A DNA stretch of 64,000 nt, taken from contig JASJBI010000004.1 of NCBI GenBank assembly GCA_030066595.1, forward strand, positions 62,001 through 126,000. The letters run 5' to 3'. The DNA is from Alphaproteobacteria bacterium. Its GTDB lineage: Bacteria; Pseudomonadota; Alphaproteobacteria; JAJFFI01. Every line of letters starts with the position of its first letter. Position 1 is the first letter of the stretch. Positions 1 to 64,000 of this stretch are shown here, piece by piece. A program made the position numbers and the translations under genes. The notes below the pieces were generated by a model. That model did no database searches and was not told where the DNA came from. It saw only the letters and a list, made by a program, of their open reading frames with translations.

Positions 1-139
1 GCTCGGCACGGTTGCCGGGGCGGTTGCCGTAGCCGGGGCGACCCATGAGGCACAGGCTGTCACCGAGGCCGGCGCAGACGGCGCCGGGTATCGGGAAACC
101 GACCACGTGAAGACGTATTACACGCTGGCCAAATTCTAA
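1..139 (+). CDS. Formate dehydrogenase-associated small Tat-type protein, C-terminal part
   Basis: The reading frame is open from base 2 to a TAA at 137-139, giving the last 45 residues of a protein cut by the window edge. It ends in a motif of the form GYRETDHVKTYYTLAKF. This tail is typical of the small (about 65-residue) twin-arginine proteins encoded directly upstream of periplasmic formate dehydrogenase alpha subunits. Their exact role is not settled, and a maturation or assembly role is assumed. The gene ends 25 bases before fdhA, in the same direction, which fits one operon. The Tat signal itself would lie outside the window. Confidence 0.75.
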   Translation, partial: LGTVAGAVAVAGATHEAQAVTEAGADGAGYRETDHVKTYYTLAKF

Positions 140-164
140 TCTCGAGAGGTAGCAGGAGAGGTCT

Positions 165-3038
165 ATGCTGACCAAAAAGACCAACGGGGTAGCGAACGGC
201 CCCCGTTTGTCACGCGCGCTTGCCGGAGCGACCGGCGGCGCGATTGACCGCCGTACCTTTCTGAAACGGTCGGGCCTGGCTGCCGGCGGAATTGCCGCGG
301 CCGCGACCGTCTCGCAAAGTATGGTGAAAAAGGCCAAGGCGGCGACTGCCGCGCAGGGCGGAAAGATCGAGGTGATCAAGTCCGTGTGCACCCACTGCTC
401 CGTCGGCTGTACGGTCATGGCCGAGGTGCAGAACGGTGTCTGGATCGGGCAGGAGCCGGGCTTCGACAGCCCGTTCAACTTGGGTGCGCACTGCGCCAAG
501 GGCGCATCGGTGCGTGAGCATGCCCATGGCGAACGGCGGCTGAAGAGCCCGATGAAGCTGTCCGGCGGCAAATGGCAGAAGATCAGCTGGGATCAGGCGA
601 TCAACGAGATCGGCGACAAGATGCTCGAGATCCGCGAGAAGTCCGGTCCCGACTCGGTCTACTGGCTGGGCTCGGCGAAGCACAACAACGAGCAGGCCTA
701 TCTGTTCCGCAAGTTCTATGCCTTCTGGGGCTCGAACAACGGCGATCACCAGGCGCGTATTTGTCATTCGACCACGGTCGCAGGTGTGGCGAACACCTGG
801 GGCTATGGCGCGATGACCAACAGCTACAACGACATCCACAACAGCCGGGCGATCTTCCTGATCGGCGGCAATCCGGCTGAAGCGCACCCGGTGTCGATGC
901 TCCATATGCTCAAGGCCAAGGAGCAGAACAACGCGCCGCTCATCGTCTGTGATCCGCGGTTCACCCGGACCGCAGCCCATGCCGACGAGTATGTCCGGTT
1001 CCGTCCGGGCACGGACGTCGGGCTGATCTGGGGCATCCTCTGGCATGTCTTCCAGAACGGTTGGGAGGACAAGGAGTTCATCCGCCGGCGCGTCTGGGGC
1101 ATGGACAGGATCCGGACCGAGGTCGCCAAGTGGACGCCCGAGGAGACCGAGCGTGTAACCGGCGTGCCTGGCTCGCAGCTTCAGCGGGTCGCGCGGACGC
1201 TCGCCAACAACCGCCCCGGCACCGTGATCTGGTGCATGGGCGGCACCCAGCACACCAACGGCAACAACAACACCCGGGCCTACTGCGTGCTGCAGCTCGC
1301 ATTGGGCAACATGGGCGCGACGGGCGGCGGCACGAACATCTTCCGCGGCCACGACAACGTGCAGGGTGCGACCGACCTTGGCGTGCTCAGCCATACGCTG
1401 CCGGGCTACTACGGCCTGAAGACCGGGTCGTGGAAGCACTGGGCCCGCGTCTGGAATGTCGACTACGACTATCTCTTGAAGCGCTTCGCCTCGAAGAAGC
1501 TGATGGAGAGCAAGGGCATTCCTGTGTCCCGCTGGGTCGACGGCGTGCTCGAGGCCAAGGAGAACATGGATCAGCCGGACAACCTCCGGGCCATGGTCTT
1601 CTGGGGTCATGCGGCCAATTCGCAGACCCGCGGTCTCGACATGAAGAAGGCAGCGGAGAAGCTCGATATCCTGGTGGTGATCGATCCCTATCCCACCCAC
1701 ATCGCGGTGATGAGCGACCGGACCGACGGCACCTATCTGCTGCCGGCGGCGACGCAGTTCGAGACCTATGGCTCGGTCACGGCGTCGAACCGTTCGCTGC
1801 AGTGGCGTGACCGGGTGGTGAAGCCGCTCTTCGAATCGAAGACGGACCAGGAGATCATGTATCTCTTCGCCAAGAAGTTCGGGTTCGACGACCAGTTCTT
1901 CAAGAACATCAAGGTCGAAGGAACCGAGCCGGTGATCGAAGACATCACCCGCGAGTTCAATCGCGGCATGTGGACGATCGGCTACACCGGGCAATCACCG
2001 GAACGTCTCAAGGCGCACATGGCGAACCAGGCCACCTTCGACAGGACCACCCTAAAAGCCACGGGTGGCCCGGTCGACGGCGAGTTCTACGGTCTGCCAT
2101 GGCCGTGCTGGGGCACCGCGGAGATGAAGCACACCGGGACACCGAACCTGTACGACACCTCCAAGCCGGTGGCCGAGGGCGGCCTCACCTTCCGCGCACG
2201 CTTCGGCGTCGAGCGGGACGGCGAGAACCTCCTGGCCGAGGGCTCCTATTCGGTGGGGTCGGAGTTGCAGGACGGCTATCCCGAGTTCACCATGGCCATG
2301 CTCAAGAAGCTCGGCTGGGACAAGGATCTCACCGACGCGGAACGGGCGACGATCGACAAGATCGCCGGCGACAAGACCAACTGGAAGACCGACCTGTCGG
2401 GCGGCATCCAGCGGGTCGCGATCGCGCATGGCTGTGCCCCGTTCGGCAACGCCAAGGCAAGGTGCGAGGTCTGGAACTTCCCGGATCCCATCCCGTTGCA
2501 TCGGGAGCCGCTGTACACGTCGCGGCGGGACTTGGTGGGCGACTATCCGACCTATTCGGATCGCAAGGCGTATCGTCTGCCGACCAAGTACGAGTCCATC
2601 CAGAAGAACGACTTCTCGAAGGACTTCCCGATCATCCTCACCTCCGGCCGCCTGGTCGAATACGAGGGTGGCGGCGAGGAGAGCCGGTCGAATCCGTGGC
2701 TGGCCGAGCTCCAGCAGGACATGTTCGTCGAGATCAACCCGTTCGATGCCAACAACCTTGGCATCCGCAACGGGCAGATGGTCTGGGTGGTCGGTCCTGA
2801 GGGCGCGAAGGTCAAGGTCATGGCGATGGTGACCGAGCGTGTCGGGCGCGGCGTGGCGTTCATGCCGTTCCACTTCGGCGGCTGGTTCCAAGGTAAGGAC
2901 CTTCGGAGCAAGTATCCTGCGGGCGCTGATCCGTATGTCCTGGGCGAAGCGTGCAACACGGCCCAGACTTACGGATATGACTCGGTGACCCAGATGCAGG
3001 AAACGAAGGCCACCTTGTGCCGGATCGAGAGAGCGTAG
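165..3038 (+). CDS. fdhA: Formate dehydrogenase, molybdopterin catalytic alpha subunit (periplasmic, Tat-exported)
   Basis: This 957-residue protein oxidises formate to CO2 at a bis-molybdopterin-guanine-dinucleotide centre. Residues 29-44 form a Tat signal (DRRTFLKRSG followed by a hydrophobic Ala/Gly stretch), so the enzyme should act in the periplasm. Cys75, Cys78, Cys82 and Cys110 bind the N-terminal 4Fe-4S cluster. The metal ligand is a cysteine (Cys200, in RICHSTTVAG) where E. coli FdnG has selenocysteine, so no UGA recoding is needed. The middle and C-terminal parts carry the molybdopterin oxidoreductase and dinucleotide-binding domains. An AGGAGAGG ribosome-binding site precedes the ATG. 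The iron-sulfur subunit follows after 12 bases. The family assignment is firm; the electron acceptor is inferred from the downstream cytochromes. Confidence 0.97.
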   Translation: MLTKKTNGVANGPRLSRALAGATGGAIDRRTFLKRSGLAAGGIAAAATVSQSMVKKAKAATAAQGGKIEVIKSVCTHCSVGCTVMAEVQNGVWIGQEPGFDSPFNLGAHCAKGASVREHAHGERRLKSPMKLSGGKWQKISWDQAINEIGDKMLEIREKSGPDSVYWLGSAKHNNEQAYLFRKFYAFWGSNNGDHQARICHSTTVAGVANTWGYGAMTNSYNDIHNSRAIFLIGGNPAEAHPVSMLHMLKAKEQNNAPLIVCDPRFTRTAAHADEYVRFRPGTDVGLIWGILWHVFQNGWEDKEFIRRRVWGMDRIRTEVAKWTPEETERVTGVPGSQLQRVARTLANNRPGTVIWCMGGTQHTNGNNNTRAYCVLQLALGNMGATGGGTNIFRGHDNVQGATDLGVLSHTLPGYYGLKTGSWKHWARVWNVDYDYLLKRFASKKLMESKGIPVSRWVDGVLEAKENMDQPDNLRAMVFWGHAANSQTRGLDMKKAAEKLDILVVIDPYPTHIAVMSDRTDGTYLLPAATQFETYGSVTASNRSLQWRDRVVKPLFESKTDQEIMYLFAKKFGFDDQFFKNIKVEGTEPVIEDITREFNRGMWTIGYTGQSPERLKAHMANQATFDRTTLKATGGPVDGEFYGLPWPCWGTAEMKHTGTPNLYDTSKPVAEGGLTFRARFGVERDGENLLAEGSYSVGSELQDGYPEFTMAMLKKLGWDKDLTDAERATIDKIAGDKTNWKTDLSGGIQRVAIAHGCAPFGNAKARCEVWNFPDPIPLHREPLYTSRRDLVGDYPTYSDRKAYRLPTKYESIQKNDFSKDFPIILTSGRLVEYEGGGEESRSNPWLAELQQDMFVEINPFDANNLGIRNGQMVWVVGPEGAKVKVMAMVTERVGRGVAFMPFHFGGWFQGKDLRSKYPAGADPYVLGEACNTAQTYGYDSVTQMQETKATLCRIERA

Positions 3039-3050
3039 GGAGAGTAAGAC

Positions 3051-3647
3051 ATGGCACGAATGAAGTTCCTCTGTGACACGGAGCGTTGCAACGAGTGCAA
3101 TGCCTGCGTCACGGCGTGCAAGAACGAGCACGAGGTGCCTTGGGGGATCAACCGCCGCCGCGTCGTCACCATCAACGACGGCAAACCCGGCGAGCGATCC
3201 ATCTCGGTGGCCTGCATGCACTGTTCGGATGCGCCATGTATGGCGGTCTGCCCGGTGGATTGCTTCTACGAGACCGAGGAGGGGGTGGTCCTCCACTCCA
3301 AAGACCTGTGCATCGGGTGCGGCTATTGCTTCTACGCGTGTCCCTTCGGGGCGCCGCAATATCCGCAGGCCGGAAACTTCGGCAGCCGGGGCAAGATGGA
3401 CAAGTGTACCTTCTGCGCCGGCGGTCCCGAGGCAGACGGCAGCGACGCCGAATTCCAGAAGTACGGCCGCAATCGTCTGGCCGAGGGCAAACTCCCGCTT
3501 TGTGCGGAGTTCTGCTCGACCAAGGCGTTGCTCGCGGGCGATGGCGACGTGGTCGCCAACATCTATCGCGAGCGGGTCGTGGCCCGTGGCTTCGGCGCCG
3601 GTGCGTGGGGTTGGGGAACCGCTTATCAGCGGAAGGGACCATCCTGA
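3051..3647 (+). CDS. fdhB: Formate dehydrogenase iron-sulfur beta subunit
   Basis: This 198-residue electron-transfer subunit carries the cysteine pattern of four 4Fe-4S clusters: a CNECNACVTACKNEH motif near residue 15, then CMHCSDAPC with CPVDC, then CIGCGYCFYACPF, and CTFC with a later EFC. It should pass electrons from FdhA to the membrane cytochrome b subunit. It has no signal peptide, consistent with co-export bound to the Tat-targeted alpha subunit, as known for this family. It lacks the C-terminal membrane anchor seen in E. coli FdnH, which is typical of the shorter FDH3-type beta subunits. A GGGAGAG ribosome-binding site lies between fdhA and this ATG. Confidence 0.95.
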   Translation: MARMKFLCDTERCNECNACVTACKNEHEVPWGINRRRVVTINDGKPGERSISVACMHCSDAPCMAVCPVDCFYETEEGVVLHSKDLCIGCGYCFYACPFGAPQYPQAGNFGSRGKMDKCTFCAGGPEADGSDAEFQKYGRNRLAEGKLPLCAEFCSTKALLAGDGDVVANIYRERVVARGFGAGAWGWGTAYQRKGPS

Positions 3648-3673
3648 TCCCGTGCTCTGCTTGACAGACGGTC

Positions 3674-3699
3674 GGGGGCGGCAGGTCGTTGCCGCCCCC
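3674..3699. terminator. Hairpin between fdhB and the lipoprotein gene (attenuator or processing site)
   Basis: GGGGGCGGCA (3674-3683) and TGCCGCCCCC (3690-3699) form a perfect 10-bp stem with a 6-base loop, 26 bases after the fdhB stop. No T-run follows, so it is more likely to reduce read-through or protect the 3' end of the fdhAB message than to be a full intrinsic terminator. Confidence 0.5.
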
Positions 3700-3791
3700 C
3701 TCCGCCCCAATCGATTTGCGGAATGTTAACCATACCTGTTTAGCGCGGGCGGGAAGAATTGCGCCTGTCACAATGTGAGAAGGGTAATTCG

Positions 3792-4106
3792 ATGACGTGC
3801 AGGCAGCTAATGGCGATCGTTCTGTGCACGGCTATTCCGCTGCTGGCGGGTTGCCGCGCCGAAGAACAGGGCCGGCTTACGAAGTTCGAGCCGGGCGTTT
3901 ACAAGGGCAAGCCCGACACGCCGTTGAGCGAGGAAGCGCGTGCCGCGATCCGCGGGCACGGGCTCACTCAGTCGGGCGCATTTGGCACCGGCCTCCGCGC
4001 ACGCGTTCCGGGCGGCGGCGTCAGCTTGCCCGCCTCATCCGCGCCACCCGCGCCGGCGGCCGGCCGTGGTGCGCTCAACCAGCGCGCCACGCGTCAAGGT
4101 TTCTAG
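3792..4106 (+). CDS. Small lipoprotein in the formate dehydrogenase operon
   Basis: This predicted protein of 104 residues starts MTCRQLMAIVLCTAIPLLAGC, a signal peptide ending in a lipobox (LLAGC), so the mature protein would be lipidated on its cysteine. The start at 3792 is chosen over the in-frame ATG at 3759 because it gives a normal lipoprotein signal and has AGAAGGG upstream. The mature part is short, with a charged segment followed by a Pro/Ala/Ser/Gly-rich, probably disordered tail. No enzymatic motif is visible. Its position between fdhB and the cytochrome b gene suggests a role in assembly or anchoring of the complex, which is inference only. Confidence 0.75.
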   Translation: MTCRQLMAIVLCTAIPLLAGCRAEEQGRLTKFEPGVYKGKPDTPLSEEARAAIRGHGLTQSGAFGTGLRARVPGGGVSLPASSAPPAPAAGRGALNQRATRQGF

Positions 4107-4132
4107 CTCGGCCAGTCCAGGGAGAAGATGTC

Positions 4133-5233
4133 ATGACGGCAAAGTCTCGGTTCGGTTTCAGCGCGGTCTTGACCGCCATGTTGGTGGCCGTGATGTTGGC
4201 TCTGGCAACCGATGTCCAGGCGCAGTCCAAGCCGAATGTGCGTCCGCCCGAAGGTGCCCAGCAGTGGGGCGGCCCCGCCCAGGTTCCGACGACTGTGTTG
4301 CCGCAACCCAGCGACGCGCTGATGTGGCGCAACATCCGCCGGGGTGTGGTGGGGACAGTGTCAATCCCGGACAAGCAAGCTGGTCAGCTGGTGCAGTCCG
4401 ATGGCGAGGCTTTTCGGTCTTGGCGCAACGGCCCCATTTCTGTCTGGGGCGGCTGGAGCCTTTTGGCGATCCTGGTCATCACCGGCCTGTTCTACGCGCT
4501 GCGCGGGCGGATCCGCATCGACGCGGGGCCCAGCAACAAACAGATCGAACGGTTCAACGGGGTCGAGCGCTTTGCCCACTGGCTCATGGCCGGGAGCTTC
4601 ATCATTCTCGCGCTGACCGGTCTCAACATGCTGTACGGGCGCTACGTGCTATTGCCCGTGCTCGGCCCGGACATCTTTGCGCTGCTTACCCAGGCCGGTA
4701 AGTACGCCCACAACTACCTGTCCTTCGCCTTCATGATCGGGGTGGTTATGGCCTTCGTTCTCTGGGTGCGGCACAACATCCCGAACAAGCACGACTTCGT
4801 CTGGCTCGCAAAGGCCGGCGGCCTGTTCTCGAAAAACGTCCATCCACCGGCGAAGAAGTTCAACGCCGGCCAGAAGTTCATCTTCTGGTCCGTGGTGATC
4901 GGCGGCGTGTCGATCAGCCTGTCCGGGATCATGCTGCTGTTCCCGTTCGAGATGAAGATGTTCGGCGCCACCTTTGCCATCATCAACGTGTTCGGGTTCG
5001 GGCTCGAGACCGACCTGACCCTGTTGCAGGAGATGCAGCTGGCGCAGATATGGCACACGGTCGTCGGCCTGATCCTGATCGTGATCATCATCGGGCACAT
5101 CTACATCGGCAGCCTGGGCATGGAAGGGGCGTTCGACGCCATGGGCTCCGGGATGGTCGACGAGAACTGGGCCAAGGAGCATCACAACCTGTGGGTCGCC
5201 GAGATGGAGGCGGCGAGGGCCCCCCGCAAGTAA
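4133..5233 (+). CDS. Formate dehydrogenase cytochrome b556 gamma subunit
   Basis: This 366-residue membrane subunit anchors the formate dehydrogenase and passes electrons to the quinone pool. It begins with a signal-like segment and an extra N-terminal domain of about 100 residues ending in a first membrane helix (ISVWGGWSLLAILVITGLFY). Four further helices follow, starting with RFNGVERFAHWLMAGSF. Candidate haem b ligands are the histidines in RFAHW, AHNYLSF, QIWHTVVG and GHIYIG, as in the FdnI/FdoI family. The start at 4133 follows GGGAGAAG. The WD40-cytochrome gene begins 24 bases downstream, so all belong to one transcription unit by spacing. Confidence 0.93.
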   Translation: MTAKSRFGFSAVLTAMLVAVMLALATDVQAQSKPNVRPPEGAQQWGGPAQVPTTVLPQPSDALMWRNIRRGVVGTVSIPDKQAGQLVQSDGEAFRSWRNGPISVWGGWSLLAILVITGLFYALRGRIRIDAGPSNKQIERFNGVERFAHWLMAGSFIILALTGLNMLYGRYVLLPVLGPDIFALLTQAGKYAHNYLSFAFMIGVVMAFVLWVRHNIPNKHDFVWLAKAGGLFSKNVHPPAKKFNAGQKFIFWSVVIGGVSISLSGIMLLFPFEMKMFGATFAIINVFGFGLETDLTLLQEMQLAQIWHTVVGLILIVIIIGHIYIGSLGMEGAFDAMGSGMVDENWAKEHHNLWVAEMEAARAPRK

Positions 5234-5257
5234 CGGCGGGTCCCTTCGATCGGCGGC

Positions 5258-6553
5258 ATGCGTCGGCTTCTGTACACGGCTGTCTGGATGGCACTGGCGG
5301 GCCCGGCCCTCGCCGGGATGGAGGGCCATGGCGGCTTCGTCAAGGGCGTGGCTGTCTCGCCCGACGGAAACCGGGTTCTGTCTGCCAGTTTCGACTACAC
5401 GCTCATGCTCTGGGACCTGGGCGGGCAAGACGAGATCCGCACCTTCAACGAGCACGAAGGCGCGGCGAACGCGGTCGCTTTCCTGCCGGACGGCAAGCGC
5501 GCCGTCTCAGCCGCCGACGACGGCACGGTGCGGCTCTGGGATGTGGAAAGCGGTGCGCAGCTGCATGTCTTCAAGGGCCACACCGGCAAGGTCGCGGCCG
5601 TGGCGGTCTCGCCGGACGGGCGGACTGCGGCCTCCGCCGGTTGGGACCAGACCCTTCGGCTCTGGGACCTGGAGCGGCGCACGGAAACCCGCGTTCTCCG
5701 CGGCCACCGTGGCAACGTGAATTCGGTGCGTTTCGCGCCAGACGGCGCGCGGCTCCTGAGCGGCAGCCAGGACGGGACCCTCAGGGTGTGGCGGGTCGCC
5801 GACGGCGGTCCGCTCGCCGTCATAAAGGGGCACGGCTTTCCGGTGACCGGTGTCGCGTTCACAGCGGATGGCGAGCATGCGGTCTCGGGCGGGATCGACG
5901 CGACCGTAAGGGTCTGGAACCTGGAGACCGGCAAGGAGACGGCACGGTTGGAAGATCACGACGGTCCGGTCTTCGCCGTTGCGGTGTCGCCGGACCGGCT
6001 GCACGCCGCCTCGGGCGGGGCGGACGGCATCGTGCGCCTGTGGGATCTCAAGGAAGGCGTTGTGGTGCGCCGGTTCACCGGGCATTTGCGACCGGTCTGG
6101 TCGGTCACCTTCTCGCCGGACGGAACGCTCTTGATCAGTGCCGGCTCGGACGAAGTGGTGCGCGTCTGGGACCTGCCGACCGGCCGCGAGATCGGCAAGT
6201 CGCGCAAGCCCATCGTGGTCGCGGGAGACGCGCCCGAGCCCGCCGACCGGGGCGAGGTTCTGTTTCGCAAGTGCAGCGTCTGTCATGCCGTGACGCCCGA
6301 CGGCGAGCGCCGCGCCGGGCCCAACCTTTACGGGCTGTTCGGCCGCAAGGTCGGCACCGCGCCCGGCTACAAGTACTCGGAGGCGCTCCGGAACAGCGAT
6401 TTCGTGTGGACGGCGGAGACCGTGAGCCGGCTGTTCGAACTCGGGCCCGACGAGGCGACGCCGGGATCGAAGATGCCCTTGCAACGCATGCCCAACCCGG
6501 ACGACCGGGCGGCGCTGATCGCCTATCTGAGACGGGTGACGGGCGCCGAGTGA
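5258..6553 (+). CDS. Secreted seven-bladed WD40 propeller fused to a c-type cytochrome
   Basis: This 431-residue protein has a short Sec signal (MRRLLYTAVWMALAGPALAG). Seven WD40 repeats follow, each closing on a tryptophan (LMLWDL, VRLWDV, LRLWDL, LRVWRV, VRVWNL, VRLWDL, VRVWDL), enough for one complete propeller over roughly residues 20-325. The C-terminal part (about 330-431) is a class I cytochrome c with haem motif CSVCH at residues 339-343, GPNLYGLFGRKVG, and a likely Met ligand in GSKMPLQRM. It is probably a periplasmic electron carrier docked through its propeller. Its place directly after the cytochrome b subunit suggests it takes electrons from, or helps assemble, the formate dehydrogenase. 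Domain calls are firm; the role is inferred. Confidence 0.9.
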   Translation: MRRLLYTAVWMALAGPALAGMEGHGGFVKGVAVSPDGNRVLSASFDYTLMLWDLGGQDEIRTFNEHEGAANAVAFLPDGKRAVSAADDGTVRLWDVESGAQLHVFKGHTGKVAAVAVSPDGRTAASAGWDQTLRLWDLERRTETRVLRGHRGNVNSVRFAPDGARLLSGSQDGTLRVWRVADGGPLAVIKGHGFPVTGVAFTADGEHAVSGGIDATVRVWNLETGKETARLEDHDGPVFAVAVSPDRLHAASGGADGIVRLWDLKEGVVVRRFTGHLRPVWSVTFSPDGTLLISAGSDEVVRVWDLPTGREIGKSRKPIVVAGDAPEPADRGEVLFRKCSVCHAVTPDGERRAGPNLYGLFGRKVGTAPGYKYSEALRNSDFVWTAETVSRLFELGPDEATPGSKMPLQRMPNPDDRAALIAYLRRVTGAE

Positions 6554-6631
6554 TGGTTTAGAACATGCGCCTGCGCGTCGCCCAGGGACGGGCCGATCGC
6601 CATCGGCGCAGCAGAGGACCCGGAGGAGACC

Positions 6632-6760
6632 GTGAAAGCATTTCTGGCAAGTGTGGTTGCAGCCGTGGCCATCGCCATTGTGGCGGCGGTTGTCCTGAAC
6701 AGCGCACCGATGAGCTCCGAGGAGGTCTTTCAGTCCCCGAACAACACCACACGGCTCTAA
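6632..6760 (+). CDS. 42-residue single-helix membrane peptide
   Basis: A GTG start with a strong CGGAGGAG ribosome-binding site opens a 42-codon frame ending in TAA. The peptide begins MKAFLASVVAAVAIAIVAAV, one hydrophobic helix, and ends in a polar tail with SSEEVFQSPNNTTRL. The layout matches small membrane peptides found near cytochrome and dehydrogenase genes in alphaproteobacteria. Being 78 bases downstream of the WD40-cytochrome gene, it may be a small subunit of the formate-oxidising membrane complex. The function is unknown; coding status rests on the ribosome-binding site and the clean helix-tail composition. Confidence 0.65.
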   Translation: MKAFLASVVAAVAIAIVAAVVLNSAPMSSEEVFQSPNNTTRL

Positions 6761-6948
6761 CCAGAGCCATCGGTCGACCGCGACGTCCGCCGCCGATACT
6801 GCTGCCCCGCCAAGGGCGCAAGGGCGCCCATTCGAAACCGACCGGCCGAAGCGGGCGGCGCCTGCTCGAGTCCTCCACATCGCAACCCAGCCCGCTCGAC
6901 CCACGGTGACGGATTCTCGGCTTGCCAGGGCCTCGGCTTTGGGGAATT

Positions 6949-6964
6949 ATATGCATTTGCATAT
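6949..6964. promoter_or_regulatory. Palindromic operator upstream of the IorAB-TRAP operon
   Basis: ATATGCA (6949-6955) and TGCATAT (6958-6964) are perfect inverted arms separated by TT, in an AT-rich pocket of otherwise GC-rich DNA, 24 bases before the iorA start. MarR-family repressors typically bind 16-20 bp dyads of this kind overlapping the -10 region. The operon contains a MarR gene at its distal end, making autoregulated repression the simplest reading. The regulator-site pairing is inferred. Confidence 0.65.
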
Positions 6965-6987
6965 TTAGCTTTTGAAGGGGATCAGCC

Positions 6988-9114
6988 ATGGAGCGGTCCT
7001 TCGCGCAGGAAGTGGCAAAGCTCCAGCTCGGCGCCGGCGAGGACTTTCACGGCGAGGGCATCCTCGCCATCACCAAGGCGCTGCTGCAATCCGGCGTGAG
7101 CTATGTGGGCGGCTATCAGGGCGCGCCCGTTTCCCATCTCATGGACGTGATGGCCGACGCCCGCGACGTGCTCGACGACATGGGCATCCACTTCGAGGCC
7201 TGCGCCAACGAGGCCGCGGCTGCGGCCATGTGCGCCGCCTCGATCAACTATCCCATGCGCGGCGCCGTGGTCTGGAAGTCTACCGTCGGCACCAATGTGG
7301 CCTCCGACGCCTTGTCCAATCTGGCTTCGGCGGGGGTCAAGGGCGGCACGCTGGTGATCCTCGGCGAGGACTATGGCGAGGGGGCCAGCATCATCCAAGA
7401 GCGCACCCACGCCTTCGCCATGAAGTCGCAGATGTGGCTCCTCGACCCGCGGCCGCATCAGCCGAAGATCGTCGAGCTGGTGGAGAAGGGGTTCGAGCTG
7501 TCGGAGGTCAGCAATACGCCGGTGATGGTGGAGTTCAGGATTCGTGCCTGCCACATGCACGGCAACTTCGCCTGCAAGGACAATCGCCGGCCGCTGGTCT
7601 CGCGCAAGCAGGTTCTGGAGAACCCCGACTTCGACTACGACCGCATCTGCCTGCCGCCCGCGACCTATGCGCAGGAGAAGCACAAGATCGAGCACCGCTA
7701 TCCGGCGGCGGTGGCGTTCATCCGCGAGAACGGGCTCAACGAGGTTTTCGACGGCGGCCTCAAGGACGTCGGCATCATCCTGCAGGGCGGCCTCTACAAC
7801 TCGGTGCTGCGGGCGCTGGAGCAGCTCGGGCTGGCCGACAGCTTTGGCAACGCGCGCATTCCCATCTACGTCCTGAACGTCACCTATCCCCTGGTGCCGG
7901 ACGAGCTGGAGGCGTTCTGCGCCGACAAGCGGGCGGTCCTGGTCGTCGAGGAAGGACAGCCCGACTATCTGGAGCAGGCGATCAACGCGGTGCTGCGCCG
8001 GGCCGAGATCGGCACCACCGTCGTCGGCAAGGACGTGCTGCCGATGGCCGGCGAATATGTCGCCGACGTGCTGCTCGGCGGGCTCGCGAAATTCGTCGAG
8101 GGCAGCCTGCCGACAGGATTGGACGTCGCCGGCATCACGGCCGAGCCAGACCGGGTCGCGGCGCTCAAGGCGCGGGCCGCGGAACTTCTGGGCGTACCGA
8201 TCCCGAAGCGCCCGCCGGGGTTCTGTACCGGCTGTCCGGAACGGCCCGTATTCAGCGCCATCCGGCTGGTCGAGAAGGAGATCGGCAAGGTGCATATCGC
8301 GGCCGACATCGGCTGCCACACCTTTTCGACGCTGCCGCCCTTCAATCTCGGCAATTCGGTGCTGGGCTATGGCCTCGGCCTGGCCAGCGCCGCCGCCGTC
8401 GGCCCAGCCATGGACAAGCGGGTGATCAGCATCATGGGCGACGGCGGGCTCTGGCATAACGGGCTCGCCTCGGGCGTCGCGGGGGCCGTGTTCAACCAGA
8501 CCGACTCGGTGCTGATCATCATGAATAACGGCTACACGTCGGCCACCGGCCAGCAGTTCATCCCGTCGACCGGCAAGAACTTCCGGATGGAGCCGACCGG
8601 CATGACCATTCGTCGGGCGCTCGAAGGCATCGGCGTCAAGTGGCTGAAGACCGTGACCACCTACAAGGTGGGCGAGATGGTGCGCACCTTGAAGGATGCC
8701 ATGACCACGGAGGAGCCGGGGCTCAAGGTGATCATCGCCGAGAGCGAGTGCCAGCTGGCCAAGCAGCGCCGCCTCAAGCCCTGGGTCCGCAAGCAATTGA
8801 AGGCCGGCAAGCGGGTGGTGCGGACCCGCTTCGGCGTCGACGACGAGGTCTGCACCGGTGACCACTCCTGCATCCGGCTGTCCGGCTGTCCTTCGCTGAC
8901 GATCAAGCCGAACCCGGATCCCTTGCGCACGGACCCGATCGCGCATGTGGATCAAAGCTGCGTCGGCTGCGGGCTGTGCGGCGCGGTCGCCGACGCCGCC
9001 GTCCTGTGCCCGTCCTTCTACAAGGCCGAAATCGTGCAGAACCCGACCCGGTTCGACTTGTTCCTCGACGGTTGGCGGCGGCGCGTAATCGGCGCCTTGC
9101 AGGGCGCGGCATGA
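6988..9114 (+). CDS. iorA: Indolepyruvate ferredoxin oxidoreductase-type alpha subunit (TPP and 4Fe-4S)
   Basis: This 708-residue enzyme subunit belongs to the 2-oxoacid:ferredoxin oxidoreductase family, in which thiamine diphosphate drives oxidative decarboxylation of aryl pyruvates or other 2-oxoacids to acyl-CoA. The N-terminal pyrimidine-binding domain includes GGYQGAPVSHLMDVM. The TPP/Mg motif is GDG at 484-486 with NN at 513-514. A ferredoxin-like C-terminal region from about residue 622 contains CTGDHSCIRLSGC and CVGCGLCG. An AAGGGGATC ribosome-binding site precedes the ATG, and the stop overlaps the iorB start. In this TRAP/MarR/cyclase context the substrate is probably an imported aromatic or alpha-keto acid; indolepyruvate itself is not shown. 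Confidence 0.9.
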   Translation: MERSFAQEVAKLQLGAGEDFHGEGILAITKALLQSGVSYVGGYQGAPVSHLMDVMADARDVLDDMGIHFEACANEAAAAAMCAASINYPMRGAVVWKSTVGTNVASDALSNLASAGVKGGTLVILGEDYGEGASIIQERTHAFAMKSQMWLLDPRPHQPKIVELVEKGFELSEVSNTPVMVEFRIRACHMHGNFACKDNRRPLVSRKQVLENPDFDYDRICLPPATYAQEKHKIEHRYPAAVAFIRENGLNEVFDGGLKDVGIILQGGLYNSVLRALEQLGLADSFGNARIPIYVLNVTYPLVPDELEAFCADKRAVLVVEEGQPDYLEQAINAVLRRAEIGTTVVGKDVLPMAGEYVADVLLGGLAKFVEGSLPTGLDVAGITAEPDRVAALKARAAELLGVPIPKRPPGFCTGCPERPVFSAIRLVEKEIGKVHIAADIGCHTFSTLPPFNLGNSVLGYGLGLASAAAVGPAMDKRVISIMGDGGLWHNGLASGVAGAVFNQTDSVLIIMNNGYTSATGQQFIPSTGKNFRMEPTGMTIRRALEGIGVKWLKTVTTYKVGEMVRTLKDAMTTEEPGLKVIIAESECQLAKQRRLKPWVRKQLKAGKRVVRTRFGVDDEVCTGDHSCIRLSGCPSLTIKPNPDPLRTDPIAHVDQSCVGCGLCGAVADAAVLCPSFYKAEIVQNPTRFDLFLDGWRRRVIGALQGAA

Positions 9115-10694
9115 CCGCAGGGAACAGCGCGGGCGGACCGCTGCGTCCGGTGACGCTGCTGATCGCCGCGCTCGGCGGCGAGGGCGGCGGCGTGCTGACC
9201 GACTGGATCGTGCGCGCAGCCATGGCCGAGGGCTTCCCGGTGCAGAGCACCTCGATCCCGGGCGTCGCCCAACGGACCGGCGCCACCACCTACTACATCG
9301 AGATCTTGCCGGTGAAGACTGCCGATCTAGCAGGCCGGACGCCGGTCCTGGCGCTCTACCCAGCGCCGGGCAATATCGATGTCATGGTCGCGTCCGAACT
9401 GCTCGAAGCGGGCCGGGCCATGGAGCTGGGCTTCGTCAGTCCCGAGCGCACCACCCTGATCGCCTCCACCCATCGGATCTATTCGATCGCCGAGAAGAGC
9501 GCCATGGCGGACGGCATCTACGATGGCGCGCGGGTCCGCAAGGCCGCGCCGGAACTGGCCAAGCGGCCGGTGCTGTTCGACTTCCAGGCGCTTGCCCGGA
9601 ACACCGGCTCGGTCATCAACGCGGTGCTGCTGGGAGCGATCGCCGGCTTGGATCAGCTGCCGATCTCGGCCGCCGCGCTGGAGCAGGCGATTCGCGATAC
9701 CGGCATCGCGGTCGAGTCGAACCTGGCGGGGTTCTCCGCCGGGGCCGCCTGCGTGCGGGGCGAGGCTGCGGCGCCTGCGGCGCCCGCCGAGCCGGAGCGG
9801 AGTTGGGCGCGCCGCCGCCTGTCCGTCAAGGAGCTCCTGGGCATCGTCGAGAGCGCCTTCCCGCCCGAGGCCCACGCGGTTCTGCAGGAGGGCATACGGC
9901 GTCTCGCGGACTATCAGGGCCCGCGCTATGCGAGGCTCTATCTGGAGCGCCTGGGCGACGTGCTGGCGGCCGACCGGGAGGCGGGCGCCGCCGGGTCCGG
10001 CTTCGCCCTGACCCGCGAGACGGCCCGCCATCTGGCGCTCTGGATGTCCTACGAGGACGTGATCCGGGTGGCCGAGCTCAAGTCCCGGCGGGCGCGTTTC
10101 GACCGGGTGCGGACGGAGGTCGCGGCGAAACCGGACGAGCCGGTGCAGATCACCGAGTTCCTCAAGCCCGGCGTCGAGGAGGTGGCGGCACTGCTGCCGC
10201 CGGGGCTGGGTCGGCGGCTGTTGGCCTGGGCCGACCGCAAGGGGCTCCGGGACCGGTTGCACCTGCCGCTGCGGATCCGCAGCGACACGGTGCTCGGGTT
10301 CCTCAGGCTCTGGCTGCTGGCTCACATGAAATGGTGGCGCCGGTTCAGCCATCGCTTCGCGGAGGAACAGGCGCTGATCGAACGCTGGCGCGCGGCGCTG
10401 ACCGCGATGGCGCGCGAAGACTACGAACTCGCGCTCGAGATCGCGGCCTGCGCCAAGCTGCTGAAGGGCTATGGCGAGACCCATCGCCGGGGGCGCGGCA
10501 ACTTCCTGCGCATCTTCGAGGCACGGATCGCGCCCGCGCTGGCGGGCGCCAGGGAAGCGGGCGCGGCCGAGACGCTCAGGCAGGCGCGGGAGGCGGCGCT
10601 GGCGGACCCGGAGGGCGCCGCGCTCAACGCATTGATGCCCGAGCCCGGCACAGCGTCCGGAGCGGGCGTCGAAGCGCGTGCGGCCGCGGAATGA
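9111..10694 (+). CDS. iorB: Indolepyruvate oxidoreductase-type beta subunit with long C-terminal DUF6537-like domain
   Basis: The ATG at 9111 overlaps the iorA stop (ATGA), giving 527 residues and translational coupling. Residues about 15-205 form the gamma-type pyruvate:ferredoxin oxidoreductase domain (LIAALGGEGGGVLTDWIVRA, then QSTSIPGVAQRTGATTYYIE). The remainder is a helical extension resembling the DUF6537 domain found in long bacterial IorB proteins. It should pair with the preceding alpha subunit to form the active heterodimer. A 97-base gap separates it from the TRAP binding-protein gene. Confidence 0.88.
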   Translation: MTAGNSAGGPLRPVTLLIAALGGEGGGVLTDWIVRAAMAEGFPVQSTSIPGVAQRTGATTYYIEILPVKTADLAGRTPVLALYPAPGNIDVMVASELLEAGRAMELGFVSPERTTLIASTHRIYSIAEKSAMADGIYDGARVRKAAPELAKRPVLFDFQALARNTGSVINAVLLGAIAGLDQLPISAAALEQAIRDTGIAVESNLAGFSAGAACVRGEAAAPAAPAEPERSWARRRLSVKELLGIVESAFPPEAHAVLQEGIRRLADYQGPRYARLYLERLGDVLAADREAGAAGSGFALTRETARHLALWMSYEDVIRVAELKSRRARFDRVRTEVAAKPDEPVQITEFLKPGVEEVAALLPPGLGRRLLAWADRKGLRDRLHLPLRIRSDTVLGFLRLWLLAHMKWWRRFSHRFAEEQALIERWRAALTAMAREDYELALEIAACAKLLKGYGETHRRGRGNFLRIFEARIAPALAGAREAGAAETLRQAREAALADPEGAALNALMPEPGTASGAGVEARAAAE

Positions 10695-10791
10695 AAAGCT
10701 GTCGAGACTGGCGTCTGATTATCGTGAGGGGACAACGGCTTGGCTGGCCATGCTGAGGCCGGACAAGACCCAAACAGGGAGGAGAAGAACC

Positions 10792-11769
10792 ATGCACAAA
10801 CGGCTTACCCTTGCCGGCACCACCGGCCTCGCGCTTGCGGGGTTGGTCTGGGCGGGAGCGGCCACCGCCGCCGAGGTCACGCTCAACGCAGTCAGCGCCT
10901 TTGCGGAAGGCACCACGTTCTCGAAGAATTTCGAGCGCTTCATCGAAAAGGTGAACGAGCAAGGCAAGGGCGTCATCCAGATCAACTACCGCGGCGGCGG
11001 CAAGAAGGTGATGAACCCCTTCCAGCTTGGCGACGCGATTCGCACCGGCGTGGTGGACATGGGCAATCTGCCCGGGGCGTTCTACACCAAGCTGATGCCG
11101 GAGGCCGACGCCATCAAGCTGAGCCAGTTCACCATCGCCGAGGAGCGCAAGAACGGCGCCTGGGCCTATGTCAACAAGATCCACAACAAGAAGGTGAACG
11201 CGCATCATCTGGCGCGGCAGAAGGACTGTGTCCCGTTCCACCTTTACATCAACAAGAAGATCGACAAGCCGGATCTGAGCGGCATGAAGATCCGCGTGAC
11301 GCCGATCTATCGCGCGTTCTTCGCCTCCATGGGCGCCAGCATGATCCGCACCAAGCCCGGCGACGTCTATACGGCGCTGGAGCGGGGCACCGTGGACGGC
11401 TATGGCTGGCCGACCCAGGGGGTCTTGGATCTGGGCTGGCACGAGGTGACCAAGTTCCGGGTCGACCCGCCTTTCTACCGCGCCTCCGTGGAGGTTCTGA
11501 TGAACCTCGACAAGTGGAACGCGCTCGACGACAAGCAGCGGGGCGTGCTGCAGTCCGCGGCGGTCTGGATGGAGAGCCTCTGCGAGGAGGACAAGCAGGT
11601 CAACAGCACCGAACGCGATCGCCAGGCGAAGGTCGGGATCGAGACCATCGCGTTTACGGGTGCCGACGGCGAGGCCTATCTCAAGCAGTCCTACGAGACC
11701 GGCTGGGCTGCCTTCATCAAGGCCAATCCGGACGAAGGGCCGAAGCTCAAGAAGCTCTTGAGCCGCTAG
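10792..11769 (+). CDS. TRAP transporter solute-binding protein (DctP family)
   Basis: This 325-residue periplasmic protein starts with a Sec signal (MHKRLTLAGTTGLALAGLVW, cut near ATAAE) after a GGGAGGAG ribosome-binding site. The fold is that of DctP-type TRAP binding proteins: GVVDMGNLPGAFY, then DLSGMKIRVTP, whose arginine normally pairs with the ligand carboxylate, then GTVDGYGWPTQGV. The ligand is therefore probably a carboxylate. It delivers substrate to the DctQ/DctM pair encoded next. A GC-rich stem-loop lies in the 64-base gap before dctQ, which could set the usual excess of binding protein over permease. Confidence 0.92.
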   Translation: MHKRLTLAGTTGLALAGLVWAGAATAAEVTLNAVSAFAEGTTFSKNFERFIEKVNEQGKGVIQINYRGGGKKVMNPFQLGDAIRTGVVDMGNLPGAFYTKLMPEADAIKLSQFTIAEERKNGAWAYVNKIHNKKVNAHHLARQKDCVPFHLYINKKIDKPDLSGMKIRVTPIYRAFFASMGASMIRTKPGDVYTALERGTVDGYGWPTQGVLDLGWHEVTKFRVDPPFYRASVEVLMNLDKWNALDDKQRGVLQSAAVWMESLCEEDKQVNSTERDRQAKVGIETIAFTGADGEAYLKQSYETGWAAFIKANPDEGPKLKKLLSR

Positions 11770-11833
11770 TCGGTGTGTTGGCGAGGGCGGGCGACCGGCG
11801 CCCGTTCGCGCCCTTCGGACGGGGGCAAGGCTT

Positions 11834-12352
11834 GTGAGCGCGATCCTAGCGGATGCATACGCCAAGCTGCTTGACCTCTGCGGTCTGGCGGCCGGCCTCA
11901 CGCTCGCGGTCATGGCGGCGATGATCTCGCTCGACGTGCTCATTCGCAACCTCGGGATCGGCAACTTCCCCTGGCTCCTGGAGGTGGCCGAGTACGCGCT
12001 CTACCTGTCGACCTTCCTGGCCGCACCCTGGGTGCTGCGTCTGGGCGCGCATGTGCGGGTCGACTTGATCCTGAACAGCGTGCCGGAGCGGGTGGCCCGG
12101 ATTATGGAGGTGGTGGTCGACGTGCTGGGCGCCGTCATCTGCCTGGTGCTGGTCTGGTACGGGTTGCTGGCGGCAATCGATTCCTTCGCCGTCAACGCGA
12201 GGTTCGACAAGGAGCTGATCGTCTCGGAATGGTGGCTCCTGATGGCCATCCCGGTCTCCTCCGCGATGCTCTTCGTCGAGTTCCTGCTGCGCCTGCGCCG
12301 GGCCATGGGCGGTCCGGGTCCGCGCGCCGCAGCCCGGCAGGAGGGTTTCTGA
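11834..12352 (+). CDS. TRAP transporter small permease (DctQ family)
   Basis: This 172-residue protein uses a GTG start and has four predicted membrane helices, the first in LAAGLTLAVMAAMISLDVLI. The motif NFPWLLEVAEYALYLSTFL matches DctQ proteins. It forms the membrane complex with the large permease encoded three bases downstream. There is no clear ribosome-binding site other than GGGGGCAAGG, so coupling to upstream translation may matter. Confidence 0.88.
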   Translation: MSAILADAYAKLLDLCGLAAGLTLAVMAAMISLDVLIRNLGIGNFPWLLEVAEYALYLSTFLAAPWVLRLGAHVRVDLILNSVPERVARIMEVVVDVLGAVICLVLVWYGLLAAIDSFAVNARFDKELIVSEWWLLMAIPVSSAMLFVEFLLRLRRAMGGPGPRAAARQEGF

Positions 12353-12355
12353 GCC

Positions 12356-13669
12356 ATGGAATGGGGCCTCGTCCTGCTGCTCATGCTGGGCCTCTTGTGC
12401 GTGCTGATGGCCTTGGGCCTGCCGGTCGCCTTCGCGTTCTTCGGCGTCAACATCGTGGGAGCCTTCATCTTTCTCGGGGGCGAGGCCGGCTTGAGTCAGC
12501 TCGCCCGCGGCGCGTTCGCTTCGCTCGCAAATTTCACGTTGGTGCCCATCCCCCTGTTTTTGCTGATGGGCGAGGTCTTGTTCCAGACCGGCGTGGCGTT
12601 CCGCGCGGTCGACGCCGTGGACCGTCTGATCGCGCGGGTGCCCGGTCGGCTGTCGATCGTGTCCGTCCTGGGCGGAACGGTGTTCTCATCGCTGTCCGGC
12701 TCGACCATCGCCAACACGGCGGTGTTGGGCAGCCTGCTGCTGCCCGAGATGCTCAAGCGCGGATACCATCCGAGCCTGGCCATGGGACCGATCATGGCGA
12801 CCGGCGGCATCGCCATGCTGATCCCGCCCTCCGCGCTCGCCGTATTGCTGGGCAGCCTGGCGGGCATCTCGATTTCGAAGCTCTTGATCGCGGGCATTAT
12901 CCCCGGGCTGATGATGAGCGTCTTGTTCCTCGGCTACGTGATCGGCCGGGCCGCGCTCAACCCGTCGCTGGCTCCGAGCTACGATGTCGCGGCGCTCGCG
13001 CCCTGGGAACGCTGGCGGCCGTTCATCGTTTACGTCCTGCCGCTGTTCGGCATCTTCGTCGTGGTGGTCGGCAGCATCCTCGCGGGCTGGGCCACGCCGA
13101 CCGAGTCGGCCGCGCTGGGCTGCGTCGCCTCGGTGATCGCCGCCGCGGCCTACCGATCGCTCACCTGGCAGAGCCTGCTCAAGGCCTGCCGCGAGACCGC
13201 CAAGATCTCGGTCATGATCCTGTTCATCATCGTGGCCTCGGTGACCTTCTCCCAGATCCTGGCCTTCTCGGGCGCGACCAACGGCCTGCTCGCGGTGATC
13301 GAGGGCATTGGCGTGTCGGAGTTCACCATCCTGGTGATGATGCTCGGCATTCTCCTGTTCCTCGGGGCGTTCATGGACCAGGTCAGCATGATCATGATCA
13401 CGCTGCCCTTCTTCATTCCGCTGGCCGAGACCGTCGGCATCAACTCGCTTTGGCTCGGCGTCCTGATGCTGATCGTCATGGAGGTGAGCTTCACCACGCC
13501 GCCCTTCGGCCTGCTGCTCTACGTCATGAAAGGGGTGGCCCCGCCCGAGATCACCTTGCGCCAGATCTACGTCGCCGCCGCACCCTTCATCCTGCTCGCC
13601 ATGATCGTGCTGGCGCTGCTGGTCGCGGTGCCCGACCTGGCCACATGGCTGCCCGAACGGATCCGGTGA
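12356..13669 (+). CDS. TRAP transporter large permease (DctM family)
   Basis: This 437-residue protein has about 12 hydrophobic helices and the DctM signature GTVFSSLSGSTIANTAVLGS, with later segments MLIPPSALAVLLGSLAGIS and MEVSFTTPPFGLLLYVMKG. It is the sodium-coupled transport channel of the TRAP system. Its TGA stop overlaps the ATG of the MarR gene, so regulator and permease are co-translated. Confidence 0.93.
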   Translation: MEWGLVLLLMLGLLCVLMALGLPVAFAFFGVNIVGAFIFLGGEAGLSQLARGAFASLANFTLVPIPLFLLMGEVLFQTGVAFRAVDAVDRLIARVPGRLSIVSVLGGTVFSSLSGSTIANTAVLGSLLLPEMLKRGYHPSLAMGPIMATGGIAMLIPPSALAVLLGSLAGISISKLLIAGIIPGLMMSVLFLGYVIGRAALNPSLAPSYDVAALAPWERWRPFIVYVLPLFGIFVVVVGSILAGWATPTESAALGCVASVIAAAAYRSLTWQSLLKACRETAKISVMILFIIVASVTFSQILAFSGATNGLLAVIEGIGVSEFTILVMMLGILLFLGAFMDQVSMIMITLPFFIPLAETVGINSLWLGVLMLIVMEVSFTTPPFGLLLYVMKGVAPPEITLRQIYVAAAPFILLAMIVLALLVAVPDLATWLPERIR

Positions 13670-14148
13670 TGGCCGGCGCGGAACCCAGCGGATCGGGATT
13701 TCTCGCGGAGGGGATTCCGCTCGACGACTTCCTGCCCTACCTGCTGAACCGCATCGCCAATCGCCTGAACACGGACCTCGCCGAGGAACTCCGCGGCATC
13801 GGCATGACGCTGGCGCAGTGGCGGGTCCTCGCCGTGCTCAAGGTCGGCGATGGCCGCACGATCGGCGAGCTCTCGGTGTACACGGTGATCGAGCAGTCGA
13901 CCCTCAGCCGGATCGTCGATCGCATGGAGGAGGCGGGCTTGGCGGAGCGGCGCCAGAGCCGGTCCGACGCGCGGGTGACCCATGTCTTCATGACGCCGGC
14001 CGGCGAGGCGGCGTTCGTCCAAATCCTGCCCATCGCCATGAAGCACTTCGATCGGGCGGTTGCCGGTCTCGACGGCGAGGAACGGGACATGCTGGTCCGC
14101 ACGCTGCACAAGGTGCTCGAGAACGTGCGGCGCTCGCCTTATCCCTAG
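13669..14148 (+). CDS. MarR-family transcriptional regulator
   Basis: The start at 13669 overlaps the permease stop and gives 159 residues. The winged helix-turn-helix lies around residues 40-115: MTLAQWRVLAVLKVGDGRTI, then STLSRIVDRMEEAGLAERR and the wing SDARVTHVFMTPAGEA. MarR proteins usually repress catabolic operons until a phenolic or aromatic carboxylate ligand binds. Its likely target is the 16-bp palindrome at 6949-6964 at the head of this operon. The ligand cannot be read from sequence but is expected to be the transported or metabolised compound. Confidence 0.9.
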   Translation: MAGAEPSGSGFLAEGIPLDDFLPYLLNRIANRLNTDLAEELRGIGMTLAQWRVLAVLKVGDGRTIGELSVYTVIEQSTLSRIVDRMEEAGLAERRQSRSDARVTHVFMTPAGEAAFVQILPIAMKHFDRAVAGLDGEERDMLVRTLHKVLENVRRSPYP

Positions 14149-14205
14149 GCCGGAACATGGTCATCACCAAGTGTCTGCAATGAAGAAAAATGGGAGGAAA
14201 ATCAG

Positions 14206-15297
14206 ATGAATAGGGTCAGTTCTTTCATGCTTGTTGCGACTCTCGCGGGATTGGTCGCCGGGCCCGCCCTGGCCCAGTCGACCGATCATGCCGCGGTCAT
14301 AGAGCGGTCGCGCCAGATGGTGCCCAACCCGCCCTGGCCCTCGGGCGACCAGCGCGGCATGGCCAACACCTTGGGCGCGGGGACGTGGGCCCGCTGCGCC
14401 TACCATCTGACCCGGCCCAACGCCAAGGCGTACGAGGTCTCGCACGAGCGATCGAACACCATGCCCCTGTCGCCGTTCGGCGTTCCGCTCAAATACGCCT
14501 ATCGCCCGACCGTCGGCATCCCGGGCACCCGGCACGCCTTCAACGGCGAGCAGGTCGAGAGCGGCGAACCGGGCGCCCAGGGCACGCAGATGGACGCGCT
14601 CGGGCACTTCGCCTTCCTCCAGGACCCGTGGGACGGCAAGGGCGATTTCCCGGCAGACAAGTCAGTCTATTACGGCAAGTACACGCAAAAGGACGTGAAG
14701 CCGGACGCGGCCTCGCCGCTCTTGAAGCTAGGCATCGAGCAGGTGCCCCCGATCATCACCACGGCGGTGCTGCTGGACGCCAAGAGCCACCTGGGCGGCG
14801 GCAAGCCCATGACGCCCGGCCAGCGCGTCACCGCCAAGGACATCGAGGACATGCTGGCGGCCCAGGACCTGGCCTGGCGGGGTCTTCTGCCGGGCGACGT
14901 GCTCTACGTCTATACCGGCTGGGGCGACGGCTGGAAGGATCCGGACACCGAGAAGTCCTACTACACCATGGGCCCCGGACTGTCCTTTGACGCGGTCAAG
15001 TATCTGGAGCAGAAGTCCGTCGTTCTGGTGGCCCTGGACAATCCCTTCACCGACCCGGTGAACGCGGGCCAGCTTGCGGGCAAGGCGGGGCCGCCCGAGG
15101 GAACGCCGCCGGCGCTGCCCTTCGCGATCCATCATCACAACCTGACCCAGGCGGGCATCCACAACATCCAGAACGCCAATCTGGCGGCCCTGGCCAAGGA
15201 CAAGGTCTGGACCTCCTGCACGATCATCCTGCCGCTCAGGTCGAAAGGCGGCTCCGGTTCGCCGGTGCGCCCCGTGGCCATCGGCGCCCCCCAATAA
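14206..15297 (+). CDS. Secreted cyclase-family metal-dependent hydrolase (isatin hydrolase/kynurenine formamidase superfamily)
   Basis: This 363-residue protein has a Sec signal cut near ALAQS and a GGGAGGAAAA ribosome-binding site. The metal-site motif of the family (HxGTHxDxxxH) appears as GAQGTQMDALGHF, with glutamine in place of the usual second histidine, so metal binding may differ. The segment PGDVLYVYTGWGDGW and a late HHHNLTQAGIHNIQN also fit the superfamily. Members hydrolyse cyclic imides, isatin or N-formylkynurenine. Next to an IorAB-type enzyme, an indole or aryl compound is an attractive but unproven substrate. It follows the MarR gene by 57 bases and precedes a strong hairpin. 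Confidence 0.85.
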   Translation: MNRVSSFMLVATLAGLVAGPALAQSTDHAAVIERSRQMVPNPPWPSGDQRGMANTLGAGTWARCAYHLTRPNAKAYEVSHERSNTMPLSPFGVPLKYAYRPTVGIPGTRHAFNGEQVESGEPGAQGTQMDALGHFAFLQDPWDGKGDFPADKSVYYGKYTQKDVKPDAASPLLKLGIEQVPPIITTAVLLDAKSHLGGGKPMTPGQRVTAKDIEDMLAAQDLAWRGLLPGDVLYVYTGWGDGWKDPDTEKSYYTMGPGLSFDAVKYLEQKSVVLVALDNPFTDPVNAGQLAGKAGPPEGTPPALPFAIHHHNLTQAGIHNIQNANLAALAKDKVWTSCTIILPLRSKGGSGSPVRPVAIGAPQ

Positions 15298-15306
15298 GGC
15301 GAAAAA

Positions 15307-15339
15307 CGAGGTGGGACGGGGAGTTACCGTCCCACCTCG
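15307..15339. terminator. Strong hairpin ending the catabolic operon
   Basis: CGAGGTGGGACGG (15307-15319) and CCGTCCCACCTCG (15327-15339) form a perfect 13-bp stem with a 7-base loop, 10 bases after the cyclase stop. AAAAA lies just before the stem, giving a T-run on the opposite strand, so it could act in both directions. The downstream T-run (TTTTT at about 15361) is too far for a classic + strand terminator. Confidence 0.65.
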
Positions 15340-15450
15340 AAGATCAACTCTAAATATCTGTTTTTACGGAATTTTTACCATGCCGACCTAGGCTTCGGTG
15401 CCCCCGTCCATGCGCGGCCACAGATACCGAAAGCAAAGGTTGGCAGTCAA

Positions 15451-16986
15451 ATGCAGAACACAGAGGCGTCGCCCCAAACTGAAGCGCAAGCAGGCTCATC
15501 CGAACCAGACGCAACCGCGGAACAGGGCTCGGATATCCAGTCCGAGATCCAGGGCCTGCAGGAAGAGATCGAGAGGGTCGGCACGGTCGCCGACCAGATC
15601 GAGCACATCGCCAAGCAGACCAATCTCCTCGCCTTGAACGCCACGATCGAGGCGGCCCGGGCCGGCGATGCCGGCAAGGGGTTCGCCGTGGTGGCGGGCG
15701 AGGTCAAGCAGCTTGCCGGCCAGACCAGCCGTGCCACGACGGAGATTACCGAGACGCTCCAGAAGCTCACGGACCGCGCCGTGCGGCTGGCCACCTTCGG
15801 CGAGCAGATCCAGACGCAGCTGGACAAGGCTGTCTCGGGCGCGCCCGTCAGCGAACCCGTGGCCGCCGCGGCGTCGCCCGCTGAGACCAGCGAGCCGGAG
15901 TCCTCGCCGACTGTCGTGCCGATTCGCGAGCCGGAACCGGAAGCCGCCGCGCCCGCACCCAAACCGGAACCGGCGGTCGCCCCGCCCGCGCCAAAACCGG
16001 CGGCGCCGGCCGCGGAAGACGGGCCGATCACGGCGCAGCAGAAGGCGCTGGTGCAGGAAACCTTCGCCAAGGTTGACCCAATCGCAGAACAGGCCGCCGA
16101 GCTGTTCTACAAGCGCCTGTTCGAGCTGGACCCGTCGCTGCGGGACCTGTTCAAGGTGGACATCATGGAACAGGGGCGGAAGCTCATGTCCACGATGAAG
16201 GTGGCTGTGGCGGGGCTCGACGATCTGGGCAAGCTGGTGCCGGTCCTCGAGGCGCTCGGCGCCAAGCACAAGGCCTATGGTGTGGTCCAGCAACACTACG
16301 ACACGGTCGGAGAGGCGCTGCTGTGGACCCTGGAACAGGGCCTGGCGGACGCGTTCACCGACGAAGTGCGTGACGCCTGGGTCGCGGTCTATGGCCTGGT
16401 CGCGGAGCACATGCTGCGCGCCGCGGAGAGTGCGCCCGGGCCTGCCGACATGACCAAGCCCGCGCCGGCACCCGCCGAACCGGCAGCGCCGAAGGCTGCC
16501 GCTCCCGCTGCCCCAGCAGAGGAGGCCGCGCCGGCCGTACCGGCCGAGTCGGCCCCGGCGGAGGCGGAAAGCCCGATCACCGCGCGACAGAAGGCGCTGG
16601 TCCAAGAGACCTTCGCCAAGGTCGAGCCCATCGCCGAGCAGGCGGCGGAGATGTTCTACAACCGTCTCTTCGAACTCGACCCGTCCCTCAAGAAGCTGTT
16701 CAAGACGGACCTGAAGGAGCAGGGCCGCAAGCTCATGGGGACCTTGAAGGTCGCGGTGGCCGGGCTCGACGATCTCGCCAAGCTGAAGCCCGCGCTGGAG
16801 GCGCTCGGCGTGCGCCACAAGGACTACGGGGTCAAGGACCAGCACTATCTGACCGTGGCCAAGGCGCTGCTCTGGACGCTGGAGCAGGGCCTGGGCGACG
16901 CCTTCACCGAGGAGGTGCGGGAAGCCTGGACGGCGGTCTACAGCGTGCTGGCCGCCGCCATGATCGAGGCGGCCGCGGCGGCCTGA
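15451..16986 (+). CDS. Chemoreceptor signalling tip fused to two tandem globin domains
   Basis: This 511-residue soluble protein begins with an acidic lead. A short copy of the methyl-accepting chemotaxis hairpin tip follows at about residues 38-110, with [16 protein letters not shown] and [15 protein letters not shown]. It has no membrane helix, HAMP domain or full coiled-coil stalk. After a Pro/Ala/Glu-rich linker, globin 1 spans about 193-328 and globin 2 about 376-511, joined by a second Pro/Ala-rich linker. Both globins keep the bacterial-globin haem set: B10 Tyr (220, 403), E7 Gln (241, 424) and proximal His (273, 456). They align without gaps at clearly high identity, so they arose by duplication. 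Classic globin-coupled sensors have the globin first; here the order is reversed. It may be a haem-based O2/NO sensor that docks on chemoreceptor arrays or CheA/CheW. The gene stands alone. Confidence 0.9.
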
Positions 16987-17113
16987 CTGCTCGACGTACT
17001 CTTGACTAGCGGCAGGCGGTTGCCCGGCGACCGTCCGTGGACCTCTTCCCGCGCCCTGTGATATGCAGGTTGCGGTCGCCCGGCCGCGGGCGGCGGCAAA
17101 CCGGGAGGGGGCG

Positions 17114-17464
17114 ATGACCATCCAACGCATGCATGTGGGCCCGCGCATGAGCCAGATCGTGGTCCGCGGCGACACCGTCTATCTGGCCGGCCAGGTCGCG
17201 ACCAACAACGCCGGTCAGTCGGTCACCAATCAGACCCGCGAGATCCTCGACAAGATCGACGGTTACCTGGCCGAGGCCGGGTCCGACAAGTCCAAGCTGC
17301 TCTCGGCCAATATCTGGATCACGGACATGGCCGACTTCGCCGAGATGAACGCGGTCTGGGACGCCTGGGTCGACCCGGAAAACCCGCCGGCCCGCGCCTG
17401 CGTCGAGGCCAAGCTCGCCGCGCCGGAATACACCGTCGAGATCATGGTGGTCGCGGCGAAGTAG
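17114..17464 (+). CDS. RidA/YjgF/YER057c family protein
   Basis: The start at 17114 follows GGGAGGGGGCG and gives 116 residues; the in-frame ATG at 17063 lacks such a site. The sequence shows the RidA pattern: VYLAGQVATNNAGQSVTNQT near the N-terminus, NIWITDMADFAEMNAVWDAW in the middle and a C-terminal PPARACVEAKLAAPEYTVEI with the conserved arginine. Family members hydrolyse reactive enamine/imine intermediates. The next gene, dadA, makes imino acids from D-amino acids and starts 25 bases later, so this protein probably clears the imine product. Confidence 0.92.
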   Translation: MTIQRMHVGPRMSQIVVRGDTVYLAGQVATNNAGQSVTNQTREILDKIDGYLAEAGSDKSKLLSANIWITDMADFAEMNAVWDAWVDPENPPARACVEAKLAAPEYTVEIMVVAAK

Positions 17465-17489
17465 GCCAGGCCCCCGGGGGAGGCCGCCC

Positions 17490-18743
17490 ATGAAGGTCCT
17501 GGTGCTGGGCAGCGGCGTGGTCGGCGTGACCGCCGCCTACTTCCTCGCGCGCGACGGCCACGAGGTGACCGTCATCGACCGCCAGCCCCGCGCCGCCAAC
17601 GAGACCAGCTTCGCCAATGCCGGCCTTGTGGCGCCCGGGCACGCCTATGCCTGGGCCTCGCCCAAGGCGCCCAAGATCCTCTGGAAGTCGCTGTTCAGCC
17701 CGGACCAGGCCCTGCGCCTGAAGCTGCGCGCCGATCCGCGCATGTGGGCGTGGTTCCTCTTGTTCCTGCGCCAGTGCACGGCCGAGCGTGCCCGCGCCAA
17801 CACCATCAACAAGCTGCGCCTGTGTCTGTATTCGCGCGAGCGGCTGCACGACATCGTCGCCGACACGGATGTGGCGTTCGACGGGCAGGGCGGCGGCTGC
17901 ATCTATGTCTACCGGACGCCGGAAAACTTCGAGGCGGGCGTCGCCCATACGGGGATTCTCCGGGACAACGGCATGCCGCTCGAGGTACTCGACCCCGATG
18001 GCGCGGTCGAGAAGGAGCCGGCGCTCGATCCGGTCAAGCACAAGATCGCCGGCGCCATCTTCGCGCCGCTGGACGAGAGCGGCGACGCCCACATTTTCTC
18101 GAATGGGCTCGCCGACCATTGCCGGGAGAAGCTCGGCGTCACCTTCGCTTTCGAGACCACCATCCGGGCCATCGACGTCGAGGGCGACCGGGTTCGGCGT
18201 GTGGTAACCGACAAGGGCGACCACATGGCGGACGCCTATGTCCTGTCGCTCGGCTGCGACAGCCCGTTCCTGGCCCGGCCGATCGGCATCAAGCTGCCGA
18301 TCTATCCGGTCAAGGGCTACTCGGTGACCCTGCCGGTCGGGCAACGCAACGCGGCCCCGGTGATGGGCGGCGTCGACGAGGAGAACCTGGTGGCCTGGGC
18401 GCGGATGGGGGACCGCATTCGGCTGACCTCGACGGCCGAGTTCTCGGGTTATGACCGCAGCCACAAGCCGGAGGACTTCCGCGCCATGTTCGCCGCGGCC
18501 CGCGATCTGTTCCCGGACGCGGCGGATTACGACCAGCCGAGCTATTGGGCGGGGCTCCGTCCCATGACGCCCGAGGGCACGCCCTTCCTGGGCAAAGCGC
18601 TGTACGAGAACCTGTTCCTGAACACCGGCCAGGGCCACATGGGCTGGACCATGGCGCACGGCTCGGGGAAGATCACCGCCGATCTGGTGGCCGGGCGGGC
18701 GCCGGAGATCGACCTGGCGGGCATGACGCTGGCGGATCGGTAG
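17490..18743 (+). CDS. dadA: D-amino acid dehydrogenase small subunit
   Basis: This 417-residue FAD-dependent enzyme oxidises D-amino acids to 2-oxoacids, feeding electrons to the respiratory chain. The dinucleotide-binding motif VLGSGVVGVTAAYFLARDG is at the N-terminus, followed by RQPRAANETSFANAGLVAPG. The C-terminal FAD contact region reads [29 protein letters not shown] ribosome-binding site precedes the ATG. The last 75 codons and the downstream tail are duplicated twice further on (20805-21107 and 22870-23249), so this 3' end is a recombination or insertion focus. The gene itself looks intact. Confidence 0.95.
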   Translation: MKVLVLGSGVVGVTAAYFLARDGHEVTVIDRQPRAANETSFANAGLVAPGHAYAWASPKAPKILWKSLFSPDQALRLKLRADPRMWAWFLLFLRQCTAERARANTINKLRLCLYSRERLHDIVADTDVAFDGQGGGCIYVYRTPENFEAGVAHTGILRDNGMPLEVLDPDGAVEKEPALDPVKHKIAGAIFAPLDESGDAHIFSNGLADHCREKLGVTFAFETTIRAIDVEGDRVRRVVTDKGDHMADAYVLSLGCDSPFLARPIGIKLPIYPVKGYSVTLPVGQRNAAPVMGGVDEENLVAWARMGDRIRLTSTAEFSGYDRSHKPEDFRAMFAAARDLFPDAADYDQPSYWAGLRPMTPEGTPFLGKALYENLFLNTGQGHMGWTMAHGSGKITADLVAGRAPEIDLAGMTLADR

Positions 18744-18894
18744 GCAGCCCCCGATTCGGGTTGGGTCTCAGTTGGAACCCGAATGCCCAATATCGGCCAG
18801 AAACGGCTGATCGGGTCGGGTGCCTGGAGGGCCGGTTTCAGATCAGAAAGCCGACGTTTGCCCGGCGCGGCGGGGACGGTGGAAACTGACCCAT
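18519..18894 (+). repeat. Direct repeat copy A: dadA 3' end plus downstream tail (parental copy)
   Basis: Copy A is the authentic dadA 3' end and its tail to the boundary GGTGGAAACTGACCCAT. The segment 18597-18743 reappears at 20805-20951 (offset 2208) and 18519-18743 reappears at 22870-23094 (offset 4351), both without indels in the coding part. The tail contains a hairpin (ATTCGGGTT with AACCCGAAT), probably the dadA terminator. The noncoding tail of A differs at many positions from B and C, which are nearly identical to each other. Cargo block 1 begins immediately after this copy. Confidence 0.93.
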
Positions 18895-18902
18895 AGCGAA
18901 AA

Positions 18903-19484
18903 TCATGATTTGACCATGGCGGACTCGACGATGCTGGCAGCCGCTTCGCCCGCCAGTTCCACATACTCAGGGTCGCGATGGATCAGCATCACGCTGGCAG
19001 AACCGTCAAGAAGGACCAGCAACTTGCGGGATACGGAAGCGGCGTCGGCAACACCTTCCTTCGCAAGTTCCTCCTTTAGCCATGCCTCGAAGCGCCGCTT
19101 GTGTCTTGCTCCAGCTTTGACGGCAGGGTGACCAGGGAAATTCGCTAGCTCCGCAGTTGTCCGCAGAAACCCACAGCCCTTCCATTTGGGCCGGACTGCG
19201 GCACGCGAGAACTGACCGAACATGCCCCGCATCCTGTCAGCTACTGTACCTTCGGTTTCGTCGTACCACTTCTGATAGAGGGCCAAGACCGGCTGGTCTT
19301 GCGATTCCAGATAGGCGGCTACGAGTTCGTCTTTACTGCGAAAGTGATAGTAGAGCGTCTTCTTCGTTACGCCCGCCGCTTCGGCCACGGCATCGACACT
19401 GACTGCTCGTATGCCTTCGACGTAAAACAGGCGGGCCGCAGCCTTGACAATCCTCTCTCGGGTCTTCGTGGCGTCTCTGGGCAT
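18903..19484 (-). CDS. TetR-family transcriptional regulator
   Basis: This 193-residue protein has an N-terminal helix-turn-helix: TRERIVKAAARLFYVEGIRA, then VDAVAEAAGVTKKTLYYHFR. The C-terminal ligand-binding part contains GCGFLRTTAELANFPGHPA, typical of a broad TetR group. It is divergent from the enoyl-CoA hydratase gene, with a 22-bp dyad between them (19494-19515), so it probably represses itself and that gene. Base composition is visibly less GC-rich than the surrounding core genes. Together with the flanking dadA repeats this indicates acquisition by transfer. Confidence 0.92.
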   Translation of the reverse strand: MPRDATKTRERIVKAAARLFYVEGIRAVSVDAVAEAAGVTKKTLYYHFRSKDELVAAYLESQDQPVLALYQKWYDETEGTVADRMRGMFGQFSRAAVRPKWKGCGFLRTTAELANFPGHPAVKAGARHKRRFEAWLKEELAKEGVADAASVSRKLLVLLDGSASVMLIHRDPEYVELAGEAAASIVESAMVKS

Positions 19485-19493
19485 GTCCCGTAA

Positions 19494-19515
19494 GTAAACT
19501 ATCTAGTGAGTATAC
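19494..19515. promoter_or_regulatory. TetR-type operator dyad
   Basis: The 22-bp site has symmetric arms GTA-ACT and AGT-TAC around a CTAG centre; 16 of 22 positions are palindromic. It sits 10 bases upstream of the tetR start and about 60 bases upstream of the enoyl-CoA hydratase start, the expected place for a shared repressor site. The assignment is from symmetry and position only. Confidence 0.55.
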
Positions 19516-19575
19516 ACAACAGCGTCCGACCCCTAGGCTCTCTGCGCACACCAATAAACTCTCAGGAGGCTCCAA

Positions 19576-20367
19576 GTGCCGGACTACGTGATTCAGGAGA
19601 AGCACGACCGTGTCGCCCTGTTGACGTTCAATCGACCGGAAAAACTCAATGCACTGAGCTACGGTCTCATCAATCAGTTGATGGATATTTTGGACTGGAT
19701 CGAAGACTCCTCGGATATCCAAGCCGTCATCCTGACGGGGGCCGGCGATCGGGCATTCTCCGCAGGCGCCGATATTCGTGAGTTTTCCGAGAGCGTCAAG
19801 CAAGGCCCCGACGCGGCTGTGAAAGCATTTGTTCGCCGTGGACAAGCAATGACCGCACGTATGGAGGCATTTTCCAAGCCTATAGTCGCGGCGGTTAACG
19901 GCCTCGCTTACGGAGGTGGCTGCGAGATCACGGAAGCCGTCCATTTGGCGATAGCGAGTGAGAACGCCGTATTCGCCAAGCCAGAGATAAACATTGGCAT
20001 CCCCCCGACATTTGGTGGGACTCAAAGACTTCCGCGTCTAGCAGGCCGTAAGCGAGCCCTTGAATACCTGTTAACGGGGGACAGTTTTGCACCCCAACGC
20101 GCCTACGAATTGGGACTGGTCAATCGGGTCGTTCCGCATGACCAGCTCATGTCCGCCGCCTACGAATTGACAGATAGAATTTTACGGCACTCACCCGTTA
20201 CCACTGCGCGGATTATCACAGCCGTGACGCGTGGTCTGAATGGAACGATTTCCGAAGGATTGGAGATCGAAAGCGAGCAGTTTGCTCGGATGGTTCCGAC
20301 ACACGATGTTCGTGAGGCTCTTGATGCTTGGATCGATCGTCGACCCGCCAACTACTTGGGCCGGTGA
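19576..20367 (+). CDS. Enoyl-CoA hydratase/isomerase family protein
   Basis: This 263-residue crotonase-fold protein starts at GTG after AGGAGGCTCC. Oxyanion-hole motifs are ILTGAGDRAFSAGADIREF and AVNGLAYGGGCEI. A glutamate in the segment HLAIASENAVFAKPEINIGI fits the catalytic region. It should act on an acyl-CoA in beta-oxidation or aromatic/terpenoid breakdown. With the TetR regulator and the small monooxygenase-like gene it forms a compact transferred cassette with lower GC than the host. The substrate is unknown. Confidence 0.9.
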   Translation: MPDYVIQEKHDRVALLTFNRPEKLNALSYGLINQLMDILDWIEDSSDIQAVILTGAGDRAFSAGADIREFSESVKQGPDAAVKAFVRRGQAMTARMEAFSKPIVAAVNGLAYGGGCEITEAVHLAIASENAVFAKPEINIGIPPTFGGTQRLPRLAGRKRALEYLLTGDSFAPQRAYELGLVNRVVPHDQLMSAAYELTDRILRHSPVTTARIITAVTRGLNGTISEGLEIESEQFARMVPTHDVREALDAWIDRRPANYLGR

Positions 20368-20420
20368 GTCTTTGTTGCATCCGCTAAGTCCACGCGGCAT
20401 ATCCTAACTGGAGGGTCGTT

Positions 20421-20765
20421 ATGATCGTTGTCATCTTCGAGTCTTGGCCGAAACTGGGGAGCGGTGAGACATATCTCAAAATGGGCCAGAGCATGAATTC
20501 GCTGGTTGAGGGTTTCGATGGCTTCATCTCAATCGAGCGTTTTGAAAGCGTGACCGAACCCGGCAAGTTCGTGGCTTTGTCGTTTTGGCGGGACGAGGCG
20601 GCTGTAACAGCCTGGCGCAACGTCGCTGAGCACAGAAAAATCCAGGATGGAAGTCGTGAAACCGTTTTCGACGACTATCGGCTAAGGGTGGCCAATGTTG
20701 TCCGTGACTACGGCAAACACGACCGGGTAGAAGCGCCGGCGGACAGCGTATCTGCGCTTCGCTAA
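20421..20765 (+). CDS. Antibiotic biosynthesis monooxygenase (ABM) domain protein
   Basis: This 114-residue protein has the ABM dimeric alpha/beta barrel pattern: MIVVIFESWPKLG at the start, then GFDGFISIERFESVTEPGKF, then ALSFWRDEAAVTAWRNVAEH. Such proteins include cofactor-free quinol oxygenases and haem-degrading enzymes. A GGAGGGTCGTT ribosome-binding site precedes the ATG, and the gene lies 53 bases after the enoyl-CoA hydratase. It is the last gene of cargo block 1, ending 40 bases before repeat copy B. Confidence 0.85.
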   Translation: MIVVIFESWPKLGSGETYLKMGQSMNSLVEGFDGFISIERFESVTEPGKFVALSFWRDEAAVTAWRNVAEHRKIQDGSRETVFDDYRLRVANVVRDYGKHDRVEAPADSVSALR

Positions 20766-20804
20766 TCCGTGGGGTCTCCGACCGCCAAGGGTAGAGTGAG
20801 GCCG

Positions 20805-20951
20805 GCGCTGTACGAGAACCTGTTCCTGAACACCGGCCAGGGCCACATGGGCTGGACCATGGCGCACGGCTCGGGGAAGATCACCGCCGATCTGGTGGCC
20901 GGGCGGACGCCGGAGATCGACCTGGCGGGCATGACGCTGGCGGATCGGTAG
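20805..20951 (+). pseudogene. dadA 3' fragment in repeat B
   Basis: The last 48 codons and stop of dadA are preserved in frame ([20 protein letters not shown] onward), with one substitution (AGRT for AGRA) compared with the full gene. There is no start codon or N-terminal FAD domain, so it cannot encode a working enzyme. Confidence 0.9.
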
Positions 20952-21107
20952 GCAGCCGGCCCCCCACTTCGGGTAGGGTCCCAGTTGAAACCCGAATGCC
21001 CAGAATCGGCCAGAAACGTCCGGTCGGGTCGGGTGCCTCATCGGCCGGTTTCGGATCAGAAAGCCGACCTTTGGCTGGCGCGGCGGGGACGGTGGAAATT
21101 GACCCAT
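20805..21107 (+). repeat. Direct repeat copy B: dadA 3' end plus tail
   Basis: About 300 bases match copy A, starting at GCGCTGTACGAGAAC and ending at GGTGGAAATTGACCCAT. The tail is nearly identical to copy C and more diverged from copy A. A hairpin (TTCGGGT at 20968-20974, ACCCGAA at 20990-20996) is kept. The copy separates cargo block 1 from cargo block 2. The right end falls at the same base position of the repeat as in A and C, whereas the left ends differ. Confidence 0.92.
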
Positions 21108-21284
21108 TTGAGACATTTGGTGCTGAGAGCGGTGCTCCTGCACGAGACACAAATCTGGCATTGCCCAAAGGGATTGAAGACCGATCGACGCATTCGTGAA
21201 AATCTGTGCCCTCCCAAGAAATCTGGCCGCATCGAGTGCGAAAAGCCCGAACGGATTGGCTTGGGAGGAGGAGGGTTTTTTTCG

Positions 21285-21551
21285 ATGAAGAAGTCGAAGT
21301 TCACCAAGGAGCAGATCGTATTCATCTTGCCGCAAGGGGATGAGGGGACGCCGGTGGAGGAGAACTGCCGCAAGGCCGGGATCTCGGTTCAAACCTACTA
21401 CAGATGGCCCAAGAATTACGGTGGTTTGCTGCCGTCGGATATGAAGCGTCTGCGCCAGCTCGAGGAGGAGAACCAGCGCCTCAAGCGACTGGTGGCCAAT
21501 CTCTCGCCGGACAAAGAGATGCTCCAGGAGGTGATCCGCTCAAAGCTCTAA
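21285..21551 (+). mobile_element. IS3-family transposase OrfA with orfB lost
   Basis: This 88-residue frame begins MKKSKFTKEQIVFIL and continues with ENCRKAGISVQTYYRWPKNY and QLEEENQRLKRLVANLSPDK, the helix-turn-helix and leucine-zipper pattern of IS3-group OrfA. GGGAGGAGGAGGG lies upstream. Only about 40 bases resembling an orfB start follow before unrelated AT-rich sequence begins near 21590, so the element cannot move by itself. It sits in cargo block 2 between repeats B and C and is the only transposase trace in the accessory region. Confidence 0.85.
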
Positions 21552-21596
21552 GGCCTGCCGGTCCTTGCGGGATCTGCAGTGGTAGTTGGTCATCAA

Positions 21597-21640
21597 GAAA
21601 CATCTTCCTTCCCTAAATAGGAGACTAAAGAAGATGTTTC
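21597..21640. repeat. Inverted repeat at the broken end of the IS3 remnant
   Basis: GAAACATCTTC (21597-21607) and GAAGATGTTTC (21630-21640) are perfect 11-bp arms around a 22-base spacer. It lies where sequence changes from transposase-like to AT-rich, about 120 bases before the next gene. It could be a hairpin, a protein-binding dyad or an element end; there is no T-run to make it a terminator. Confidence 0.6.
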
Positions 21641-21757
21641 GCAGGTACGTACATATCTACAATCACGTAACCCTTGTCTATTGATTGTCGCGTCTCTAGC
21701 AGATAGCGTGTACTGTACAATTCTTCTACTACTATTCCCTTTCATCAGGGGGACGTT

Positions 21758-22588
21758 ATGGCTGCGTCGAGGAGAAAGAAACTAACCCTTCCGAAGGGGT
21801 CAGATGTCGCTGCTCAACTTCGGCGCCTGCAAAAGCGTGCTGTGGCCGTGCGCACGAAGCGACTTGAGGCAGAGCACCAAGAATTTGTGAAAGAGGCCCG
21901 ATCCGCTGAACGGCTATTTGCCCCTTTCGCAGAGTCAATGGGTGTCGAGCCAGCGACCGCGAAAAGAACCATTCAGCGGGCCAAAGTAGAAACGCTTGCT
22001 AAGGCGCGACCGCCGGCGCCCAAGCCTCCAGAGGGACACAATCCGTCAGAGTATCCCCCGTACGAACTCGAATGGAGTTGGGACAGTGTATGGGGGGCCG
22101 CATACTTACACCATTGGTACGGTCCAAACGGCGCAACCGGGCGGGTAGGGACATCGATATTGGTTCCCCCAGGAGCAGGAGGAGCGGTCTCAACCGTCTC
22201 AAGTGTGGGATTCTGGTACTTTGCCCCTGTTGCCACCACCATGCACGCAAAGGTTCAAGCGGACGTCTGGGGCAGGACTGCCGCGGTTTCGGTGGGCGGC
22301 TATGTACGGTCTAGGGCAGCTTTGAGAATCTATGTCGAGCGGTATGACACTAGCGGATTCCGTACCTGGGAGAGCTCGCGTACCGTTTACAACAAATCAG
22401 GACACTGGGTAGCGGACTACGGAGGGGTTAATTCAATCGAAACTGTCGATGTTTCGCTTTGGTTGCGACCTCGCGTTTGGCATGCGATCTGGGGTGATGC
22501 CGTCCAGTCTGTTTTTGGTACAGGCAACTCGACCGCCGTAACGAACTTCTCCATGACCGTGTCTCCCATTTCGTATTCTCTCGATTGA
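21758..22588 (+). CDS. Unknown accessory protein: coiled-coil N-terminus, aromatic beta-rich C-terminus
   Basis: This 276-residue protein follows a GGGGGACGTT ribosome-binding site. I do not recognise the family. Residues 1-95 are rich in Lys, Arg, Glu and Ala and predicted helical. A Pro-rich hinge (PPAPKPPEGHNPSEYPPYE) is followed by about 170 residues rich in Trp, Tyr, Ser, Thr, Val and Gly with alternating patterns that suggest a beta-sandwich. There is no signal peptide. Codon use and GC are lower than in core genes. It is the only intact gene in cargo block 2. A lectin-like or structural domain is conceivable, but nothing specific supports it. Confidence 0.7.
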   Translation: MAASRRKKLTLPKGSDVAAQLRRLQKRAVAVRTKRLEAEHQEFVKEARSAERLFAPFAESMGVEPATAKRTIQRAKVETLAKARPPAPKPPEGHNPSEYPPYELEWSWDSVWGAAYLHHWYGPNGATGRVGTSILVPPGAGGAVSTVSSVGFWYFAPVATTMHAKVQADVWGRTAAVSVGGYVRSRAALRIYVERYDTSGFRTWESSRTVYNKSGHWVADYGGVNSIETVDVSLWLRPRVWHAIWGDAVQSVFGTGNSTAVTNFSMTVSPISYSLD

Positions 22589-22639
22589 AACGGGAGGCAT
22601 GCCTCGCTGGGTAAGATTGCTTGGGCACTTGGGACGGAC

Positions 22640-22815
22640 TGGGCACCGTCGCCCATAAGCATGACGATGCGCCCGTAGTCTTCGGAAATCGTGGCGTCGA
22701 CCAGGTTCACGCGGTGGGCCTTGCGTGCGGCCAGGGTCCCTGCCCCGTCAGCCTCCATGAGGCGGCTGTAGCCGGCCACATCGGCAGCAAGAATGGCGGC
22801 GATACGGCGCTTCAC
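22640..22815 (-). pseudogene. Class III adenylate/guanylate cyclase N-terminal remnant
   Basis: On the minus strand a GTG at 22815 opens VKRRIAAILAADVAGYSRLM, then ISEDYGRIVMLMGDGA. This is the start of the class III cyclase catalytic domain common in alphaproteobacteria, where it is usually RRLAAILAADVAGYSRLM. Similarity stops right after GDGA at about 22640 and the rest of the cyclase is missing. Its upstream side joins directly to repeat copy C at about 22869, marking a recombination junction. Confidence 0.8.
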
Positions 22816-22869
22816 AGGATTTTTCCTGCGGCGCGATGGTACCGCCGGCACGGCCAGATCTCCAGGATT

Positions 22870-23094
22870 GCGGCGGATTACGGCCAGCCGAGCTGTTGGG
22901 CGGGGCTCCGTCCCATGACGCCCGAGGGCACGCCCTTCCTGGGCAAAGCGCAGTACGAGAACCTGTTCCTGAACACCGGCCAGGGGCACATGGGCTGGAC
23001 CATGGCGCACGGCTCGGCGAAGATCACCGCCGATCTGGTGGCCGGGCGGACGCCGGAGATCGACCTGGCGGGCATGACGCTGGCCGATCGTTAA
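22870..23094 (+). pseudogene. dadA 3' fragment in repeat C
   Basis: The last 74 codons of dadA are kept in frame, ending in TAA instead of TAG ([10 protein letters not shown] then stop). A few substitutions (QLGWP-like YGQPSCWAGL for YDQPSYWAGL, GSAK for GSGK) distinguish it. It lacks the N-terminal two thirds of the enzyme. Confidence 0.88.
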
Positions 23095-23249
23095 GCCGCC
23101 GGCCCCCCACTTCGGGTAGGGTCCCAGTTGAAACCCGAATGCCCAGAATCGGCCAGAAACGTCCGGTCGGGTCGGGTGCCTCGTTGGCCGGTTTCGGATC
23201 AGAAAGCCGACCTTTGGCTGGCGCGGCGGGGACGGTGGAAATTGACCCA
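22870..23249 (+). repeat. Direct repeat copy C: dadA 3' end plus tail
   Basis: This copy matches dadA from the GCGGCGGATTACG segment (18519 in the parent) to the end of the tail at GGTGGAAATTGACCCA. It carries 78 bases more dadA sequence than copy B. Its tail agrees with B at almost every position. After it comes about 190 bases of noncoding DNA and then the ArsR-metallothionein operon, so C marks the right border of the accessory region. Confidence 0.92.
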
Positions 23250-23441
23250 AAGCGGCCCGTACGTGCTCTGAGCAAATCGAGCGAGTGACTGAGAGACCAC
23301 CATCGAATTCCAACCGTCATCCCCGTCTCGCCGCCTCCCGCGCATTTTCCATACCGAGGCCGCGATGCCATCGGCCGCGTCCTACGGCTTCGGCGGCGCC
23401 TAGTCATTGGCGGTACGGCAAAGCGCTTGACCAAAATCTGT
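23250..23441. other. Noncoding stretch right of repeat C
   Basis: I see no credible gene, hairpin or repeat in these 192 bases. Minus-strand frames here are low-complexity shadows. It separates the accessory region from the ArsR promoter. Confidence 0.6.
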
Positions 23442-23471
23442 TTGACAACAATTGAACAATTGTTTAATTGT
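23442..23471 (+). promoter_or_regulatory. ArsR/SmtB promoter with overlapping 24-bp operator
   Basis: A perfect -35 box TTGACA (23442-23447) is followed 17 bases later by TAATTG (23465-23470). Between and over them lies a 24-bp imperfect palindrome (23448-23471; core GAACAATTGTTT, flanks ACAATT and AATTGT) with 22 of 24 symmetric positions. This is the size and AT-rich style of SmtB/ArsR metal-repressor operators, placed to block RNA polymerase. The predicted start of transcription is close to the ATG at 23478, so the mRNA may be nearly leaderless. Confidence 0.75.
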
Positions 23472-23477
23472 GCATTC

Positions 23478-23816
23478 ATGCAGAACGTTGGATTGCAGTC
23501 AGACCAGACGGGCCAACTTGCCGAGACCTTCGGATTACTGGCGGATCCAACTCGCCTGTCGATCGTGGTGGTTTGCATGGAGCGCGAGATCCCCGCCGGC
23601 GACATCGCCGACGAACTGGGCCTCTCCGCCTCGCTCGTTAGTCACCACCTTCGGCTGTTGCGTGCCGCGCGCATGCTGCGGGCGGAGCGACGGGGCAAGC
23701 AGGTGTTCTATTCAATGGCCGATGCCTGCGTGCGCGACGTTTTGAAGATCATGATCAACCACTTGTTCATCCACGAACATGGCGGTTCTGATGAGCCACA
23801 CGAAGGAGAAGACTAA
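23478..23816 (+). CDS. ArsR/SmtB-family metal-responsive repressor
   Basis: This 112-residue winged-helix protein has ETFGLLADPTRLSIVVVCME, the recognition region ELGLSASLVSHHLRLLRAAR and the wing RRGKQVFYSMADACVRDVL. The SVSHH-like helix and the DACVRD...H..H end of the alpha5 region offer metal-binding residues like those of SmtB/CzrA proteins that sense Zn, Co or Ni. The start at 23478 is preferred over an in-frame ATG at 23427, which lies upstream of the promoter. Its stop overlaps the metallothionein start (TAATG), so both genes are co-expressed and presumably repressed until metal binds. Confidence 0.9.
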   Translation: MQNVGLQSDQTGQLAETFGLLADPTRLSIVVVCMEREIPAGDIADELGLSASLVSHHLRLLRAARMLRAERRGKQVFYSMADACVRDVLKIMINHLFIHEHGGSDEPHEGED

Positions 23817-23983
23817 TGGTGACCGTGACCCAGCAGAAATGTGCCTGCGCCGACTGTGTGTGCATTGTCGACATGAAAGACGCCGTGAAGGAGGGCGACC
23901 GCAACTACTGTAGCGAAGCCTGCGCCAAGGGGCACCCCACAGGCGCTGGCTGCGAACACACGGGCTGCGTCTGCCGCGGCTAA
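23816..23983 (+). CDS. Bacterial metallothionein (SmtA/BmtA type)
   Basis: This 55-residue protein has nine cysteines (9, 11, 14, 16, 32, 36, 46, 51, 53) and histidines at 40 and 48. The pattern KCACADCVCIV, then YCSEACAKGH, then GCEHTGCVCRG is that of the zinc-cluster metallothionein SmtA, which also has nine cysteines. It should bind several Zn or Cd ions in the cytoplasm for storage and detoxification. The ATG overlaps the repressor stop, giving an SmtB-SmtA-like pair, but here in one operon rather than divergent as in Synechococcus. Confidence 0.92.
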   Translation: MVTVTQQKCACADCVCIVDMKDAVKEGDRNYCSEACAKGHPTGAGCEHTGCVCRG

Positions 23984-24261
23984 CGGAAAGAGGAACTGGC
24001 GGAGCCCCAGTGGAAAGTGGCTGGGCTCCGCTGCCGGCCCCCGAAGAACTTCAAAGCCGGACTATGACCGTTCCTGCCTAATTCTCCCCGTCACGACCTC
24101 GTCCGTTGGACGTCAGCTATCGGATCCGCAAGCTGACGTTCGGGTCAAAGATCATCAGCGGTCCAAAAGGGTCGATTGCTCCCTTTCAGCTTCAAACTGA
24201 GGCGTTCCCCCAAATCCGTGCTAGGCTGGAGCAAACGGCTGGGCCAGCGAGGGAGGGAGCC

Positions 24262-25068
24262 ATGGCGGAGCCGGCCAAGACCGCCGACGCCGAGGACGGG
24301 TTGGTCATCGACATCCAGAACCTGCCCGCCGAGCATGACGCGGGCCTGGGCGAGCGGGCGCGCATCGGGGTCATCGTGCTGACCTCGGACCAGACCATCG
24401 AGCACGAGTTCCGCAAGATGCTCGATCTGCCGGGCGTCGCCTTCTACGAGTCGCGTATCCCCAACGCGCAAGAGATCAACCACGAGACCCTGGCCGCGAT
24501 GGAGCAGCACATCCCGGACTGCACCCGCGTGATCATGCCAGGGGCCAGGCTGGACGTGGTCGCCTTCGGCTGCACCTCGGGCGCCATGGTGATCGGGGAC
24601 GAGACCGTGCGCGCCCGCATTCACGAGGTCCGCCCCGGCATTCCGACCACGTCGCCGATCGCCGCCGCCTTCGCCGCCTTCGAGGCGCTGGATGCCCGGC
24701 GCATCTGCCTGGTCGCGCCCTATATCGATCCCGTGAACCGGAGCATGCGCGCCTACATTCGGAACCGCGGCTTCGAGGTGCCGGTGATGGCGTCCTGGAA
24801 CATCGAGGACGACGACAAGGTCGCGCGGATCACGCCCGCCTCGATCCGCGACGCCGTATGCGAGGTCGGCAAATCCGACCTCTCGGACATGGTGTTCGTG
24901 TCCTGCTCGAGCCTGCGCGTGGCCGAGCAGGTCGAGATGCTCGAGGCCGAGATCGGCAAGCCCGTGACCTCGTCCAACCACGCCATGGCCTGGCACTGCC
25001 TGAGGCTCGCGGGCTACCACGATCCGGTCGGCGGCTTCGGCAGGCTGTTCAGGACCGGGTTGGCCTAG
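24262..25068 (+). CDS. Aspartate/glutamate racemase superfamily protein (maleate isomerase/EutA-like)
   Basis: This 268-residue protein starts after GGGAGGGAGCC; longer in-frame starts lack a ribosome-binding site. It has two catalytic-type cysteines, in VVAFGCTSGAMVIG and MVFVSCSSLR, the usual pair of the Asp/Glu racemase, maleate cis-trans isomerase and arylmalonate decarboxylase superfamily. Its N-terminal pattern RIGVIVLTSDQTIEHEF resembles EutA of ectoine use and maleate isomerases. No ectoine genes are nearby, so the substrate is open. The 278-base stretch before it holds no recognised feature. Its stop overlaps the convergent NicO stop. Confidence 0.83.
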   Translation: MAEPAKTADAEDGLVIDIQNLPAEHDAGLGERARIGVIVLTSDQTIEHEFRKMLDLPGVAFYESRIPNAQEINHETLAAMEQHIPDCTRVIMPGARLDVVAFGCTSGAMVIGDETVRARIHEVRPGIPTTSPIAAAFAAFEALDARRICLVAPYIDPVNRSMRAYIRNRGFEVPVMASWNIEDDDKVARITPASIRDAVCEVGKSDLSDMVFVSCSSLRVAEQVEMLEAEIGKPVTSSNHAMAWHCLRLAGYHDPVGGFGRLFRTGLA

Positions 25069-25988
25069 ACCGGGTGCAGGGCGGTCGCCGTGAACAGGCC
25101 GGCGCCGATCAAAGTCACCACCGTCGCGCCGACGAAATTCAGAGCGATGGACAGCCGCCCCGCCGTCACGGACTCGCGGCCGAGCCGGGCGGTGACCAGG
25201 CGGCGAGCCACAATGCTCAGGATGCCCAGGACCGACATGGTGACCGCCATGCCGGCCGAGATTGCGACCACCAAGAGCACTCCCTGCAACAGCATGTCAT
25301 TGGCCAGGGCATAGAGCAGGATCAGCAACGCGCCGGTGCACGGGATCGTCCCCACCGCGAGGGACAACAGGCTTTGTTCGCCCTTGCCGTGGCCGTGGTC
25401 GCAACCGGCTGTATGCGCCGCGCCGCCCGTGCGAACGCGCTTGACCGCGCGCCAGAACATATAGGCGCCGATCACGGCGATTGACCCGTAGCTGACCATT
25501 CGGACCGCCGGGATCTCGGCGGGCGCTCCGCCGAAGGCGCGCCGCAACAGAAAGTCCGCCAGGATCACGACCACGATGGCGGACAGCACATGGAACACGG
25601 CGATCTGTGTGCCCATGAAAAAGCCGCGCCTTATCTGCGCATCCTCCCCGACGAAATAAGACAGCACGATGAACTTGCCGTGTCCCGGCCCGAGGGTGTG
25701 AATGGCGCCGTAGGCGAAGGCGAGCAAGAGGCCGACCAGGAGGGCGGTCGACGAATCCCCGTCCCGGATGGCCTTCATGTGACGGGCGATCTCGCGGTTC
25801 ACCTTTTGCTGGTAGAGGACGAAGGCCCGCCCGATCGCAGAGAGGAGGCCGGGCTCCGCCGCAGGCTTGGCCTGCTCGGCCGTCCGCTTGCCGGTGAGGG
25901 GATTCTCGGCCGCAGCCGCGGGGCCCGCGACCAGCAACAGCGCCACGGACACGGCCGCCAGGGCCGCGAGGAAGGATTTGGGGATCAC
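25065..25988 (-). CDS. Nickel/cobalt transporter (NicO/RcnA family)
   Basis: This 307-residue membrane protein uses a GTG start that overlaps the DUF1007 stop. After a signal-like segment and a charged region there are about six helices. The first carries GAIHTLGPGHGKFIVLSYF, the family metal motif. A cytoplasmic His-rich loop (HTAGCDHGHGKGEQ) and GTIPCTGALLILLYAL are also typical. Members export, or in some cases import, Ni and Co. Pairing with a secreted DUF1007 protein is common for this group and suggests a shared job. Confidence 0.9.
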   Translation of the reverse strand: MIPKSFLAALAAVSVALLLVAGPAAAAENPLTGKRTAEQAKPAAEPGLLSAIGRAFVLYQQKVNREIARHMKAIRDGDSSTALLVGLLLAFAYGAIHTLGPGHGKFIVLSYFVGEDAQIRRGFFMGTQIAVFHVLSAIVVVILADFLLRRAFGGAPAEIPAVRMVSYGSIAVIGAYMFWRAVKRVRTGGAAHTAGCDHGHGKGEQSLLSLAVGTIPCTGALLILLYALANDMLLQGVLLVVAISAGMAVTMSVLGILSIVARRLVTARLGRESVTAGRLSIALNFVGATVVTLIGAGLFTATALHPV

Positions 25989-26596
25989 GAAGTCGCGCAG
26001 CGCAGTTCGATCTTCATCGGGAACACCATGCCGAAGTAGATCGGGTTCTCCTTGTCCTCGCTTACCTCGTAGCTGCAGACACCGCTGTCGATGCCGGCAA
26101 AGCGCACCGGGTCGTTCTCGTCGTAGCCGACGTAGATGTAGAACGTCTCGTCGTATACGCCCAAGGAGACCGATGTCGTTTTCGGGTCCACCGGGTCGTT
26201 CAGCGGCAGCGTGAACTCGTAGACCAGCGTGCCGTCATCGATGCGAGCCGCGAAATCGTCGACGCGCTCCGGCGTGAATTTCGCGCCGTCGAGCCGGATA
26301 TGGGTCAGATAGCTGAACTCGTGCAGGTTCGAAAAGGCCTCGGATTGCAGCCTGGCCGTCTCCGCCGCATCGAACGCGCCGTTCTTGTCGACGTCGAAAT
26401 CCTGGATGATCACGCTGCCGGTAAACTCGTCGAACGCCCAGCGATGCCGGACGCCCGTGAGCCTTCCGTCCTGGAACAGGAACGTGGTCACATCGTTGAT
26501 CCAGATGTGCGGATGAGCGCTCGGCTGCCCGGTGGCGAAGGCGACCAGGAGGGCGGCGGCAAAGGGGGTCAAAAGTCGGCGCAATGTCAAGCTCAT
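25985..26596 (-). CDS. Secreted DUF1007 family protein
   Basis: The start at 26596 gives 203 residues with a Sec signal (MSLTLRRLLTPFAAALLVAF, cut near SAHPH); the longer frame to 26758 has no reason to be coding. HPHIWIND right after the cut site, HRWAFDEFTGS and a Ca-like DVDKNGAFDAAE loop are DUF1007 hallmarks. It is a periplasmic partner of NicO transporters and may capture metal through its N-terminal histidines; that is inference. Confidence 0.88.
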   Translation of the reverse strand: MSLTLRRLLTPFAAALLVAFATGQPSAHPHIWINDVTTFLFQDGRLTGVRHRWAFDEFTGSVIIQDFDVDKNGAFDAAETARLQSEAFSNLHEFSYLTHIRLDGAKFTPERVDDFAARIDDGTLVYEFTLPLNDPVDPKTTSVSLGVYDETFYIYVGYDENDPVRFAGIDSGVCSYEVSEDKENPIYFGMVFPMKIELRCATS

Positions 26597-26633
26597 GGCA
26601 GCTAATCCTGCATGGATGGCACCAACAAAGGGT

Positions 26634-26912
26634 TTACGACGGTCCGATCTCGCAGTGACAGATGGGGCACGCAAGGTCTTTGAGAATCTTGGCCTTTTCC
26701 GGCTCGGCGAGCGCGGTCTTGTCCAGGGCCGCACGGGCTTCCACGACCACGCGCTCATGGTAGGCGATGGCTTCGCCGCAGGCCGCGTGATAGGTCTCCT
26801 CCACGTCCTTGGGCGCGACCTGGACGGTGAACGCCGATGCCGGGCGCCGCGCGACCGTCAGTCCCGCAGCCAGAATCGCCGTTCCCGATACGAACAGTCT
26901 GCGGCTGATCAT
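26634..26912 (-). CDS. Small Tat-exported protein with a CPICHC motif
   Basis: This 92-residue protein begins MISRRLFVSGTAILAAGLTV, a Tat signal, and ends ACPICHCEIGPS, a cysteine/histidine motif suited to metal or haem binding. The middle is helical. I do not recognise a named family. It lies between the CDF exporter and DUF1007/NicO genes in the same direction, so a periplasmic metal-binding role is likely. A 7-bp stem (CAGCCGC at 26977-26983, GCGGCTG at 26990-26996) lies in the gap upstream. Confidence 0.75.
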   Translation of the reverse strand: MISRRLFVSGTAILAAGLTVARRPASAFTVQVAPKDVEETYHAACGEAIAYHERVVVEARAALDKTALAEPEKAKILKDLACPICHCEIGPS

Positions 26913-27023
26913 TTGCCTCTCACCCGGTATGTGCTTGGGAAGAACACCGAATATAGCATTTCCCAGGTCTCCCTGCCAGCCGCTCCGGGGCGGCTGAGGG
27001 TGAAAAAATAGGGTCTCGCCGTC

Positions 27024-27941
27024 TCAAACGGCCTGACCGGTTTCGACGGGCGGCGCGGCGGGGCTTTCGGAACACGGCCCGGTCTCGAGCTGAATGGTGA
27101 CATGCTCGATGCCGAACCGGTCGAGCACGGCCAGCCGGGCGCGGGCAAGGGTTTCGTCGAGGTCGGCCCCCGGGCGCAGCTTGGCGTGCAGCGTCAGCAT
27201 CGGCCGTTCGGCGGTGAGCGACCAGGCATGTACGTGGTGGACGTCCGAGATGTCCGGCGAGGCGCGGGCGACCGCGTCCTTGACCTCGTCCAGGTCCAGG
27301 CCCTCGGGCGCCCCTTCGAGCAGGATATGGGCGCTGCGGCGGATCACGTCGATGGCGGCCCTCAGGATCAGCAGCACCACGAAGAGCGACAGGATCGGGT
27401 CGATCGGCGTCCAGCCGGTCAAAAGGATGACCACGGCCGCCACGATCGCCGCCGCCGATCCCAGCATGTCGCCGAGCACATGCAACGCGGCGCCGCGAAT
27501 GTTCAGGTTTTCCATGTCCGCGCCGTGCAGGATTGCCAACACGATGATGTTGACCGCCAGTCCGACTGCGGCGACCGCCAACATGGGTCCGGCGAGCACC
27601 GGTACCGGGTCGCCGATCCGGTCGACCGCTTCCACGCAGATCCAGCCCGCGACCAGGATCAGCGTCAGGCCGTTGACGAAAGCCGCCAACACCTGGAAGC
27701 GGTGGTAGCCGTAGGAGCGGCGGGCGTCGTGGCCGCGCTCGCTGATGCGGAAGCCGAGCCAGGCGAGCAGCAAGGCGGCCGCGTCCATCAGCATGTGGCC
27801 GGCGTCGGCGAGCAGCGCCAGCGAACCCGAGAGCAGGCCGCCGACGATCTCGGCGAGCATGAACCCGCCGGTCAACAGCATCGCCCAGAACACGCGCTGG
27901 CGATTGGTCATGTGGCTGTGGTCGGCTGCGTGCACGGCCAA
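27024..27941 (-). CDS. Cation diffusion facilitator (CzcD/ZitB-like)
   Basis: This 305-residue exporter has six membrane helices and the CDF metal site as DAGHMLMD in helix 2 and HVLGDMLG in helix 5, an HD-HD set typical of Zn/Co/Ni transporters. The N-terminus has HAADHSHM. A cytoplasmic C-terminal domain (from about residue 205) includes VHHVHAWSLTAERPMLTLHA, as in family dimerisation domains. It should exchange cytoplasmic metal for protons. It heads a minus-strand run with the Tat protein, DUF1007 and NicO genes. Confidence 0.92.
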   Translation of the reverse strand: MAVHAADHSHMTNRQRVFWAMLLTGGFMLAEIVGGLLSGSLALLADAGHMLMDAAALLLAWLGFRISERGHDARRSYGYHRFQVLAAFVNGLTLILVAGWICVEAVDRIGDPVPVLAGPMLAVAAVGLAVNIIVLAILHGADMENLNIRGAALHVLGDMLGSAAAIVAAVVILLTGWTPIDPILSLFVVLLILRAAIDVIRRSAHILLEGAPEGLDLDEVKDAVARASPDISDVHHVHAWSLTAERPMLTLHAKLRPGADLDETLARARLAVLDRFGIEHVTIQLETGPCSESPAAPPVETGQAV

Positions 27942-28033
27942 ACGATTGTTTTCGGACCCGATGGACGCCGCACTGTAACCGGACCGGCCGTCCCGCTCTA
28001 CAGCTCGGTGGGCGTACGTGCGAGTGGCTTGTC

Positions 28034-29479
28034 TTAGTGGGTGTGCCCATGATCATGACCGTCATGGTGCCGTTCAGTGCCCAGCCCAAAGGACCACAAC
28101 AAGCCGGCCCAGACCGAATGCGCTGTGTTGTTCGGCAAGAACTGGGCGTTATCGTAGTTATACTGCAACCGAAATTTCGCCGTCGGCGCAAATTGCCAGA
28201 CGAAGAGGGGCGATACCCGATGCCGGTCGCTGCGAAACGGATCGGCATTGCGGTCTTCGAAGATGCCCACGCTTTCGCCCTCGCCCGTGGCGTACTCATA
28301 GCGGACGCCCGCCGCCAGTTCGGGATAAAAGCCCCAGAGTACCTGCGTGTAGAGGCCATAGTCCTTGAGCGTGTCCGGCAGCAGGCCATTGTTGACGTCC
28401 GCCTGGGCCTGGTAGGAGCGATACATGGCCTCGGTGGTCCAGCGGATGTACCGACCCTCGCCAAGATCGCGCTGCAACACCGCGTCCACTCCGCCGATTA
28501 GGGTGCGTGCGCGGCTGCCAGTTGCATTGGGGCCGATCAAACCCGAGACAGCCAGATCGGCATGCGTCTTGTCACCGAGATCGAAGGCGGTGGCGAGGCG
28601 GGCGTGCCAGGTCAACTCGTCGAAATCATCCACGTCGTCTTCGTTGAGCGCGCGGCCGCCGATCGGCCGCTCCTCAAAGAATTCGTCATTGGCTCGGAAG
28701 CTCGCCATTGTCTCTCCGGTCGCGTTCTGCACGCCTATCAGAAAAGATGCATACCAGGGGGTCGGCGCCTGCCATTTGAGCCGCGCTCCGGGGTTGCGAA
28801 TGCCGTCGGGTCCTAGCAGGCGCGTGGCGATGACCGGCTGGTCGAGCCATTCCCAAGCATGCAGATGGGTCGGATTGTGGCGGCCGAACTCGGTGAAGAA
28901 CTGTCCGCCTTTGAAGCGTAAGCCGAAGAGCGGGCGGGTTTCCATAAAGGCTTCCTCGAACTCCAGGACGGTCTCGCCTTCCGGATCGATGAAGAAAGCG
29001 AGGTTGGCCTGGGCATCGAAGTAGGGGTCGAGCGCACCGGCAAACGACAGGTCGAGCGTTTGCAACGTGAAACCGTTTTGGCGTGGATCATGGTCGCCGC
29101 CCTGCAGCTGTTGAATGACCTCGCTCTTCTCGGAAGAATATCCGGCCGCCAGCGCGGTATCGACGCCGAGGCGCTTGAACCGCAGGGTCGCGTCGCCAAC
29201 CTCGGTTGACCAGACATCTCCGTCGTCAGCGCGCTTTCGGCCCGAGGCTGCGGTTTCCCCGGACTTGATCTGGCCTTTGCGGGCCGCTTGCAATTGCTGC
29301 TCAAGTTCCTTGATTTTGCGTTCTTTTTCCTCGTCGCGCCTGAGTAGCTCCTCGACCGTTTTTTCCAGCAAGCGCATACGATCTTCCTGGCTTTGCGCCT
29401 GTGCCGGTGCAAAAGGCTCCCCCATGACCGCAAGCGCAATGACGATGGCTGTGCCTATCCTGATGAACGACATGGACAT
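28034..29479 (-). CDS. Zur-box-associated outer-membrane porin-like protein with coiled coil and His-rich tail
   Basis: The start at 29479 follows GGAGGGGG and gives 481 residues. A Sec signal is cut near AQAQS. A coiled coil at about 30-72 (LEKTVEELLRRDEEKERKIK onward) is followed by a long beta-barrel pattern with many aromatic girdle residues. The barrel seems to end in LLWSFGLG, and an unusual extension, TERHHDGHDHGHTH, comes after it. A 21-bp Zur-like box lies 53 bases upstream. It is probably an outer-membrane zinc channel induced in zinc shortage, acting with the ZnuA gene just upstream. The His tail could sit in the periplasm and hand over zinc. Confidence 0.8.
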   Translation of the reverse strand: MSMSFIRIGTAIVIALAVMGEPFAPAQAQSQEDRMRLLEKTVEELLRRDEEKERKIKELEQQLQAARKGQIKSGETAASGRKRADDGDVWSTEVGDATLRFKRLGVDTALAAGYSSEKSEVIQQLQGGDHDPRQNGFTLQTLDLSFAGALDPYFDAQANLAFFIDPEGETVLEFEEAFMETRPLFGLRFKGGQFFTEFGRHNPTHLHAWEWLDQPVIATRLLGPDGIRNPGARLKWQAPTPWYASFLIGVQNATGETMASFRANDEFFEERPIGGRALNEDDVDDFDELTWHARLATAFDLGDKTHADLAVSGLIGPNATGSRARTLIGGVDAVLQRDLGEGRYIRWTTEAMYRSYQAQADVNNGLLPDTLKDYGLYTQVLWGFYPELAAGVRYEYATGEGESVGIFEDRNADPFRSDRHRVSPLFVWQFAPTAKFRLQYNYDNAQFLPNNTAHSVWAGLLWSFGLGTERHHDGHDHGHTH

Positions 29480-29531
29480 GATCCCCCTCCAATCACCTGA
29501 AGGCATGTTGTTTCGCCGTCAGGGCGTATTA

Positions 29532-29552
29532 GTATGTTATAACATAACATAC
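29532..29552. promoter_or_regulatory. Zur-like box upstream of the porin gene
   Basis: GTATGTTAT (29532-29540) and ATAACATAC (29544-29552) are perfect 9-bp arms around AAC. The sequence style (ATGTTAT and ATAACAT arms) matches known alphaproteobacterial Zur sites. It lies 53 bases before the porin start. A related box precedes znuA. Confidence 0.8.
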
Positions 29553-29596
29553 ACGAACCGACTTTAAGTCGGCAAGGAATCCCGAAATTCAGTCGG

Positions 29597-30619
29597 CTAT
29601 GAGGATTTGCCGAGGCAGTCTCGCAGGGACTTGGCGAGGGACTGCATGATGGTCGGGTAGGCGGCAGGCCCCGGCGGCACGGCGGCCCCTAGCGGATCGA
29701 GCTCTGCGGTCCGGGCGGGCGTCCCGTCGATGACGGTGCGCACCAGCTTGGGCTCGAATTGCGGCTCGCTGAAGACGCAGGCGGCACCGGCGTCGACGAT
29801 CTTCTTGCGGATCTCGTACAGCCGCCGCGCGCCTGGGGCGCGGTCCGGGCTCACCGTGATCGAGCCCGCCGGGCGCAGATCGAAGCGCCGCTCAAAGTAC
29901 TGATAGGCGTCGTGGAAGACGATGTAGGGCCGCTCCCGCACGGGCGCCAAGATCTTTTCGATTTCTGCCGTGAGGGCGTCGAGCCGTGCGAGCAAGCGAT
30001 CCGCGTTCATCTTGTACGTCTCGGCATTTCCGGGATCGCGATCGGTCAATGCCGTCGCGATCACCGCGGTCATCGCCCGCGCGTTCGCAGGGTCGAGCCA
30101 AAGATGCATGTCGTGCTCGCCATGGGCATGGCCGTCCTCGTCCTCATGCCCGTGCGCATCCTCCTGGCCGTGCTCGTCCTCGTGATCGTGATCGTGATCG
30201 TCCTCTTGTGTATGCGCGTGCTCATCGGTGTGCGCGTCCCAAACACCGCCCTCCCGGGCCTCCAGCAGGGTGACGCCCTCGACGCCGGACAAGGAGACGA
30301 CCCGGGCGCGCTTGGGGAGGGCCGCGAGCGGCTTCCGCAGAAAGGTTTCAAGATCTTCACCGACCCAGAAGATCAGGTCGGCGTTCTCAAGGGCGTCGGC
30401 TTCCGACGGCCTCAGGCTGTAGTTGTGGGGCGACCCCGCACCCTTGATGAGCAGAACCGGAGCGCCGACGCCCTCCATGACGCCGGCGACCAGGGAATGG
30501 ATCGGCTTGATCGAGACGATGACCTTGGGCTCGGCGGCGTGGCCGGGACCAGAATACGAAAGGGCGGCGAGTGCCCCGGCGGCAAGCAAAACGCGGCGCC
30601 TAGCGATCCAAGACATCAT
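29597..30619 (-). CDS. znuA: Zinc ABC transporter substrate-binding protein
   Basis: This 340-residue periplasmic protein has an RRR-containing signal (MMSWIARRRVLLAAGALAAL, cut near GHAAE). Zinc ligands fit VSIKPIHSLVAGVM, HDMHLWLDPANARAM and IVFHDAYQYFERRF. Between them is a very His/Asp/Glu-rich loop at about residues 128-170 (repeats such as HDHDHEDEHG), typical of ZnuA. The ABC partners znuB and znuC are not in the window. It starts close to a Zur-like box at 30666-30686 and is followed by the Zur-boxed porin. Confidence 0.94.
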   Translation of the reverse strand: MMSWIARRRVLLAAGALAALSYSGPGHAAEPKVIVSIKPIHSLVAGVMEGVGAPVLLIKGAGSPHNYSLRPSEADALENADLIFWVGEDLETFLRKPLAALPKRARVVSLSGVEGVTLLEAREGGVWDAHTDEHAHTQEDDHDHDHEDEHGQEDAHGHEDEDGHAHGEHDMHLWLDPANARAMTAVIATALTDRDPGNAETYKMNADRLLARLDALTAEIEKILAPVRERPYIVFHDAYQYFERRFDLRPAGSITVSPDRAPGARRLYEIRKKIVDAGAACVFSEPQFEPKLVRTVIDGTPARTAELDPLGAAVPPGPAAYPTIMQSLAKSLRDCLGKSS

Positions 30620-30665
30620 GGCGATGGCCTCCAGCAGACGGCGCGGCGACGGTGCCGCATCACCA

Positions 30666-30686
30666 ATTTGTTATGTTATAGCATGC
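30666..30686. promoter_or_regulatory. Zur-like box upstream of znuA
   Basis: Read on the minus strand the site is GCATGCTAT, AAC, ATAACAAAT, matching the box at 29532-29552 at most positions, including the identical AAC centre and ATAACA. It lies 47 bases before the znuA start. The left half is less symmetric than in the porin box, so binding may be weaker. Confidence 0.7.
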
Positions 30687-30713
30687 CTGAGAGTCAAGCG
30701 TCGCGGCGCCCGT

Positions 30714-30770
30714 GGATCGGGGCCTCATCTCGCCCCCACGGCCGGTGGGGGCGAGAAGAGGCCCCGATCC
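30714..30770. repeat. Very long GC-rich hairpin between a CDF gene and znuA
   Basis: GGATCGGGGCCTC (30714-30726) pairs with GAGGCCCCGATCC (30758-30770). Inside, CTCGCCCCCAC (30729-30739) pairs with GTGGGGGCGAG (30745-30755), leaving a 2-base internal mismatch and a 5-base loop. In total this is 24 paired positions. It lies 43 bases downstream of the CDF stop on the minus strand and upstream of the znuA box. There is no T-run, so it may be a transcription barrier, a REP-like element or a protein-binding site. Confidence 0.75.
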
Positions 30771-30812
30771 GGACCGCGCTGCTCGTGGGGCGGACCCGAC
30801 GGTCGATTGACG

Positions 30813-31460
30813 TCACTCCGCCGGGACGGCCCGACCCGACGAGGCGCTGAGCTCCGCTTTCGCGTGTCGGATGACGACCCATGCCCCCTGCAGGGCCAGC
30901 ACGCCCATCACGGCCGCGACGAACAGGTCCGGCCAGCCGGTCGCGGTGCCGAAGACGCCCAGCGCGGCCGCCAGCACGGCCAGGTTGCCGACCACGTCGT
31001 TGCGGGAGCAGAGCCACACCGAGCGCAGATTGCTGTCGCCCGACCGGAAGCCCCAGAGGAGCGCCAGCACCGCGGCATTGGCCACGAGCGCTGCGAAGCC
31101 GACCACACCCATGGTGACGGCGTTTGGCAGGGTGCCGTTGACGGCATGCCAGATCGTCGCGCCGATCACCCAGAGGCCAAACAGACCCATGGTCGCACCC
31201 TTGACCAGCGCGGCCGAGGCGCGCAGTCGTAGAGACGCGCCGATCACGAACAGGCTGATGCCGTAGTTGCCGGCGTCGCCCAGGAAATCGAGCGCATCGG
31301 CCTGCAGCGAGACCGAGCCGGCCGCGAGACCGGCCACGATCTCGACCAGGAACATGACGGCATTGATGATGAGCGCGACCCAAAGCACGCGGCGATGGCG
31401 CGCGTCGCCCCGCCGTCCGCCCGGTTCGCTCTCCTCGTGGCTACAGCAGCGCGTGCTCAT
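30813..31460 (-). CDS. Short CDF-type cation transporter lacking the C-terminal domain
   Basis: The start at 31460 (MSTRCCSHEESE) is chosen because the MerR-type promoter would place the transcript start near 31483, leaving no leader for the ATG at 31481. The 215-residue protein has six helices with VSLQADALDFLGDAGNYG in helix 2 and CSRNDVVGNLAVL in helix 5, a DxxxD/NDxxxN variant of the CDF site. It ends right after helix 6 without the usual cytoplasmic domain. The N-terminal CC-H may bind soft metals. It is divergent from a MerR regulator and should be induced by Zn, Cd or Pb. Confidence 0.85.
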   Translation of the reverse strand: MSTRCCSHEESEPGGRRGDARHRRVLWVALIINAVMFLVEIVAGLAAGSVSLQADALDFLGDAGNYGISLFVIGASLRLRASAALVKGATMGLFGLWVIGATIWHAVNGTLPNAVTMGVVGFAALVANAAVLALLWGFRSGDSNLRSVWLCSRNDVVGNLAVLAAALGVFGTATGWPDLFVAAVMGVLALQGAWVVIRHAKAELSASSGRAVPAE

Positions 31461-31497
31461 GAACGTCTCGGCAGGACCCATAGAAGGTGCTAACTTG

Positions 31498-31520
31498 GAC
31501 CCTATAGCAACTATAGGGTC
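31498..31520. promoter_or_regulatory. MerR-family operator/promoter
   Basis: GACCCTATAG (31498-31507) and CTATAGGGTC (31511-31520) are perfect 10-bp arms around CAA. On the minus strand TTGACC forms the -35 box and AAGTTA, 20 bases later, the -10 box. This over-long spacer is the hallmark of MerR-activated promoters. The half-site ACCCTATAG is typical of the CadR/PbrR/ZntR group. It drives the CDF gene and touches the merR start region. Confidence 0.9.
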
Positions 31521-31525
31521 AACGC

Positions 31526-31930
31526 ATGGATGAGCCCGCGAGACTGACCATCGGGGACTTGGCGCGGGCGACCGGGACCAAGGTCGTCACCATTCGCTAC
31601 TATGAGAAGGCCGGCCTGCTGCCGCGCCCGCCTCGCAGTGCCAGAAACTACCGGATCTACGCCCCCGAGCATCTGCATCGGCTGCGCTTCGTTCGGCGCT
31701 GCCGCGCGCTCGGATTCACGCTCGATCAGGTGCGCGAGCTGTTGAGCCTGTCGAGCCGGACCGACCGGGAGTGCGCCGAGGTCGACGGGCTGGCCAAGGC
31801 GCATCAAGCGGCGGTCGAGGCGAAGATCGCCGACCTCGAGCGCCTGGCCGCCGAGCTGAGGCGGATCAGCAACCTTTGCCAGGGTGGACGGATGGCGGAC
31901 TGCCGTATCATCGAGGCCTTGTCGTCCTAA
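31526..31930 (+). CDS. MerR-family metal-responsive regulator (CadR/PbrR/ZntR-like)
   Basis: This 134-residue protein has LTIGDLARATGTKVVTIRYY at the N-terminus, then EKAGLLPRPPRSARNYRIYA and RRCRALGFTLDQVRELLSLS, the standard MerR DNA-binding region. Metal ligands fit a cysteine near residue 80 (DRECAEVDG) and two near the C-terminus (NLCQGGRMADCRI), the three-cysteine set of the Zn/Cd/Pb group. It should twist the 31498-31520 promoter on metal binding to activate the divergent CDF exporter. The exact metal is not readable from this. Confidence 0.92.
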   Translation: MDEPARLTIGDLARATGTKVVTIRYYEKAGLLPRPPRSARNYRIYAPEHLHRLRFVRRCRALGFTLDQVRELLSLSSRTDRECAEVDGLAKAHQAAVEAKIADLERLAAELRRISNLCQGGRMADCRIIEALSS

Positions 31931-32005
31931 CCGGTCAGACAGTATCGGCACCGGAAGTCCGCGGACAGCCTCTCGGGCCCGTCGCCGTCCCAACCCGATC
32001 GTGCA

Positions 32006-32575
32006 CTAGTCGATGGGCTGGGTGATGGTGAAGGCGCCGCGCAGCTCGCCGAGCTGGAAGCCGCGGGCCTGGTCCTCCGGGTAGAGCGCGTCGAGACGCG
32101 CGACGATCGCGGGGTCGATCTCGCTGCCGTGGCAGGTGAGGCACGGCTTGCCGGTCGGGATCGCCTTCATGTAGCGGAACTGGCGGCCCCCGTCTGCGTC
32201 GACGATTTCCCAGCGCTCGAGCTTGGCCAGTTTCGCGCCGGTGTTGGCCGCCGTCCGGAACTCCTTGAGCGTTGCCGCCTCCCAGGCGTCCGGCGCATTC
32301 CCGGGATTGCGCAGCTTGTGGCTGGTCCGCCCGACCGTCCATCCCGTGCGCTCGGAGATCGAAGCCGCGATCTCGGGCGCGGCGACATTGCACACCGAGA
32401 TGGCTTCGCTGGGACCGCCCGCCTCGAGCGCGGCCTTGAGCTGGCCCTGAAGCGCGGTGGCGAACTCCTTGACCGCGGCCCGGCTCGCCGCGACCCGCCG
32501 ATCCACGTCGTCTGCCGCCGCAGGCGAAGCGGCAGCCAGAACCACGGTCCCGGCAAGCAAGAGCATCCGTTTCAT
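32006..32575 (-). CDS. Periplasmic haem protein of the DUF3365 (Tll0287-like) family
   Basis: The start at 32575 (AGAGGAC upstream) gives 189 residues with a Sec signal cut near AAADD. A conserved ASISERTGWTVGRTSHKLRN region and a single haem-c motif in GKPCLTCHGSE place it in the DUF3365 group, which has a PAS-like fold with one covalently bound haem. Such proteins are thought to sense redox state or gases. The neighbours (MerR on one side, MATE on the other) give no clear partner. Confidence 0.87.
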   Translation of the reverse strand: MKRMLLLAGTVVLAAASPAAADDVDRRVAASRAAVKEFATALQGQLKAALEAGGPSEAISVCNVAAPEIAASISERTGWTVGRTSHKLRNPGNAPDAWEAATLKEFRTAANTGAKLAKLERWEIVDADGGRQFRYMKAIPTGKPCLTCHGSEIDPAIVARLDALYPEDQARGFQLGELRGAFTITQPID

Positions 32576-32670
32576 GGTTGTCCTCTTTAGGGTTGACGGT
32601 TCACGCAATTATACCGTGGCCGTCGGCGCGGCCGGAACGCGGCGCGATGCCGCGTGGCCGAGCGCCGTCG

Positions 32671-34005
32671 TCAGGCCGCGGCCCGCTCGACCCGGGGATA
32701 CCAGAGGCCCAAGGTGATCCCGCGCAGGCACATGAAGAGCGCGAGGGCAAGCCAAAGCCCATGGTTGCCCCAGAGCGGCAGCAGCGTCCAAACGCCCAGC
32801 AGAAACCCGCCGAACGAGAGCAACATGCCGTTGCGCATCTCCGGCCCGCGGGTCGCGCCGATGAAGATGCCGTCGAGCTGGAAACTCCAAACCGAGAGCA
32901 AGGGCATGACGATCACCCAGGGGAGATACGCCGCGGCGGTCGCGCGGACCTCGGCGATGCTGGTCAGGAGCCCGATGATGATGTCGCCGGCCAGCAGGTA
33001 CACCGCGGCGAACAGGCCCGCGAAGATTCCGGCCCAGAGGCTCGAAATTCTGACCACATGGCGCAATTCGCGCCGGTCCCGCGCGCCGATGGAGCGACCG
33101 ACCAGCGCTTCGGCCGCATGCGCGAACCCGTCCAGGGCATAGGCGGTGAACGCCTGGAACTGCATCAATATGGCGTTCCCGGCCAGCACCACGTCGCCGA
33201 GGCGCGCGCCTTGCGCGGTGAACACGGCGAAGGCGCTGAGCAGGCACAGGGTGCGGATGAAGATATCGAAATTGACCCGCACCAGGCCGAACAGGCGACC
33301 GCGGTCTGCGATCGGCGCCCAGCGCCAACGGCCGCCGACCTTGCCGAGCTGGCGGATCAGGACGACGGCGCCGAGACCGGCCGCGCTCCACTCCGCAATC
33401 AGCGTCGCGTAGGCGACGCCCTCGATGCCCCAGCCCAGGCCGATGACGAAATACAGGTCGAGCGCGATGTTGAGCCCGTTCATGACCACGGTCAGGAGCA
33501 CGGCGACCATCATCCGCTGCAGGCCGAACAGCCAACCGACCGTCGCATAAGTGATCAGCGTCGCCGGCGCGCTCCAGATGCGGATCCGGAAATACTGGGC
33601 GGCGAGGGATTCGACATCTGCGCTGGCCTCCAACACCGCGAAGGCGATCCAGCCCAAAGGCGCTTGCAGCGCGAGCAGCATCGCGGAAAGGCCCAGGGCC
33701 AGGAGGACCGCCCGGCCGAGGACGGCGCGGATCTCGTCCGCGTCCTGCGCTCCGAAGGCCTGGGCGGTGAAGCCCGTCGTCCCCATACGGAGAAAGCCGA
33801 AGCCCCAATAGATGTAGCTGAAGATCAGCGCACCGATTGCGACGCCGCCGATATAGGCGGGATCGGGCAGGTGGCCCATGACCGCCGTGTCCACCGCTCC
33901 AAGCAGCGGGATCGATACGTTGGACAGCATCACCGGGCCAGCCAGGGCCCAGACGCGCTTGTGGCCGATCGGCTCCCGTGTGACCGCCTCGTTTCGGATC
34001 GCCAA
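32671..34005 (-). CDS. MATE-family efflux transporter (DinF/NorM-like)
   Basis: This protein of about 444 residues has twelve predicted helices, with the N-terminal pattern VWALAGPVMLSNVSIPLLGAV and AVMGHLPDPAYIGGVAIGAL typical of DinF-type MATE exporters. They extrude cationic drugs or metabolites in exchange for Na or H. The start is uncertain: TTG at 34005 gives a normal N-terminus and lies 8 bases after the gamma-glutamyltransferase stop, while the open frame runs further upstream without support. It appears co-transcribed with that gene. Confidence 0.85.
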   Translation of the reverse strand: MAIRNEAVTREPIGHKRVWALAGPVMLSNVSIPLLGAVDTAVMGHLPDPAYIGGVAIGALIFSYIYWGFGFLRMGTTGFTAQAFGAQDADEIRAVLGRAVLLALGLSAMLLALQAPLGWIAFAVLEASADVESLAAQYFRIRIWSAPATLITYATVGWLFGLQRMMVAVLLTVVMNGLNIALDLYFVIGLGWGIEGVAYATLIAEWSAAGLGAVVLIRQLGKVGGRWRWAPIADRGRLFGLVRVNFDIFIRTLCLLSAFAVFTAQGARLGDVVLAGNAILMQFQAFTAYALDGFAHAAEALVGRSIGARDRRELRHVVRISSLWAGIFAGLFAAVYLLAGDIIIGLLTSIAEVRATAAAYLPWVIVMPLLSVWSFQLDGIFIGATRGPEMRNGMLLSFGGFLLGVWTLLPLWGNHGLWLALALFMCLRGITLGLWYPRVERAAA

Positions 34006-34013
34006 AGAAAGCC

Positions 34014-35807
34014 CTAGCGCCCGACCGCGTAGCCCTGCATGCCGCGCGGATTGGCTCCGGCCTTCAGCACGCCGTTCTCCCGGGTTGCGGCCGAAAGGCG
34101 GCCCAGCGACCAGTCGGGCACGACCTCCAGGTCGTGGCCCCGGTCCCTGAGTCCGTCGAGCGTTTCCTCCGCAAAGCGCCCTTCGGCGCTGAGCCGCCCG
34201 GGCAGGGCGCGGCGCGGATAGAAGGAGTTCGGATGGTTCTCGTTGAAGAAAGCCGGCGCGTCGATCGCCTCCTGCAGGTTCATGCCGTGATGGACATGGC
34301 GCAGGAAGAAAGCGATCGGCCACTGGTCCTGGCCGTCGCCTCCCGGCGTGCCGAAGGCCATGTACGGCTCGCCGTCGCGCAGGGCGAAGGACGGCGACAA
34401 GGTGGTGCGCGGACGCTTGCCCGGCTGCAGGGTCGCCGGCAGCCCTTCCTCGAGCCAGAACATCTGACCGCGGGTGCCGAGCGCGAACCCGAGCCCGGGG
34501 ATCGCCGGCGAGCTCTGCAGCCAGCCGCCCGACGGCATGGCCGAGACCATATTGCCGTGCCGGTCGATGACGTCGATGTGGCAGGTATCGCCGCTGCCGG
34601 CGTCGACCTCGGCGCGAGTAGGCTCTCCGAGCCCGAGCCCGCCGGCCGAGACCAGGGGCTCGCCGATCTCATAGGGTGCGATGCGTCCGTCGTAACCGGG
34701 CACCGTCCCGGGCCGAAGTTCCAGCGACGCCTCCGTGCCGACCAGTTTGCGGCGCTTCTTGTTGTAGGCCGCCGAGAGCAATGTCTCCATGGGCACATCG
34801 ACGAAGTCCGGGTCGCCGTAAAAGGCCTCCCGGTCGGCGAAGGCGAGCTTGGCGCATTCCGTGATGGTGTGGACGAACTCCTCGCCCAGCGGATCCATAC
34901 CGTCCACATCGAATCCCTTGAGCAGGGCGAGTTGCTGCAGCAGGATCGGACCCTGGCCCCAAGGGCCCGTCTTGCAGATCGTGTAGGTGTGGCCGCCCGC
35001 CTCGTAGTCATAGGTCAAGGGCGCCTCGATGGAGGCCTGCCAGCGGCTCATGTCCGCACCGGTCAGGACGCCCTTGTGCCGCTCGCCGGAGCTGTCCGCG
35101 ACCTCGGTCTCGGCGACGAAGCGGTCGATGGCGTCGGCGACGAAGCCCTGCGACCAGGCCTTGCGCGCGGCCTCGATCTGCTGCACCCGGTCGCCGCCGG
35201 CCGCTGCGGCTTCCTCGACGATGCGTGCATAAGTGTCGGCGAGTTGCTCGTTGCGCATCATTGCGCCGATCTCCGGCACGCCGTCGTTGCGGAGATAAAT
35301 TGCCGCCGAGGTCGGCCAGTCGTCGCGGAACAGATCCTCCACGCCTTCGATCGTGTCATGCACCGGCGGGATCACCGGAAAGCCGTTCCGGGCGTAACCG
35401 ATGGCCGGTGCCAGCACCTCCGCCAGCGGCAGGCTTCCGAACTCGCGCAGCATCAGCATCCAGCCGTCGAACGCACCCGGCACGACCGCGGCGAGCAGCC
35501 CGGTGCCGGGGATCATGCTCAGTCCCAAATGCTCGAAATGGGCGATCGTGGCGCCGGCCGGCGAGGGGCCCTGGCCGCAGATGACCTTGACTTCATTGGA
35601 TTCCGCGGGACAGACGATGATCGGCACGTCGCCCGCCGGTCCGTTCATATGCGGTTCGACGACCTGCAGGACGAAGGCGGTCGCTGCCGCCGCGTCGAAG
35701 GCGTTGCCGCCCGTCTCGAGAATGCCCATGCCGGCGCTCGACGCCATCCAGTGGGTCGAGGCAACGACACCGAAGGTTCCAACGATTTCCGGGCGGGTGG
35801 TGAACAT
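34014..35807 (-). CDS. ggt: Gamma-glutamyltransferase/acylase family protein
   Basis: This 597-residue Ntn-hydrolase precursor has THWMASSAGMGILETGGNAF at the N-terminus. The self-cleavage site is in AGSGDTCHIDVIDRHGNMVS, where the threonine of GDT becomes the nucleophile. The later part includes a MAFGTPGGDGQDQWPIAF segment. It has no visible signal peptide, so it may be cytoplasmic, unlike classic periplasmic Ggt. It hydrolyses or transfers gamma-glutamyl groups, for example from glutathione. The nearby Nit-type amidase and glutaredoxin genes support a glutathione link. Confidence 0.9.
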   Translation of the reverse strand: MFTTRPEIVGTFGVVASTHWMASSAGMGILETGGNAFDAAAATAFVLQVVEPHMNGPAGDVPIIVCPAESNEVKVICGQGPSPAGATIAHFEHLGLSMIPGTGLLAAVVPGAFDGWMLMLREFGSLPLAEVLAPAIGYARNGFPVIPPVHDTIEGVEDLFRDDWPTSAAIYLRNDGVPEIGAMMRNEQLADTYARIVEEAAAAGGDRVQQIEAARKAWSQGFVADAIDRFVAETEVADSSGERHKGVLTGADMSRWQASIEAPLTYDYEAGGHTYTICKTGPWGQGPILLQQLALLKGFDVDGMDPLGEEFVHTITECAKLAFADREAFYGDPDFVDVPMETLLSAAYNKKRRKLVGTEASLELRPGTVPGYDGRIAPYEIGEPLVSAGGLGLGEPTRAEVDAGSGDTCHIDVIDRHGNMVSAMPSGGWLQSSPAIPGLGFALGTRGQMFWLEEGLPATLQPGKRPRTTLSPSFALRDGEPYMAFGTPGGDGQDQWPIAFFLRHVHHGMNLQEAIDAPAFFNENHPNSFYPRRALPGRLSAEGRFAEETLDGLRDRGHDLEVVPDWSLGRLSAATRENGVLKAGANPRGMQGYAVGR

Positions 35808-35891
35808 AGCGGGCTGAAGTCCTGGTGTTTGGTATACAAGCGCGAATCCGCGTGCACTATAGTGCGTGTCGCCCTGGAAGTCAGTCTCGGG

Positions 35892-36638
35892 TTAGCTGGT
35901 AACCGCGCGCAGCAGGTTCGCCCGCATGGGCTGGTCGAAAACGAAGTGGGCGCCATCCGGCCCCTCCTCGCGCATCGCCGATTCGGCGAAGGCCGCACGC
36001 ATCCGGGCCGCTTCCTTCGCAAGCCTCTGCTCCCGAGATTCGTCCACTTGGAGCAAGCGCTCCGCGAACGCCTCGAATGCGGCGAAACGCTGCTGGATCC
36101 GGTAGAGCAATTCCGTCGCGATCTCGAAGCCGCATTCGCGGCCCCGGTGGAGGGCAGCGTAGGCCGCCGCGCGCACCGCCGTTTCGTCCTCGATCGGGCG
36201 CATCAGCTCGAAATACGGCCCCTGCGCGATGGGCTCGATGACGAGCAGGCATCCGCCAAGGCGGAGCACCCGGCGCGCCTCGGCAATGGCGGGCAGTTGA
36301 TCCTCGACGTCGAGATGATGGAGCGCGTTCAGATAGACCACCGTATCCATCGTGCCTGCGTCGATGGGCAGATCCTCGCCGCGGCCGAGGGCGTAGCGCT
36401 CGTCCGAGACGCACGGCACGGCATGGGCGCGCGCCAACGCGCTCTCGCGCGTCTCGATGCCGACCACATGCGCGCCGTGCTTGGCCATCATGCGCACCAA
36501 ACCGCCGTCGCCGCAGCCCACGTCGACCACCCGTTGGCCCGCCAGAGGGATCAACTCGCGGACGACCTCCCCGGTCCGCCGCATCGGCATGGCTGCGATC
36601 TCGGTCTCGGCGACGGGGATCTCGGGATCGGTCGTCAC
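35892..36638 (-). CDS. Class I SAM-dependent methyltransferase
   Basis: This 248-residue protein carries motif I as VVDVGCGDGGLVRMMAKHGA with VVGIETRE following, then GTMDTVVYLNALHHLDVED and ARRVLRLGGCLLVIEP, a regular Rossmann methyltransferase core. The substrate is unknown. It is transcribed after the Nit amidase gene with a 16-base gap, in the glutaredoxin-amidase-methyltransferase order that recurs in alphaproteobacteria. Confidence 0.88.
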   Translation of the reverse strand: MTTDPEIPVAETEIAAMPMRRTGEVVRELIPLAGQRVVDVGCGDGGLVRMMAKHGAHVVGIETRESALARAHAVPCVSDERYALGRGEDLPIDAGTMDTVVYLNALHHLDVEDQLPAIAEARRVLRLGGCLLVIEPIAQGPYFELMRPIEDETAVRAAAYAALHRGRECGFEIATELLYRIQQRFAAFEAFAERLLQVDESREQRLAKEAARMRAAFAESAMREEGPDGAHFVFDQPMRANLLRAVTS

Positions 36639-36654
36639 GGTGTCGGAAAGTGCT

Positions 36655-37518
36655 CTAGCCGCCGTCCGCCGCCAGCCCCTCGAAGACAGCGGGACCCGGC
36701 TCCGCGAAGCTGCGGTCGTGCCGAAGCGACGGGATGCGCGCGCGTGCGTCGGCGGCCCGCGCCGGGTCGATGTCGGCCATCACGAACCCTTCCTCCTCGC
36801 CGCCGTCGGCGAGAACTTCGCCCCAGGGATCGACGATGAGACTGTGGCCGTACGTCTTGCGTCCTTCGGCATGAGTGCCGCACTGCGCCGCGGCGAAGAC
36901 ATAGCTGCCGGTCTCGATCGCGCGCGCGCGCACCAGAACGTGCCAGTGCGCCTGGCCGGTGGTGCGGGTGAAGGCTGCGGGAATGGCGAGAAAGACGGCG
37001 CCACTGAGGGCGAGCGCGCGGTAGAGCTGGGGAAACCGGAGATCGTAGCAGATGGTCAGGCCCATCGGCCCCCAAGGCGTGGCCGCCACGACCGCCCGAT
37101 CGCCCGCCGCCACCGTGTCCGATTCCCGGTACCATTCTCCGTTCTTCAGAGACACGTCGAACATGTGCAGCTTGTCGTAGCGGGCGACGATGTTGCCCTG
37201 AGCGTCCAGCAGGAAGCTGCGGTTGGCAATGCGGTCCGCGCCGGCCTTGATGTTGAGCGAGCCGACATGGATCCAGGCGCCGGTTTCGCGGGCGAGCGCC
37301 TGCATGGCGGGCAGGCCCGGATGGCTCTCCTCGGGCTGGGCCTTCTCAAGCGCCCGTTCGTTGACGGGCTCGATCATGAGGGCGTTCTCGGGCAGGCTGA
37401 TCAGGTTTGCGCCCGCCGCGGCCGCTTCGCGGACCAGGCCGCTGACCCGCTCGATGTTCGGGCCGTACTCGCGTCCTGCCGTATATTGGACGCAAGCAAT
37501 CTTGAATGCGGCGCTCAT
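36655..37518 (-). CDS. Carbon-nitrogen hydrolase, Nit1/Nit2-like amidase
   Basis: This 287-residue nitrilase-superfamily enzyme has the Glu-Lys-Cys triad in SLPENALMI, RYDKLHMFDV and LTICYDLRFPQLYRA. The Nit branch acts on deaminated glutathione or omega-amidated 2-oxoacids. Its ATG overlaps the glutaredoxin stop (ATGA), giving coupled translation and supporting a thiol-metabolism role. Confidence 0.92.
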   Translation of the reverse strand: MSAAFKIACVQYTAGREYGPNIERVSGLVREAAAAGANLISLPENALMIEPVNERALEKAQPEESHPGLPAMQALARETGAWIHVGSLNIKAGADRIANRSFLLDAQGNIVARYDKLHMFDVSLKNGEWYRESDTVAAGDRAVVAATPWGPMGLTICYDLRFPQLYRALALSGAVFLAIPAAFTRTTGQAHWHVLVRARAIETGSYVFAAAQCGTHAEGRKTYGHSLIVDPWGEVLADGGEEEGFVMADIDPARAADARARIPSLRHDRSFAEPGPAVFEGLAADGG

Positions 37519-37775
37519 GCGGTCTCCGCAATCAGGCCGTCGAGTTTCCCTTCCGTATCAAGGGCATACAGCTCCTCGCTGCCGCCAATATGCCGTCCGT
37601 TGATCCAGATCTGGGGAACCGACGTGCGCCCGGCCTCGGCCGCCATCTCGGCGCGCTTGTCGGGGCTGAAGGTGACGTCGACCTCTTCATACGTCACGCC
37701 TTTCTCGTCCAAGAGCTGTTTGGCCCGATAGCAGAACGGGCAGAACGCACTGGTATAGATCCTGATTTCGCTCAT
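37515..37775 (-). CDS. grxC: Glutaredoxin 3
   Basis: This 86-residue protein has the dithiol active site in TSAFCPFCYRAKQLLDEKGV, then TSVPQIWINGRHIGGSEELY with the cis-proline and glutathione-binding residues. It reduces disulfides and glutathionylated proteins using glutathione. The start at 37775 gives the normal GrxC length; the longer frame upstream is noncoding. It is the first gene of the amidase/methyltransferase run. Confidence 0.94.
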   Translation of the reverse strand: MSEIRIYTSAFCPFCYRAKQLLDEKGVTYEEVDVTFSPDKRAEMAAEAGRTSVPQIWINGRHIGGSEELYALDTEGKLDGLIAETA

Positions 37776-37881
37776 GTCCGATCCCGAAACGCCCCCGAAG
37801 ACCCGCACTGCACAGTATATAGGACGGCCCCGAAAAACGGCCAAGGCCCAGTTCAATGCGACGTTTCGCTGTTGCTGCGCG

Positions 37882-38024
37882 AAAAAAAGAAGGCCGGGCG
37901 GGTCGCCCGGCCTTGAGTATCGGAGTTTGGAGAGGTGGCTCCAAAAAAGGAAATACCCGTCGGTCACAAGAACCTGACTCGATCCCTTTTCTGAAACCGC
38001 TCGGCAGTTGGGGGACTGCCGATG
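37882..38024 (-). ncRNA. Predicted Crp-controlled small RNA with C-rich hairpin loops
   Basis: On the minus strand a -10 box TATAGT (38036-38031) predicts a start near 38024. The 143-nt transcript opens with an 8-bp hairpin (38015-38022 with 38001-38008, loop CCCCCA). A 7-bp hairpin follows (37939-37945 with 37926-37932, loop CCACCT), and it ends in a textbook terminator (37890-37914 then seven Ts). C-rich single-stranded loops that can pair with Shine-Dalgarno sequences are common in alphaproteobacterial regulatory RNAs. No open reading frame of note is present. A perfect Crp-type site is centred about 41.5 bases upstream of the start. Expression is predicted, not shown. Confidence 0.6.
37890..37914 (-). 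terminator. Intrinsic terminator on the minus strand
   Basis: AAGGCCGGGCG (37890-37900) and CGCCCGGCCTT (37904-37914) form a perfect 11-bp stem with a 3-base loop, followed on the minus strand by C then seven Ts. It ends transcription coming from the crp-like gene or the predicted small RNA before the grxC promoter. Confidence 0.9.
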
Positions 38025-38057
38025 AAAGTGACTATATGTCAGGCGCCGCCGCCAAGA

Positions 38058-38073
38058 TGTGATCTCCGTCACA
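38058..38073. promoter_or_regulatory. Perfect Crp-type binding site
   Basis: TGTGA and TCACA arms separated by six bases match the Crp consensus exactly. The centre (38065.5) is 41.5 bases upstream of the predicted small-RNA start near 38024, the class II activator position. The adjacent Crp-family gene has a recognition helix (TTRETVARVM) of the type that reads TGTGA. Confidence 0.75.
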
Positions 38074-38110
38074 CCCGATGTACTTTTTTGCAGCGCAGTG
38101 CTTGGTGGAA

Positions 38111-38833
38111 TCAGACCGAGTGGAAATGCTCGACCATGTCCTCGAGCTTTTCCACGTTGAGGATAACCAGAGCATCACGCTCTCGCCGGACCAATTCCCT
38201 CTTGGCAAGATCGCTCATCACCCGGGCGACGGTCTCGCGCGTGGTGCTGGCGCGGCTCGCCATGTCCGCGTGGATCGGGATGGGCGAAATGCGCGCCGTG
38301 TTGTCGTCGCGTATGCCCGGTCGCGCTTCCCGCAGGATCTCCGCCATGACCCGGTTGTTGGCGCCCAGCGTGCTGAGATCCATGATCCGCATGGTCGACT
38401 CCCGGATGATCCGCACCAAACGGCCCATCAGCGGTAGCGCCAGTTCGGATCTGCTCCGGATCAGATCGAGGAACGCCTCTTGCGGCAGGATCGCGACCAA
38501 TGTGGGCTGCAGGGCGACCACGTTGGCTGAGCGCGGCTCGTTGTCGATCGCGGCCAGCTCACCGAAGAAACCGCCGGGCCCGATGTCGTCGAAGCTGATC
38601 TCCCGTCCGGTGAAGGAATAGATCACCACGCGCGCCAGACCCTCGACGACAAAGAACACGTCTCGCGTGTCGCTGTCGTGATCGATGATCTGCTCGTGCG
38701 CGCTGTAGCTCTTCCAAACGCACCTCTTTTCGAGCTCCGCCCGTTTGGCCTCGGGCAGGGCGGTCAGCAGCGGAATCTCTGAGAGCGTATGGTTCACGCC
38801 GACTCGAACCTCCGCAGAGCGCGTTTTCACCAT
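38111..38833 (-). CDS. Crp/Fnr-family transcriptional regulator
   Basis: This 240-residue protein has a cyclic-nucleotide-binding-like beta-roll (about 20-140, with FFVVEGLARVVIYSFTGREI and GPGGFFGELAAIDNEPRSAN) and a C-terminal winged helix with SRASTTRETVARVMSDLAKR. The RETVxR helix is Crp-like, not Fnr-like. The phosphate-binding cassette GELAAIDNEPRSA keeps key positions of cAMP binders. There is no N-terminal cysteine cluster for an Fnr iron-sulfur centre. It probably controls the TGTGA site just downstream and other genes. Confidence 0.9.
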   Translation of the reverse strand: MVKTRSAEVRVGVNHTLSEIPLLTALPEAKRAELEKRCVWKSYSAHEQIIDHDSDTRDVFFVVEGLARVVIYSFTGREISFDDIGPGGFFGELAAIDNEPRSANVVALQPTLVAILPQEAFLDLIRSRSELALPLMGRLVRIIRESTMRIMDLSTLGANNRVMAEILREARPGIRDDNTARISPIPIHADMASRASTTRETVARVMSDLAKRELVRRERDALVILNVEKLEDMVEHFHSV

Positions 38834-38952
38834 GGCAAACTACCGAATACGATTGCAAATTCCATAACAATTCTCGAAACCGAGCGGGATTGTGGCGGTC
38901 GATCGCCGGCAACCTAGATCGAGAGGCGTAGGGCAAATATGAGGAAACTCAC

Positions 38953-39321
38953 ATGGCAAAGAATGAAACCGTCGAGCTGGCAGTCGGCGATTGGTGGGTT
39001 GGACTGGCGGCGGCCAAGGCCGCGCCCATCCCCGACGGCGCGCGTTCCGCGCTCTTGATGCAGCATGGCAGCATGCGGTTGCGCTACTACGCGCCCAAGG
39101 GACGTGACGCGCAAACCCCGCACGATCAGGACGAACTCTATGTCGTCGCCGCCGGCAGCGGGACGTTCGTGCTGAACGGGATGCGGCGGACCTTTGGCCC
39201 GGGCGACGCGCTCTTCGCGCCGGCCGGCGCGGAGCACCGCTTCGAAGACTTCAGCGAGGACTTCGGAACCTGGGTGGTGTTCTACGGGCCGAAGGGCGGG
39301 GAACGGCCAGATAGCGCCTAG
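38953..39321 (+). CDS. Cupin-domain protein
   Basis: This 122-residue single-domain cupin has motif 1 as HDQDELYVVAAGSGTFVLNG and motif 2 as PAGAEHRFEDF, keeping the His/Glu/His metal ligands. No enzyme activity can be named from sequence. It is divergent from the Crp-family gene across 119 bases and ends four bases into the convergent comF gene. Confidence 0.87.
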   Translation: MAKNETVELAVGDWWVGLAAAKAAPIPDGARSALLMQHGSMRLRYYAPKGRDAQTPHDQDELYVVAAGSGTFVLNGMRRTFGPGDALFAPAGAEHRFEDFSEDFGTWVVFYGPKGGERPDSA

Positions 39322-40082
39322 CGCGGCTTGCCGGCTCGCGCCAGGACCAAGACATCGACCGTCGCGGCGCCGACCCGACGCAGCAGCTTGGCACAGGCGT
39401 TGGCGGTGGCGCCGCTGGTCAAGACATCGTCGACCAGCAATATGCGCCGACCCGGCACGTCATCCGCACAGCGGCCATTGACCCGAAAGGCGCCGCGCAA
39501 ATTGCGCTCGCGCGCGGCCGCCGAAAGCCGCCCCTGAGACGCCGTCCGCCGTTTTCGGATCAGCAGGTCGGGACGCATGGCCAGGCCGGTGGCGCTGGCG
39601 ACGGCATGCCCCAAGAGGGCCGCCTGGTTGTACCGGCGGGTAAACAGGCGGGTCCAGTGCAGCGGCACGGGCGTGATCAGATCCGCGTCCTGGCACAGCT
39701 CGCGCCCGGCCCGCGCCATCCAGGCCCCGTAGGCCGCGGCGCCATGCGTGCGATCGCCATGCTTGAAGCCCAGCACCAGATCACGGCTCTCGTCGCTGTA
39801 GCGAATGGCGGCCCGGGCCCGGTCGAAGGCGGGCCGCTCGCGCAGGCAGGCACCGCAGATCGCGTCGGCACCGGCGTCGTATTCGAATGCGATGCCGCAG
39901 CAGGCGCAATAGGGGGCCGAAACAAAGTCGATGCGCGTCCAACAGTCGGGGCAGAGCCGGCCCGGACGGTCCACCAGCGTCGGGCATGCCAGGCACTGGG
40001 GTGGCAGCACGGCATCCAACAGCGAGCGAGCGATCCGACGCAGCGGTACCGGCGCGCGCACGTTATGAAGTTCAGATGTCAT
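39318..40082 (-). CDS. ComF family phosphoribosyltransferase-like protein
   Basis: The ATG at 40082 gives 254 residues. Zinc-ribbon cysteines are seen in QCLACPTL with LCPDCW, and CACCGIAF with CGACL. The PRPP-type motif is RRILLVDDVLTSGATANACA. ComF proteins aid DNA uptake or act in DNA repair; the alphaproteobacterial members are poorly characterised. Confidence 0.9.
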   Translation of the reverse strand: MTSELHNVRAPVPLRRIARSLLDAVLPPQCLACPTLVDRPGRLCPDCWTRIDFVSAPYCACCGIAFEYDAGADAICGACLRERPAFDRARAAIRYSDESRDLVLGFKHGDRTHGAAAYGAWMARAGRELCQDADLITPVPLHWTRLFTRRYNQAALLGHAVASATGLAMRPDLLIRKRRTASQGRLSAAARERNLRGAFRVNGRCADDVPGRRILLVDDVLTSGATANACAKLLRRVGAATVDVLVLARAGKPR

Positions 40083-40188
40083 AGGGCGCAAGGGTGCCGG
40101 GGCGTGTCTCGGCTGTCAATTTGCCGGTCCCATCAAACTGAAGCGAATGTGAGTTGTCTTTCGCACCAAGTTGCCCAGAATCAGCCTC

Positions 40189-40947
40189 ATGACCAGACGC
40201 CCGCTCTCGGTATGTCGTCCGCTCCTGCAGCCCGCCGGCCTTGCCGCGTTGAGCGTGTGCGTCCTGACGGCTTGCGCGATGACGCTTGGGCCCGGCGATC
40301 GGGTGGAACAGGTGCCGCCCGAAGACGGGTTGGTGGTGTTGTCGGCACCGGAGTTCGAGGCCGGAACAGCGCGTCACGTGCGCCATACGGACTCCTGGCA
40401 GCAGGAGGAGTATGTGCTCCTGGCCGGGCGTGGCGCCCAGGCCGAGATCGTTTATGCCGCGGTCACGGAAACGCCTATTGCGCTGACCTATCCTTACGCC
40501 ATCCAAGGCGCGGTCGATCGCTGGCACTTCAACCGCGGCAAGCGGAAGATCTGGGACGGTTCGGACCGCAGGGGCACGCTGTTCGATCCGATCTTCTATC
40601 GCCGATATCGCCTGGCGGACGAAGACCGCGACTGTTTCGGTTTTTCCGCCGAATGGGACCACCCGAGCGACGATCCCTGGAGCCGTCCGGGGCGGGTTCT
40701 GTTCGGCTATTACTGCGCCGCCCCAGGCGCCAGCCTGTCCGATGACAAGATTTCGCAGCTGATCTCTGGGCTCAGCGCGAAGGACCCCCGCAAGATCCGG
40801 GGTCCGGTCACGCAGCCAGCGGCCGAGCGTACGGCCGCCGTGCAGATTGCCCGCGGATCACAGGCGGAGGGAACCGGCGCGCCGGGATTTCCCTTCTATT
40901 TCGCCGAGCGGTACAACGATACGGACGGAGACGGCAGCAAGCACTGA
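40189..40947 (+). CDS. Conserved lipoprotein of unknown function
   Basis: This 252-residue protein has a signal ending in a lipobox (SVCVLTACAM). The start at 40189 is preferred over TTG 40171. The mature part is soluble with no motif that I recognise: HVRHTDSWQQEEYVLLAGRG, RWHFNRGKRKIWDG and FDPIFYRRYRLAD are the most distinctive segments, and one cysteine pair may form a disulfide (DRDCFGF and FGYYCAA). It lies alone between comF and a methyltransferase gene. Confidence 0.8.
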   Translation: MTRRPLSVCRPLLQPAGLAALSVCVLTACAMTLGPGDRVEQVPPEDGLVVLSAPEFEAGTARHVRHTDSWQQEEYVLLAGRGAQAEIVYAAVTETPIALTYPYAIQGAVDRWHFNRGKRKIWDGSDRRGTLFDPIFYRRYRLADEDRDCFGFSAEWDHPSDDPWSRPGRVLFGYYCAAPGASLSDDKISQLISGLSAKDPRKIRGPVTQPAAERTAAVQIARGSQAEGTGAPGFPFYFAERYNDTDGDGSKH

Positions 40948-40994
40948 CCGGCCCGCACCAAATCGACCGCGCCGCCTGATTACGGCGAACCCGC

Positions 40995-41918
40995 ATGACC
41001 GGCCAGATCGATATCTTCGACCGAGCGATGTTGCGCCGCCGCCGAGACCGCGCGGCCGCCGGTCTCGACGGGCACGATTTCCTGCTCCGAGAAGTGGCCT
41101 CCCGCCTGTCCGACCGATTGAACGACATACGTCGCAGGTTCTCGCTGGCCGTCGAGTTGGGCTGTCATACCGGCCTCCTGGCTCGTGCGATAGGAGACGG
41201 CGGCCAGGTCGACAGCCTGGTTCAGTGTGACCTGTCTCCGGAGATGGCAGCCCGGGCGCAAGGTTTGGTCCTGGTCGCGGACGAAGAGGCGCTCCCGTTC
41301 CGTGTTGGCTCGCTCGATCTCGTGCTGAGCTGTCTCAGCCTGCACTGGGTCAACGACCTGCCCGGCGCGCTGGTTCAGATCCGGAAGTGCCTGAAATCGG
41401 ACGGCGCGTTCCTGGCGGCCATGCTTGGCGGCGAGACGCTCACGGAGCTGCGGCAGGCCTTGCTGCAGGCGGAGACGGAGGAGGAAGGCGGCGTCAGCCC
41501 ACGCGTCTCGCCCTTTGCCGATGTCGGCGATCTGGGGGGCCTGTTGCAACGGGCGGGCTTTGCGCTGCCGGTGGTCGACCGAGACCGCATCGAGGTGACT
41601 TATCCGGATGCGCTGGCCCTGATGCGGGACCTCCGCGGGATGGGTGAGAGCAACCTGATACGTGATCGGCGCAAATGCTTTAGCCGCCGCAACACCTTGT
41701 TTCGGGCCGCGGAGATCTATGCTGAGCGGTTTGCCGGCGAGGATGGACGTGTTGCCGCGACGTTCGACGTGCTCTACCTCACCGGCTGGTCTCCCGACGC
41801 CAGCCAGCAAAGGCCGCTGCATCCCGGCAGCGCGCGGTCGCGATTGGCCGACGCCTTGGACGCGGAAGAGCTGGACGCCGGCGACAAGGCCGATCCCGGC
41901 CCCAAGTCATCGCGCTAG
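40995..41918 (+). CDS. BioC/NDUFAF5-like SAM methyltransferase
   Basis: This 307-residue protein begins TGQIDIFDRAMLRRRRDRAA, as in the alphaproteobacterial proteins related to mitochondrial NDUFAF5. Motif I appears as LAVELGCHTGLLARAIGDGG, with DLVLSCLSLHWVNDLPGALV and GAFLAAMLGGETLTELRQAL further on. The mitochondrial homologue hydroxylates an arginine of complex I; the bacterial role is unproven. The stop overlaps a convergent methyltransferase gene. Confidence 0.87.
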   Translation: MTGQIDIFDRAMLRRRRDRAAAGLDGHDFLLREVASRLSDRLNDIRRRFSLAVELGCHTGLLARAIGDGGQVDSLVQCDLSPEMAARAQGLVLVADEEALPFRVGSLDLVLSCLSLHWVNDLPGALVQIRKCLKSDGAFLAAMLGGETLTELRQALLQAETEEEGGVSPRVSPFADVGDLGGLLQRAGFALPVVDRDRIEVTYPDALALMRDLRGMGESNLIRDRRKCFSRRNTLFRAAEIYAERFAGEDGRVAATFDVLYLTGWSPDASQQRPLHPGSARSRLADALDAEELDAGDKADPGPKSSR

Positions 41919-42496
41919 CGAGGCGGTTGCGGCAGCGACACCAAGCGCTCGGGGTCTGCGTTGACCGCGCAGATCCGTTGAACCACGGCTGGACGCGGCT
42001 CTGCGACTTCGCCGTGCTCGTAGGCCACGACCAGGAGCCGTCCTTGCGCCAGGTCGAGGAGCTCGCCGGGCGCGAGCAGGAAATCCGGATTGCTTGGACT
42101 GCGAAAGCGTTCGTTGCCGCGGGCGAAGGTCTCGTAGAGCAGGACTCCATCGGGTGCGAGCGCGTCCAAGAGATGTGGAAACAGAGGGCGGTGGAGGTAG
42201 TTCGTGACCACGACGCCGGCGAAGCTCCGGCCCGGCAGTGGCCACGGACCGCCATCCTCCAGGTCCGCCTCGACGATTTCGAGGTCCCGCCGACCGGCAA
42301 GATCGGCCAGGCCGGCCACATCCCGGTCGACCGCGACCACGCGGTGCCCGCATTCCAGGAACAGGCGTACGTGGCGTCCGGCACCGCAGGCGAGATCCAG
42401 CACGCCGCCGCCCGGCGCGATCAGGCCCGCAAAGCGACGGATCCAGGCGGACGGGTTGGTGGGGCCATGTCCCGATTTGCCAGCAGGCTCGCTCAT
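41915..42496 (-). CDS. Small class I SAM methyltransferase
   Basis: The ATG at 42496 follows AAGGAAG and gives 193 residues. The core shows GGGVLDLACGAGRHVRLFLE, VVAVDRDVAGLADLA and FAGVVVTNYLHRPLFPHLLD. It resembles the tellurite-resistance/TehB-like class of small methyltransferases. The substrate is unknown. It is convergent with the BioC-like gene, overlapping by four bases. Confidence 0.85.
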   Translation of the reverse strand: MSEPAGKSGHGPTNPSAWIRRFAGLIAPGGGVLDLACGAGRHVRLFLECGHRVVAVDRDVAGLADLAGRRDLEIVEADLEDGGPWPLPGRSFAGVVVTNYLHRPLFPHLLDALAPDGVLLYETFARGNERFRSPSNPDFLLAPGELLDLAQGRLLVVAYEHGEVAEPRPAVVQRICAVNADPERLVSLPQPPR

Positions 42497-42600
42497 CGTC
42501 TTCCTTGCCAATTCCGCGTTACTGGCGCTTTAATCTCAAGCTGCGTGTGCACATATAAGTGTTTAGGACTTGAGCAGAAACCGTTCCCAGACGGGATCGC

Positions 42601-43041
42601 ATGATTCGATATCGTCTTCAATGCGCGGAAGGGCACGAGTTCGACGCCTGGTTCGCGAGTGCGCAGGCCTACGACCAACAGGTCGAGGCGGGAGACGTAA
42701 GCTGCGTGCATTGCGGGTCGCCGCGCGTCCAGAAAACAATCATGGCACCGCGCTTGGCGAAGCCCGCCAAGCCGAAGGACAAGAAGGCGGGCGAGGGCAA
42801 AGTCGGCATGGTTGCGGGCGGCGGTAAGGCCGAACGGGCCTTGCGAAAGCTTCGCGATTTCGTCGAAACCAACTGCGATTACGTCGGCGAGCAGTTCCCT
42901 GAAGAAGCCCGCAAGATCCACTATGGCGAAGCGGACGAGCGCGGCATCTATGGCGAAGCGACGCCAACCGAAGCCGAAGAGTTGGTCGAGGAGGGCATCT
43001 CTGTCGGACGGTTGCCGTGGCCATCGAGATCGGACGCGTGA
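42601..43041 (+). CDS. DUF1178 family protein
   Basis: This 146-residue protein starts MIRYRLQCAEGHEFDAWFAS and has VSCVHCGSPRVQKTIMAPRL, a zinc-ribbon pattern of two CxxC-like pairs, then a conserved helical part ending PTEAEELVEEGISVGRLPWP. This is the DUF1178 signature. The family is common in alphaproteobacteria next to the Nit/Grx/ComF group, with unknown function. Confidence 0.92.
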   Translation: MIRYRLQCAEGHEFDAWFASAQAYDQQVEAGDVSCVHCGSPRVQKTIMAPRLAKPAKPKDKKAGEGKVGMVAGGGKAERALRKLRDFVETNCDYVGEQFPEEARKIHYGEADERGIYGEATPTEAEELVEEGISVGRLPWPSRSDA

Positions 43042-43460
43042 GCGGGCCGGCGCAGAGCCGTAGCCTCCAGGCCGTCTTCCGCGGCAGCTTCGTCGCTGTC
43101 CTGTTTTCTGCCATGGTCTCCGCCGGCCCGGCGCTCGCCGAGGAGCGGCGGTCCCTGGGTCTGCAGCCTTATCTGTTCAAACCGGCTCCCACGAGGCCGA
43201 CACCGGCTGAAAACCAACGCGCCCGCTCCTACCAGAACAAGCTGCGGGGCGAAGAGCGCCGCCTCGAGCGCGGCAACAGATCCAGGAATACTCAAGAGCT
43301 CAATCGGGTTCGCAGAGAGATGAACCGGATGGACAACGTTATCTCGCGCCCGACGGCACCACGCGTGTCGCGCCCGACGGGACCGAGCGTCTCGCGCCCC
43401 GCGGCGCCGAGCGTGTCGCGCGGGTCGGTCCTCGGACCGCGGGTCCGCGGGCGCCGCTGA
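43038..43460 (+). CDS. Exported basic protein with a Pro-Ser-Arg repeat tail
   Basis: A GTG at 43038 overlaps the DUF1178 stop (GTGA); an in-frame GTG at 43017 is also possible. The protein of about 140 residues has a signal region (FVAVLFSAMVSAGPALAEER), then a charged helical section (RSYQNKLRGEERRLERGNRS). It finishes with a repeated SRPxxPxV tail (SRPTAPRVSRPTGPSVSRP onward). I know no family for it. The composition suggests a periplasmic, nucleic-acid- or envelope-binding protein; this is a guess. Confidence 0.65.
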   Translation: MSGPAQSRSLQAVFRGSFVAVLFSAMVSAGPALAEERRSLGLQPYLFKPAPTRPTPAENQRARSYQNKLRGEERRLERGNRSRNTQELNRVRREMNRMDNVISRPTAPRVSRPTGPSVSRPAAPSVSRGSVLGPRVRGRR

Positions 43461-43534
43461 GGCGAACAGCGCGACTCTCGATCACGTTTCTCGATTGGAG
43501 TAGCTCCGGCGGGTCCGGACATACGAGGCGCCGG

Positions 43535-43753
43535 CTACGAGCTGGCCGCCCTCCGATGGCGCGTCCGGATGTACATCAGCCAGCCGATCAGGCCCAGCAG
43601 GAGCACCAGGATCAGCCAGCCCAGGCGCGGGCCGAACGGGCAGCGCGAGCCCTCCGGCGGTCGCCAGGACCCGCTGCGCGGCGAAATCGCGACGTGCAGC
43701 AAAGGCAGCAGCCAGAAAACCGTCAGGAACGCCCAAGCAACGATCACATCCAT
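43535..43753 (-). CDS. Small two-helix membrane protein, PLDc_N-like
   Basis: This 72-residue frame has helix 1 (MDVIVAWAFLTVFWLLPLLH) and helix 2 (LGWLILVLLLGLIGWLMYI), with a short loop, resembling the N-terminal membrane module of cardiolipin synthases found alone in small proteins. The ending RTRHRRAASS is cytoplasmic-type. The role is unknown. Confidence 0.6.
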   Translation of the reverse strand: MDVIVAWAFLTVFWLLPLLHVAISPRSGSWRPPEGSRCPFGPRLGWLILVLLLGLIGWLMYIRTRHRRAASS

Positions 43754-43955
43754 GGCCGCATTGTGCGGCCGTCCCCCGCCCTTGTCGCGCCCGAATTGAC
43801 AGCTCTTGCGCGATCCATCAAGGCAGCAGGCAGCCAGACCGGGATCACGGGTCCGGTTGGCCCATCACAAAGCCTGGTGGAATTGTTTACGGTCAATGCG
43901 CTAAGAACGGGGCGGATTTTTTGCAGATGCGAACAGGCTTTGGGGGAGGGAGATC

Positions 43956-44738
43956 GTGTTGCAGGGAAAGAAGGCCGTCATCACCGGATCCACCAGCGGC
44001 ATTGGCCTGGCCATCGCCCGCGCGCTGGCCGGCGAGGGGGCCCACCTCATGCTCAACGGGTTCGGCGAGCCGGATGAAATCGAGAGGAACCGTGCCGAGC
44101 TGGCACGGGAGCACGGGGTTACGGTCGCCTACAACGGCGCCGATCTGAGCAAACCCGCTGAGATCCAGGGGCTGATCGAGGCGGCGGTCAGTGCGTTGGG
44201 CGGCGTCGACATCCTGATCAACAACGCCGGAATCCAGCATACGGCGTCCGTGGAGGAGTTCCCGCCCGAGAGGTGGGATGCCATCATCGCCGTGAACCTG
44301 TCCTCAGCCTTCCACACCATCCATCACGCGCTGCCGCACATGCGGGCGGCAGGCTGGGGCCGCATCATCAACACCGCCTCGGTCCACGGCCTGGTGGCTT
44401 CGGCGCAGAAGTCCGCCTACACGGCGGCCAAGCACGGCATTGTCGGGCTTACCAAAGTGGTCGCGCTGGAGACCGCCGGCAGTGGCATTACCTGCAACGC
44501 CTTCTGCCCGGGATGGGTCCGGACCGAGCTGATCGAGCCGCAGATCGCGGCCCGGGCGGAGCAGCTGGGCATGTCCATGGAGGAAGGCGGCCGCAACCTG
44601 GTGTTGGAGAAGCAGCCCTCGGGCCAGTTCATCAGCGTCGAGCAACTGGCGGCGCTGATCGTCTTTCTCTGTTCGGACGCAGCGGCCCAGATCACCGGCA
44701 CCGCCATACCGATCGACGGGGGCTGGACCGCCCAATGA
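43956..44738 (+). CDS. bdhA: 3-hydroxybutyrate dehydrogenase
   Basis: This 260-residue short-chain dehydrogenase starts at GTG after GGGAGGGAG. The NAD motif is ITGSTSGIGLAIARALAGEG, and the catalytic Tyr/Lys are in KSAYTAAKHGIVGLTKVV. The segment TCNAFCPGWVRTELIEPQIA and the LEKQPSGQFISVEQLAAL tail are typical of 3-hydroxybutyrate dehydrogenases. It converts 3-hydroxybutyrate to acetoacetate, usually from storage polymer breakdown. Its stop overlaps the first patatin gene. Confidence 0.92.
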   Translation: MLQGKKAVITGSTSGIGLAIARALAGEGAHLMLNGFGEPDEIERNRAELAREHGVTVAYNGADLSKPAEIQGLIEAAVSALGGVDILINNAGIQHTASVEEFPPERWDAIIAVNLSSAFHTIHHALPHMRAAGWGRIINTASVHGLVASAQKSAYTAAKHGIVGLTKVVALETAGSGITCNAFCPGWVRTELIEPQIAARAEQLGMSMEEGGRNLVLEKQPSGQFISVEQLAALIVFLCSDAAAQITGTAIPIDGGWTAQ

Positions 44739-45775
44739 GCAAACGCGCCAGGAAGGCCGAGGCAGCCAAGCCGATCACGCTGGCGCTCCAGGGCGGCGGG
44801 GCGCATGGCGCCTTCACCTGGGGCGTTCTGGACCGGCTCCTGGAGGACGAACGTCTCAGGATCGTGGGCCTCAGCGGCACCAGCGCCGGTGCCATGAATG
44901 GCGCCATGGTGGTCTGCGGGCTCAGCAACGGTGGCCCTCAGAGCGCCCGCAGCCTGCTCGACACCTTCTGGCGGAAAGTCAGTGACTTCGCCCGTCTTAC
45001 GCCGCTGCAGCCGACTTGGCTCGACAGGATGGTCAATCCCGGCGGCCTGGATTTCTCTCCCGGCTATCGCTGGCTCGACATGATGAGCCGCATCTTGTCG
45101 CCCTATCAGCTCAACCTGCTCGATTTCCATCCCTTGCGGGATATTCTCGAGGAGCTGGTCAGCTTCGACTGCCTGCGCGCCAGCGCGAGCGTGCCGCTGT
45201 TCGTCAGTGCCACCAATGTGCGCTCGGGCAAGATCAAGATCTTTCGCCGGGACGAACTCTCGGTCGATGCGCTGCTGGCGTCGGCCTGCCTGCCGGAGCT
45301 GTACCAAGCCGTCGAGATCGACGGCGAGCACTATTGGGACGGCGGCTACATGGGCAATCCGGCTGTCTTCCCCTTGCTGGAAGGCTGCGACAGCAACGAC
45401 GTCATTCTGGTCCAGATCAACCCCATCGCCACCTCGGAGGTGCCGACAACGGCCCGCGATATCCTCGACCGCATCAACGAGATCAGCTTCAACTCCTCCC
45501 TGATGCGGGAGATGCGGGCGATCGCGTTCATCACCAAGCTGATCCAGGACGGCAGCATCGACGAGCGGGCCGGCCTGAAGAAGTTCCACGTCCACATGAT
45601 CGAGGCGGAAGAGGTGATGAGCCAGCTTGGGTTCTCGTCCAAGCTCAACATTGATTGGGAATTTATTCATTCTCTGCGCGAGCTTGGCCGGCAACGCGCG
45701 GACGCCTGGTTAACGCAAAATTATCGCAAGCTGGGGGTAGAATCGTCGATCGACATCGACGAGATGTTCCTTTAG
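44735..45775 (+). CDS. Patatin-like phospholipase, copy 1
   Basis: This 346-residue lipid acyl hydrolase has the oxyanion motif LALQGGGAHGAFTWGVLDRL, the nucleophile Ser in IVGLSGTSAGAMNGAM and the catalytic Asp in HYWDGGYMGNPAVFPLLEG. There is no signal peptide. Translation is coupled to bdhA (ATGA overlap), which suggests that it releases 3-hydroxybutyrate or fatty acids for that enzyme, perhaps as an intracellular polymer or lipid hydrolase. A close paralogue follows. Confidence 0.92.
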   Translation: MSKRARKAEAAKPITLALQGGGAHGAFTWGVLDRLLEDERLRIVGLSGTSAGAMNGAMVVCGLSNGGPQSARSLLDTFWRKVSDFARLTPLQPTWLDRMVNPGGLDFSPGYRWLDMMSRILSPYQLNLLDFHPLRDILEELVSFDCLRASASVPLFVSATNVRSGKIKIFRRDELSVDALLASACLPELYQAVEIDGEHYWDGGYMGNPAVFPLLEGCDSNDVILVQINPIATSEVPTTARDILDRINEISFNSSLMREMRAIAFITKLIQDGSIDERAGLKKFHVHMIEAEEVMSQLGFSSKLNIDWEFIHSLRELGRQRADAWLTQNYRKLGVESSIDIDEMFL

Positions 45776-45830
45776 CCGCGGGTCATCCGGCCGCTCGTCA
45801 TGTCCATGGCGCAAATCCCCTGGCGGCCAA

Positions 45831-46871
45831 ATGTTTAGGTGGCGTAGCCAAAGCAACGACAACAACACCATCTGCCTCGCCCTTCAGGGCGGGGGATCCC
45901 ATGGCGCCTTTGTCTGGGGTGTGCTGGACAGCCTGTTGGAGGACCAGCGGCTCGGCGTCGAGGGCATCAGCGGGACCAGTTCCGGCGCGATCAACGGCGC
46001 CTTGGTGGCCAACGGCCTGGCCGAAGAGGGACGCGAAGGCGCCCGGCGGCGCCTGGCCGCGTTCTGGCATGCGATCTCGGAGGCCTGTCACCGCCGGCGA
46101 CGGTCGTGGTTCGCGCCCCAGTGGTTCTGGCGCAAGGGGCGGTTCGATCTGTCGTCCAAAGGGGTCTTTTTCGATGTCATGGCACGGATGCTGCTGCCCT
46201 ACGACTTCAACCCGTTCAACATGAACCCCCTCCGGCATGCGATCGCGGAGACCATAGACTTCGACTGCCTGCGGGCCAGCGATTCGATCAAGCTGTTCGT
46301 GAACGCCACCAATATCCGCACCAACAAGAACCGGGTCTTCACGAACGGGGACATCAGCGTCGACGCCATCTGCGCCTCAAGCTGCCTGCCGTTTCTGTTC
46401 CATCCCGTCGAAATCGATGGTCAGCACTACTGGGACGGCGGCTACATGGGCAATCCCGCGATCTATCCCCTGATGTACAACTGCGAGTCCAGCGACATCG
46501 TGCTGGTCCAGACCAATCCGGTCCAGATCAAGGATCCGCCTTGTTCCGCAGGCCAGATCCTCGAGCGCATCAGCGCGATCAGCTTTACCTCGGTGCTGAT
46601 GCGCGAAATGCGGGCCATCAAGCTGATCAGCGAGCTCATGGAGGAAGGCCACATCAAGCGGCGGGCCGGCCTCCGCCCGATCCGCATGCACATGATCGAG
46701 GCCGCGGATGAGCTTGGCGAGCTTGACGGCACCAGCCGTTTCCACGCCGATCGCGTCTATCTCGATCGGCTTTACGAGCTGGGCCGACGCACCGGGAGCG
46801 CCTGGCTGGAAAAGAACTTCGACAAGATCGGCAGCGTCGCGACTCTAGACATCGAAGAGACGTTTCTTTGA
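45831..46871 (+). CDS. Patatin-like phospholipase, copy 2
   Basis: Also 346 residues, it matches copy 1 along the whole length: CLALQGGGSHGAFVWGVLDS, VEGISGTSSGAINGALVANG and QHYWDGGYMGNPAIYPLM. Both end in the same kind of segment (DIDEMFL and DIEETFL). The pair arose by tandem duplication. The N-terminal third differs most, with a basic HRRRRSWFAPQWFWRKGR-like patch in copy 2 that may direct it to a membrane or granule surface. Confidence 0.92.
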   Translation: MFRWRSQSNDNNTICLALQGGGSHGAFVWGVLDSLLEDQRLGVEGISGTSSGAINGALVANGLAEEGREGARRRLAAFWHAISEACHRRRRSWFAPQWFWRKGRFDLSSKGVFFDVMARMLLPYDFNPFNMNPLRHAIAETIDFDCLRASDSIKLFVNATNIRTNKNRVFTNGDISVDAICASSCLPFLFHPVEIDGQHYWDGGYMGNPAIYPLMYNCESSDIVLVQTNPVQIKDPPCSAGQILERISAISFTSVLMREMRAIKLISELMEEGHIKRRAGLRPIRMHMIEAADELGELDGTSRFHADRVYLDRLYELGRRTGSAWLEKNFDKIGSVATLDIEETFL

Positions 46872-46891
46872 GCTGCGGGCAGCGGTCTGCG

Positions 46892-47572
46892 CTACCGCCG
46901 CAAAACCGCAACGACCGGCAGATGATCCGAAATCCCCCGCAGTTCAGGGACTACCTGCGTTTCCACAATCAACTCAGGCGGACGCGACAGGACTCTGTCA
47001 AGGGGCAAGATAGGCAAGCGCGACGGAAAGGTCGCCGGTGTCGCGATCGCAGCGAAGGACTCGACCAGCGGTGCTGCCCACTTGCTTCGTCGGTTCCAAA
47101 CATTGAAGTCGCCCAAAATGAGCGTCGGCGTGGAATGCCGGTGACCTGCTATGTCTTTCAGCGCCCGTAGCTGCGCGCGTCGTTCTGCGCCGCGAAAACC
47201 GAGGTGCACCCCAAGGACGCGAAGCGGGCCGATCACGGTATCGAGTGTGCAGTCGATCACCCGGCGGGCTTCGCGATCAGGTATGGATATGTCATGGACG
47301 GCGCTAGTTAAGAGCGGATGACGCGAAGCCACCATGTGACCGTACTCGCGCCCGGCATTCGCAATGGTGGTCGTCTTCACCGCATACGGGCCGACACAGC
47401 TCTGCAGAAGCTTGAAAGCATCCCGGCCGCCATCGGCGGAGGCTCGGGAATCCACTTCCTGCAACGCTGCAATGTCGGGCCTAAGGCTCTGCAGTGCGCG
47501 TCCCGTGCGTTCGAGGTCGGACCGACCGTCGCTTCCGACGAAGCCATGCACATTCCAGGTGACGACCCGCAC
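46892..47572 (-). CDS. Endonuclease/exonuclease/phosphatase family protein
   Basis: This 226-residue protein has the EEP metal-site motifs MRVVTWNVHGFVGSDGR, DIAALQEVDSRAS, LGVHLGFRGAERRAQLRAL, TLILGDFNVWNRRS and GISDHLPVVAVLRR. It could cleave nucleic acid or phosphodiester/sphingolipid-type bonds. It lies 12 bases downstream of the phospholipase D-VTT gene, and this pairing with PLD proteins recurs in proteobacteria, pointing to lipid metabolism. Confidence 0.9.
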   Translation of the reverse strand: MRVVTWNVHGFVGSDGRSDLERTGRALQSLRPDIAALQEVDSRASADGGRDAFKLLQSCVGPYAVKTTTIANAGREYGHMVASRHPLLTSAVHDISIPDREARRVIDCTLDTVIGPLRVLGVHLGFRGAERRAQLRALKDIAGHRHSTPTLILGDFNVWNRRSKWAAPLVESFAAIATPATFPSRLPILPLDRVLSRPPELIVETQVVPELRGISDHLPVVAVLRR

Positions 47573-47584
47573 TTCTAGACGAGT

Positions 47585-49717
47585 TCAATCATGTCGGCGC
47601 CGACGACGGGATACCAGCAGCTGCGTTCCCAGGCCGACCCCCAGCCAAACCAGGACGGCAAGCAGCAGAAGCGCGATGTTCAGGCCGTTTGGATTGGTCC
47701 ACATGTGTTTCAGCCGATCACCAAGCGCGGTCATGATGACGATGCCCGGTGCCAGTCCGAGCAATGAGCCAAGCAGATAGTCTGCCAGCCGGAGTTTGAG
47801 TGCACCGGCCACCAGATTGATTAGGGTAAATGGCGCGACCGGCACCGAACGGACGGTGGCCACGGTGATGACCCCCTTGTCGGCCAGTGCCCGGCGAATC
47901 CTGTTCACCCGTTTTCCAGCGATGTTGGCGAGGACCTCGCGGCCGACAGCGCGTCCAACCAGATAGCCCACCGCAGCGCTCAGCAGACTCCCGGTCAATG
48001 CATAGGCAAAGCCGGCCCAGGGACCAAAGGTCATGGCCGTGACGGCGATCATTACGGTTACCGGGAACAGAATCAGCCCCCCGATTACATAGACCACTGG
48101 CACGACGACAGGCGTCCAGGCGCTTGCGGTCATGGTCTCGAACAGGGGGCCCAGCCGGCCCGGGTCGGCGAACTCTGCGAGGGGTGTGAAGCGCCAAGTC
48201 AGCGCCAACGCGACCAGAACGGCGCAGGTCATTGCCAAGGCGGCCACGGGTGCGCGCCGGGCGGGTTTTTCGAGGCCGCCAAACATGTTGCCCACGAAGC
48301 TCTTGGCATCGACCGGCGCTTCCGGATCGCCGACGGCGCGGGCGACCTGCGCGACCTGCGTGCTCGAGATGTCTTCCGGCGGGATAGGCTTAAGGGCGCG
48401 CGCTGTTCCGGATGCCTCTTCCACGGCGCGCAAGAAGCCTTCACCCTCACGCGTCGCGGCGGAAAAGGAGTCGGGGTCGGCCCCCAGATGCTCGGAGATA
48501 AGCCGGTTGCGAACACGGGCGATCGCGTCCTTTTGCGCTTCTGTCCGGGCCTCGATTGCCAGGTCGCATTCCGTGTCCAGACCCAGCGACCGATTGGCCA
48601 GATTGGACGAGCCCACACGGAGGAAGACGTCGTCAATGACCGTAACCTTGGCATGGACCATGACCGGGACCTCGTCATCGCCATCTGCGACGCAGGGGAA
48701 TGCCATGCGGACGCGATCGGCCACGTCCGCCTGTTTCAGTTGCTCCAGGAAGCGTGCGCGTCCGGCCCCCATGGCTTGCGACTCCAGCCAGCCATGCGGC
48801 GACTGTGGCGTAACGATCAGGACTTCCAAGTCGGGATTCATCTGCAGGCGGTCGACCAAGGCACCCAATGCGGCGTCCGCGGTGACGTATTGGTTCTCGA
48901 TGTAGATCGACCTCTCCGCCTTCTCGATGCTGCGGACATACAGCGCTTCGATCTCCCGTACCGCCGGACGGCCGTTGAGGGCCGGGAGCGTGCGGGCAAT
49001 GCCAAGCGTCACATTCTCAAAATCGGGGATTGCCTCTCGTGGCCAGGGGTCCGGGGTGGGATCGATCGGCAAAGGGGTCTCGCAAGCGGCGAGCCGCCAA
49101 CGTTCGCGGACCAAGGCGGCCAGCGCAGCCGCGGCCGCTCCATCGACCAGCATCTGAACGTCATGAAACGGAGGGTAGGTCTCGCCCGCGGGATCGACGC
49201 GGCGGGGTTCATGGACCGAATGCGCGGGCGTGTCCCAGCGCCGGATCGTCAGGTCCAGGCCCCCGCAAAAGGCGATCGCGTCATCGATGACCACGATCTT
49301 CTGGTGGTGGCTGGCGCCAAGCGGCAAGACGTCATCCAGGCAAACCTTGATCTGCTTCGGCGTCGCCCAGTCCAGGTTGAGGATGGGCAGTGGCTCGCGC
49401 TCCAGCGCGTAGAGGATCGAATAGTCCCAGAGCAGCAGATGGACGGTGAGGGCCGGTCGCTCCGTCACGATGTGGGTGAGCAGCGCGCCAAGTTCGGCAG
49501 GCGCGCCGTCCTCTGGCGCCTCCTGATCCGCGCAAATCCGGACCCGGCTATCGATGTCCCAGCCGACCATGAAGATCGAACGTTCAGCCCGCAGCAGCGC
49601 CGATCTCAGGGCCCCGAAATAGGCCGCGCCGTCCACCAGAACAGCAGCCCTGTCGGCGTGCTCCAGCCGCCAGCAGGTCTCGCCCTCCGACAAGATTTCG
49701 CCAGGCGAGCCCGTCAT
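47585..49717 (-). CDS. Phospholipase D-like protein fused to a VTT/DedA-type membrane domain
   Basis: The ATG at 49717 gives 710 residues; a TTG at 49732 is possible. The first 490 residues hold two HKD sites, GASHHQKIVVIDDAIAFCGG and VMVHAKVTVIDDVFLRVGSS, so the phospholipase D active site is complete. From about residue 500 there are five or six hydrophobic helices with FGPWAGFAYALTGSLLSAAV and RSVPVAPFTLINLVAGALKL, the VTT (SNARE-associated/DedA) pattern linked to lipid scrambling. It may hydrolyse and flip phospholipids in one protein. Confidence 0.92.
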   Translation of the reverse strand: MTGSPGEILSEGETCWRLEHADRAAVLVDGAAYFGALRSALLRAERSIFMVGWDIDSRVRICADQEAPEDGAPAELGALLTHIVTERPALTVHLLLWDYSILYALEREPLPILNLDWATPKQIKVCLDDVLPLGASHHQKIVVIDDAIAFCGGLDLTIRRWDTPAHSVHEPRRVDPAGETYPPFHDVQMLVDGAAAAALAALVRERWRLAACETPLPIDPTPDPWPREAIPDFENVTLGIARTLPALNGRPAVREIEALYVRSIEKAERSIYIENQYVTADAALGALVDRLQMNPDLEVLIVTPQSPHGWLESQAMGAGRARFLEQLKQADVADRVRMAFPCVADGDDEVPVMVHAKVTVIDDVFLRVGSSNLANRSLGLDTECDLAIEARTEAQKDAIARVRNRLISEHLGADPDSFSAATREGEGFLRAVEEASGTARALKPIPPEDISSTQVAQVARAVGDPEAPVDAKSFVGNMFGGLEKPARRAPVAALAMTCAVLVALALTWRFTPLAEFADPGRLGPLFETMTASAWTPVVVPVVYVIGGLILFPVTVMIAVTAMTFGPWAGFAYALTGSLLSAAVGYLVGRAVGREVLANIAGKRVNRIRRALADKGVITVATVRSVPVAPFTLINLVAGALKLRLADYLLGSLLGLAPGIVIMTALGDRLKHMWTNPNGLNIALLLLAVLVWLGVGLGTQLLVSRRRRRHD

Positions 49718-49732
49718 ATCCTGCGCCGGCAA

Positions 49733-50164
49733 TGACGAACGGCACGCTGCCTCGTGACCAAGATCATCCGTTGGCCCCTCTTGCCCGATCTACGTGCTAT
49801 GGAACCCAGGCCAATAAATGCGTCCCCCTTGGCGCCCGGCCGAGGATGGGTGGGCAAGACCAGCGTAACCAGCGAGCCGTGGGTATTCCAGATTTCGATC
49901 TCCGCGCCCCCTGCCGCGCCCGCGCTCCCGCAGACCTCTGCGACCTGACAGGCAATCGCGTCGGGAAAATGACGCGCCCAATGCCTTGTCGCATACGACA
50001 AAAAGGGGGAAGGCTGAGGCTCCACCCGCAACGTGGGCCGACCATCAGTTGCTGGAACACCCCCGTGTTCCACTTAAGATATTATAAAACAACAAAAAAA
50101 TGAGAGAACTTGTCCGCAACTGCAGATTTAAGCTTTCGTTAAGAGTTCTATCCTATTCTGCATA
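49733..50164. other. Gene-poor stretch with one small hairpin
   Basis: I find no supported gene here. TGGAACAC (50053-50060) and GTGTTCCA (50065-50072) form an 8-bp stem with a 4-base loop, followed by AT-rich DNA rich in A-runs (50080-50103) that could include promoter elements for the next feature. A minus-strand frame at 49714-50073 has only vague similarity to a histidine-kinase end. Confidence 0.55.
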
Positions 50165-50265
50165 TGAGGTTGGCTTAGTTGGCTGCCCTGTCAGCCAGTA
50201 ACCCAATCCCTCGTTGACGCCTCCCTGTTAACCTGAGCCGCGGTTCGCCGCGGCTCTTTTTTTTT
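50165..50265 (+). ncRNA. Candidate small RNA ending in a strong orphan terminator
   Basis: A perfect + strand terminator (50235-50265) has no + strand gene before it for more than 3 kb, while the nearest genes on both sides run on the minus strand. Upstream lies AT-rich DNA with weak promoter-like boxes. The segment contains a 6-bp hairpin (TGGCTG 50180-50185, CAGCCA 50192-50197) and a C/T-rich single-stranded section (CGCCTCCCTG) able to pair with ribosome-binding sites. The 5' end is a guess. Confidence 0.4.
50235..50265 (+). terminator. Intrinsic terminator
   Basis: GAGCCGCGG (50235-50243) pairs with CCGCGGCTC (50248-50256) around a TTCG tetraloop, followed by nine Ts (50257-50265). The tetraloop and T-run make this one of the clearest terminators in the window. 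No coding gene ends just before it on the + strand. Confidence 0.95.
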
Positions 50266-50305
50266 CTGGAACGCTTTGAGACCAAATTGGTCCGAGAGGC
50301 CCGGC

Positions 50306-50701
50306 TCACGGCTCCGTCCGCGGGTCGTCGGCAAAGCTGTGGTCGGTCGGCTGCGGCGTCGCGGTCAGCACGGTGACGCCCTCGGGCGCGTGGAACCGGT
50401 GCCACAGGCCTTGCGGGACGACGGTCAGCATACCGGCCGACATCTCAAGGGTCTTAGGGCCCTCGTCGGTCATGATCGTAAGCGTCGTGAAGCCTGCCAG
50501 CACCTGCACCAGCTCGTCTCCATTTGGATGGCGTTCCCAAGGGCTCTCCCCCGCGAAGCTGCCGGCGAAGACGCCGCCCTCGCGGAATGGAGCCAGTGTG
50601 GCGAAAGCGGCCTCGGCGTCGGCCTCAGTCGCCTCCGAACGCCCCTTCAGCATTGGCCGGTCCGCCAACTCCACCTGGATGTCGACCGCCTTGATTTCCA
50701 T
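50306..50701 (-). CDS. Cupin-domain protein
   Basis: The ATG at 50701 has AAAGG eight bases upstream and gives 131 residues; GTG 50710 is an alternative. The cupin core shows RHPNGDELVQVLAGFTTLTI and VPQGLWHRFHAPEGVTVL, with His/Glu/His ligands. The function is unknown. It is divergent from the sulfhydrylase gene. Confidence 0.83.
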   Translation of the reverse strand: MEIKAVDIQVELADRPMLKGRSEATEADAEAAFATLAPFREGGVFAGSFAGESPWERHPNGDELVQVLAGFTTLTIMTDEGPKTLEMSAGMLTVVPQGLWHRFHAPEGVTVLTATPQPTDHSFADDPRTEP

Positions 50702-50884
50702 CTCCTGCACCTTTCAGATTTGCGATCAGGTCTGCCTGCGACGATACATCGTCGGCCCGGATCCGGGAACCAAGATGCGGCGCCCGGGCCGCTCGCAATT
50801 TGCGGCGGTTTGTGTATGGTGGCGGCGATTTTGGCGCCGGGTCCGAGGCCTGGACGCCGTCGTTTCTTGGCAAGCGAGGCCGCC

Positions 50885-52204
50885 ATGGTTGACCCCAATT
50901 TTCTCAAGTTCGACTCGCTGAGCCTGCACGCGGGGCAACAGCCCGATCCCGTGACCGGCGCGCGTGCGGCCCCGATCTACCAGACGACCTCATATGTGTT
51001 TCAGGACACGGACCACGCGGCCGCGCTCTTCAACCTGGAGCGCGCCGGGCACATCTATTCGCGCATTTCCAACCCCACCGTGGCGGTGTTGGAAGAGCGG
51101 CTCGCGGCCCTGGAGGGGGGTGTCGGCGCGATCTGTACCGCCAGCGGGCAGGCGGCCGTGCATTTAGGCATCGTCACTTTGATGGGGGCGGGCGGCCATA
51201 TCGTGGCCTCGCGGTCGCTCTATGGCGGCACCCACAACCTGTTCATGCACACCCTGCCGCGTTTCGGCATCACCACGACCTTCGTCGACCCGCACGATAC
51301 CGACGGCTTCAAGCGGGCGATCACCGAGGACACGCGCCTGGTGTTCGGCGAGACCCTGGGCAACCCCGGGCTCGAGATCATGGACCTGCCGGCGATCGCC
51401 GAAATCGCCCATGCGGCCGGCATCCCGTTGATGATCGACAACACCTTCGCCACGCCCTGGCTGTTCCGTCCCTTCGAGTTCGGGGCCGATATCGTCATGC
51501 ACTCGGCGACCAAGTTCCTCGGCGGCCACGGCATCGCCATCGGCGGCGTGCTGATCGACAGCGGCAAGTTCGATTGGGAAGGCACCGGCGGCAAGTTCCC
51601 CACCCTGACCGAGCCCTATGCCGGCTATCACGGCCTCGATTTCGCCGAGGAGTTCGGCCCCGGGGCTTTCATCATGCGGGCACGCGCCGAAGGTCTGCGC
51701 GACTTCGGCGCCTGTATGAGCCCGGCCAACGCCTTCTACATCCTGCAGGGGGTCGAGACCCTGCCCGTGCGCATGGCCCGGCACATGGACAACACCCGGC
51801 GGATCGTCAAGTTCCTGACCGAGCACGCGGCCGTGGAATGGGTCAGCTATCCGGAACTGGCCGATCACCCGGACCATATCCGCGCCAAGGAGATGCTGCC
51901 TAAGGGTGCCGGCGCTGTGTTCAGCTTTGGCATTCGGGGAGGGCGCGAGGCGGGCCGGGTTTTCATCGAGCGGCTCAAGCTGTTCTCCCATCTGGCCAAT
52001 GTCGGCGACGCCAAGTCGCTGGTCATTCATCCGGCCAGCACGACCCACCAGCAGATGGATGCCGAGGCGCTCAAGGCCGCGGGCGTCAGCGAGGAACTGG
52101 TCCGGCTCTCGGTCGGGCTTGAGGATCCCGAGGATCTGATCGCCGATCTGGACCAGGCGCTGCGCGCCGCGGCCAAGGCGGCGATGCCGCAGGCCGCCGA
52201 GTAG
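50885..52204 (+). CDS. metY: O-acetylhomoserine sulfhydrylase (PLP-dependent)
   Basis: This 439-residue enzyme of the Cys/Met metabolism family makes homocysteine from O-acetylhomoserine and sulfide. It has SLHAGQQPDPVTGARAAPIY at the start, SRISNPTVAVLEERLAALEG, and the PLP lysine in IVMHSATKFLGGHGIAIGG. The insert GKFPTLTEPYAGYHGLDF is typical of MetY rather than MetZ. The protein is of usual family length. The 7-base spacing links it with the following hydrolase gene. Confidence 0.9.
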   Translation: MVDPNFLKFDSLSLHAGQQPDPVTGARAAPIYQTTSYVFQDTDHAAALFNLERAGHIYSRISNPTVAVLEERLAALEGGVGAICTASGQAAVHLGIVTLMGAGGHIVASRSLYGGTHNLFMHTLPRFGITTTFVDPHDTDGFKRAITEDTRLVFGETLGNPGLEIMDLPAIAEIAHAAGIPLMIDNTFATPWLFRPFEFGADIVMHSATKFLGGHGIAIGGVLIDSGKFDWEGTGGKFPTLTEPYAGYHGLDFAEEFGPGAFIMRARAEGLRDFGACMSPANAFYILQGVETLPVRMARHMDNTRRIVKFLTEHAAVEWVSYPELADHPDHIRAKEMLPKGAGAVFSFGIRGGREAGRVFIERLKLFSHLANVGDAKSLVIHPASTTHQQMDAEALKAAGVSEELVRLSVGLEDPEDLIADLDQALRAAAKAAMPQAAE

Positions 52205-52210
52205 CCGGCC

Positions 52211-52999
52211 ATGGAACTGACCGTCGACGGCGGGCGGGTCTTTGCCGCCACCGGAGGGCGTCCGTTCGACCCCGCCAAGCCCTGCGTGGTGTTCATCCAT
52301 GGCGCGGGGATGGATCACACGGTCTGGCAGCTGCAGACCCGCTATTTCGCCCATCATGGACGGTCCGTGCTGGCGCTCGATCTGCCGGGCCACGGCCGCT
52401 CGGACGGCCCGCTCAGGGAGAGCATCGACGCCATGGCCGCCTGGTTGATGAACCTGCTGGACGTTGCCGAGGTGAACGAGGCGGCGCTGGTCGGGCACAG
52501 CATGGGCGCCCTGATCGCCTTGACGGCGGCGGCACAGACGCCAGAGCGCGTCACGGCGCTGGCGCTCTTGGGGGCGGGCGCGCGCATGCCGGTTCATCCG
52601 GAGCTGCAGGCCGCCGCCGACCAGGGCGATCACCTGGCGCTCGATCTGATCACCTCCTGGGCTTTTGGCCGGCGCGCCCATCTCGGCGGCCACCGTGGGC
52701 CAGGCCTGTGGATGACCGGGGGCGGGCTGCGGCTCCTGGAGCGCAGCGCCCAAGGGGTCGTCGCGAACGATCTGAGAGCGTGCGACGCCGCGGGAGACGT
52801 GAGCCCGTTGGCCGAGAAGGTGGTCTGCCCGGCGCTCTTCGTCTTGGGGCAACAGGACGTGATGACGCCGGTCAAGGCGGCCCGCCGGCTGATCGAGGCG
52901 ATGCCGGAGGCCCGTTCCGTCGTGCTGCCGGGTTGCGGCCACATGATGATGGTGGAGCAGCCGGACCAGACGCTCGACGCCCTGCGTGAGGTCATCTGA
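52211..52999 (+). CDS. Alpha/beta hydrolase
   Basis: This 262-residue protein has the oxyanion region VVFIHGAGMDHTVWQLQTRY, the nucleophile elbow ALVGHSMGALIALT, an Asp near LGQQDVMTPVKAA and the final His in LPGCGHMMMVEQPDQTLDAL, so the triad is complete. It resembles carboxylesterases and lactone hydrolases of the BioH/PcaD type. The substrate is unknown. It sits between metY and a thioesterase gene. Confidence 0.9.
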   Translation: MELTVDGGRVFAATGGRPFDPAKPCVVFIHGAGMDHTVWQLQTRYFAHHGRSVLALDLPGHGRSDGPLRESIDAMAAWLMNLLDVAEVNEAALVGHSMGALIALTAAAQTPERVTALALLGAGARMPVHPELQAAADQGDHLALDLITSWAFGRRAHLGGHRGPGLWMTGGGLRLLERSAQGVVANDLRACDAAGDVSPLAEKVVCPALFVLGQQDVMTPVKAARRLIEAMPEARSVVLPGCGHMMMVEQPDQTLDALREVI

Positions 53000-53003
53000 C
53001 TCG

Positions 53004-53444
53004 ATGCCCGACGAGCGTCCGGAGAGCCGCCACCGCTACCCGCACCTCCAGGCGATCACGACACGCTGGATGGACAACGACGCCTACGGCCACGTCAATA
53101 ACGTGGTCTACTACAGCTTCTTCGACACCGTGGTGAACACCTATCTGATCGACAGGGGCGCTCTCGATATCACGAACAGCCCGGTTATCGGCCTGGTGGT
53201 CGAAACCCGCTGCCAATACTTCAAGGAGCTGACCTATCCGGAAACCGTCGAAGCCGGTCTCAGGGTCGGCCGCATCGGCAACAGCAGCGTGCGCTACGAG
53301 ATTGGACTGTTCCGCGAGGGCGAGGACGATCCGGCCGCGACCGGCCATTTCATCCATGTCTACGTGGACCGGGAAAGCCGGCGGCCGTCGCCCCTGCCGG
53401 TGCCGCTGAGGGCGGTTCTCGAGCCGTTGCTCATCGACGGCTGA
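53004..53444 (+). CDS. 4-hydroxybenzoyl-CoA-type (hotdog) acyl-CoA thioesterase
   Basis: The ATG at 53004, five bases after the hydrolase stop, gives 146 residues. The hotdog-fold signature is TTRWMDNDAYGHVNNVVYYS with the catalytic Asp, then VETRCQYFKELTYPETVEAG. It hydrolyses acyl-CoA thioesters. With the preceding hydrolase it probably forms a small operon. Confidence 0.9.
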   Translation: MPDERPESRHRYPHLQAITTRWMDNDAYGHVNNVVYYSFFDTVVNTYLIDRGALDITNSPVIGLVVETRCQYFKELTYPETVEAGLRVGRIGNSSVRYEIGLFREGEDDPAATGHFIHVYVDRESRRPSPLPVPLRAVLEPLLIDG

Positions 53445-53646
53445 AGCCCGCGTCCCGTCGAATACTTTCAATTTTCGACAAATACCTGGGATCCCGGTCG
53501 CGAATTCAGGCTGCCTTTCAAGCATTTGGCCGATTAACCATCATGCTTCTATGTTGTTGAGAACAAAGATTTTTGCCCATGTTTGTGGTACAATGATCGG
53601 AGTAGAGCAGGGAGCCATGCCAAGGTATGGAACGGAGGCCAAGGTC

Positions 53647-54072
53647 ATGGCACGGCAAGCCGGAAGTCACATCCCGGCGTCCACCGCGTTCCTCGAGAGG
53701 ACCTATAACGAAACCCTGGCCCTTCTCCTGGAAACGCAAAGCTACGTCGCCAACAGTGCCGCCACCGAGCGCGCGGGCTTGTCCTGGATGGATGCGTTGC
53801 GCGCGGATCGGGATCTGAGCCGGCTGACCGCGCGGCTCGCGGAGGTCCTCGCCTGGCTGTTCGTACAAAAGGCAGTGGACGCCGGTGAGCTAAGCCGCGG
53901 CGAGGCGCTCAGCGCCGAGCGTCGTCTCGGCAATCGCCAAGTCTGTCTCGACGAGGCGGGCGACTACGAGGGTGACATTCCACCCCAGTTGGAAGACCTG
54001 TTGGGGCGGACCCGCGCGCTCTATGTGCGCGCCGCGCGGCTGGACGAGATGGTGGCGCGCTCCCTTCACTGA
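53647..54072 (+). CDS. DUF1465 family protein, RcdA-like
   Basis: A GGAGG site eight bases before the ATG at 53647 selects a 141-residue product over longer frames from 53551. The pattern ASTAFLERTYNETLALLLET, then RLTARLAEVLAWLFVQKAVD and RRLGNRQVC matches DUF1465, the family of Caulobacter RcdA, a ClpXP adaptor for CtrA degradation. A cell-cycle proteolysis role is plausible for an alphaproteobacterium but is inferred from family only. Confidence 0.82.
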   Translation: MARQAGSHIPASTAFLERTYNETLALLLETQSYVANSAATERAGLSWMDALRADRDLSRLTARLAEVLAWLFVQKAVDAGELSRGEALSAERRLGNRQVCLDEAGDYEGDIPPQLEDLLGRTRALYVRAARLDEMVARSLH

Positions 54073-54111
54073 CTCCGCAACCGCGGATCCCTGACGATAA
54101 TGCGAAGGACT

Positions 54112-54603
54112 TTACGCCTCCGGGTCCTGCAGGATGCGAGCCAGCATGTGCAGGAACTGCGGACGCTCCTCGGGCGGGACCGGCGCCAGGATGCGCTCCT
54201 GGGCCCGGTCCACCGCCGGCACCGCCCGCGAAACCAAAGATACGCCCGCGTCCGTGAGATGGAGGGCATTGGTGCGCTGATCTGCGTCGGTGCGGGCTCG
54301 GCGCACGAGTTGGCGGTGGGCCAGTCTGTTCAGCATGTCGGCGATGGTGCTCCGGTCGATGCCGGTGTGCGTGACCAGCCTCGTCTGGCTCAACCCGGGA
54401 TTCTGATGAATGGTAATTAGCACCGCGAACTGTCGCGGCGTCGGCCCGGCCTCGCCGACCTCGTCCATGTAGAGCTCGACGGCACGCTGTTGCCAGCGCC
54501 GCAGAAGATGGCCGGGGGCGCCATGGAGATCGTACCCGTCAATATCGGTTGACGGATCTGGGTCAGGCGCCGTTCCGGGCCGTTTCTCAGCGCTGTCCGG
54601 CAT
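54112..54603 (-). CDS. MarR-family transcriptional regulator
   Basis: The ATG at 54603, after GAGGAGGCC, gives 163 residues. Helix-turn-helix and wing: TPRQFAVLITIHQNPGLSQT, GIDRSTIADMLNRLAHRQLV and ARTDADQRTNALHLTDAG. It is divergent from the luciferase-like gene across 119 bases, with AT-rich promoter DNA between, and probably regulates it. Confidence 0.9.
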   Translation of the reverse strand: MPDSAEKRPGTAPDPDPSTDIDGYDLHGAPGHLLRRWQQRAVELYMDEVGEAGPTPRQFAVLITIHQNPGLSQTRLVTHTGIDRSTIADMLNRLAHRQLVRRARTDADQRTNALHLTDAGVSLVSRAVPAVDRAQERILAPVPPEERPQFLHMLARILQDPEA

Positions 54604-54722
54604 CTTCTGGCCTCCTCTTTGGTCTGCCGCCCGGGCCACTATAGCGAATTCATCTGTACACTGATTAGTTCCATGCTATCGTCTTCATACAACCAAGAAC
54701 GCTATGGGCGATGGGAGGACGC

Positions 54723-55790
54723 ATGGAGTTCGGCATTCAGTTCTTTCCGGACATCGGGCCCGACGTTCAGTCGGGAGAGGCCTATTGGGGCGACGCACTG
54801 GAGCTGGTCGAACTGTGCGACGAGCTCGGTTATACCCATGTGCGCACGGTCGAGCATTACTTTCATCCCTATGGCGGCTACAGCCCCAACCCCATCGTCT
54901 TCCTGACAGCGGCCTCGCAGCGAAGCCGGAAGGCGCGGCTGATCACCGGCGCGGTGCTGCCGGCGTTCAACAGCCCGCTCAAGCTCGCCGGCGAAATCGG
55001 CATGCTGGACGCCATCTCGAACGGCCGCCTGGAGGTGGGCTTCGCCCGCGCCTTCCTGCCGCACGAATTCGCCCGCTTCGGGGTCAGCGTCGACGAGTCC
55101 AAGGCGCGCTTCGCCGAGGGCATCGAGATGGTCAGGCGCCTGCTCGAGGAAGAGAACGTGTCGATGGAGGGGACGTTTCACAGCTTCAAGAACGTCACGT
55201 CCTTGCCCAGGCCGACGCAGAAGCCGCGCCCGCCCTTCTGGATCGCGGCACTGGCCACGCCCGATTCGTTCGTCAGCGCGGGCAAGAACGGACATGCGGT
55301 GATGGCGATCCCGCTCGCCGGCGGCAAAATGGCGGAGCTGATCGGTCTCTATCGCGACGCCTGGCGGTCGGCGGGCCATCCCGGCTCCGGGCGGGTCATG
55401 CTCGCTTTCCACATGTTCTGTGCCAGAGACGGCGATGAAGCCGCGGCCATCGCCCGCGGGCCCTTGAACCGCTATCTCAAGAGCCTGGTCGATGCGGCCT
55501 CCGACTGGACCGGCGGCATGTCGTCAGCGGACTATCCGAACTACGACAAGATCATCGCCGGTCTGGCCAAGGAGACATTCGAGACCCAGGTCGCCAAGGG
55601 CGCGGCCTGGGTGGGCACGCCGGGAGAGATCTGCGACGTGATCTCCGACTATCAGGAGATGACCGGCGGGTTCGAAATCGGCTCACTGCAGGTGAACTTC
55701 AACACCATCACCCGGGAGGAAGCGGCCAAGTCGATGCGTCTGTTCGCCCAAGAGGTGATCCCGAAATTCGCGGGCGCGGCGGCAGCGTAA
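54723..55790 (+). CDS. LLM-class flavin-dependent oxidoreductase
   Basis: The start at 54723 (GGGAGG upstream) gives 355 residues. MEFGIQFFPDIGPDVQSGEA, YTHVRTVEHYFHPYGGYSPN and the EIGMLDAISNGRLEVGFARA region are typical of bacterial-luciferase-like monooxygenases that use FMNH2 supplied by a reductase. The natural substrate is unknown. A MarR gene is divergent, suggesting induction by an aromatic or similar compound. Confidence 0.9.
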   Translation: MEFGIQFFPDIGPDVQSGEAYWGDALELVELCDELGYTHVRTVEHYFHPYGGYSPNPIVFLTAASQRSRKARLITGAVLPAFNSPLKLAGEIGMLDAISNGRLEVGFARAFLPHEFARFGVSVDESKARFAEGIEMVRRLLEEENVSMEGTFHSFKNVTSLPRPTQKPRPPFWIAALATPDSFVSAGKNGHAVMAIPLAGGKMAELIGLYRDAWRSAGHPGSGRVMLAFHMFCARDGDEAAAIARGPLNRYLKSLVDAASDWTGGMSSADYPNYDKIIAGLAKETFETQVAKGAAWVGTPGEICDVISDYQEMTGGFEIGSLQVNFNTITREEAAKSMRLFAQEVIPKFAGAAAA

Positions 55791-55820
55791 AAAAACGGCG
55801 GGGCGCGCGCCCACGATTGG

Positions 55821-57482
55821 TTATCGGCTGGCCGCCCAACCGCGCCATGCGGTGAAGTCGTAGGCGAAGCGCTCCCCGGTCAGCATGGTCAGCGCGCCGA
55901 CGAGGTCGCCCTTTAGCCAGAGCGGCAGCTCTGCTCGGTCCAGGCCCGCGACCAGCGTGGCGATCGTTTCCTTGTCCGACTGGCCAAGCCAGCGCATGGC
56001 CCAGGCGGCGCCGGGCACGCGTTCCTGGAACTTCTGCGGCGGATTGGGATCGGCCGGGCGCCACTCGCCCGAAACGAAATCGGGCGGCACGCGCCCGTTC
56101 CGATTGACCGCGAGTCCCCAGAGGAGATACCAGCGCGCCACCTTGTCGCGGGACATCAGGACCTGGCCGCCGTACATACGGATTGGATCCCGCGGATAGT
56201 CACGCGTGAGCCAGGCCGAGAACGCCTGGCCGATCGAGGGCTCGCCGCTGAACGCGAGCGGCTTCAACGCGGCCAGGATCGCGGCCCCATGCTTGGCGTA
56301 GGCGTCCGAGTCGGCCAGCAAGCGATCGAGCCTGGCCAGGTCGCGCCGCGCCTCCGGCTCGGACAACGGGATGTGCGGCGGGCGGAGGGGCGGCGGGTGC
56401 TCTGCCGTTGCTGCATCCGGCGCCGGCGTGGCCGGCCCCCACAGGCTGGCGGGGCCGTCCTCGACCAGGGTGCCGACATAAGGAGCGCCGGCATAGACGA
56501 TCACGTCAAAGGGCTCTTCGGCCTCGAAGTCCCAGACCTTTTCCCATGTCTCACCGTCGGCGCTGCGCCAAAGGGCGCCCCGCTGCGGTCGCGCCGTGAT
56601 CGCCCAGAGATGGCCGGGCCCGGCGGTCAGGTCGCGCACGAACTGCTGATCCAGGCCCGCGACCCGTTCGGCGGTGTTGCCATCGGTTCGCCAGACGCGG
56701 CGGCCCTCCGGTCCGGTCTGGATGCCGTAGAGATGGCCGCGAAAGGGCGTCAGACCGATCAGCGCGCGACCCAAGGGCCAGCCGGGCACGGGCCGGAACG
56801 CCCGGCCGTCCAGCCTCAATAGCTTAACCGACAAGCGATCCCGATTGGTCACCGCCGCGTAGAGGCGGTCCCGGAAGGTTGCAAAGGCCAGAATGCGGCT
56901 GATTTCGTCTGGCGAGTTGTCTTGCGCGTGAATCTGACGCCAAGTGGCCCCGCCGTCACGGGAGACATGCACCGCCGCGCGCCAAGCGGATGTCGCGCCG
57001 TATAGCGCGCCGGCGTGCTCGGCCAGGGCGTGCAGATGGAAGGCGGCCACGCCGTCCGGCACATAGCCCCACTCCCACTCCCGCCCGTCCGTGACCATGA
57101 ACTCGGCCCGGCTGGTGTCGCCGCGCGGATCCTCGAACGGCCAGAACAGGAGCCCGCGGTGGACGACCGGCTCCCCTGCGTCCTGGCTGAACAGCTGGGC
57201 CTCGTAGCGGACACGGCCGGTCCGTGGGTCGAAGCTGTAGATGTCGGCGGAGTTGTGGTCCTCGAATTTGACGCTGTTGGCGAACCAGACCCGCCCGCGG
57301 TAGCCGACCAGGGCGGAGATCGCTGGCCAGGGGCCGACCTGCGCGAGACGTGCGAGCTTTGGCGTGGTTTCGGCCGCGGCCGGTTGCAGAAGCCACGAAC
57401 CGAGCCACGCCGCCAACACGATCCCGGCACGCCGGGTTGCCTTGCCCGCCGACCGCCGACCCGACCCGATCTTGGTTGTCAT
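55821..57482 (-). CDS. Secreted beta-propeller protein with a helical C-terminal domain
   Basis: This 553-residue protein has a long signal (RRAGIVLAAWLGSWLLQPAA, cut near AAAET). Residues about 50-350 hold sialidase/BNR-like repeats with Asp-box-type turns (VSRDGGATWRQIHAQ, WRSADGETWEKVWDF), so a beta-propeller is likely. A Pro-rich hinge at about 355-375 leads to a helical domain with RMYGGQVLMSRDKVARWYLL. No catalytic residues can be assigned and no named family is recognised. The protein is probably periplasmic or surface-bound. Confidence 0.8.
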   Translation of the reverse strand: MTTKIGSGRRSAGKATRRAGIVLAAWLGSWLLQPAAAETTPKLARLAQVGPWPAISALVGYRGRVWFANSVKFEDHNSADIYSFDPRTGRVRYEAQLFSQDAGEPVVHRGLLFWPFEDPRGDTSRAEFMVTDGREWEWGYVPDGVAAFHLHALAEHAGALYGATSAWRAAVHVSRDGGATWRQIHAQDNSPDEISRILAFATFRDRLYAAVTNRDRLSVKLLRLDGRAFRPVPGWPLGRALIGLTPFRGHLYGIQTGPEGRRVWRTDGNTAERVAGLDQQFVRDLTAGPGHLWAITARPQRGALWRSADGETWEKVWDFEAEEPFDVIVYAGAPYVGTLVEDGPASLWGPATPAPDAATAEHPPPLRPPHIPLSEPEARRDLARLDRLLADSDAYAKHGAAILAALKPLAFSGEPSIGQAFSAWLTRDYPRDPIRMYGGQVLMSRDKVARWYLLWGLAVNRNGRVPPDFVSGEWRPADPNPPQKFQERVPGAAWAMRWLGQSDKETIATLVAGLDRAELPLWLKGDLVGALTMLTGERFAYDFTAWRGWAASR

Positions 57483-57761
57483 CGCCGTCCCCGATCCCGT
57501 GCGCCTTCCATCATCAAAGCGTTGGCGTGCGACGCACGAAGAAATTCCAGGATCTTCCTATGATCTTGATCTTGCAACGAATCTGGCTCGTCCGCATCGG
57601 TTTGCGAGCGCCCTCACATATTTTTGACCGCCTCCTGCATCTCAGTCGAAAGCCGGCCCGTAGTTGCGGGTAGTGGATCAGCCGGACCTGCGGCTGGCCC
57701 AACGGTGCCACGGGACGAACCCGCTGGCGTAACGAAGCTTTCCTGAGAGGAGAACACACCA

Positions 57762-58364
57762 ATGAGCAGTACGAATAACGACGGTGCGGCGCCCAAGCTT
57801 CCCGCCCGCCGCGCCTTCCTGCAGACGACCGGCCAAGCCGCCCTTTCGGCCACGGCGATCGCCATGCTGGTCGGCTCGGAGAGCCTGATCCGAAGCGCGC
57901 GTGCGGCCGATGCGAGCAAGGACGTCTCGATCCTGAACGTGGCTTTGGCGCTGGAGCATGAGGCGATCGCCGCCTACCAGCTCGGCGCCGAGAGCGGGCT
58001 CTTGCAGAAGCCCGTGCTGGACGTGGCCGTGCAGTTCCAGAGCCACCATAAAGGGCACCGGGACGCCCTTGTCGACACCATCGGGAAGCTGGGCGGATCG
58101 CCCGTTTCCTCCAAGGGCATGGGGCAGTACGCCGCCGAGCTCAAGGCCAACACGCTGGGCAGCCAGAAGGACGTGCTCATGCTCGCGGCCCGGCTCGAGA
58201 AGGGCGCCGCCAACGCCTATCTGGGCGTCATCCCCGCTTTCCAGGATCCCGCGCTTGCCCAGGTCTCGGCCCGCCTCGCCGCGGACGAGACCATGCACTG
58301 GACGGTCCTGGCGCAGGCCCTCGGTCAGCCGCTGCCGGCCAACCCGTTGAGCTTCGGCGCCTAA
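57762..58364 (+). CDS. Tat-exported ferritin-like protein
   Basis: This 200-residue protein has a Tat signal (ARRAFLQTTGQAALSATAIA). The mature part is a four-helix bundle with VALALEHEAIAAYQLGAESG, VQFQSHHKGHRDALV and ARLAADETMHWTVLAQALG, supplying Glu/His residues for a di-iron-type site as in the Ferritin_2/DUF4439 group. It may store iron or handle peroxide in the periplasm. The cytochrome c gene follows in the same direction. Confidence 0.87.
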   Translation: MSSTNNDGAAPKLPARRAFLQTTGQAALSATAIAMLVGSESLIRSARAADASKDVSILNVALALEHEAIAAYQLGAESGLLQKPVLDVAVQFQSHHKGHRDALVDTIGKLGGSPVSSKGMGQYAAELKANTLGSQKDVLMLAARLEKGAANAYLGVIPAFQDPALAQVSARLAADETMHWTVLAQALGQPLPANPLSFGA

Positions 58365-58466
58365 CGGCAACACCAGGCGGGAGCCCCCTCCGCCCCAACC
58401 CGGAGGCGTCCGTGTCACCCCTGCGGATTGCCTCCGGGACCGGGCTGGTGGGGCAAGGAGATGCAT

Positions 58467-58847
58467 ATGAGAACCCTGGCCCTCATCCTGGCGGCGTTGG
58501 GATTGAGCTTGGTCGCGCATACCAGCCTGCTGTTCGCGCGGGCACCGGACGCGGATCGGGGCGCACGCCTGTACGACAGCCGGTGCGTCGGGTGCCATTC
58601 GTTGGACACGAACCGCATCGGTCCCAGACACGGCGACGTGTTCGGACGCACGGCCGGTTCGGTCGCGGACTACGACTATTCAGCCGCACTGAAGCGGTCC
58701 GAGATCGTCTGGCGGGAAGACACGCTCGATGCCTGGCTGCGCAACCCCGAGGACCTTGTTCCCGGCCAGAAGATGAACTTCAGGGTTTCGTCGGCCGCGG
58801 ACCGCGGCGATCTGATCGCGTTCCTCAAGCGCGCCGCACAGGACTGA
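58467..58847 (+). CDS. Class I cytochrome c
   Basis: AAGGAG six bases before the ATG at 58467 sets the start; 126 residues. The signal is MRTLALILAALGLSLVAHTS. The haem site CVGCH follows RLYDSR, and the axial Met is in VPGQKMNFRVSSAADRGDLI. It resembles the cytochrome domain fused to the WD40 propeller at 5258-6553 (shared GxxxGRxAGSxxDYxYSxAL pattern). It is a periplasmic electron carrier. Confidence 0.92.
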   Translation: MRTLALILAALGLSLVAHTSLLFARAPDADRGARLYDSRCVGCHSLDTNRIGPRHGDVFGRTAGSVADYDYSAALKRSEIVWREDTLDAWLRNPEDLVPGQKMNFRVSSAADRGDLIAFLKRAAQD

Positions 58848-59042
58848 GCGGACGTGGCGACGTCGATGCTGCGCGAGACCCGTGCTCGATCAAGCAACCT
58901 GACGCGGTTGTCATCCTACCAGGCGGCGCTCGCCCGGCAGGGGCATGGGTCTATCCCGGTCACGCCTGTTTTGTTAGGGTTTCCGCTTCAGGAACGCGGT
59001 CCGGACTGCTCGGATCGCCCTGGGGGGAGTTCTACCGGGGCC

Positions 59043-59612
59043 GTGTCTGGCAGCGATTCACAGGCGGTCGAGGCGTCCCGCCATCCGCTCGGCGATCTCC
59101 TTGCCGGGGTCGCAGAAGGGGACCGCGCCGCGCTGGCAGAGCTGTACCAGGAGATCGGCGGTCGGGTGTTCGCGATCACATTGCGCATCCTCGGACATCG
59201 CGACCTGGCGGAAGAAGTGACGCAGGATACCTTTCTGGCGATCTGGCAGAAGGCCGATCGCTATGATCCGGCACGCAGTCCTCCGTTCACCTGGATCGCC
59301 GCGATCGCGCGCAATCGGTCCATCGATCGGCTGCGCAAGAGCGGCGAACGCCACCAGAGCATCGCGCTGGACGAGGGTCACGCGGCGTTGGCTCAGCGCG
59401 ATGACGCGCCGGACGCGGCGGTCTCCGCTGCGTCCGACATCGACACCTGTCTCAAGCGCCTGCAAAAAGAACGCCGTGAAGCGATCCTGCTGGCGTATTA
59501 TCATGGCTTGTCCCATGAGGAGCTCGCCGAACGGATGGGCGCTCCCCTGGGAACGGTGAAGAGCTGGGTGCGACGTGGCCTGGGCCAGTTGAGGGATTGC
59601 CTCGCGGAATGA
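59043..59612 (+). CDS. ECF-type RNA polymerase sigma factor
   Basis: GTG at 59043 gives 189 residues, the normal ECF length; the open frame extends 63 codons further with no conserved content. Region 2 is LYQEIGGRVFAITLRILGHR and QDTFLAIWQKADRY. Region 4 is RREAILLAYYHGLSHEELAE and GAPLGTVKSWVRRGLGQLRD. It is followed by an overlapping anti-sigma gene, the classic pair of the RpoE/SigK-like groups responding to oxidative or singlet-oxygen stress. Confidence 0.9.
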   Translation: MSGSDSQAVEASRHPLGDLLAGVAEGDRAALAELYQEIGGRVFAITLRILGHRDLAEEVTQDTFLAIWQKADRYDPARSPPFTWIAAIARNRSIDRLRKSGERHQSIALDEGHAALAQRDDAPDAAVSAASDIDTCLKRLQKERREAILLAYYHGLSHEELAERMGAPLGTVKSWVRRGLGQLRDCLAE

Positions 59613-60166
59613 CGCAGGATGACAAGGACCTGATCGCGGCGGAATACGTCCTCGGAACGCTCGAAGCGGAGGACCGGGACGCCTTTGCCCGCGATCTGGC
59701 CGAGAGCCCGGAGCTTCAGGCAATGGTCGAGGACTGGGAGCGGCGGCTCGGCCCGCTGTCGGACGCCGTCGTTGCCGAGAACCCGCCGCCCGATCTCTGG
59801 GGCAAAATCCAGGCCGGGCTCGTGGGCCCGGATGGCAACCTGCCCGGCACCAGGACGATTCCTGCGGGCGAGGGGGACTGGATCCCGATGGCGCCTGGGG
59901 TCGAGCGAAAGCTCTTGTTTGCCAACGAGGAAGAGGGCATGCGGTCCTTCCTGGTGCGGTTTGCCCCGGGCGGACGCTACACCAGCCATCCGCATCAACG
60001 GATCGAGGAATGCCTGGTGCTCGAGGGGGAGCTGAGCTTCGGGACGCTGCGCCTGAACGCCGGGGATTTTCACTTGGCGACTCCCGGGGTTACGCATCCC
60101 GAGGCGGTCAGCGAAAGCGGCTGTCTGCTCTATATTCGCGGCGAGATCCGGGCATCCGCTGCCTGA
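59609..60166 (+). CDS. Anti-sigma factor with RskA-like N-terminus and ChrR-type cupin
   Basis: The ATG overlaps the sigma stop (ATGA); 185 residues. The N-terminal helical part (DDKDLIAAEYVLGTLEAEDR, then MVEDWERRLGPLSDAV) is that of RskA/ChrR sigma-binding domains, but it lacks the His/Cys zinc motif of ChrR. The C-terminal cupin keeps metal ligands in GRYTSHPHQRIEECLVLEGE and TPGVTHPEAVSESG. It probably releases the sigma factor when its cupin metal or ligand changes. It has no membrane helix, so it senses inside the cell. Confidence 0.88.
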   Translation: MTQDDKDLIAAEYVLGTLEAEDRDAFARDLAESPELQAMVEDWERRLGPLSDAVVAENPPPDLWGKIQAGLVGPDGNLPGTRTIPAGEGDWIPMAPGVERKLLFANEEEGMRSFLVRFAPGGRYTSHPHQRIEECLVLEGELSFGTLRLNAGDFHLATPGVTHPEAVSESGCLLYIRGEIRASAA

Positions 60167-60252
60167 AACGGCGTTTCGGCGCTCGCAACGGCCGTCGGGG
60201 GCCCCTATCTCCTATAAGGAGGGGTTGTCCTGTTCACGGTCGGAGATGAGCC

Positions 60253-61617
60253 ATGGACGTGACCGACGCGGCCAAGACCAGACGTCCTGCCGTTGCCGGC
60301 ATGTTCTATCCGGCGCAGAAGACCGAGCTGGCCAGCGTGGTCGAGGGTTGCCTTGCCGCCGTCAGGGAACCGCATGCGGCGCCCAAGGCGATCATCGCGC
60401 CCCATGCGGGCTACGTCTATTCCGGACCGATCGCGGGCACCGCCTACGCCCCGTTCTTGCAGAACCGGGGTGCGATCCGGCGGGTCGTGCTCCTGGGCCC
60501 CGCGCACCGGGTCGCCTTTCGGGGCATGGCGGTGAGCACTGCCTACGCCTTCGCGACGCCGCTGGGTCTTGTGCCGGTCGACAAAGCGGGCGTGGATGCG
60601 GTTCTGAAGCTGCCAGGCGTCGGCACACTGGACGCGGCCCACGCGGAGGAGCACAGCCTGGAGGTCCACCTGCCCTTCCTTCAGCAACTGTTCCCGCAAT
60701 TCGCTGTGGTGCCGATCGTGGTCGGGCAGGCCGCGGCCGAGGATGTGGATCGGGTGCTCGCCACCCTGTGGGGCGGGCCCGAAACGCTGATCGTCGTGAG
60801 CTCGGACCTCAGCCACTATCACGACTACGGCAAGGCGCGGGAGCTGGATACCGCCGCCTCCCGGGCCATCGAAATGCTGCGTCCCGACCTGCTGAGGGAG
60901 GAACAGGCCTGTGGGCGCTATCCGATCCGGGGCTTGCTGCAACGCGCTCTGGCGCTCGATCTCAGAGTCACGACGTTGGATTTGCGCAGTTCCGGGGACA
61001 CCGCCGGCGGCCGCGACCGGGTGGTCGGCTATGGCGCCTATGTCTTCGAATACGCCCAAGGGGCCCGGCTTACCGAGGCGCAGCGCGACGAGCTCAAGCG
61101 CGCGGCCGCGGCGAGCATCCGCTACGCCGTGGTGCATGGCAAGCCGCCCGGCGTCAAGCCCGAGACATTTGCCCGACCGCTACAAGCCATGCGCGCAAGC
61201 TTCGTCACGGTCAAGCTCGACGGTCGGCTGCGCGGCTGCATCGGCAGCATCACGCCGCGGGTGCCGCTGGTCGAGGACGTCGTGCAGAACGCATACAAGG
61301 CCTGCTTCTCGGACCCGCGTTTTCCGCCGGTGACGGCGGAAGAGGTCGAGCGGCTGGAGATCAGCGTGTCGATCCTGAGCACCCCGCGCTCGATCCCGTT
61401 CGAGAACGAGGCCGACTTGGTGCGCCAACTGCGCCCGGACGACGAGGGCGTGGTGCTGGCCGAGGGGGAGCAGCGCGGCCTGTTTCTGCCCCAGGTCTGG
61501 GAGAGCCTGCCCGCGCCGACGAGCTTCCTGGCGCATTTGAAGCAGAAGGCGGGCTTCGAGCCGGATTATTGGTCGCCCGAACTGCGCGCCTACCGCTTCA
61601 CCACCGAGTCCTTCTAG
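60253..61617 (+). CDS. AmmeMemoRadiSam system protein B-A fusion (MEMO1 and AMMECR1 domains)
   Basis: This 454-residue protein has an N-terminal MEMO-like dioxygenase-fold domain (about 10-270: IIAPHAGYVYSGPIAGTAYA, VLLGPAHRVAFRGMAVST and VVSSDLSHYHDYGKARELDT). The C-terminal AMMECR1 domain (about 285-450) has the family signature LDGRLRGCIGSITP. In many genomes these two are separate genes next to a radical SAM gene, which lies 1.7 kb away at 63286. The biochemical function of the system is not established. A palindromic CTCCT-ATA-AGGAG motif lies about 45 bases upstream of the start. Confidence 0.94.
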   Translation: MDVTDAAKTRRPAVAGMFYPAQKTELASVVEGCLAAVREPHAAPKAIIAPHAGYVYSGPIAGTAYAPFLQNRGAIRRVVLLGPAHRVAFRGMAVSTAYAFATPLGLVPVDKAGVDAVLKLPGVGTLDAAHAEEHSLEVHLPFLQQLFPQFAVVPIVVGQAAAEDVDRVLATLWGGPETLIVVSSDLSHYHDYGKARELDTAASRAIEMLRPDLLREEQACGRYPIRGLLQRALALDLRVTTLDLRSSGDTAGGRDRVVGYGAYVFEYAQGARLTEAQRDELKRAAAASIRYAVVHGKPPGVKPETFARPLQAMRASFVTVKLDGRLRGCIGSITPRVPLVEDVVQNAYKACFSDPRFPPVTAEEVERLEISVSILSTPRSIPFENEADLVRQLRPDDEGVVLAEGEQRGLFLPQVWESLPAPTSFLAHLKQKAGFEPDYWSPELRAYRFTTESF

Positions 61618-62327
61618 TTCGGCGTGGTCGGTTGGGCGGTGTCGGTCCCGACCGCCGCCCCTCTCTGTGTCGCCCACAGCCAACGGAACAGCACGACCAC
61701 CAGAGCCGCGCCCACGAACTGGGCGATGATGAAGCCCGGCGCGTCAATCGGCCGGATGCCGGAGAAGGTGTCCGTCAAAGTTCGCGCGATGGTCACCGCC
61801 GGGTTCGCGAAGGAGGTCGATGAGGTGAACCAGTAGCCGGCGGAGATGAATAGGCCGACGGCGTAGGGGACGGCGGCAGGCCGGGCGCGCAGGCAGCCGA
61901 AGATGGTGGCCACCAGGCCGAAGGTGGCCACAAGCTCGGCGGTCCATTGGCCGAGCCCGGTCCGGTCGTGGGACGAGGCCGCGAACAGCGGCTCGACGAA
62001 CATGATATGGGCGACCGCCACGCCAGCGAGCCCGCCGACGATCTGCGCCGAGAAATAAGCCGGGACCTCGCGCCAGGGGAGTTGTCGGTCAAGGGCGAAG
62101 GCTGCGGTCACCGCCGGGTTGAAATGCGCGCCCGAGACCGGCCCGAAGATCAGGATCAGAACCATCAGGATCGCGCCGGTGGCCAGCGTGTTGCCCAACA
62201 GCGCCAGCGCCACGTTCCCGCCGGCCAGGCGTTCGCCCATGATGCCGGAGCCGACCACGGTGGCCAGCAGGAAGGCCGTGCCCAGGCCCTCAGCCACCAG
62301 ACGCCGGCGCAGGTCGAAGCTGCTCAT
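61614..62327 (-). CDS. aqpS: Aquaglyceroporin of an arsenic operon
   Basis: This 237-residue MIP-family channel has two NPA boxes at residues 70-72 (GAHFNPAVTAAFALD) and 175-177 (SFANPAVTIARTL). Its ATG overlaps the arsC stop. In Sinorhizobium an aquaglyceroporin replaces the arsenite pump and lets arsenite formed by ArsC flow out. The same arrangement is seen here, and no ArsB or Acr3 gene is in the window. It converges on the MEMO-AMMECR1 gene with a small overlap. Confidence 0.92.
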   Translation of the reverse strand: MSSFDLRRRLVAEGLGTAFLLATVVGSGIMGERLAGGNVALALLGNTLATGAILMVLILIFGPVSGAHFNPAVTAAFALDRQLPWREVPAYFSAQIVGGLAGVAVAHIMFVEPLFAASSHDRTGLGQWTAELVATFGLVATIFGCLRARPAAVPYAVGLFISAGYWFTSSTSFANPAVTIARTLTDTFSGIRPIDAPGFIIAQFVGAALVVVLFRWLWATQRGAAVGTDTAQPTTPN

Positions 62328-62839
62328 GCCGGTGCCGAGCCATGCTGACCGATCTGCTCGAGCCGCTCTTGCAGGCCGAGCTTGTCCAGCGACGCGATCG
62401 GCAGGTTGACGAAGACGTCGATCCGGTTTTGCAGCATACGGAAGGCCTCGGCGAACTGCAGATGCGTTTCCGCCTCGCTGCCTTGGAACGCGGCCGGGTC
62501 GGGAATTCCCCAATGGGCCGTCATCGGCCGGCCCGGCCAGATCGGGCAGACCTCGCCGGCGGCGTTGTCGCACACCGTAAAGACGAAATCGATCTCCGGC
62601 GCCCCTGGCGCGGTGAATTCCTCCCAATTCTTCGATCTGAGATCCTGGGTTGGCAGGTTCTGTTTCTGCAGTAGAGCCAGGGCGTATGGATTGACCTTGC
62701 CCGTTGGATGGCTGCCGGCGCTGTATCCTTTGAAGCGGCCTCTGCCCAGGCGGTTCAGGATCGCTTCCGCCAGGATGCTGCGGGCCGAGTTCCCCGTGCA
62801 CAGAAACAGGACGTTGTAGACCTTGCCAGCTTCCGACAT
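62324..62839 (-). CDS. arsC: Arsenate reductase, low-molecular-weight phosphatase type
   Basis: This 171-residue enzyme has the P-loop VLFLCTGNSARSILAEAILN with Cys14 and Arg20, and redox cysteines at 90 and 98 (FTVCDNAAGEVCPIW). It reduces arsenate to arsenite, with electrons likely from thioredoxin. It is translated between arsR (13-base gap) and aqpS (ATGA overlap). Confidence 0.94.
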   Translation of the reverse strand: MSEAGKVYNVLFLCTGNSARSILAEAILNRLGRGRFKGYSAGSHPTGKVNPYALALLQKQNLPTQDLRSKNWEEFTAPGAPEIDFVFTVCDNAAGEVCPIWPGRPMTAHWGIPDPAAFQGSEAETHLQFAEAFRMLQNRIDVFVNLPIASLDKLGLQERLEQIGQHGSAPA

Positions 62840-62852
62840 GACGTACCTCCAG

Positions 62853-63188
62853 TCAGGCGTCGCACGTAGTCAGTTGTTCGATCAGGGGCCCACAGATTTC
62901 CGGCCGGCCGGCGCAGCAGTCCTCGGTCAGAAAACCGAGCAGCCGGCCCATCGCGGCGTAGTTCGCGGCATAGAAGATCTGCCGCTTCACACGCCAGGAG
63001 CGGAGCAGCCCCGATTGCTCCAGCTGCGCGAGGTGAAACGACATGGTGGATGGGCTCGTGCCAAGCGTCCGGGCGATCTCGCCCGCAGGCAGACCGTCCG
63101 GCCCCCGCTGCACCAGCAGCCGGAAGATGGAAAGCCGGGTATCCTGGGCCAACGCGGACAATCGGGCAGCGGCAGTTGATAATTCCAT
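62853..63188 (-). CDS. arsR: ArsR-family arsenic-responsive repressor
   Basis: This 111-residue winged-helix protein has LSALAQDTRLSIFRLLVQRG, EIARTLGTSPSTMSFHLAQL and VKRQIFYAANYAAM. Cysteines 91, 92, 99 and 109 cluster near the C-terminus, unlike the ELCVC-type site of E. coli ArsR. They fit the C-terminal arsenite sites known in some alternative ArsR proteins. It heads the arsR-arsC-aqpS operon; an imperfect AT-rich dyad containing TTCTAGAA lies just upstream of its start. Confidence 0.92.
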   Translation of the reverse strand: MELSTAAARLSALAQDTRLSIFRLLVQRGPDGLPAGEIARTLGTSPSTMSFHLAQLEQSGLLRSWRVKRQIFYAANYAAMGRLLGFLTEDCCAGRPEICGPLIEQLTTCDA

Positions 63189-63285
63189 AATTCTAGAAAT
63201 ATCGAAATAATAGCCTTACGTCAAGGTCGGGAAGGCGCTGTTCGGCAGATTGGGCGGGACCCGCGGCGGATCGGGCCGCTTGGGC

Positions 63286-64000
63286 TCAGGTGGTGGCGAA
63301 ATCTTTGAGCCGCACCGGCAGGCGCTTGCGTCCCCAGGTGCCAGGCGGGCCGTCGAAGACCCCGGCGCACGGAGTGCCGCACGAGACGCACCGTCCGTCG
63401 CCGGACAGCCTCCAGTCGGACAGCTCGTACCAGTCGCGTCCGATCAGCCGCTCGCCGCAGCCATGGCAATAGGTGCTTTGCCGGCCCAGGTCGTGCACGT
63501 TGCCGACATAGACGTGGCGGAGGCCGTTCTGGCGGGCGATTCGGCGGCTCCGGATCAGCGTTTCCGGCGGCGTGTCCGTCTTGTCCCGCATCTTCCAGTC
63601 CGGGTGGAAGGCGGTGAAATGCAGCGGCACGTCCGGGCCCAGGTTCTCCATGATCCACTGGGTCATTTCCTCGATCTCGGACGCGGAATCGTTTTCGTCT
63701 GGGATCATGAGGTTGGTGAGCTCGAACCAGACGTCGGTCTCGTGCTTGAGGTATCTCAGGGTCTCGAGCACGGGCGCGAGTTCGCCGGCGCAGATCTTCT
63801 TGTAGAAGCCCTCGGTGAACGCCTTGAGGTCGATATTCGCGGCATCCATGTGACGATAGAACTCGACCCGGGGCTCCGGCGTGATGTACCCCGCGGTCAC
63901 GGCCACCGTTTTGATGCCGCGGGCGTGGCAGGCCTCGGCGACATCCACCGCGTATTCGAGAAAGATCACCGGGTCGTTGTACGTGAAGGCGACACTGCGG
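63286..64000 (-). CDS. amrS: AmmeMemoRadiSam system radical SAM enzyme, C-terminal part
   Basis: The minus-strand frame runs off the window end, so the N-terminal CxxxCxxC cluster site is not seen. The visible 238 residues include FTYNDPVIFLEYAVDVAEAC, KTVAVTAGYITPEPRVEFYR, ANIDLKAFTEGFYKKICAGE, LMIPDENDSASEIEEMTQWI and VPLHFTAFHPDWKM, the pattern of the AmmeMemoRadiSam radical SAM protein. The end has two CxxC pairs (CHGCG and CVSCGTPC), probably a zinc or second cluster site. It partners functionally with the MEMO-AMMECR1 fusion across the ars operon. Confidence 0.9.
   Translation of the reverse strand, partial: RSVAFTYNDPVIFLEYAVDVAEACHARGIKTVAVTAGYITPEPRVEFYRHMDAANIDLKAFTEGFYKKICAGELAPVLETLRYLKHETDVWFELTNLMIPDENDSASEIEEMTQWIMENLGPDVPLHFTAFHPDWKMRDKTDTPPETLIRSRRIARQNGLRHVYVGNVHDLGRQSTYCHGCGERLIGRDWYELSDWRLSGDGRCVSCGTPCAGVFDGPPGTWGRKRLPVRLKDFATT

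Follow-up and report, generated by a model that had tools for sequence, protein, structure and literature searches.

Alphaproteobacterial proteins joining a bare chemoreceptor hairpin tip to flavohemoglobin-family globins: probable gas-handling plug-ins of chemosensory arrays

INTRODUCTION

The stretch of alphaproteobacterial DNA analyzed here (64,000 nucleotides, termed the window herein) encodes a protein in which part of a chemoreceptor is followed by two globins, which raises the question of what such an assembly senses and to what it reports. Globin-coupled sensors are defined by an N-terminal sensor globin and a C-terminal output domain (PMC13401364; PMC1457004), and in HemAT a conformational change of the globin passes through a middle region to the signaling domain (PMC13401364). 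A sequence-only reading of the locus had called its product an inverted globin-coupled sensor, and we asked whether this label fits.

RESULTS

Layout of the gene and its product

The gene is a single unbroken frame of 511 codons on the + strand. Its features, with the evidence for each, are as follows.

15451..16986, + strand: tip-globin-globin gene, 511 amino acids (ORF list; Pfam; codon signature)
15502..15834, + strand: chemoreceptor hairpin tip, residues 18-128, containing a motif of 31 protein letters (Pfam MCPsignal; AlphaFold helix; matches to MCP fragments)
15835..16026, + strand: linker 1, disordered Pro/Ala/Glu, 64 residues (69% P/A/E; pLDDT < 50 at residues 130-190)
16027..16425, + strand: globin 1, residues 193-325, with TyrB10 220, PheCD1 234, GlnE7 241, and HisF8 273 (Pfam Globin; HMM bounds; HGbI fold)
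16426..16575, + strand: linker 2, disordered Pro/Ala/Glu, about 48 residues (81% P/A/E; pLDDT < 50 at residues 332-372)
16576..16974, + strand: globin 2, residues 376-508, with TyrB10 403, PheCD1 417, GlnE7 424, and HisF8 456 (Pfam Globin; tree sister of globin 1)
15307..15339, no strand assigned: 13-bp stem-loop between the upstream cyclase gene and the tip-globin-globin gene (pattern scan, consensus match only)

Pfam matched the central part of MCPsignal to residues 16 to 128 (E 1.2e-26, profile positions 8 to 120 of 172) and Globin twice (E 4.1e-36), and the same scan found no HAMP domain; no transmembrane segment was found in the protein either (maximum 19-residue Kyte-Doolittle mean, 1.45). 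These E values, and the finding of the same architecture in other, independent genomes (see below), rule out a chance match. The GC3 of the gene is 0.87, compared to 0.89 to 0.92 in its neighbors, and corresponds to the coding signature of the genome. The fusion is not the product of a frame error or a chimeric assembly: it is found in independent MAGs, and the window gene is read in one continuous frame with host-like codon use.

The AlphaFold model shows a helical region at residues 18 to 128, disorder at 130 to 190 and 332 to 372, and two compact helical domains, with overall scores (mean pLDDT 72, pTM 0.33) that are expected for beads on a string. The predicted protein is a small soluble tip with two globins on floppy linkers. 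The sequence-only reading had described much the same layout, with Pro/Ala-rich linkers and a tip free of membrane and HAMP regions, but had confined the tip to residues 38 to 110, which is too short. Measured against a chemoreceptor, the protein has, as judged at the level of sequence and profile only (MCPsignal E 1e-26; matches to solved tips), the conserved hairpin tip by which chemoreceptors contact CheA/CheW and form trimers of dimers. By the Pfam and hydrophobicity scans and the limited extent of the profile match, it lacks the transmembrane/HAMP and methylation (adaptation) regions, the arms of the tip being about 55 residues long.

The stem-loop upstream of the gene is terminator-like on the − strand, with a T tail and a symmetric stem, and suggests that the gene may be its own transcription unit. 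A cyclase-family gene lies upstream, and RidA-like and DadA-like genes lie downstream; because these neighbors are metabolic, the genomic context is uninformative on function. Further downstream, the window contains three copies of a 300-nt stretch (18597-18896, 20805-21104, and 22948-23247), two of them 97% identical and one 64%, which overlap the 3′ end of the DadA-like gene and represent a repeated partial duplication.

The globins belong to the flavohemoglobin/single-domain family

Both globins carry the full set of heme-ligand residues that the sequence-only reading had listed (Tyr220/Gln241/His273 and Tyr403/Gln424/His456), with Phe234 and Phe417 at position CD1. Together with the myoglobin fold, TyrB10, GlnE7, PheCD1, and HisF8 are the hallmarks of F-family single-domain globins. 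Foldseek aligned the window globin to oxygen-bound Hell's Gate globin I (HGbI; 3s1i) with a TM score of 0.95, an rmsd of 1.0, and 41% identity. The Pfam family related to sensor globins, Protoglobin, scored far below the cutoff (E 0.48), and the best NCBIfam match was a flavohemoprotein whose equivalog cutoff was missed; the FAD/NAD reductase domain of flavohemoglobins is absent from the protein in the Pfam scan. By these sequence and fold comparisons, the window globins are members of the flavohemoglobin/single-domain (F) family and not of the sensor family. From the conserved ligands and the fold, we infer that O2 is a ligand of their hemes, as NO and CO probably are.

The two globins had been called near-identical. 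They share 75% protein identity, with a dS of about 1.0 and a pN/pS of 0.29, values that exclude a recent duplication and indicate an old one kept under constraint. The two window globins are each other's sisters in a globin tree (99/92), and the same holds for the pair of a second tip-globin-globin protein, L040 (100/97), so that the tandem state either arose separately in the two or the copies were homogenized. Two tandem F-family globins without a tip were also seen in Bacteroidota (L060, L061, L066, and L070), the duplication being common to these genera.

The architecture recurs across alphaproteobacteria

A domain-architecture search for an MCP signal followed by two C-terminal globins had been proposed along with the first reading. 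Searches for tips combined with globins gave 11 other fused genes, all of them alphaproteobacterial. They came from two approaches. Named genomes were scanned with the globin alignment, and the tip motif was then sought in the same frame (yielding L040, L046, L056, and L099, with L056 and L011 being one locus); a class-wide search of 385 genomes with a tip-globin model yielded L154 to L160 and, in addition, 10 free tips without a globin (105 to 168 amino acids). The tip-globin-globin order of the window recurs in L040 (519 amino acids, from a Hyphomicrobiales MAG), and the tip-globin order is found in L046, L056, L154, L156, and L157. The reverse order occurs as globin-tip in L158, L159, and L160, of which L159 lies near a contig end and has an incomplete tip, and as globin-globin-tip in L099. 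In the tip-tip-globin protein of L155 (8324-9442, − strand), a single globin comes after two chemoreceptor tips in a row. The survey of the order to which the window's genome belongs comprised two genomes; none of 10 other genomes in the order of G113, a bearer of a tip-globin gene, contained a further member at the threshold used; and a phylum-wide survey returned globins, but no further tip-globin fusion was evident among the matches listed.

The pN/pS values were 0 to 0.23 in pairs of orthologous members and 0.20 to 0.29 in nonidentical orthologue or repeat pairs, and 0 to 0.21 for the free tips; the low values in orthologue pairs indicate that the proteins are kept by purifying selection. 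The globin-tip proteins group together in the globin tree, in a clade (100/93) apart from the tip-globin ones. Five label changes are needed on this tree, of which the supported branches force only one; as to whether the fusion had one origin or several, the two domain orders speak for two events or more. The two fusion orders and the three tandem cases suggest that the same two modules were paired more than once.

Two other arrangements came up during the survey. In G113, the tip-globin gene is followed on the same strand by a stand-alone protoglobin gene (L154:9473-9970), so that two globin families lie side by side. Elsewhere, an F-family globin stands at the N-terminal side, before PAS or dCache-HAMP and then a complete MCP (L044:5962-8352, L052, L054, L080:5998-8616, and L108:1290-3626), a second globin-chemoreceptor arrangement that is likewise outside the sensor-globin family.

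The tips appear to form a lineage of their own with a near-invariant contact motif

In a tree of 57 tips, whose rows were picked for their resemblance to the window tip and which is based on 97 columns only, a 96/86 branch split the 22 short tips from the 35 tips of full-length receptors. A label test required one change in 94% of the bootstrap trees, and none of 500 shuffles gave a value as low. The short tips thus appear to be a lineage separate from the tips of full-length receptors. The closest full-length tips in the tree are those of receptors of the L005 type. L005 itself (1189-2601) is a soluble receptor of 471 amino acids in the window's genome, with an N-terminal half that contains the MCP domain and a C-terminal stretch of about 200 residues that matches no Pfam family.

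Across the family, a motif of 30 protein letters is nearly unchanged, and this CheA/CheW-contact motif is the most conserved part of the proteins; its glutamate and arginine correspond to E385 and R388 of Tsr. Glu67 and Arg70 are among the conserved residues of the window tip. The best sequence matches of the window tip among solved structures include the receptor fragments in 3ur1 and 4jpb (85 and 90 residues), which are fragments of T. maritima Tm14 solved in complex with CheA-CheW. These fragments cover the same region at a similar length and share a motif of 22 protein letters with the window tip; they are man-made truncations of a longer receptor, whereas the window tip is a naturally encoded truncated form.

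Chemotaxis genes are enriched in bearer genomes

The window's genome has one CheA, one CheW, flagellins, and eight MCPsignal genes (the window gene and seven others). By sequence reading, its CheA and CheW genes adjoin ChpT-like, CtrA-like, and flagellar export genes. The CheA gene (G000:C2:73281-74153) has two CheW-like matches and lies beside the separate CheW gene; the CheA of most bearers is alike in this respect, with two CheW-like matches, a frame of about 900 to 1,000 amino acids, and a separate CheW adjoining.

A CheW domain was found in 17 of the 19 sampled bearer genomes, compared to 178 of 385 genomes (46%) in the class (Fisher P = 8e-5); counted by family, the figure is 11 of 13 bearers (P = 0.005). 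The genomes of L040, L046, and L099 also carry CheA/CheW. A CheW-domain gene was absent from two bearers, G113 (98% complete) and G045 (97%); flagellin was absent from the former and present in the latter. Each of the two encodes three full receptors, so that missing contigs or a recent loss of CheA/CheW may be the reason, and CheW is present in G215 and G305, relatives of G113. A CheA-independent role for the tip proteins is possible.

No che cluster was found around members in the regions examined, and the neighbors of tip-globin members differ in every lineage. The neighborhoods gave no consistent operon clue: kinase genes adjoin some members only.

DISCUSSION

Relation to known heme sensors and receptors

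The window protein is outside the globin-coupled sensors as these are defined. Its tip precedes its globins, with both orders among its relatives, and the globins belong to another family than the S-family globins of these sensors (Globin E 4e-36, compared to Protoglobin E 0.48, with HGbI as the nearest solved structure). The name inverted globin-coupled sensor is therefore a poor one, as the globins are F-family, are attached at either end in relatives, and are connected to the tip by no helical path from the heme.

Sensors of the HemAT type (HemAT of B. subtilis, HemAT of H. salinarum, and Atu1027 of A. tumefaciens) resemble the window protein in being soluble and in combining a heme globin with a chemoreceptor signaling region; gas input to CheA would be a further likeness, which for the window protein we propose here. 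HemAT-type sensors have one N-terminal sensor-family globin and a complete signaling domain (PMC13401364), whereas the window protein has two C-terminal F-family globins, a tip only, and disordered linkers, and some of its relatives are reversed. The solved globins nearest to those of the window in both sequence and fold, HGbI (3s1i) and a globin of Methylacidiphilum (3wfw), are of the F type, and the latter is annotated as a Roadblock/LC7 fusion and so also has a nonreductase partner; unlike the window protein, both are single globins with no chemoreceptor part. The five proteins of the second arrangement (L044, L052, L054, L080, and L108) combine a related F-family globin with an MCP region, as the window protein does, but their globin is N-terminal, their signaling domain is complete, and PAS or dCache-HAMP lies between. 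AerC of A. brasilense and other cytoplasmic receptors are soluble receptors that join polar arrays (PMC13401364), but they have other sensor domains and a full signaling domain. Among 5.39 million open-access papers, we found no description of an F-family globin on a bare chemoreceptor tip or of a natural tip-only receptor, nor any earlier characterization of this architecture. The window protein is made of known parts of heme-based chemosensing, assembled in a way of which these papers gave no record.

A tip that may dock globins at arrays

The reading that we favor, with a probability of roughly 0.5, is that the tip docks in chemosensory arrays and holds O2/NO-binding globins at CheA-CheW, where their ligand state probably biases the output. 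The hairpin tip, that is, the protein-interaction end of a chemoreceptor alone, would dimerize, and the dimers would join trimers of dimers or CheA-CheW. The two F-family globins, on their floppy tethers, would bind O2 at their hemes, with NO and CO as further probable ligands. Since the two ends of a hairpin point the same way, a globin attached to either end would sit at the same place, which would explain the free domain order. Ligand state would then probably bias the packing of receptors or the output of the kinase, acting by steric effects or by association of the globins, with no stiff-helix transmission of the kind seen in HemAT.

Docking is plausible given the fragments of 85 to 90 residues in CheA-CheW structures, the near-invariant motif, and the report that soluble kinase-control-module fragments of receptors activate CheA in E. 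coli (PMC3570549, citing Ames 1996). The idea that the tip could insert into arrays had already been put forward; its fragment-like size, the contact motif, and the enrichment of CheA/CheW among bearers strengthen it as a prediction. The disorder of 64 and about 48 residues, and the placement of globins on opposite ends in relatives, favor tethering over helical transmission: because the hairpin ends lie together, position is preserved and helical phase is lost. With tethering, any effect of gas would act through association or crowding. Gas-dependent modulation of the kinase by the window protein is plausible; how a signal would cross linkers of this length is difficult to envisage. Docking at CheA-CheW is also at odds with the two bearers that show no CheW-domain gene (G113 and G045) and gains nothing from the gene neighborhoods, as no member was in a che cluster in the regions examined.

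Alternative explanations

Local scavenging of O2 or NO is the main rival to gas-dependent signaling, and the two are indistinguishable from sequence. The tip would here be an address tag that parks high-affinity globins at the pole, for uptake of O2/NO near receptors or the motor, and would not signal. We consider this unlikely, but it has the most in its favor among the alternatives: flexible linkers and free domain order fit a cargo better than a switch, the globins were duplicated in three lineages (those of the window and of L040 seemingly on separate occasions), and they are kin to globins of the HGbI/VHb type, which bind O2 tightly and perform NO chemistry. It is weakened by the 10 globin-less free tips, which show that the tip has some role alone, and by the lack of a reductase domain beside the globin.

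Those free tips, conserved as their pN/pS values indicate, count in favor of a dominant modulator, in which the tip competes with full receptors for CheA/CheW, or dilutes them, and so sets array gain, with the globin adding redox or gas dependence. In E. coli, receptor variants are reported to jam teams of mixed receptors or to titrate CheA/CheW (PMC4692393), and soluble fragments activate CheA (PMC3570549). We saw no sign of expression high enough for competition, and this explanation overlaps with array docking, from which it differs only in the direction of the effect; we regard it as rather improbable.

The least probable alternative, by a small step, is a function outside chemotaxis, with the tip as a dimerization or scaffold hairpin for other, sometimes adjacent, kinases: L046 lies 14 bp upstream of a CHASE-histidine kinase-receiver gene, L157 lies 5 bp upstream of a membrane histidine kinase gene, L160 lies upstream of a receiver-like gene, and G113 and G045 lack detectable CheA/CheW, but neighbors differ by lineage and are metabolic in the window, the CheA/CheW-contact motif is the most conserved part, and CheA/CheW is enriched among bearers.

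Implications for chemosensory arrays

The tip/globin proteins found across alphaproteobacteria are probably a real and previously undescribed kind of gas-handling array plug-in. More tentatively, and with somewhat less confidence than we place in docking by the window protein, the entire detached-tip lineage of this class may consist of array plug-ins, used alone or with one or two globins at either end. If so, the composition of arrays and their responsiveness to gas would be set by interchangeable, tip-borne cargo as well as by complete receptors. In the described HemAT-type chemosensors, the signal runs from the globin along the helical signaling domain to the tip. The existence of a conserved family that is tip-only, tethered by disordered linkers, and free in domain order would mean that natural arrays accept tip-only subunits and can recruit cargo through them. 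Two questions would become open to test: how small a piece of a receptor suffices for joining or steering an array in vivo, and whether an array can be affected by gas binding with no rigid transmission path. The tip itself would be a ready-made, naturally selected array-targeting tag.

Follow-up and report, generated by a model that had tools for sequence, protein, structure and literature searches.

In the window, that is, the whole 64,000-nt stretch of alphaproteobacterial DNA analysed here, the gene of a Crp-family regulator and the 143-nt RNA predicted downstream of it appear to form a genuine, previously undescribed unit of regulator and small RNA. We consider it quite probable that Crp activates a class II promoter from which this RNA is made and that the RNA pairs with the ribosome-binding sites of its target mRNAs. 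Most likely, it is a Crp-activated, trans-acting small RNA and a new, regulator-linked sister of the alpha-r8 family, which in places has become dual-function. The features of the unit are given below in the order in which they are read.

38911..38953, minus strand: candidate class II promoter for crp itself, the weaker one, with a one-mismatch Crp site (TGTGAGTTTCCTCATA, 21 nt, TAGGTT)
38111..38833, minus strand: Crp-family regulator gene, 240 aa, assigned by Pfam domains, recognition helix and cassette
38058..38073, minus strand: putative Crp site TGTGACGGAGATCACA, a perfect TGTGA-N6-TCACA, 37 nt past the crp stop codon
38031..38036, minus strand: -10 box TATAGT, at class II spacing, 21 nt downstream of the Crp site
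37882..38024, minus strand: predicted 143-nt small RNA with its start at 38024 or 38023, fold z -5.5 and no small ORF
38001..38022, minus strand: 5' hairpin with the loop CCCCCA, from folding; a hairpin is at +1 in most of 22 relatives
37937..37998, minus strand: central stem abutting the core, from folding
37925..37936, minus strand: unpaired anti-Shine-Dalgarno (anti-SD) core ACCUCUCCAAAC, from folding; relatives keep (CC)UCCUCUCCAAACGC
37883..37948, minus strand: match of the covariance model R1, 49.7 bits, E=2.3e-12
37882..37914, minus strand: intrinsic terminator with an 11-bp stem and a T-run, from sequence and folding

The regulator encoded at 38833-38111 contains the cNMP_binding (1.1e-19) and HTH_Crp_2 (6.3e-11) domains of Pfam. 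The cassette GELAAIDNEPRSA (GEL-AIDG-PRSA, i.e. GEL..PRSA) and the recognition helix STTRETVARV, which correspond to the GEL..RSA and RETV.R signatures of the Crp family, are common to nearly all the orthologs and near-invariant among them. The R-E-x-x-x-R arrangement is the means by which CRP of E. coli reads TGTGA. An earlier note on this DNA had placed a Crp-family gene with a helix fitting the site just upstream of the RNA, and both the domains and the helix agreed with it. Against the enterobacterial CRP equivalog model, the regulator scored just 58.9 bits where the cut-off is 266. Autoregulation of crp through the site at 38953-38911 is possible; this upstream site with class II spacing is present in the window and was not conserved among the relatives. 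The same site overlaps the start codon of a divergent cupin gene.

The palindrome at 38073-38058 was the sole perfect match in the 64-kb window, and shuffled sequences predict 0.01 such matches. When two mismatches were tolerated, 14 matches were found against 13.75 expected, and because such matches occur at the chance rate only the perfect one is informative. With the RNA start at 38024 or 38023, the centre of the site falls at -41.5 or -42.5, and together with the -10 box at 38036-38031 this gives the geometry of a class II Crp-dependent promoter (TGTGA-N6-TCACA near -41.5 plus a -10 box). Thus, the perfect site centred 41.5 bases before a predicted start and the TATAGT box of the earlier note were both found in place.

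For the 143-nt RNA, the predicted fold has an energy of -62.6 kcal/mol, compared with -41.7 +/- 3.8 for its shuffles, and the predicted transcript contains no ORF of 15-60 aa that starts with ATG, GTG or TTG and has a stop. Its end in an intrinsic terminator was as the earlier note had proposed and is supported by prediction. Of the two hairpins with C-rich loops in that proposal, the one with CCCCCA was certain and the one with CCACCT lay outside the predicted ensemble. The UUGGAG-CCACCT-CUCCAA repeat does exist, but the longer central stem takes its left arm, and therefore the hairpin is absent from the ensemble. The six nucleotides preceding the core pair upstream with a probability of 0.99 in the folding ensemble, and the bases of ACCUCUCCAAAC are unpaired with a probability of mostly at least 0.92 each. 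The proposal that C-rich hairpin loops pair with ribosome-binding sites needs a change: the likely segment is an unpaired linker after a hairpin, as in alpha-r8, rather than a hairpin loop. In the folding model, ACCUCUCC, which is unpaired and follows the longer stem, is probably the part that pairs.

The site, its spacing, the RNA anatomy, the conservation and the crp linkage were all computed here; activation, a ligand, Hfq and targets are our inference, as follows. The Crp-family protein, probably in its cyclic nucleotide-bound form, would bind TGTGACGGAGATCACA centred around -41.5 and, judging from the geometry, would activate the class II promoter directly 3' of its own gene. The product would be a 143-nt RNA made of a protective 5' hairpin, the central stem, the exposed ACCUCUCC and the intrinsic terminator. 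The exposed ACCUCUCC would most likely base-pair, probably on Hfq, at the ribosome-binding sites of target mRNAs, and by analogy with the alpha-r8 RNA SisA this pairing would repress the targets. SisA of Caulobacter represses mRNAs at ribosome-binding sites on Hfq (PMC12559287), and we take the window RNA to be most likely a trans-acting repressor because its exposed ACCUCUCC directly follows a hairpin, which is the layout of SisA. Such a unit would link cyclic-nucleotide signalling to post-transcriptional control by a route that can be tested directly.

The conservation of the unit was sought with the Crp protein as query because a DNA search for the RNA in its own family and order (two genomes) returned only its own copy. 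The ortholog loci gathered in this way, of which 61 were usable, form an uneven sample, and the searches in the orders of G087 and G306 (few genomes) contributed nothing. In 22 of the 61 loci, a site with no more than one mismatch was present within 200 nt past the crp stop codon; in shuffled sequence this was seen in about 0.8% of loci. Over these 22 loci, the mean -10 log-odds gave a lone peak of +2.35 at 21 nt and values of about -3 to -7.7 at the other spacings between 10 and 35. In sliding-window folding of the same loci, the mean z fell to -1.8 at the predicted +1, lay close to zero both upstream of it and across the ~75 nt that follow, and dipped again, more weakly, near +84. The site, the 21-nt spacing, the +1 hairpin, the anti-SD core and the terminator recurred after orthologous crp genes in several orders, and the genes downstream of the unit varied from locus to locus. 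At one locus (L028), the usual arrangement of site and -10 box is preceded by a tandem array of degenerate TGTGACGGCGATCC-like repeats.

Seven relatives, the window not being one of them, supplied the 3' parts from which the covariance model R1 was built. The search with a covariance model beside homologous crp genes, which the earlier note had proposed, thus had a held-out sequence to find, and R1 matched the window RNA precisely where it was expected, with 49.7 bits (E=2.3e-12), the next-best place in the window reaching 14 bits. Across 385 genomes of the class, eight matches exceeded 40 bits; these were the window and the seven loci used for training, all of them adjoining crp, and the next tier (up to 37 bits) was largely canonical alpha-r8. 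A scan of the whole window against Rfam at gathering thresholds gave no match, and the crp-linked RNA family is absent from Rfam 15 at its cut-offs. That a palindrome and a terminator had come together by chance without an RNA gene would agree with the chance rate of weaker sites in the window; however, the conservation and the held-out match already disfavour this explanation, and we find it scarcely credible. Conservation in relatives, on which the earlier note had staked its claim, was seen for the site in 22 of the 61 loci and for a hairpin at +1 in most of these, and the conserved linkage to crp across orders supports its idea of a compact regulator-sRNA module, in which the transcript itself is predicted.

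The same loci bear on whether the RNA has a promoter of its own. It could instead belong to the crp mRNA as its 3' untranslated region, made by read-through to the terminator, with any small RNA cut out by a ribonuclease. No terminator was seen between the crp stop codon and the site, and therefore crp probably shares the terminator of the RNA. However, a conserved class II promoter with the fixed 21-nt spacing and a +1 hairpin lie between crp and the RNA in the 22 loci, and because a pure 3' untranslated region needs neither, they count against this origin, which we consider unlikely. The own promoter and the 3' untranslated route may both operate, and the RNA may also act as the terminator of crp.

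On the other side of the RNA, the glutaredoxin gene grxC (37775-37515) is the next gene on the identical strand, and one relative (L016) has the matching order, as would be expected if the RNA were not a separate unit and served as an attenuating leader of grxC. This reading is very improbable: a grxC gene lies close to crp at just 2 of 65 loci, compared with about 41 at which crp is followed by the RNA. The terminator is also a strong one, and the TATATACT immediately preceding grxC points to a separate promoter for that gene. With grxC unlinked in the other loci and following in just one relative, the leader reading was rejected.

The unit takes a second form in the Azospirillales, where a near-invariant RNA of ~95 nt occupies the corresponding position. 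Its core ACCTCCTTATGAGGCTCCCTTCATCT is invariant and its terminator loop is variable. Niveispirillum cyanobacteriorum, a culturable relative, has this form (L024); the species of the window is probably uncultured. A degenerate palindrome, GTGT-N10-ACAC, which departs from the TGTGA form, was seen before the RNA at L044, L050-L052, L055 and other Azospirillales loci. Its centre lies 41-43 nt before the -10 box, compared with 29 nt in the TGTGA form, and is thus ~13 nt farther upstream. About 20 of the 61 ortholog loci show neither form of the unit.

The window RNA resembles the alpha-r8/MmgR/SisA-D RNAs (PMC12559287), which are likewise alphaproteobacterial and have a hairpin, an unpaired C/U-rich anti-SD stretch and an intrinsic terminator; the alpha-r8 features of a hairpin just 5' of the core and of an intrinsic terminator are both present. 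The Rfam model of this family (RF00519, suhB) matched the window RNA at the exact place with 27.9 bits, short of the gathering cut-off of 41 bits, and sub-threshold matches were found at the corresponding place in five relatives (L008, L011, L016, L044 and L064). On this likeness, the RNA could be an ordinary alpha-r8/MmgR member adjoining crp by accident, which we regard as doubtful. The unpaired 10-mer of alpha-r8, UUUCCUCCCU, is not in the window RNA, which carries ACCUCUCC, and one relative (L040) does carry UUUUCCUCCCU. In contrast to the alpha-r8 RNAs, the window RNA is longer, has an extra 5' hairpin, adjoins crp and a Crp site and not FGase, the usual alpha-r8 place, and coexists with a canonical copy; this alpha-r8, with 59.7 bits, is located elsewhere in the same genome beside the FGase gene. 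Control genomes too gave weak RF00519 matches (E<=1), and similarity to RF00519, being below the cut-off, was rejected as a proof of membership. Because the cut-off and the 10-mer failed and the genomic place differs, the window RNA was not filed as alpha-r8. The layout of its 3' part suggests a common origin with alpha-r8, with the caution that RNAs made of an anti-SD stretch plus a terminator are generically alike. In both Caulobacter and Sinorhizobium, the probable sister family acts on carbon utilisation. A second alpha-r8-like candidate was noticed in the window at 50209-50264 on the plus strand; it has an anti-SD-like GCCUCCC and a terminator and scored 29 bits with RF00519 (G000:C88:112201-112271) and 14 bits with R1.

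Regulator genes that adjoin a small RNA activated by their product are known in SgrR-SgrS/SgrT, OxyR-OxyS and GcvA-GcvB, and these pairs are divergent. The unit shares with SgrR-SgrS/SgrT (SgrST also PMC8672173) the regulator beside the RNA, and, as among the relatives here, SgrS has its small ORF in only some species. It differs from all three pairs in that regulator and RNA are unrelated to theirs and the RNA lies on the same strand, 3' of the regulator. Known CRP-controlled RNAs include CyaR, Spot 42, AzuCR and VcdRP (PMC8672173). VcdRP of Vibrio cholerae has a 29-aa ORF, comparable to that in some relatives, a C-rich pairing segment in its 3' part and a terminator, but it is CRP-repressed, is not linked to crp, and differs in sequence and bacterial class, and the window RNA is without an ORF (PMC8672173). 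CyaR of enterobacteria is a CRP-activated small RNA (cited in PMC8672173) and, unlike the window RNA, is not known to be linked to crp. SorX and SorY of Rhodobacter sphaeroides have a CCUCC stretch and a GC-rich terminator at the 3' end as well; their models matched the window RNA weakly, with 20.6 and 19.1 bits for cut-offs of 46.6 and 111. We found no description of a crp-linked small RNA in Rhodospirillales or Azospirillum in the open-licence literature. In non-model Alphaproteobacteria, the regulator is known for few small RNAs; here regulator and RNA are linked, with the promoter geometry fixed across orders.

In some orders, the transcript is predicted to encode in addition a single-span membrane peptide of ~30 aa. 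A predicted ORF of 29-32 codons was found in eight loci (L008, L009, L010, L012, L017, L037, L038 and L042), where it is flanked by the 5' hairpin and the part that holds CCTCC and the terminator. These ORFs mostly have a purine-rich ribosome-binding site and encode a hydrophobic stretch of membrane-crossing length (Kyte-Doolittle ~2). Changes between the ORFs of close relatives avoid the second codon position (e.g. 4, 1 and 10 changes at positions 1, 2 and 3), and this sparing is the pattern expected of a coding sequence. The peptides of 29-32 aa, which are conserved, matched no family of Pfam or NCBIfam. The ORF is present in L018, L019 and L023, where the small RNA end is not evident. The window RNA lacks the combination of a small ORF and a ribosome-binding site upstream of the pairing segment that marks a dual-function RNA. 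It is about evenly balanced whether one ancestral Crp-activated transcript, fixed directly 3' of the regulator gene, switched during alphaproteobacterial evolution between pure regulation as an anti-SD RNA, dual function with an encoded membrane peptide of ~30 aa, and service as an mRNA for the peptide alone. If this is true, the loci form a natural series of gain and loss of coding in a small RNA under one unchanged promoter, and the peptide-bearing relatives are a rare comparative set on how RNAs turn dual-function. Regulator-adjacent small RNAs and CRP-controlled RNAs are known kinds; what is new is that a single conserved promoter is followed by a noncoding form in some loci and by a coding one in others.

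Elsewhere in the genome of the window, some other class II-like Crp sites precede membrane-protein ORFs of 38 aa and 43 aa (L146 and L139/L142). These loci are located at C95:22853, C29:97138 and C74:2229, and L139 and L142 are identical sequences on two contigs.
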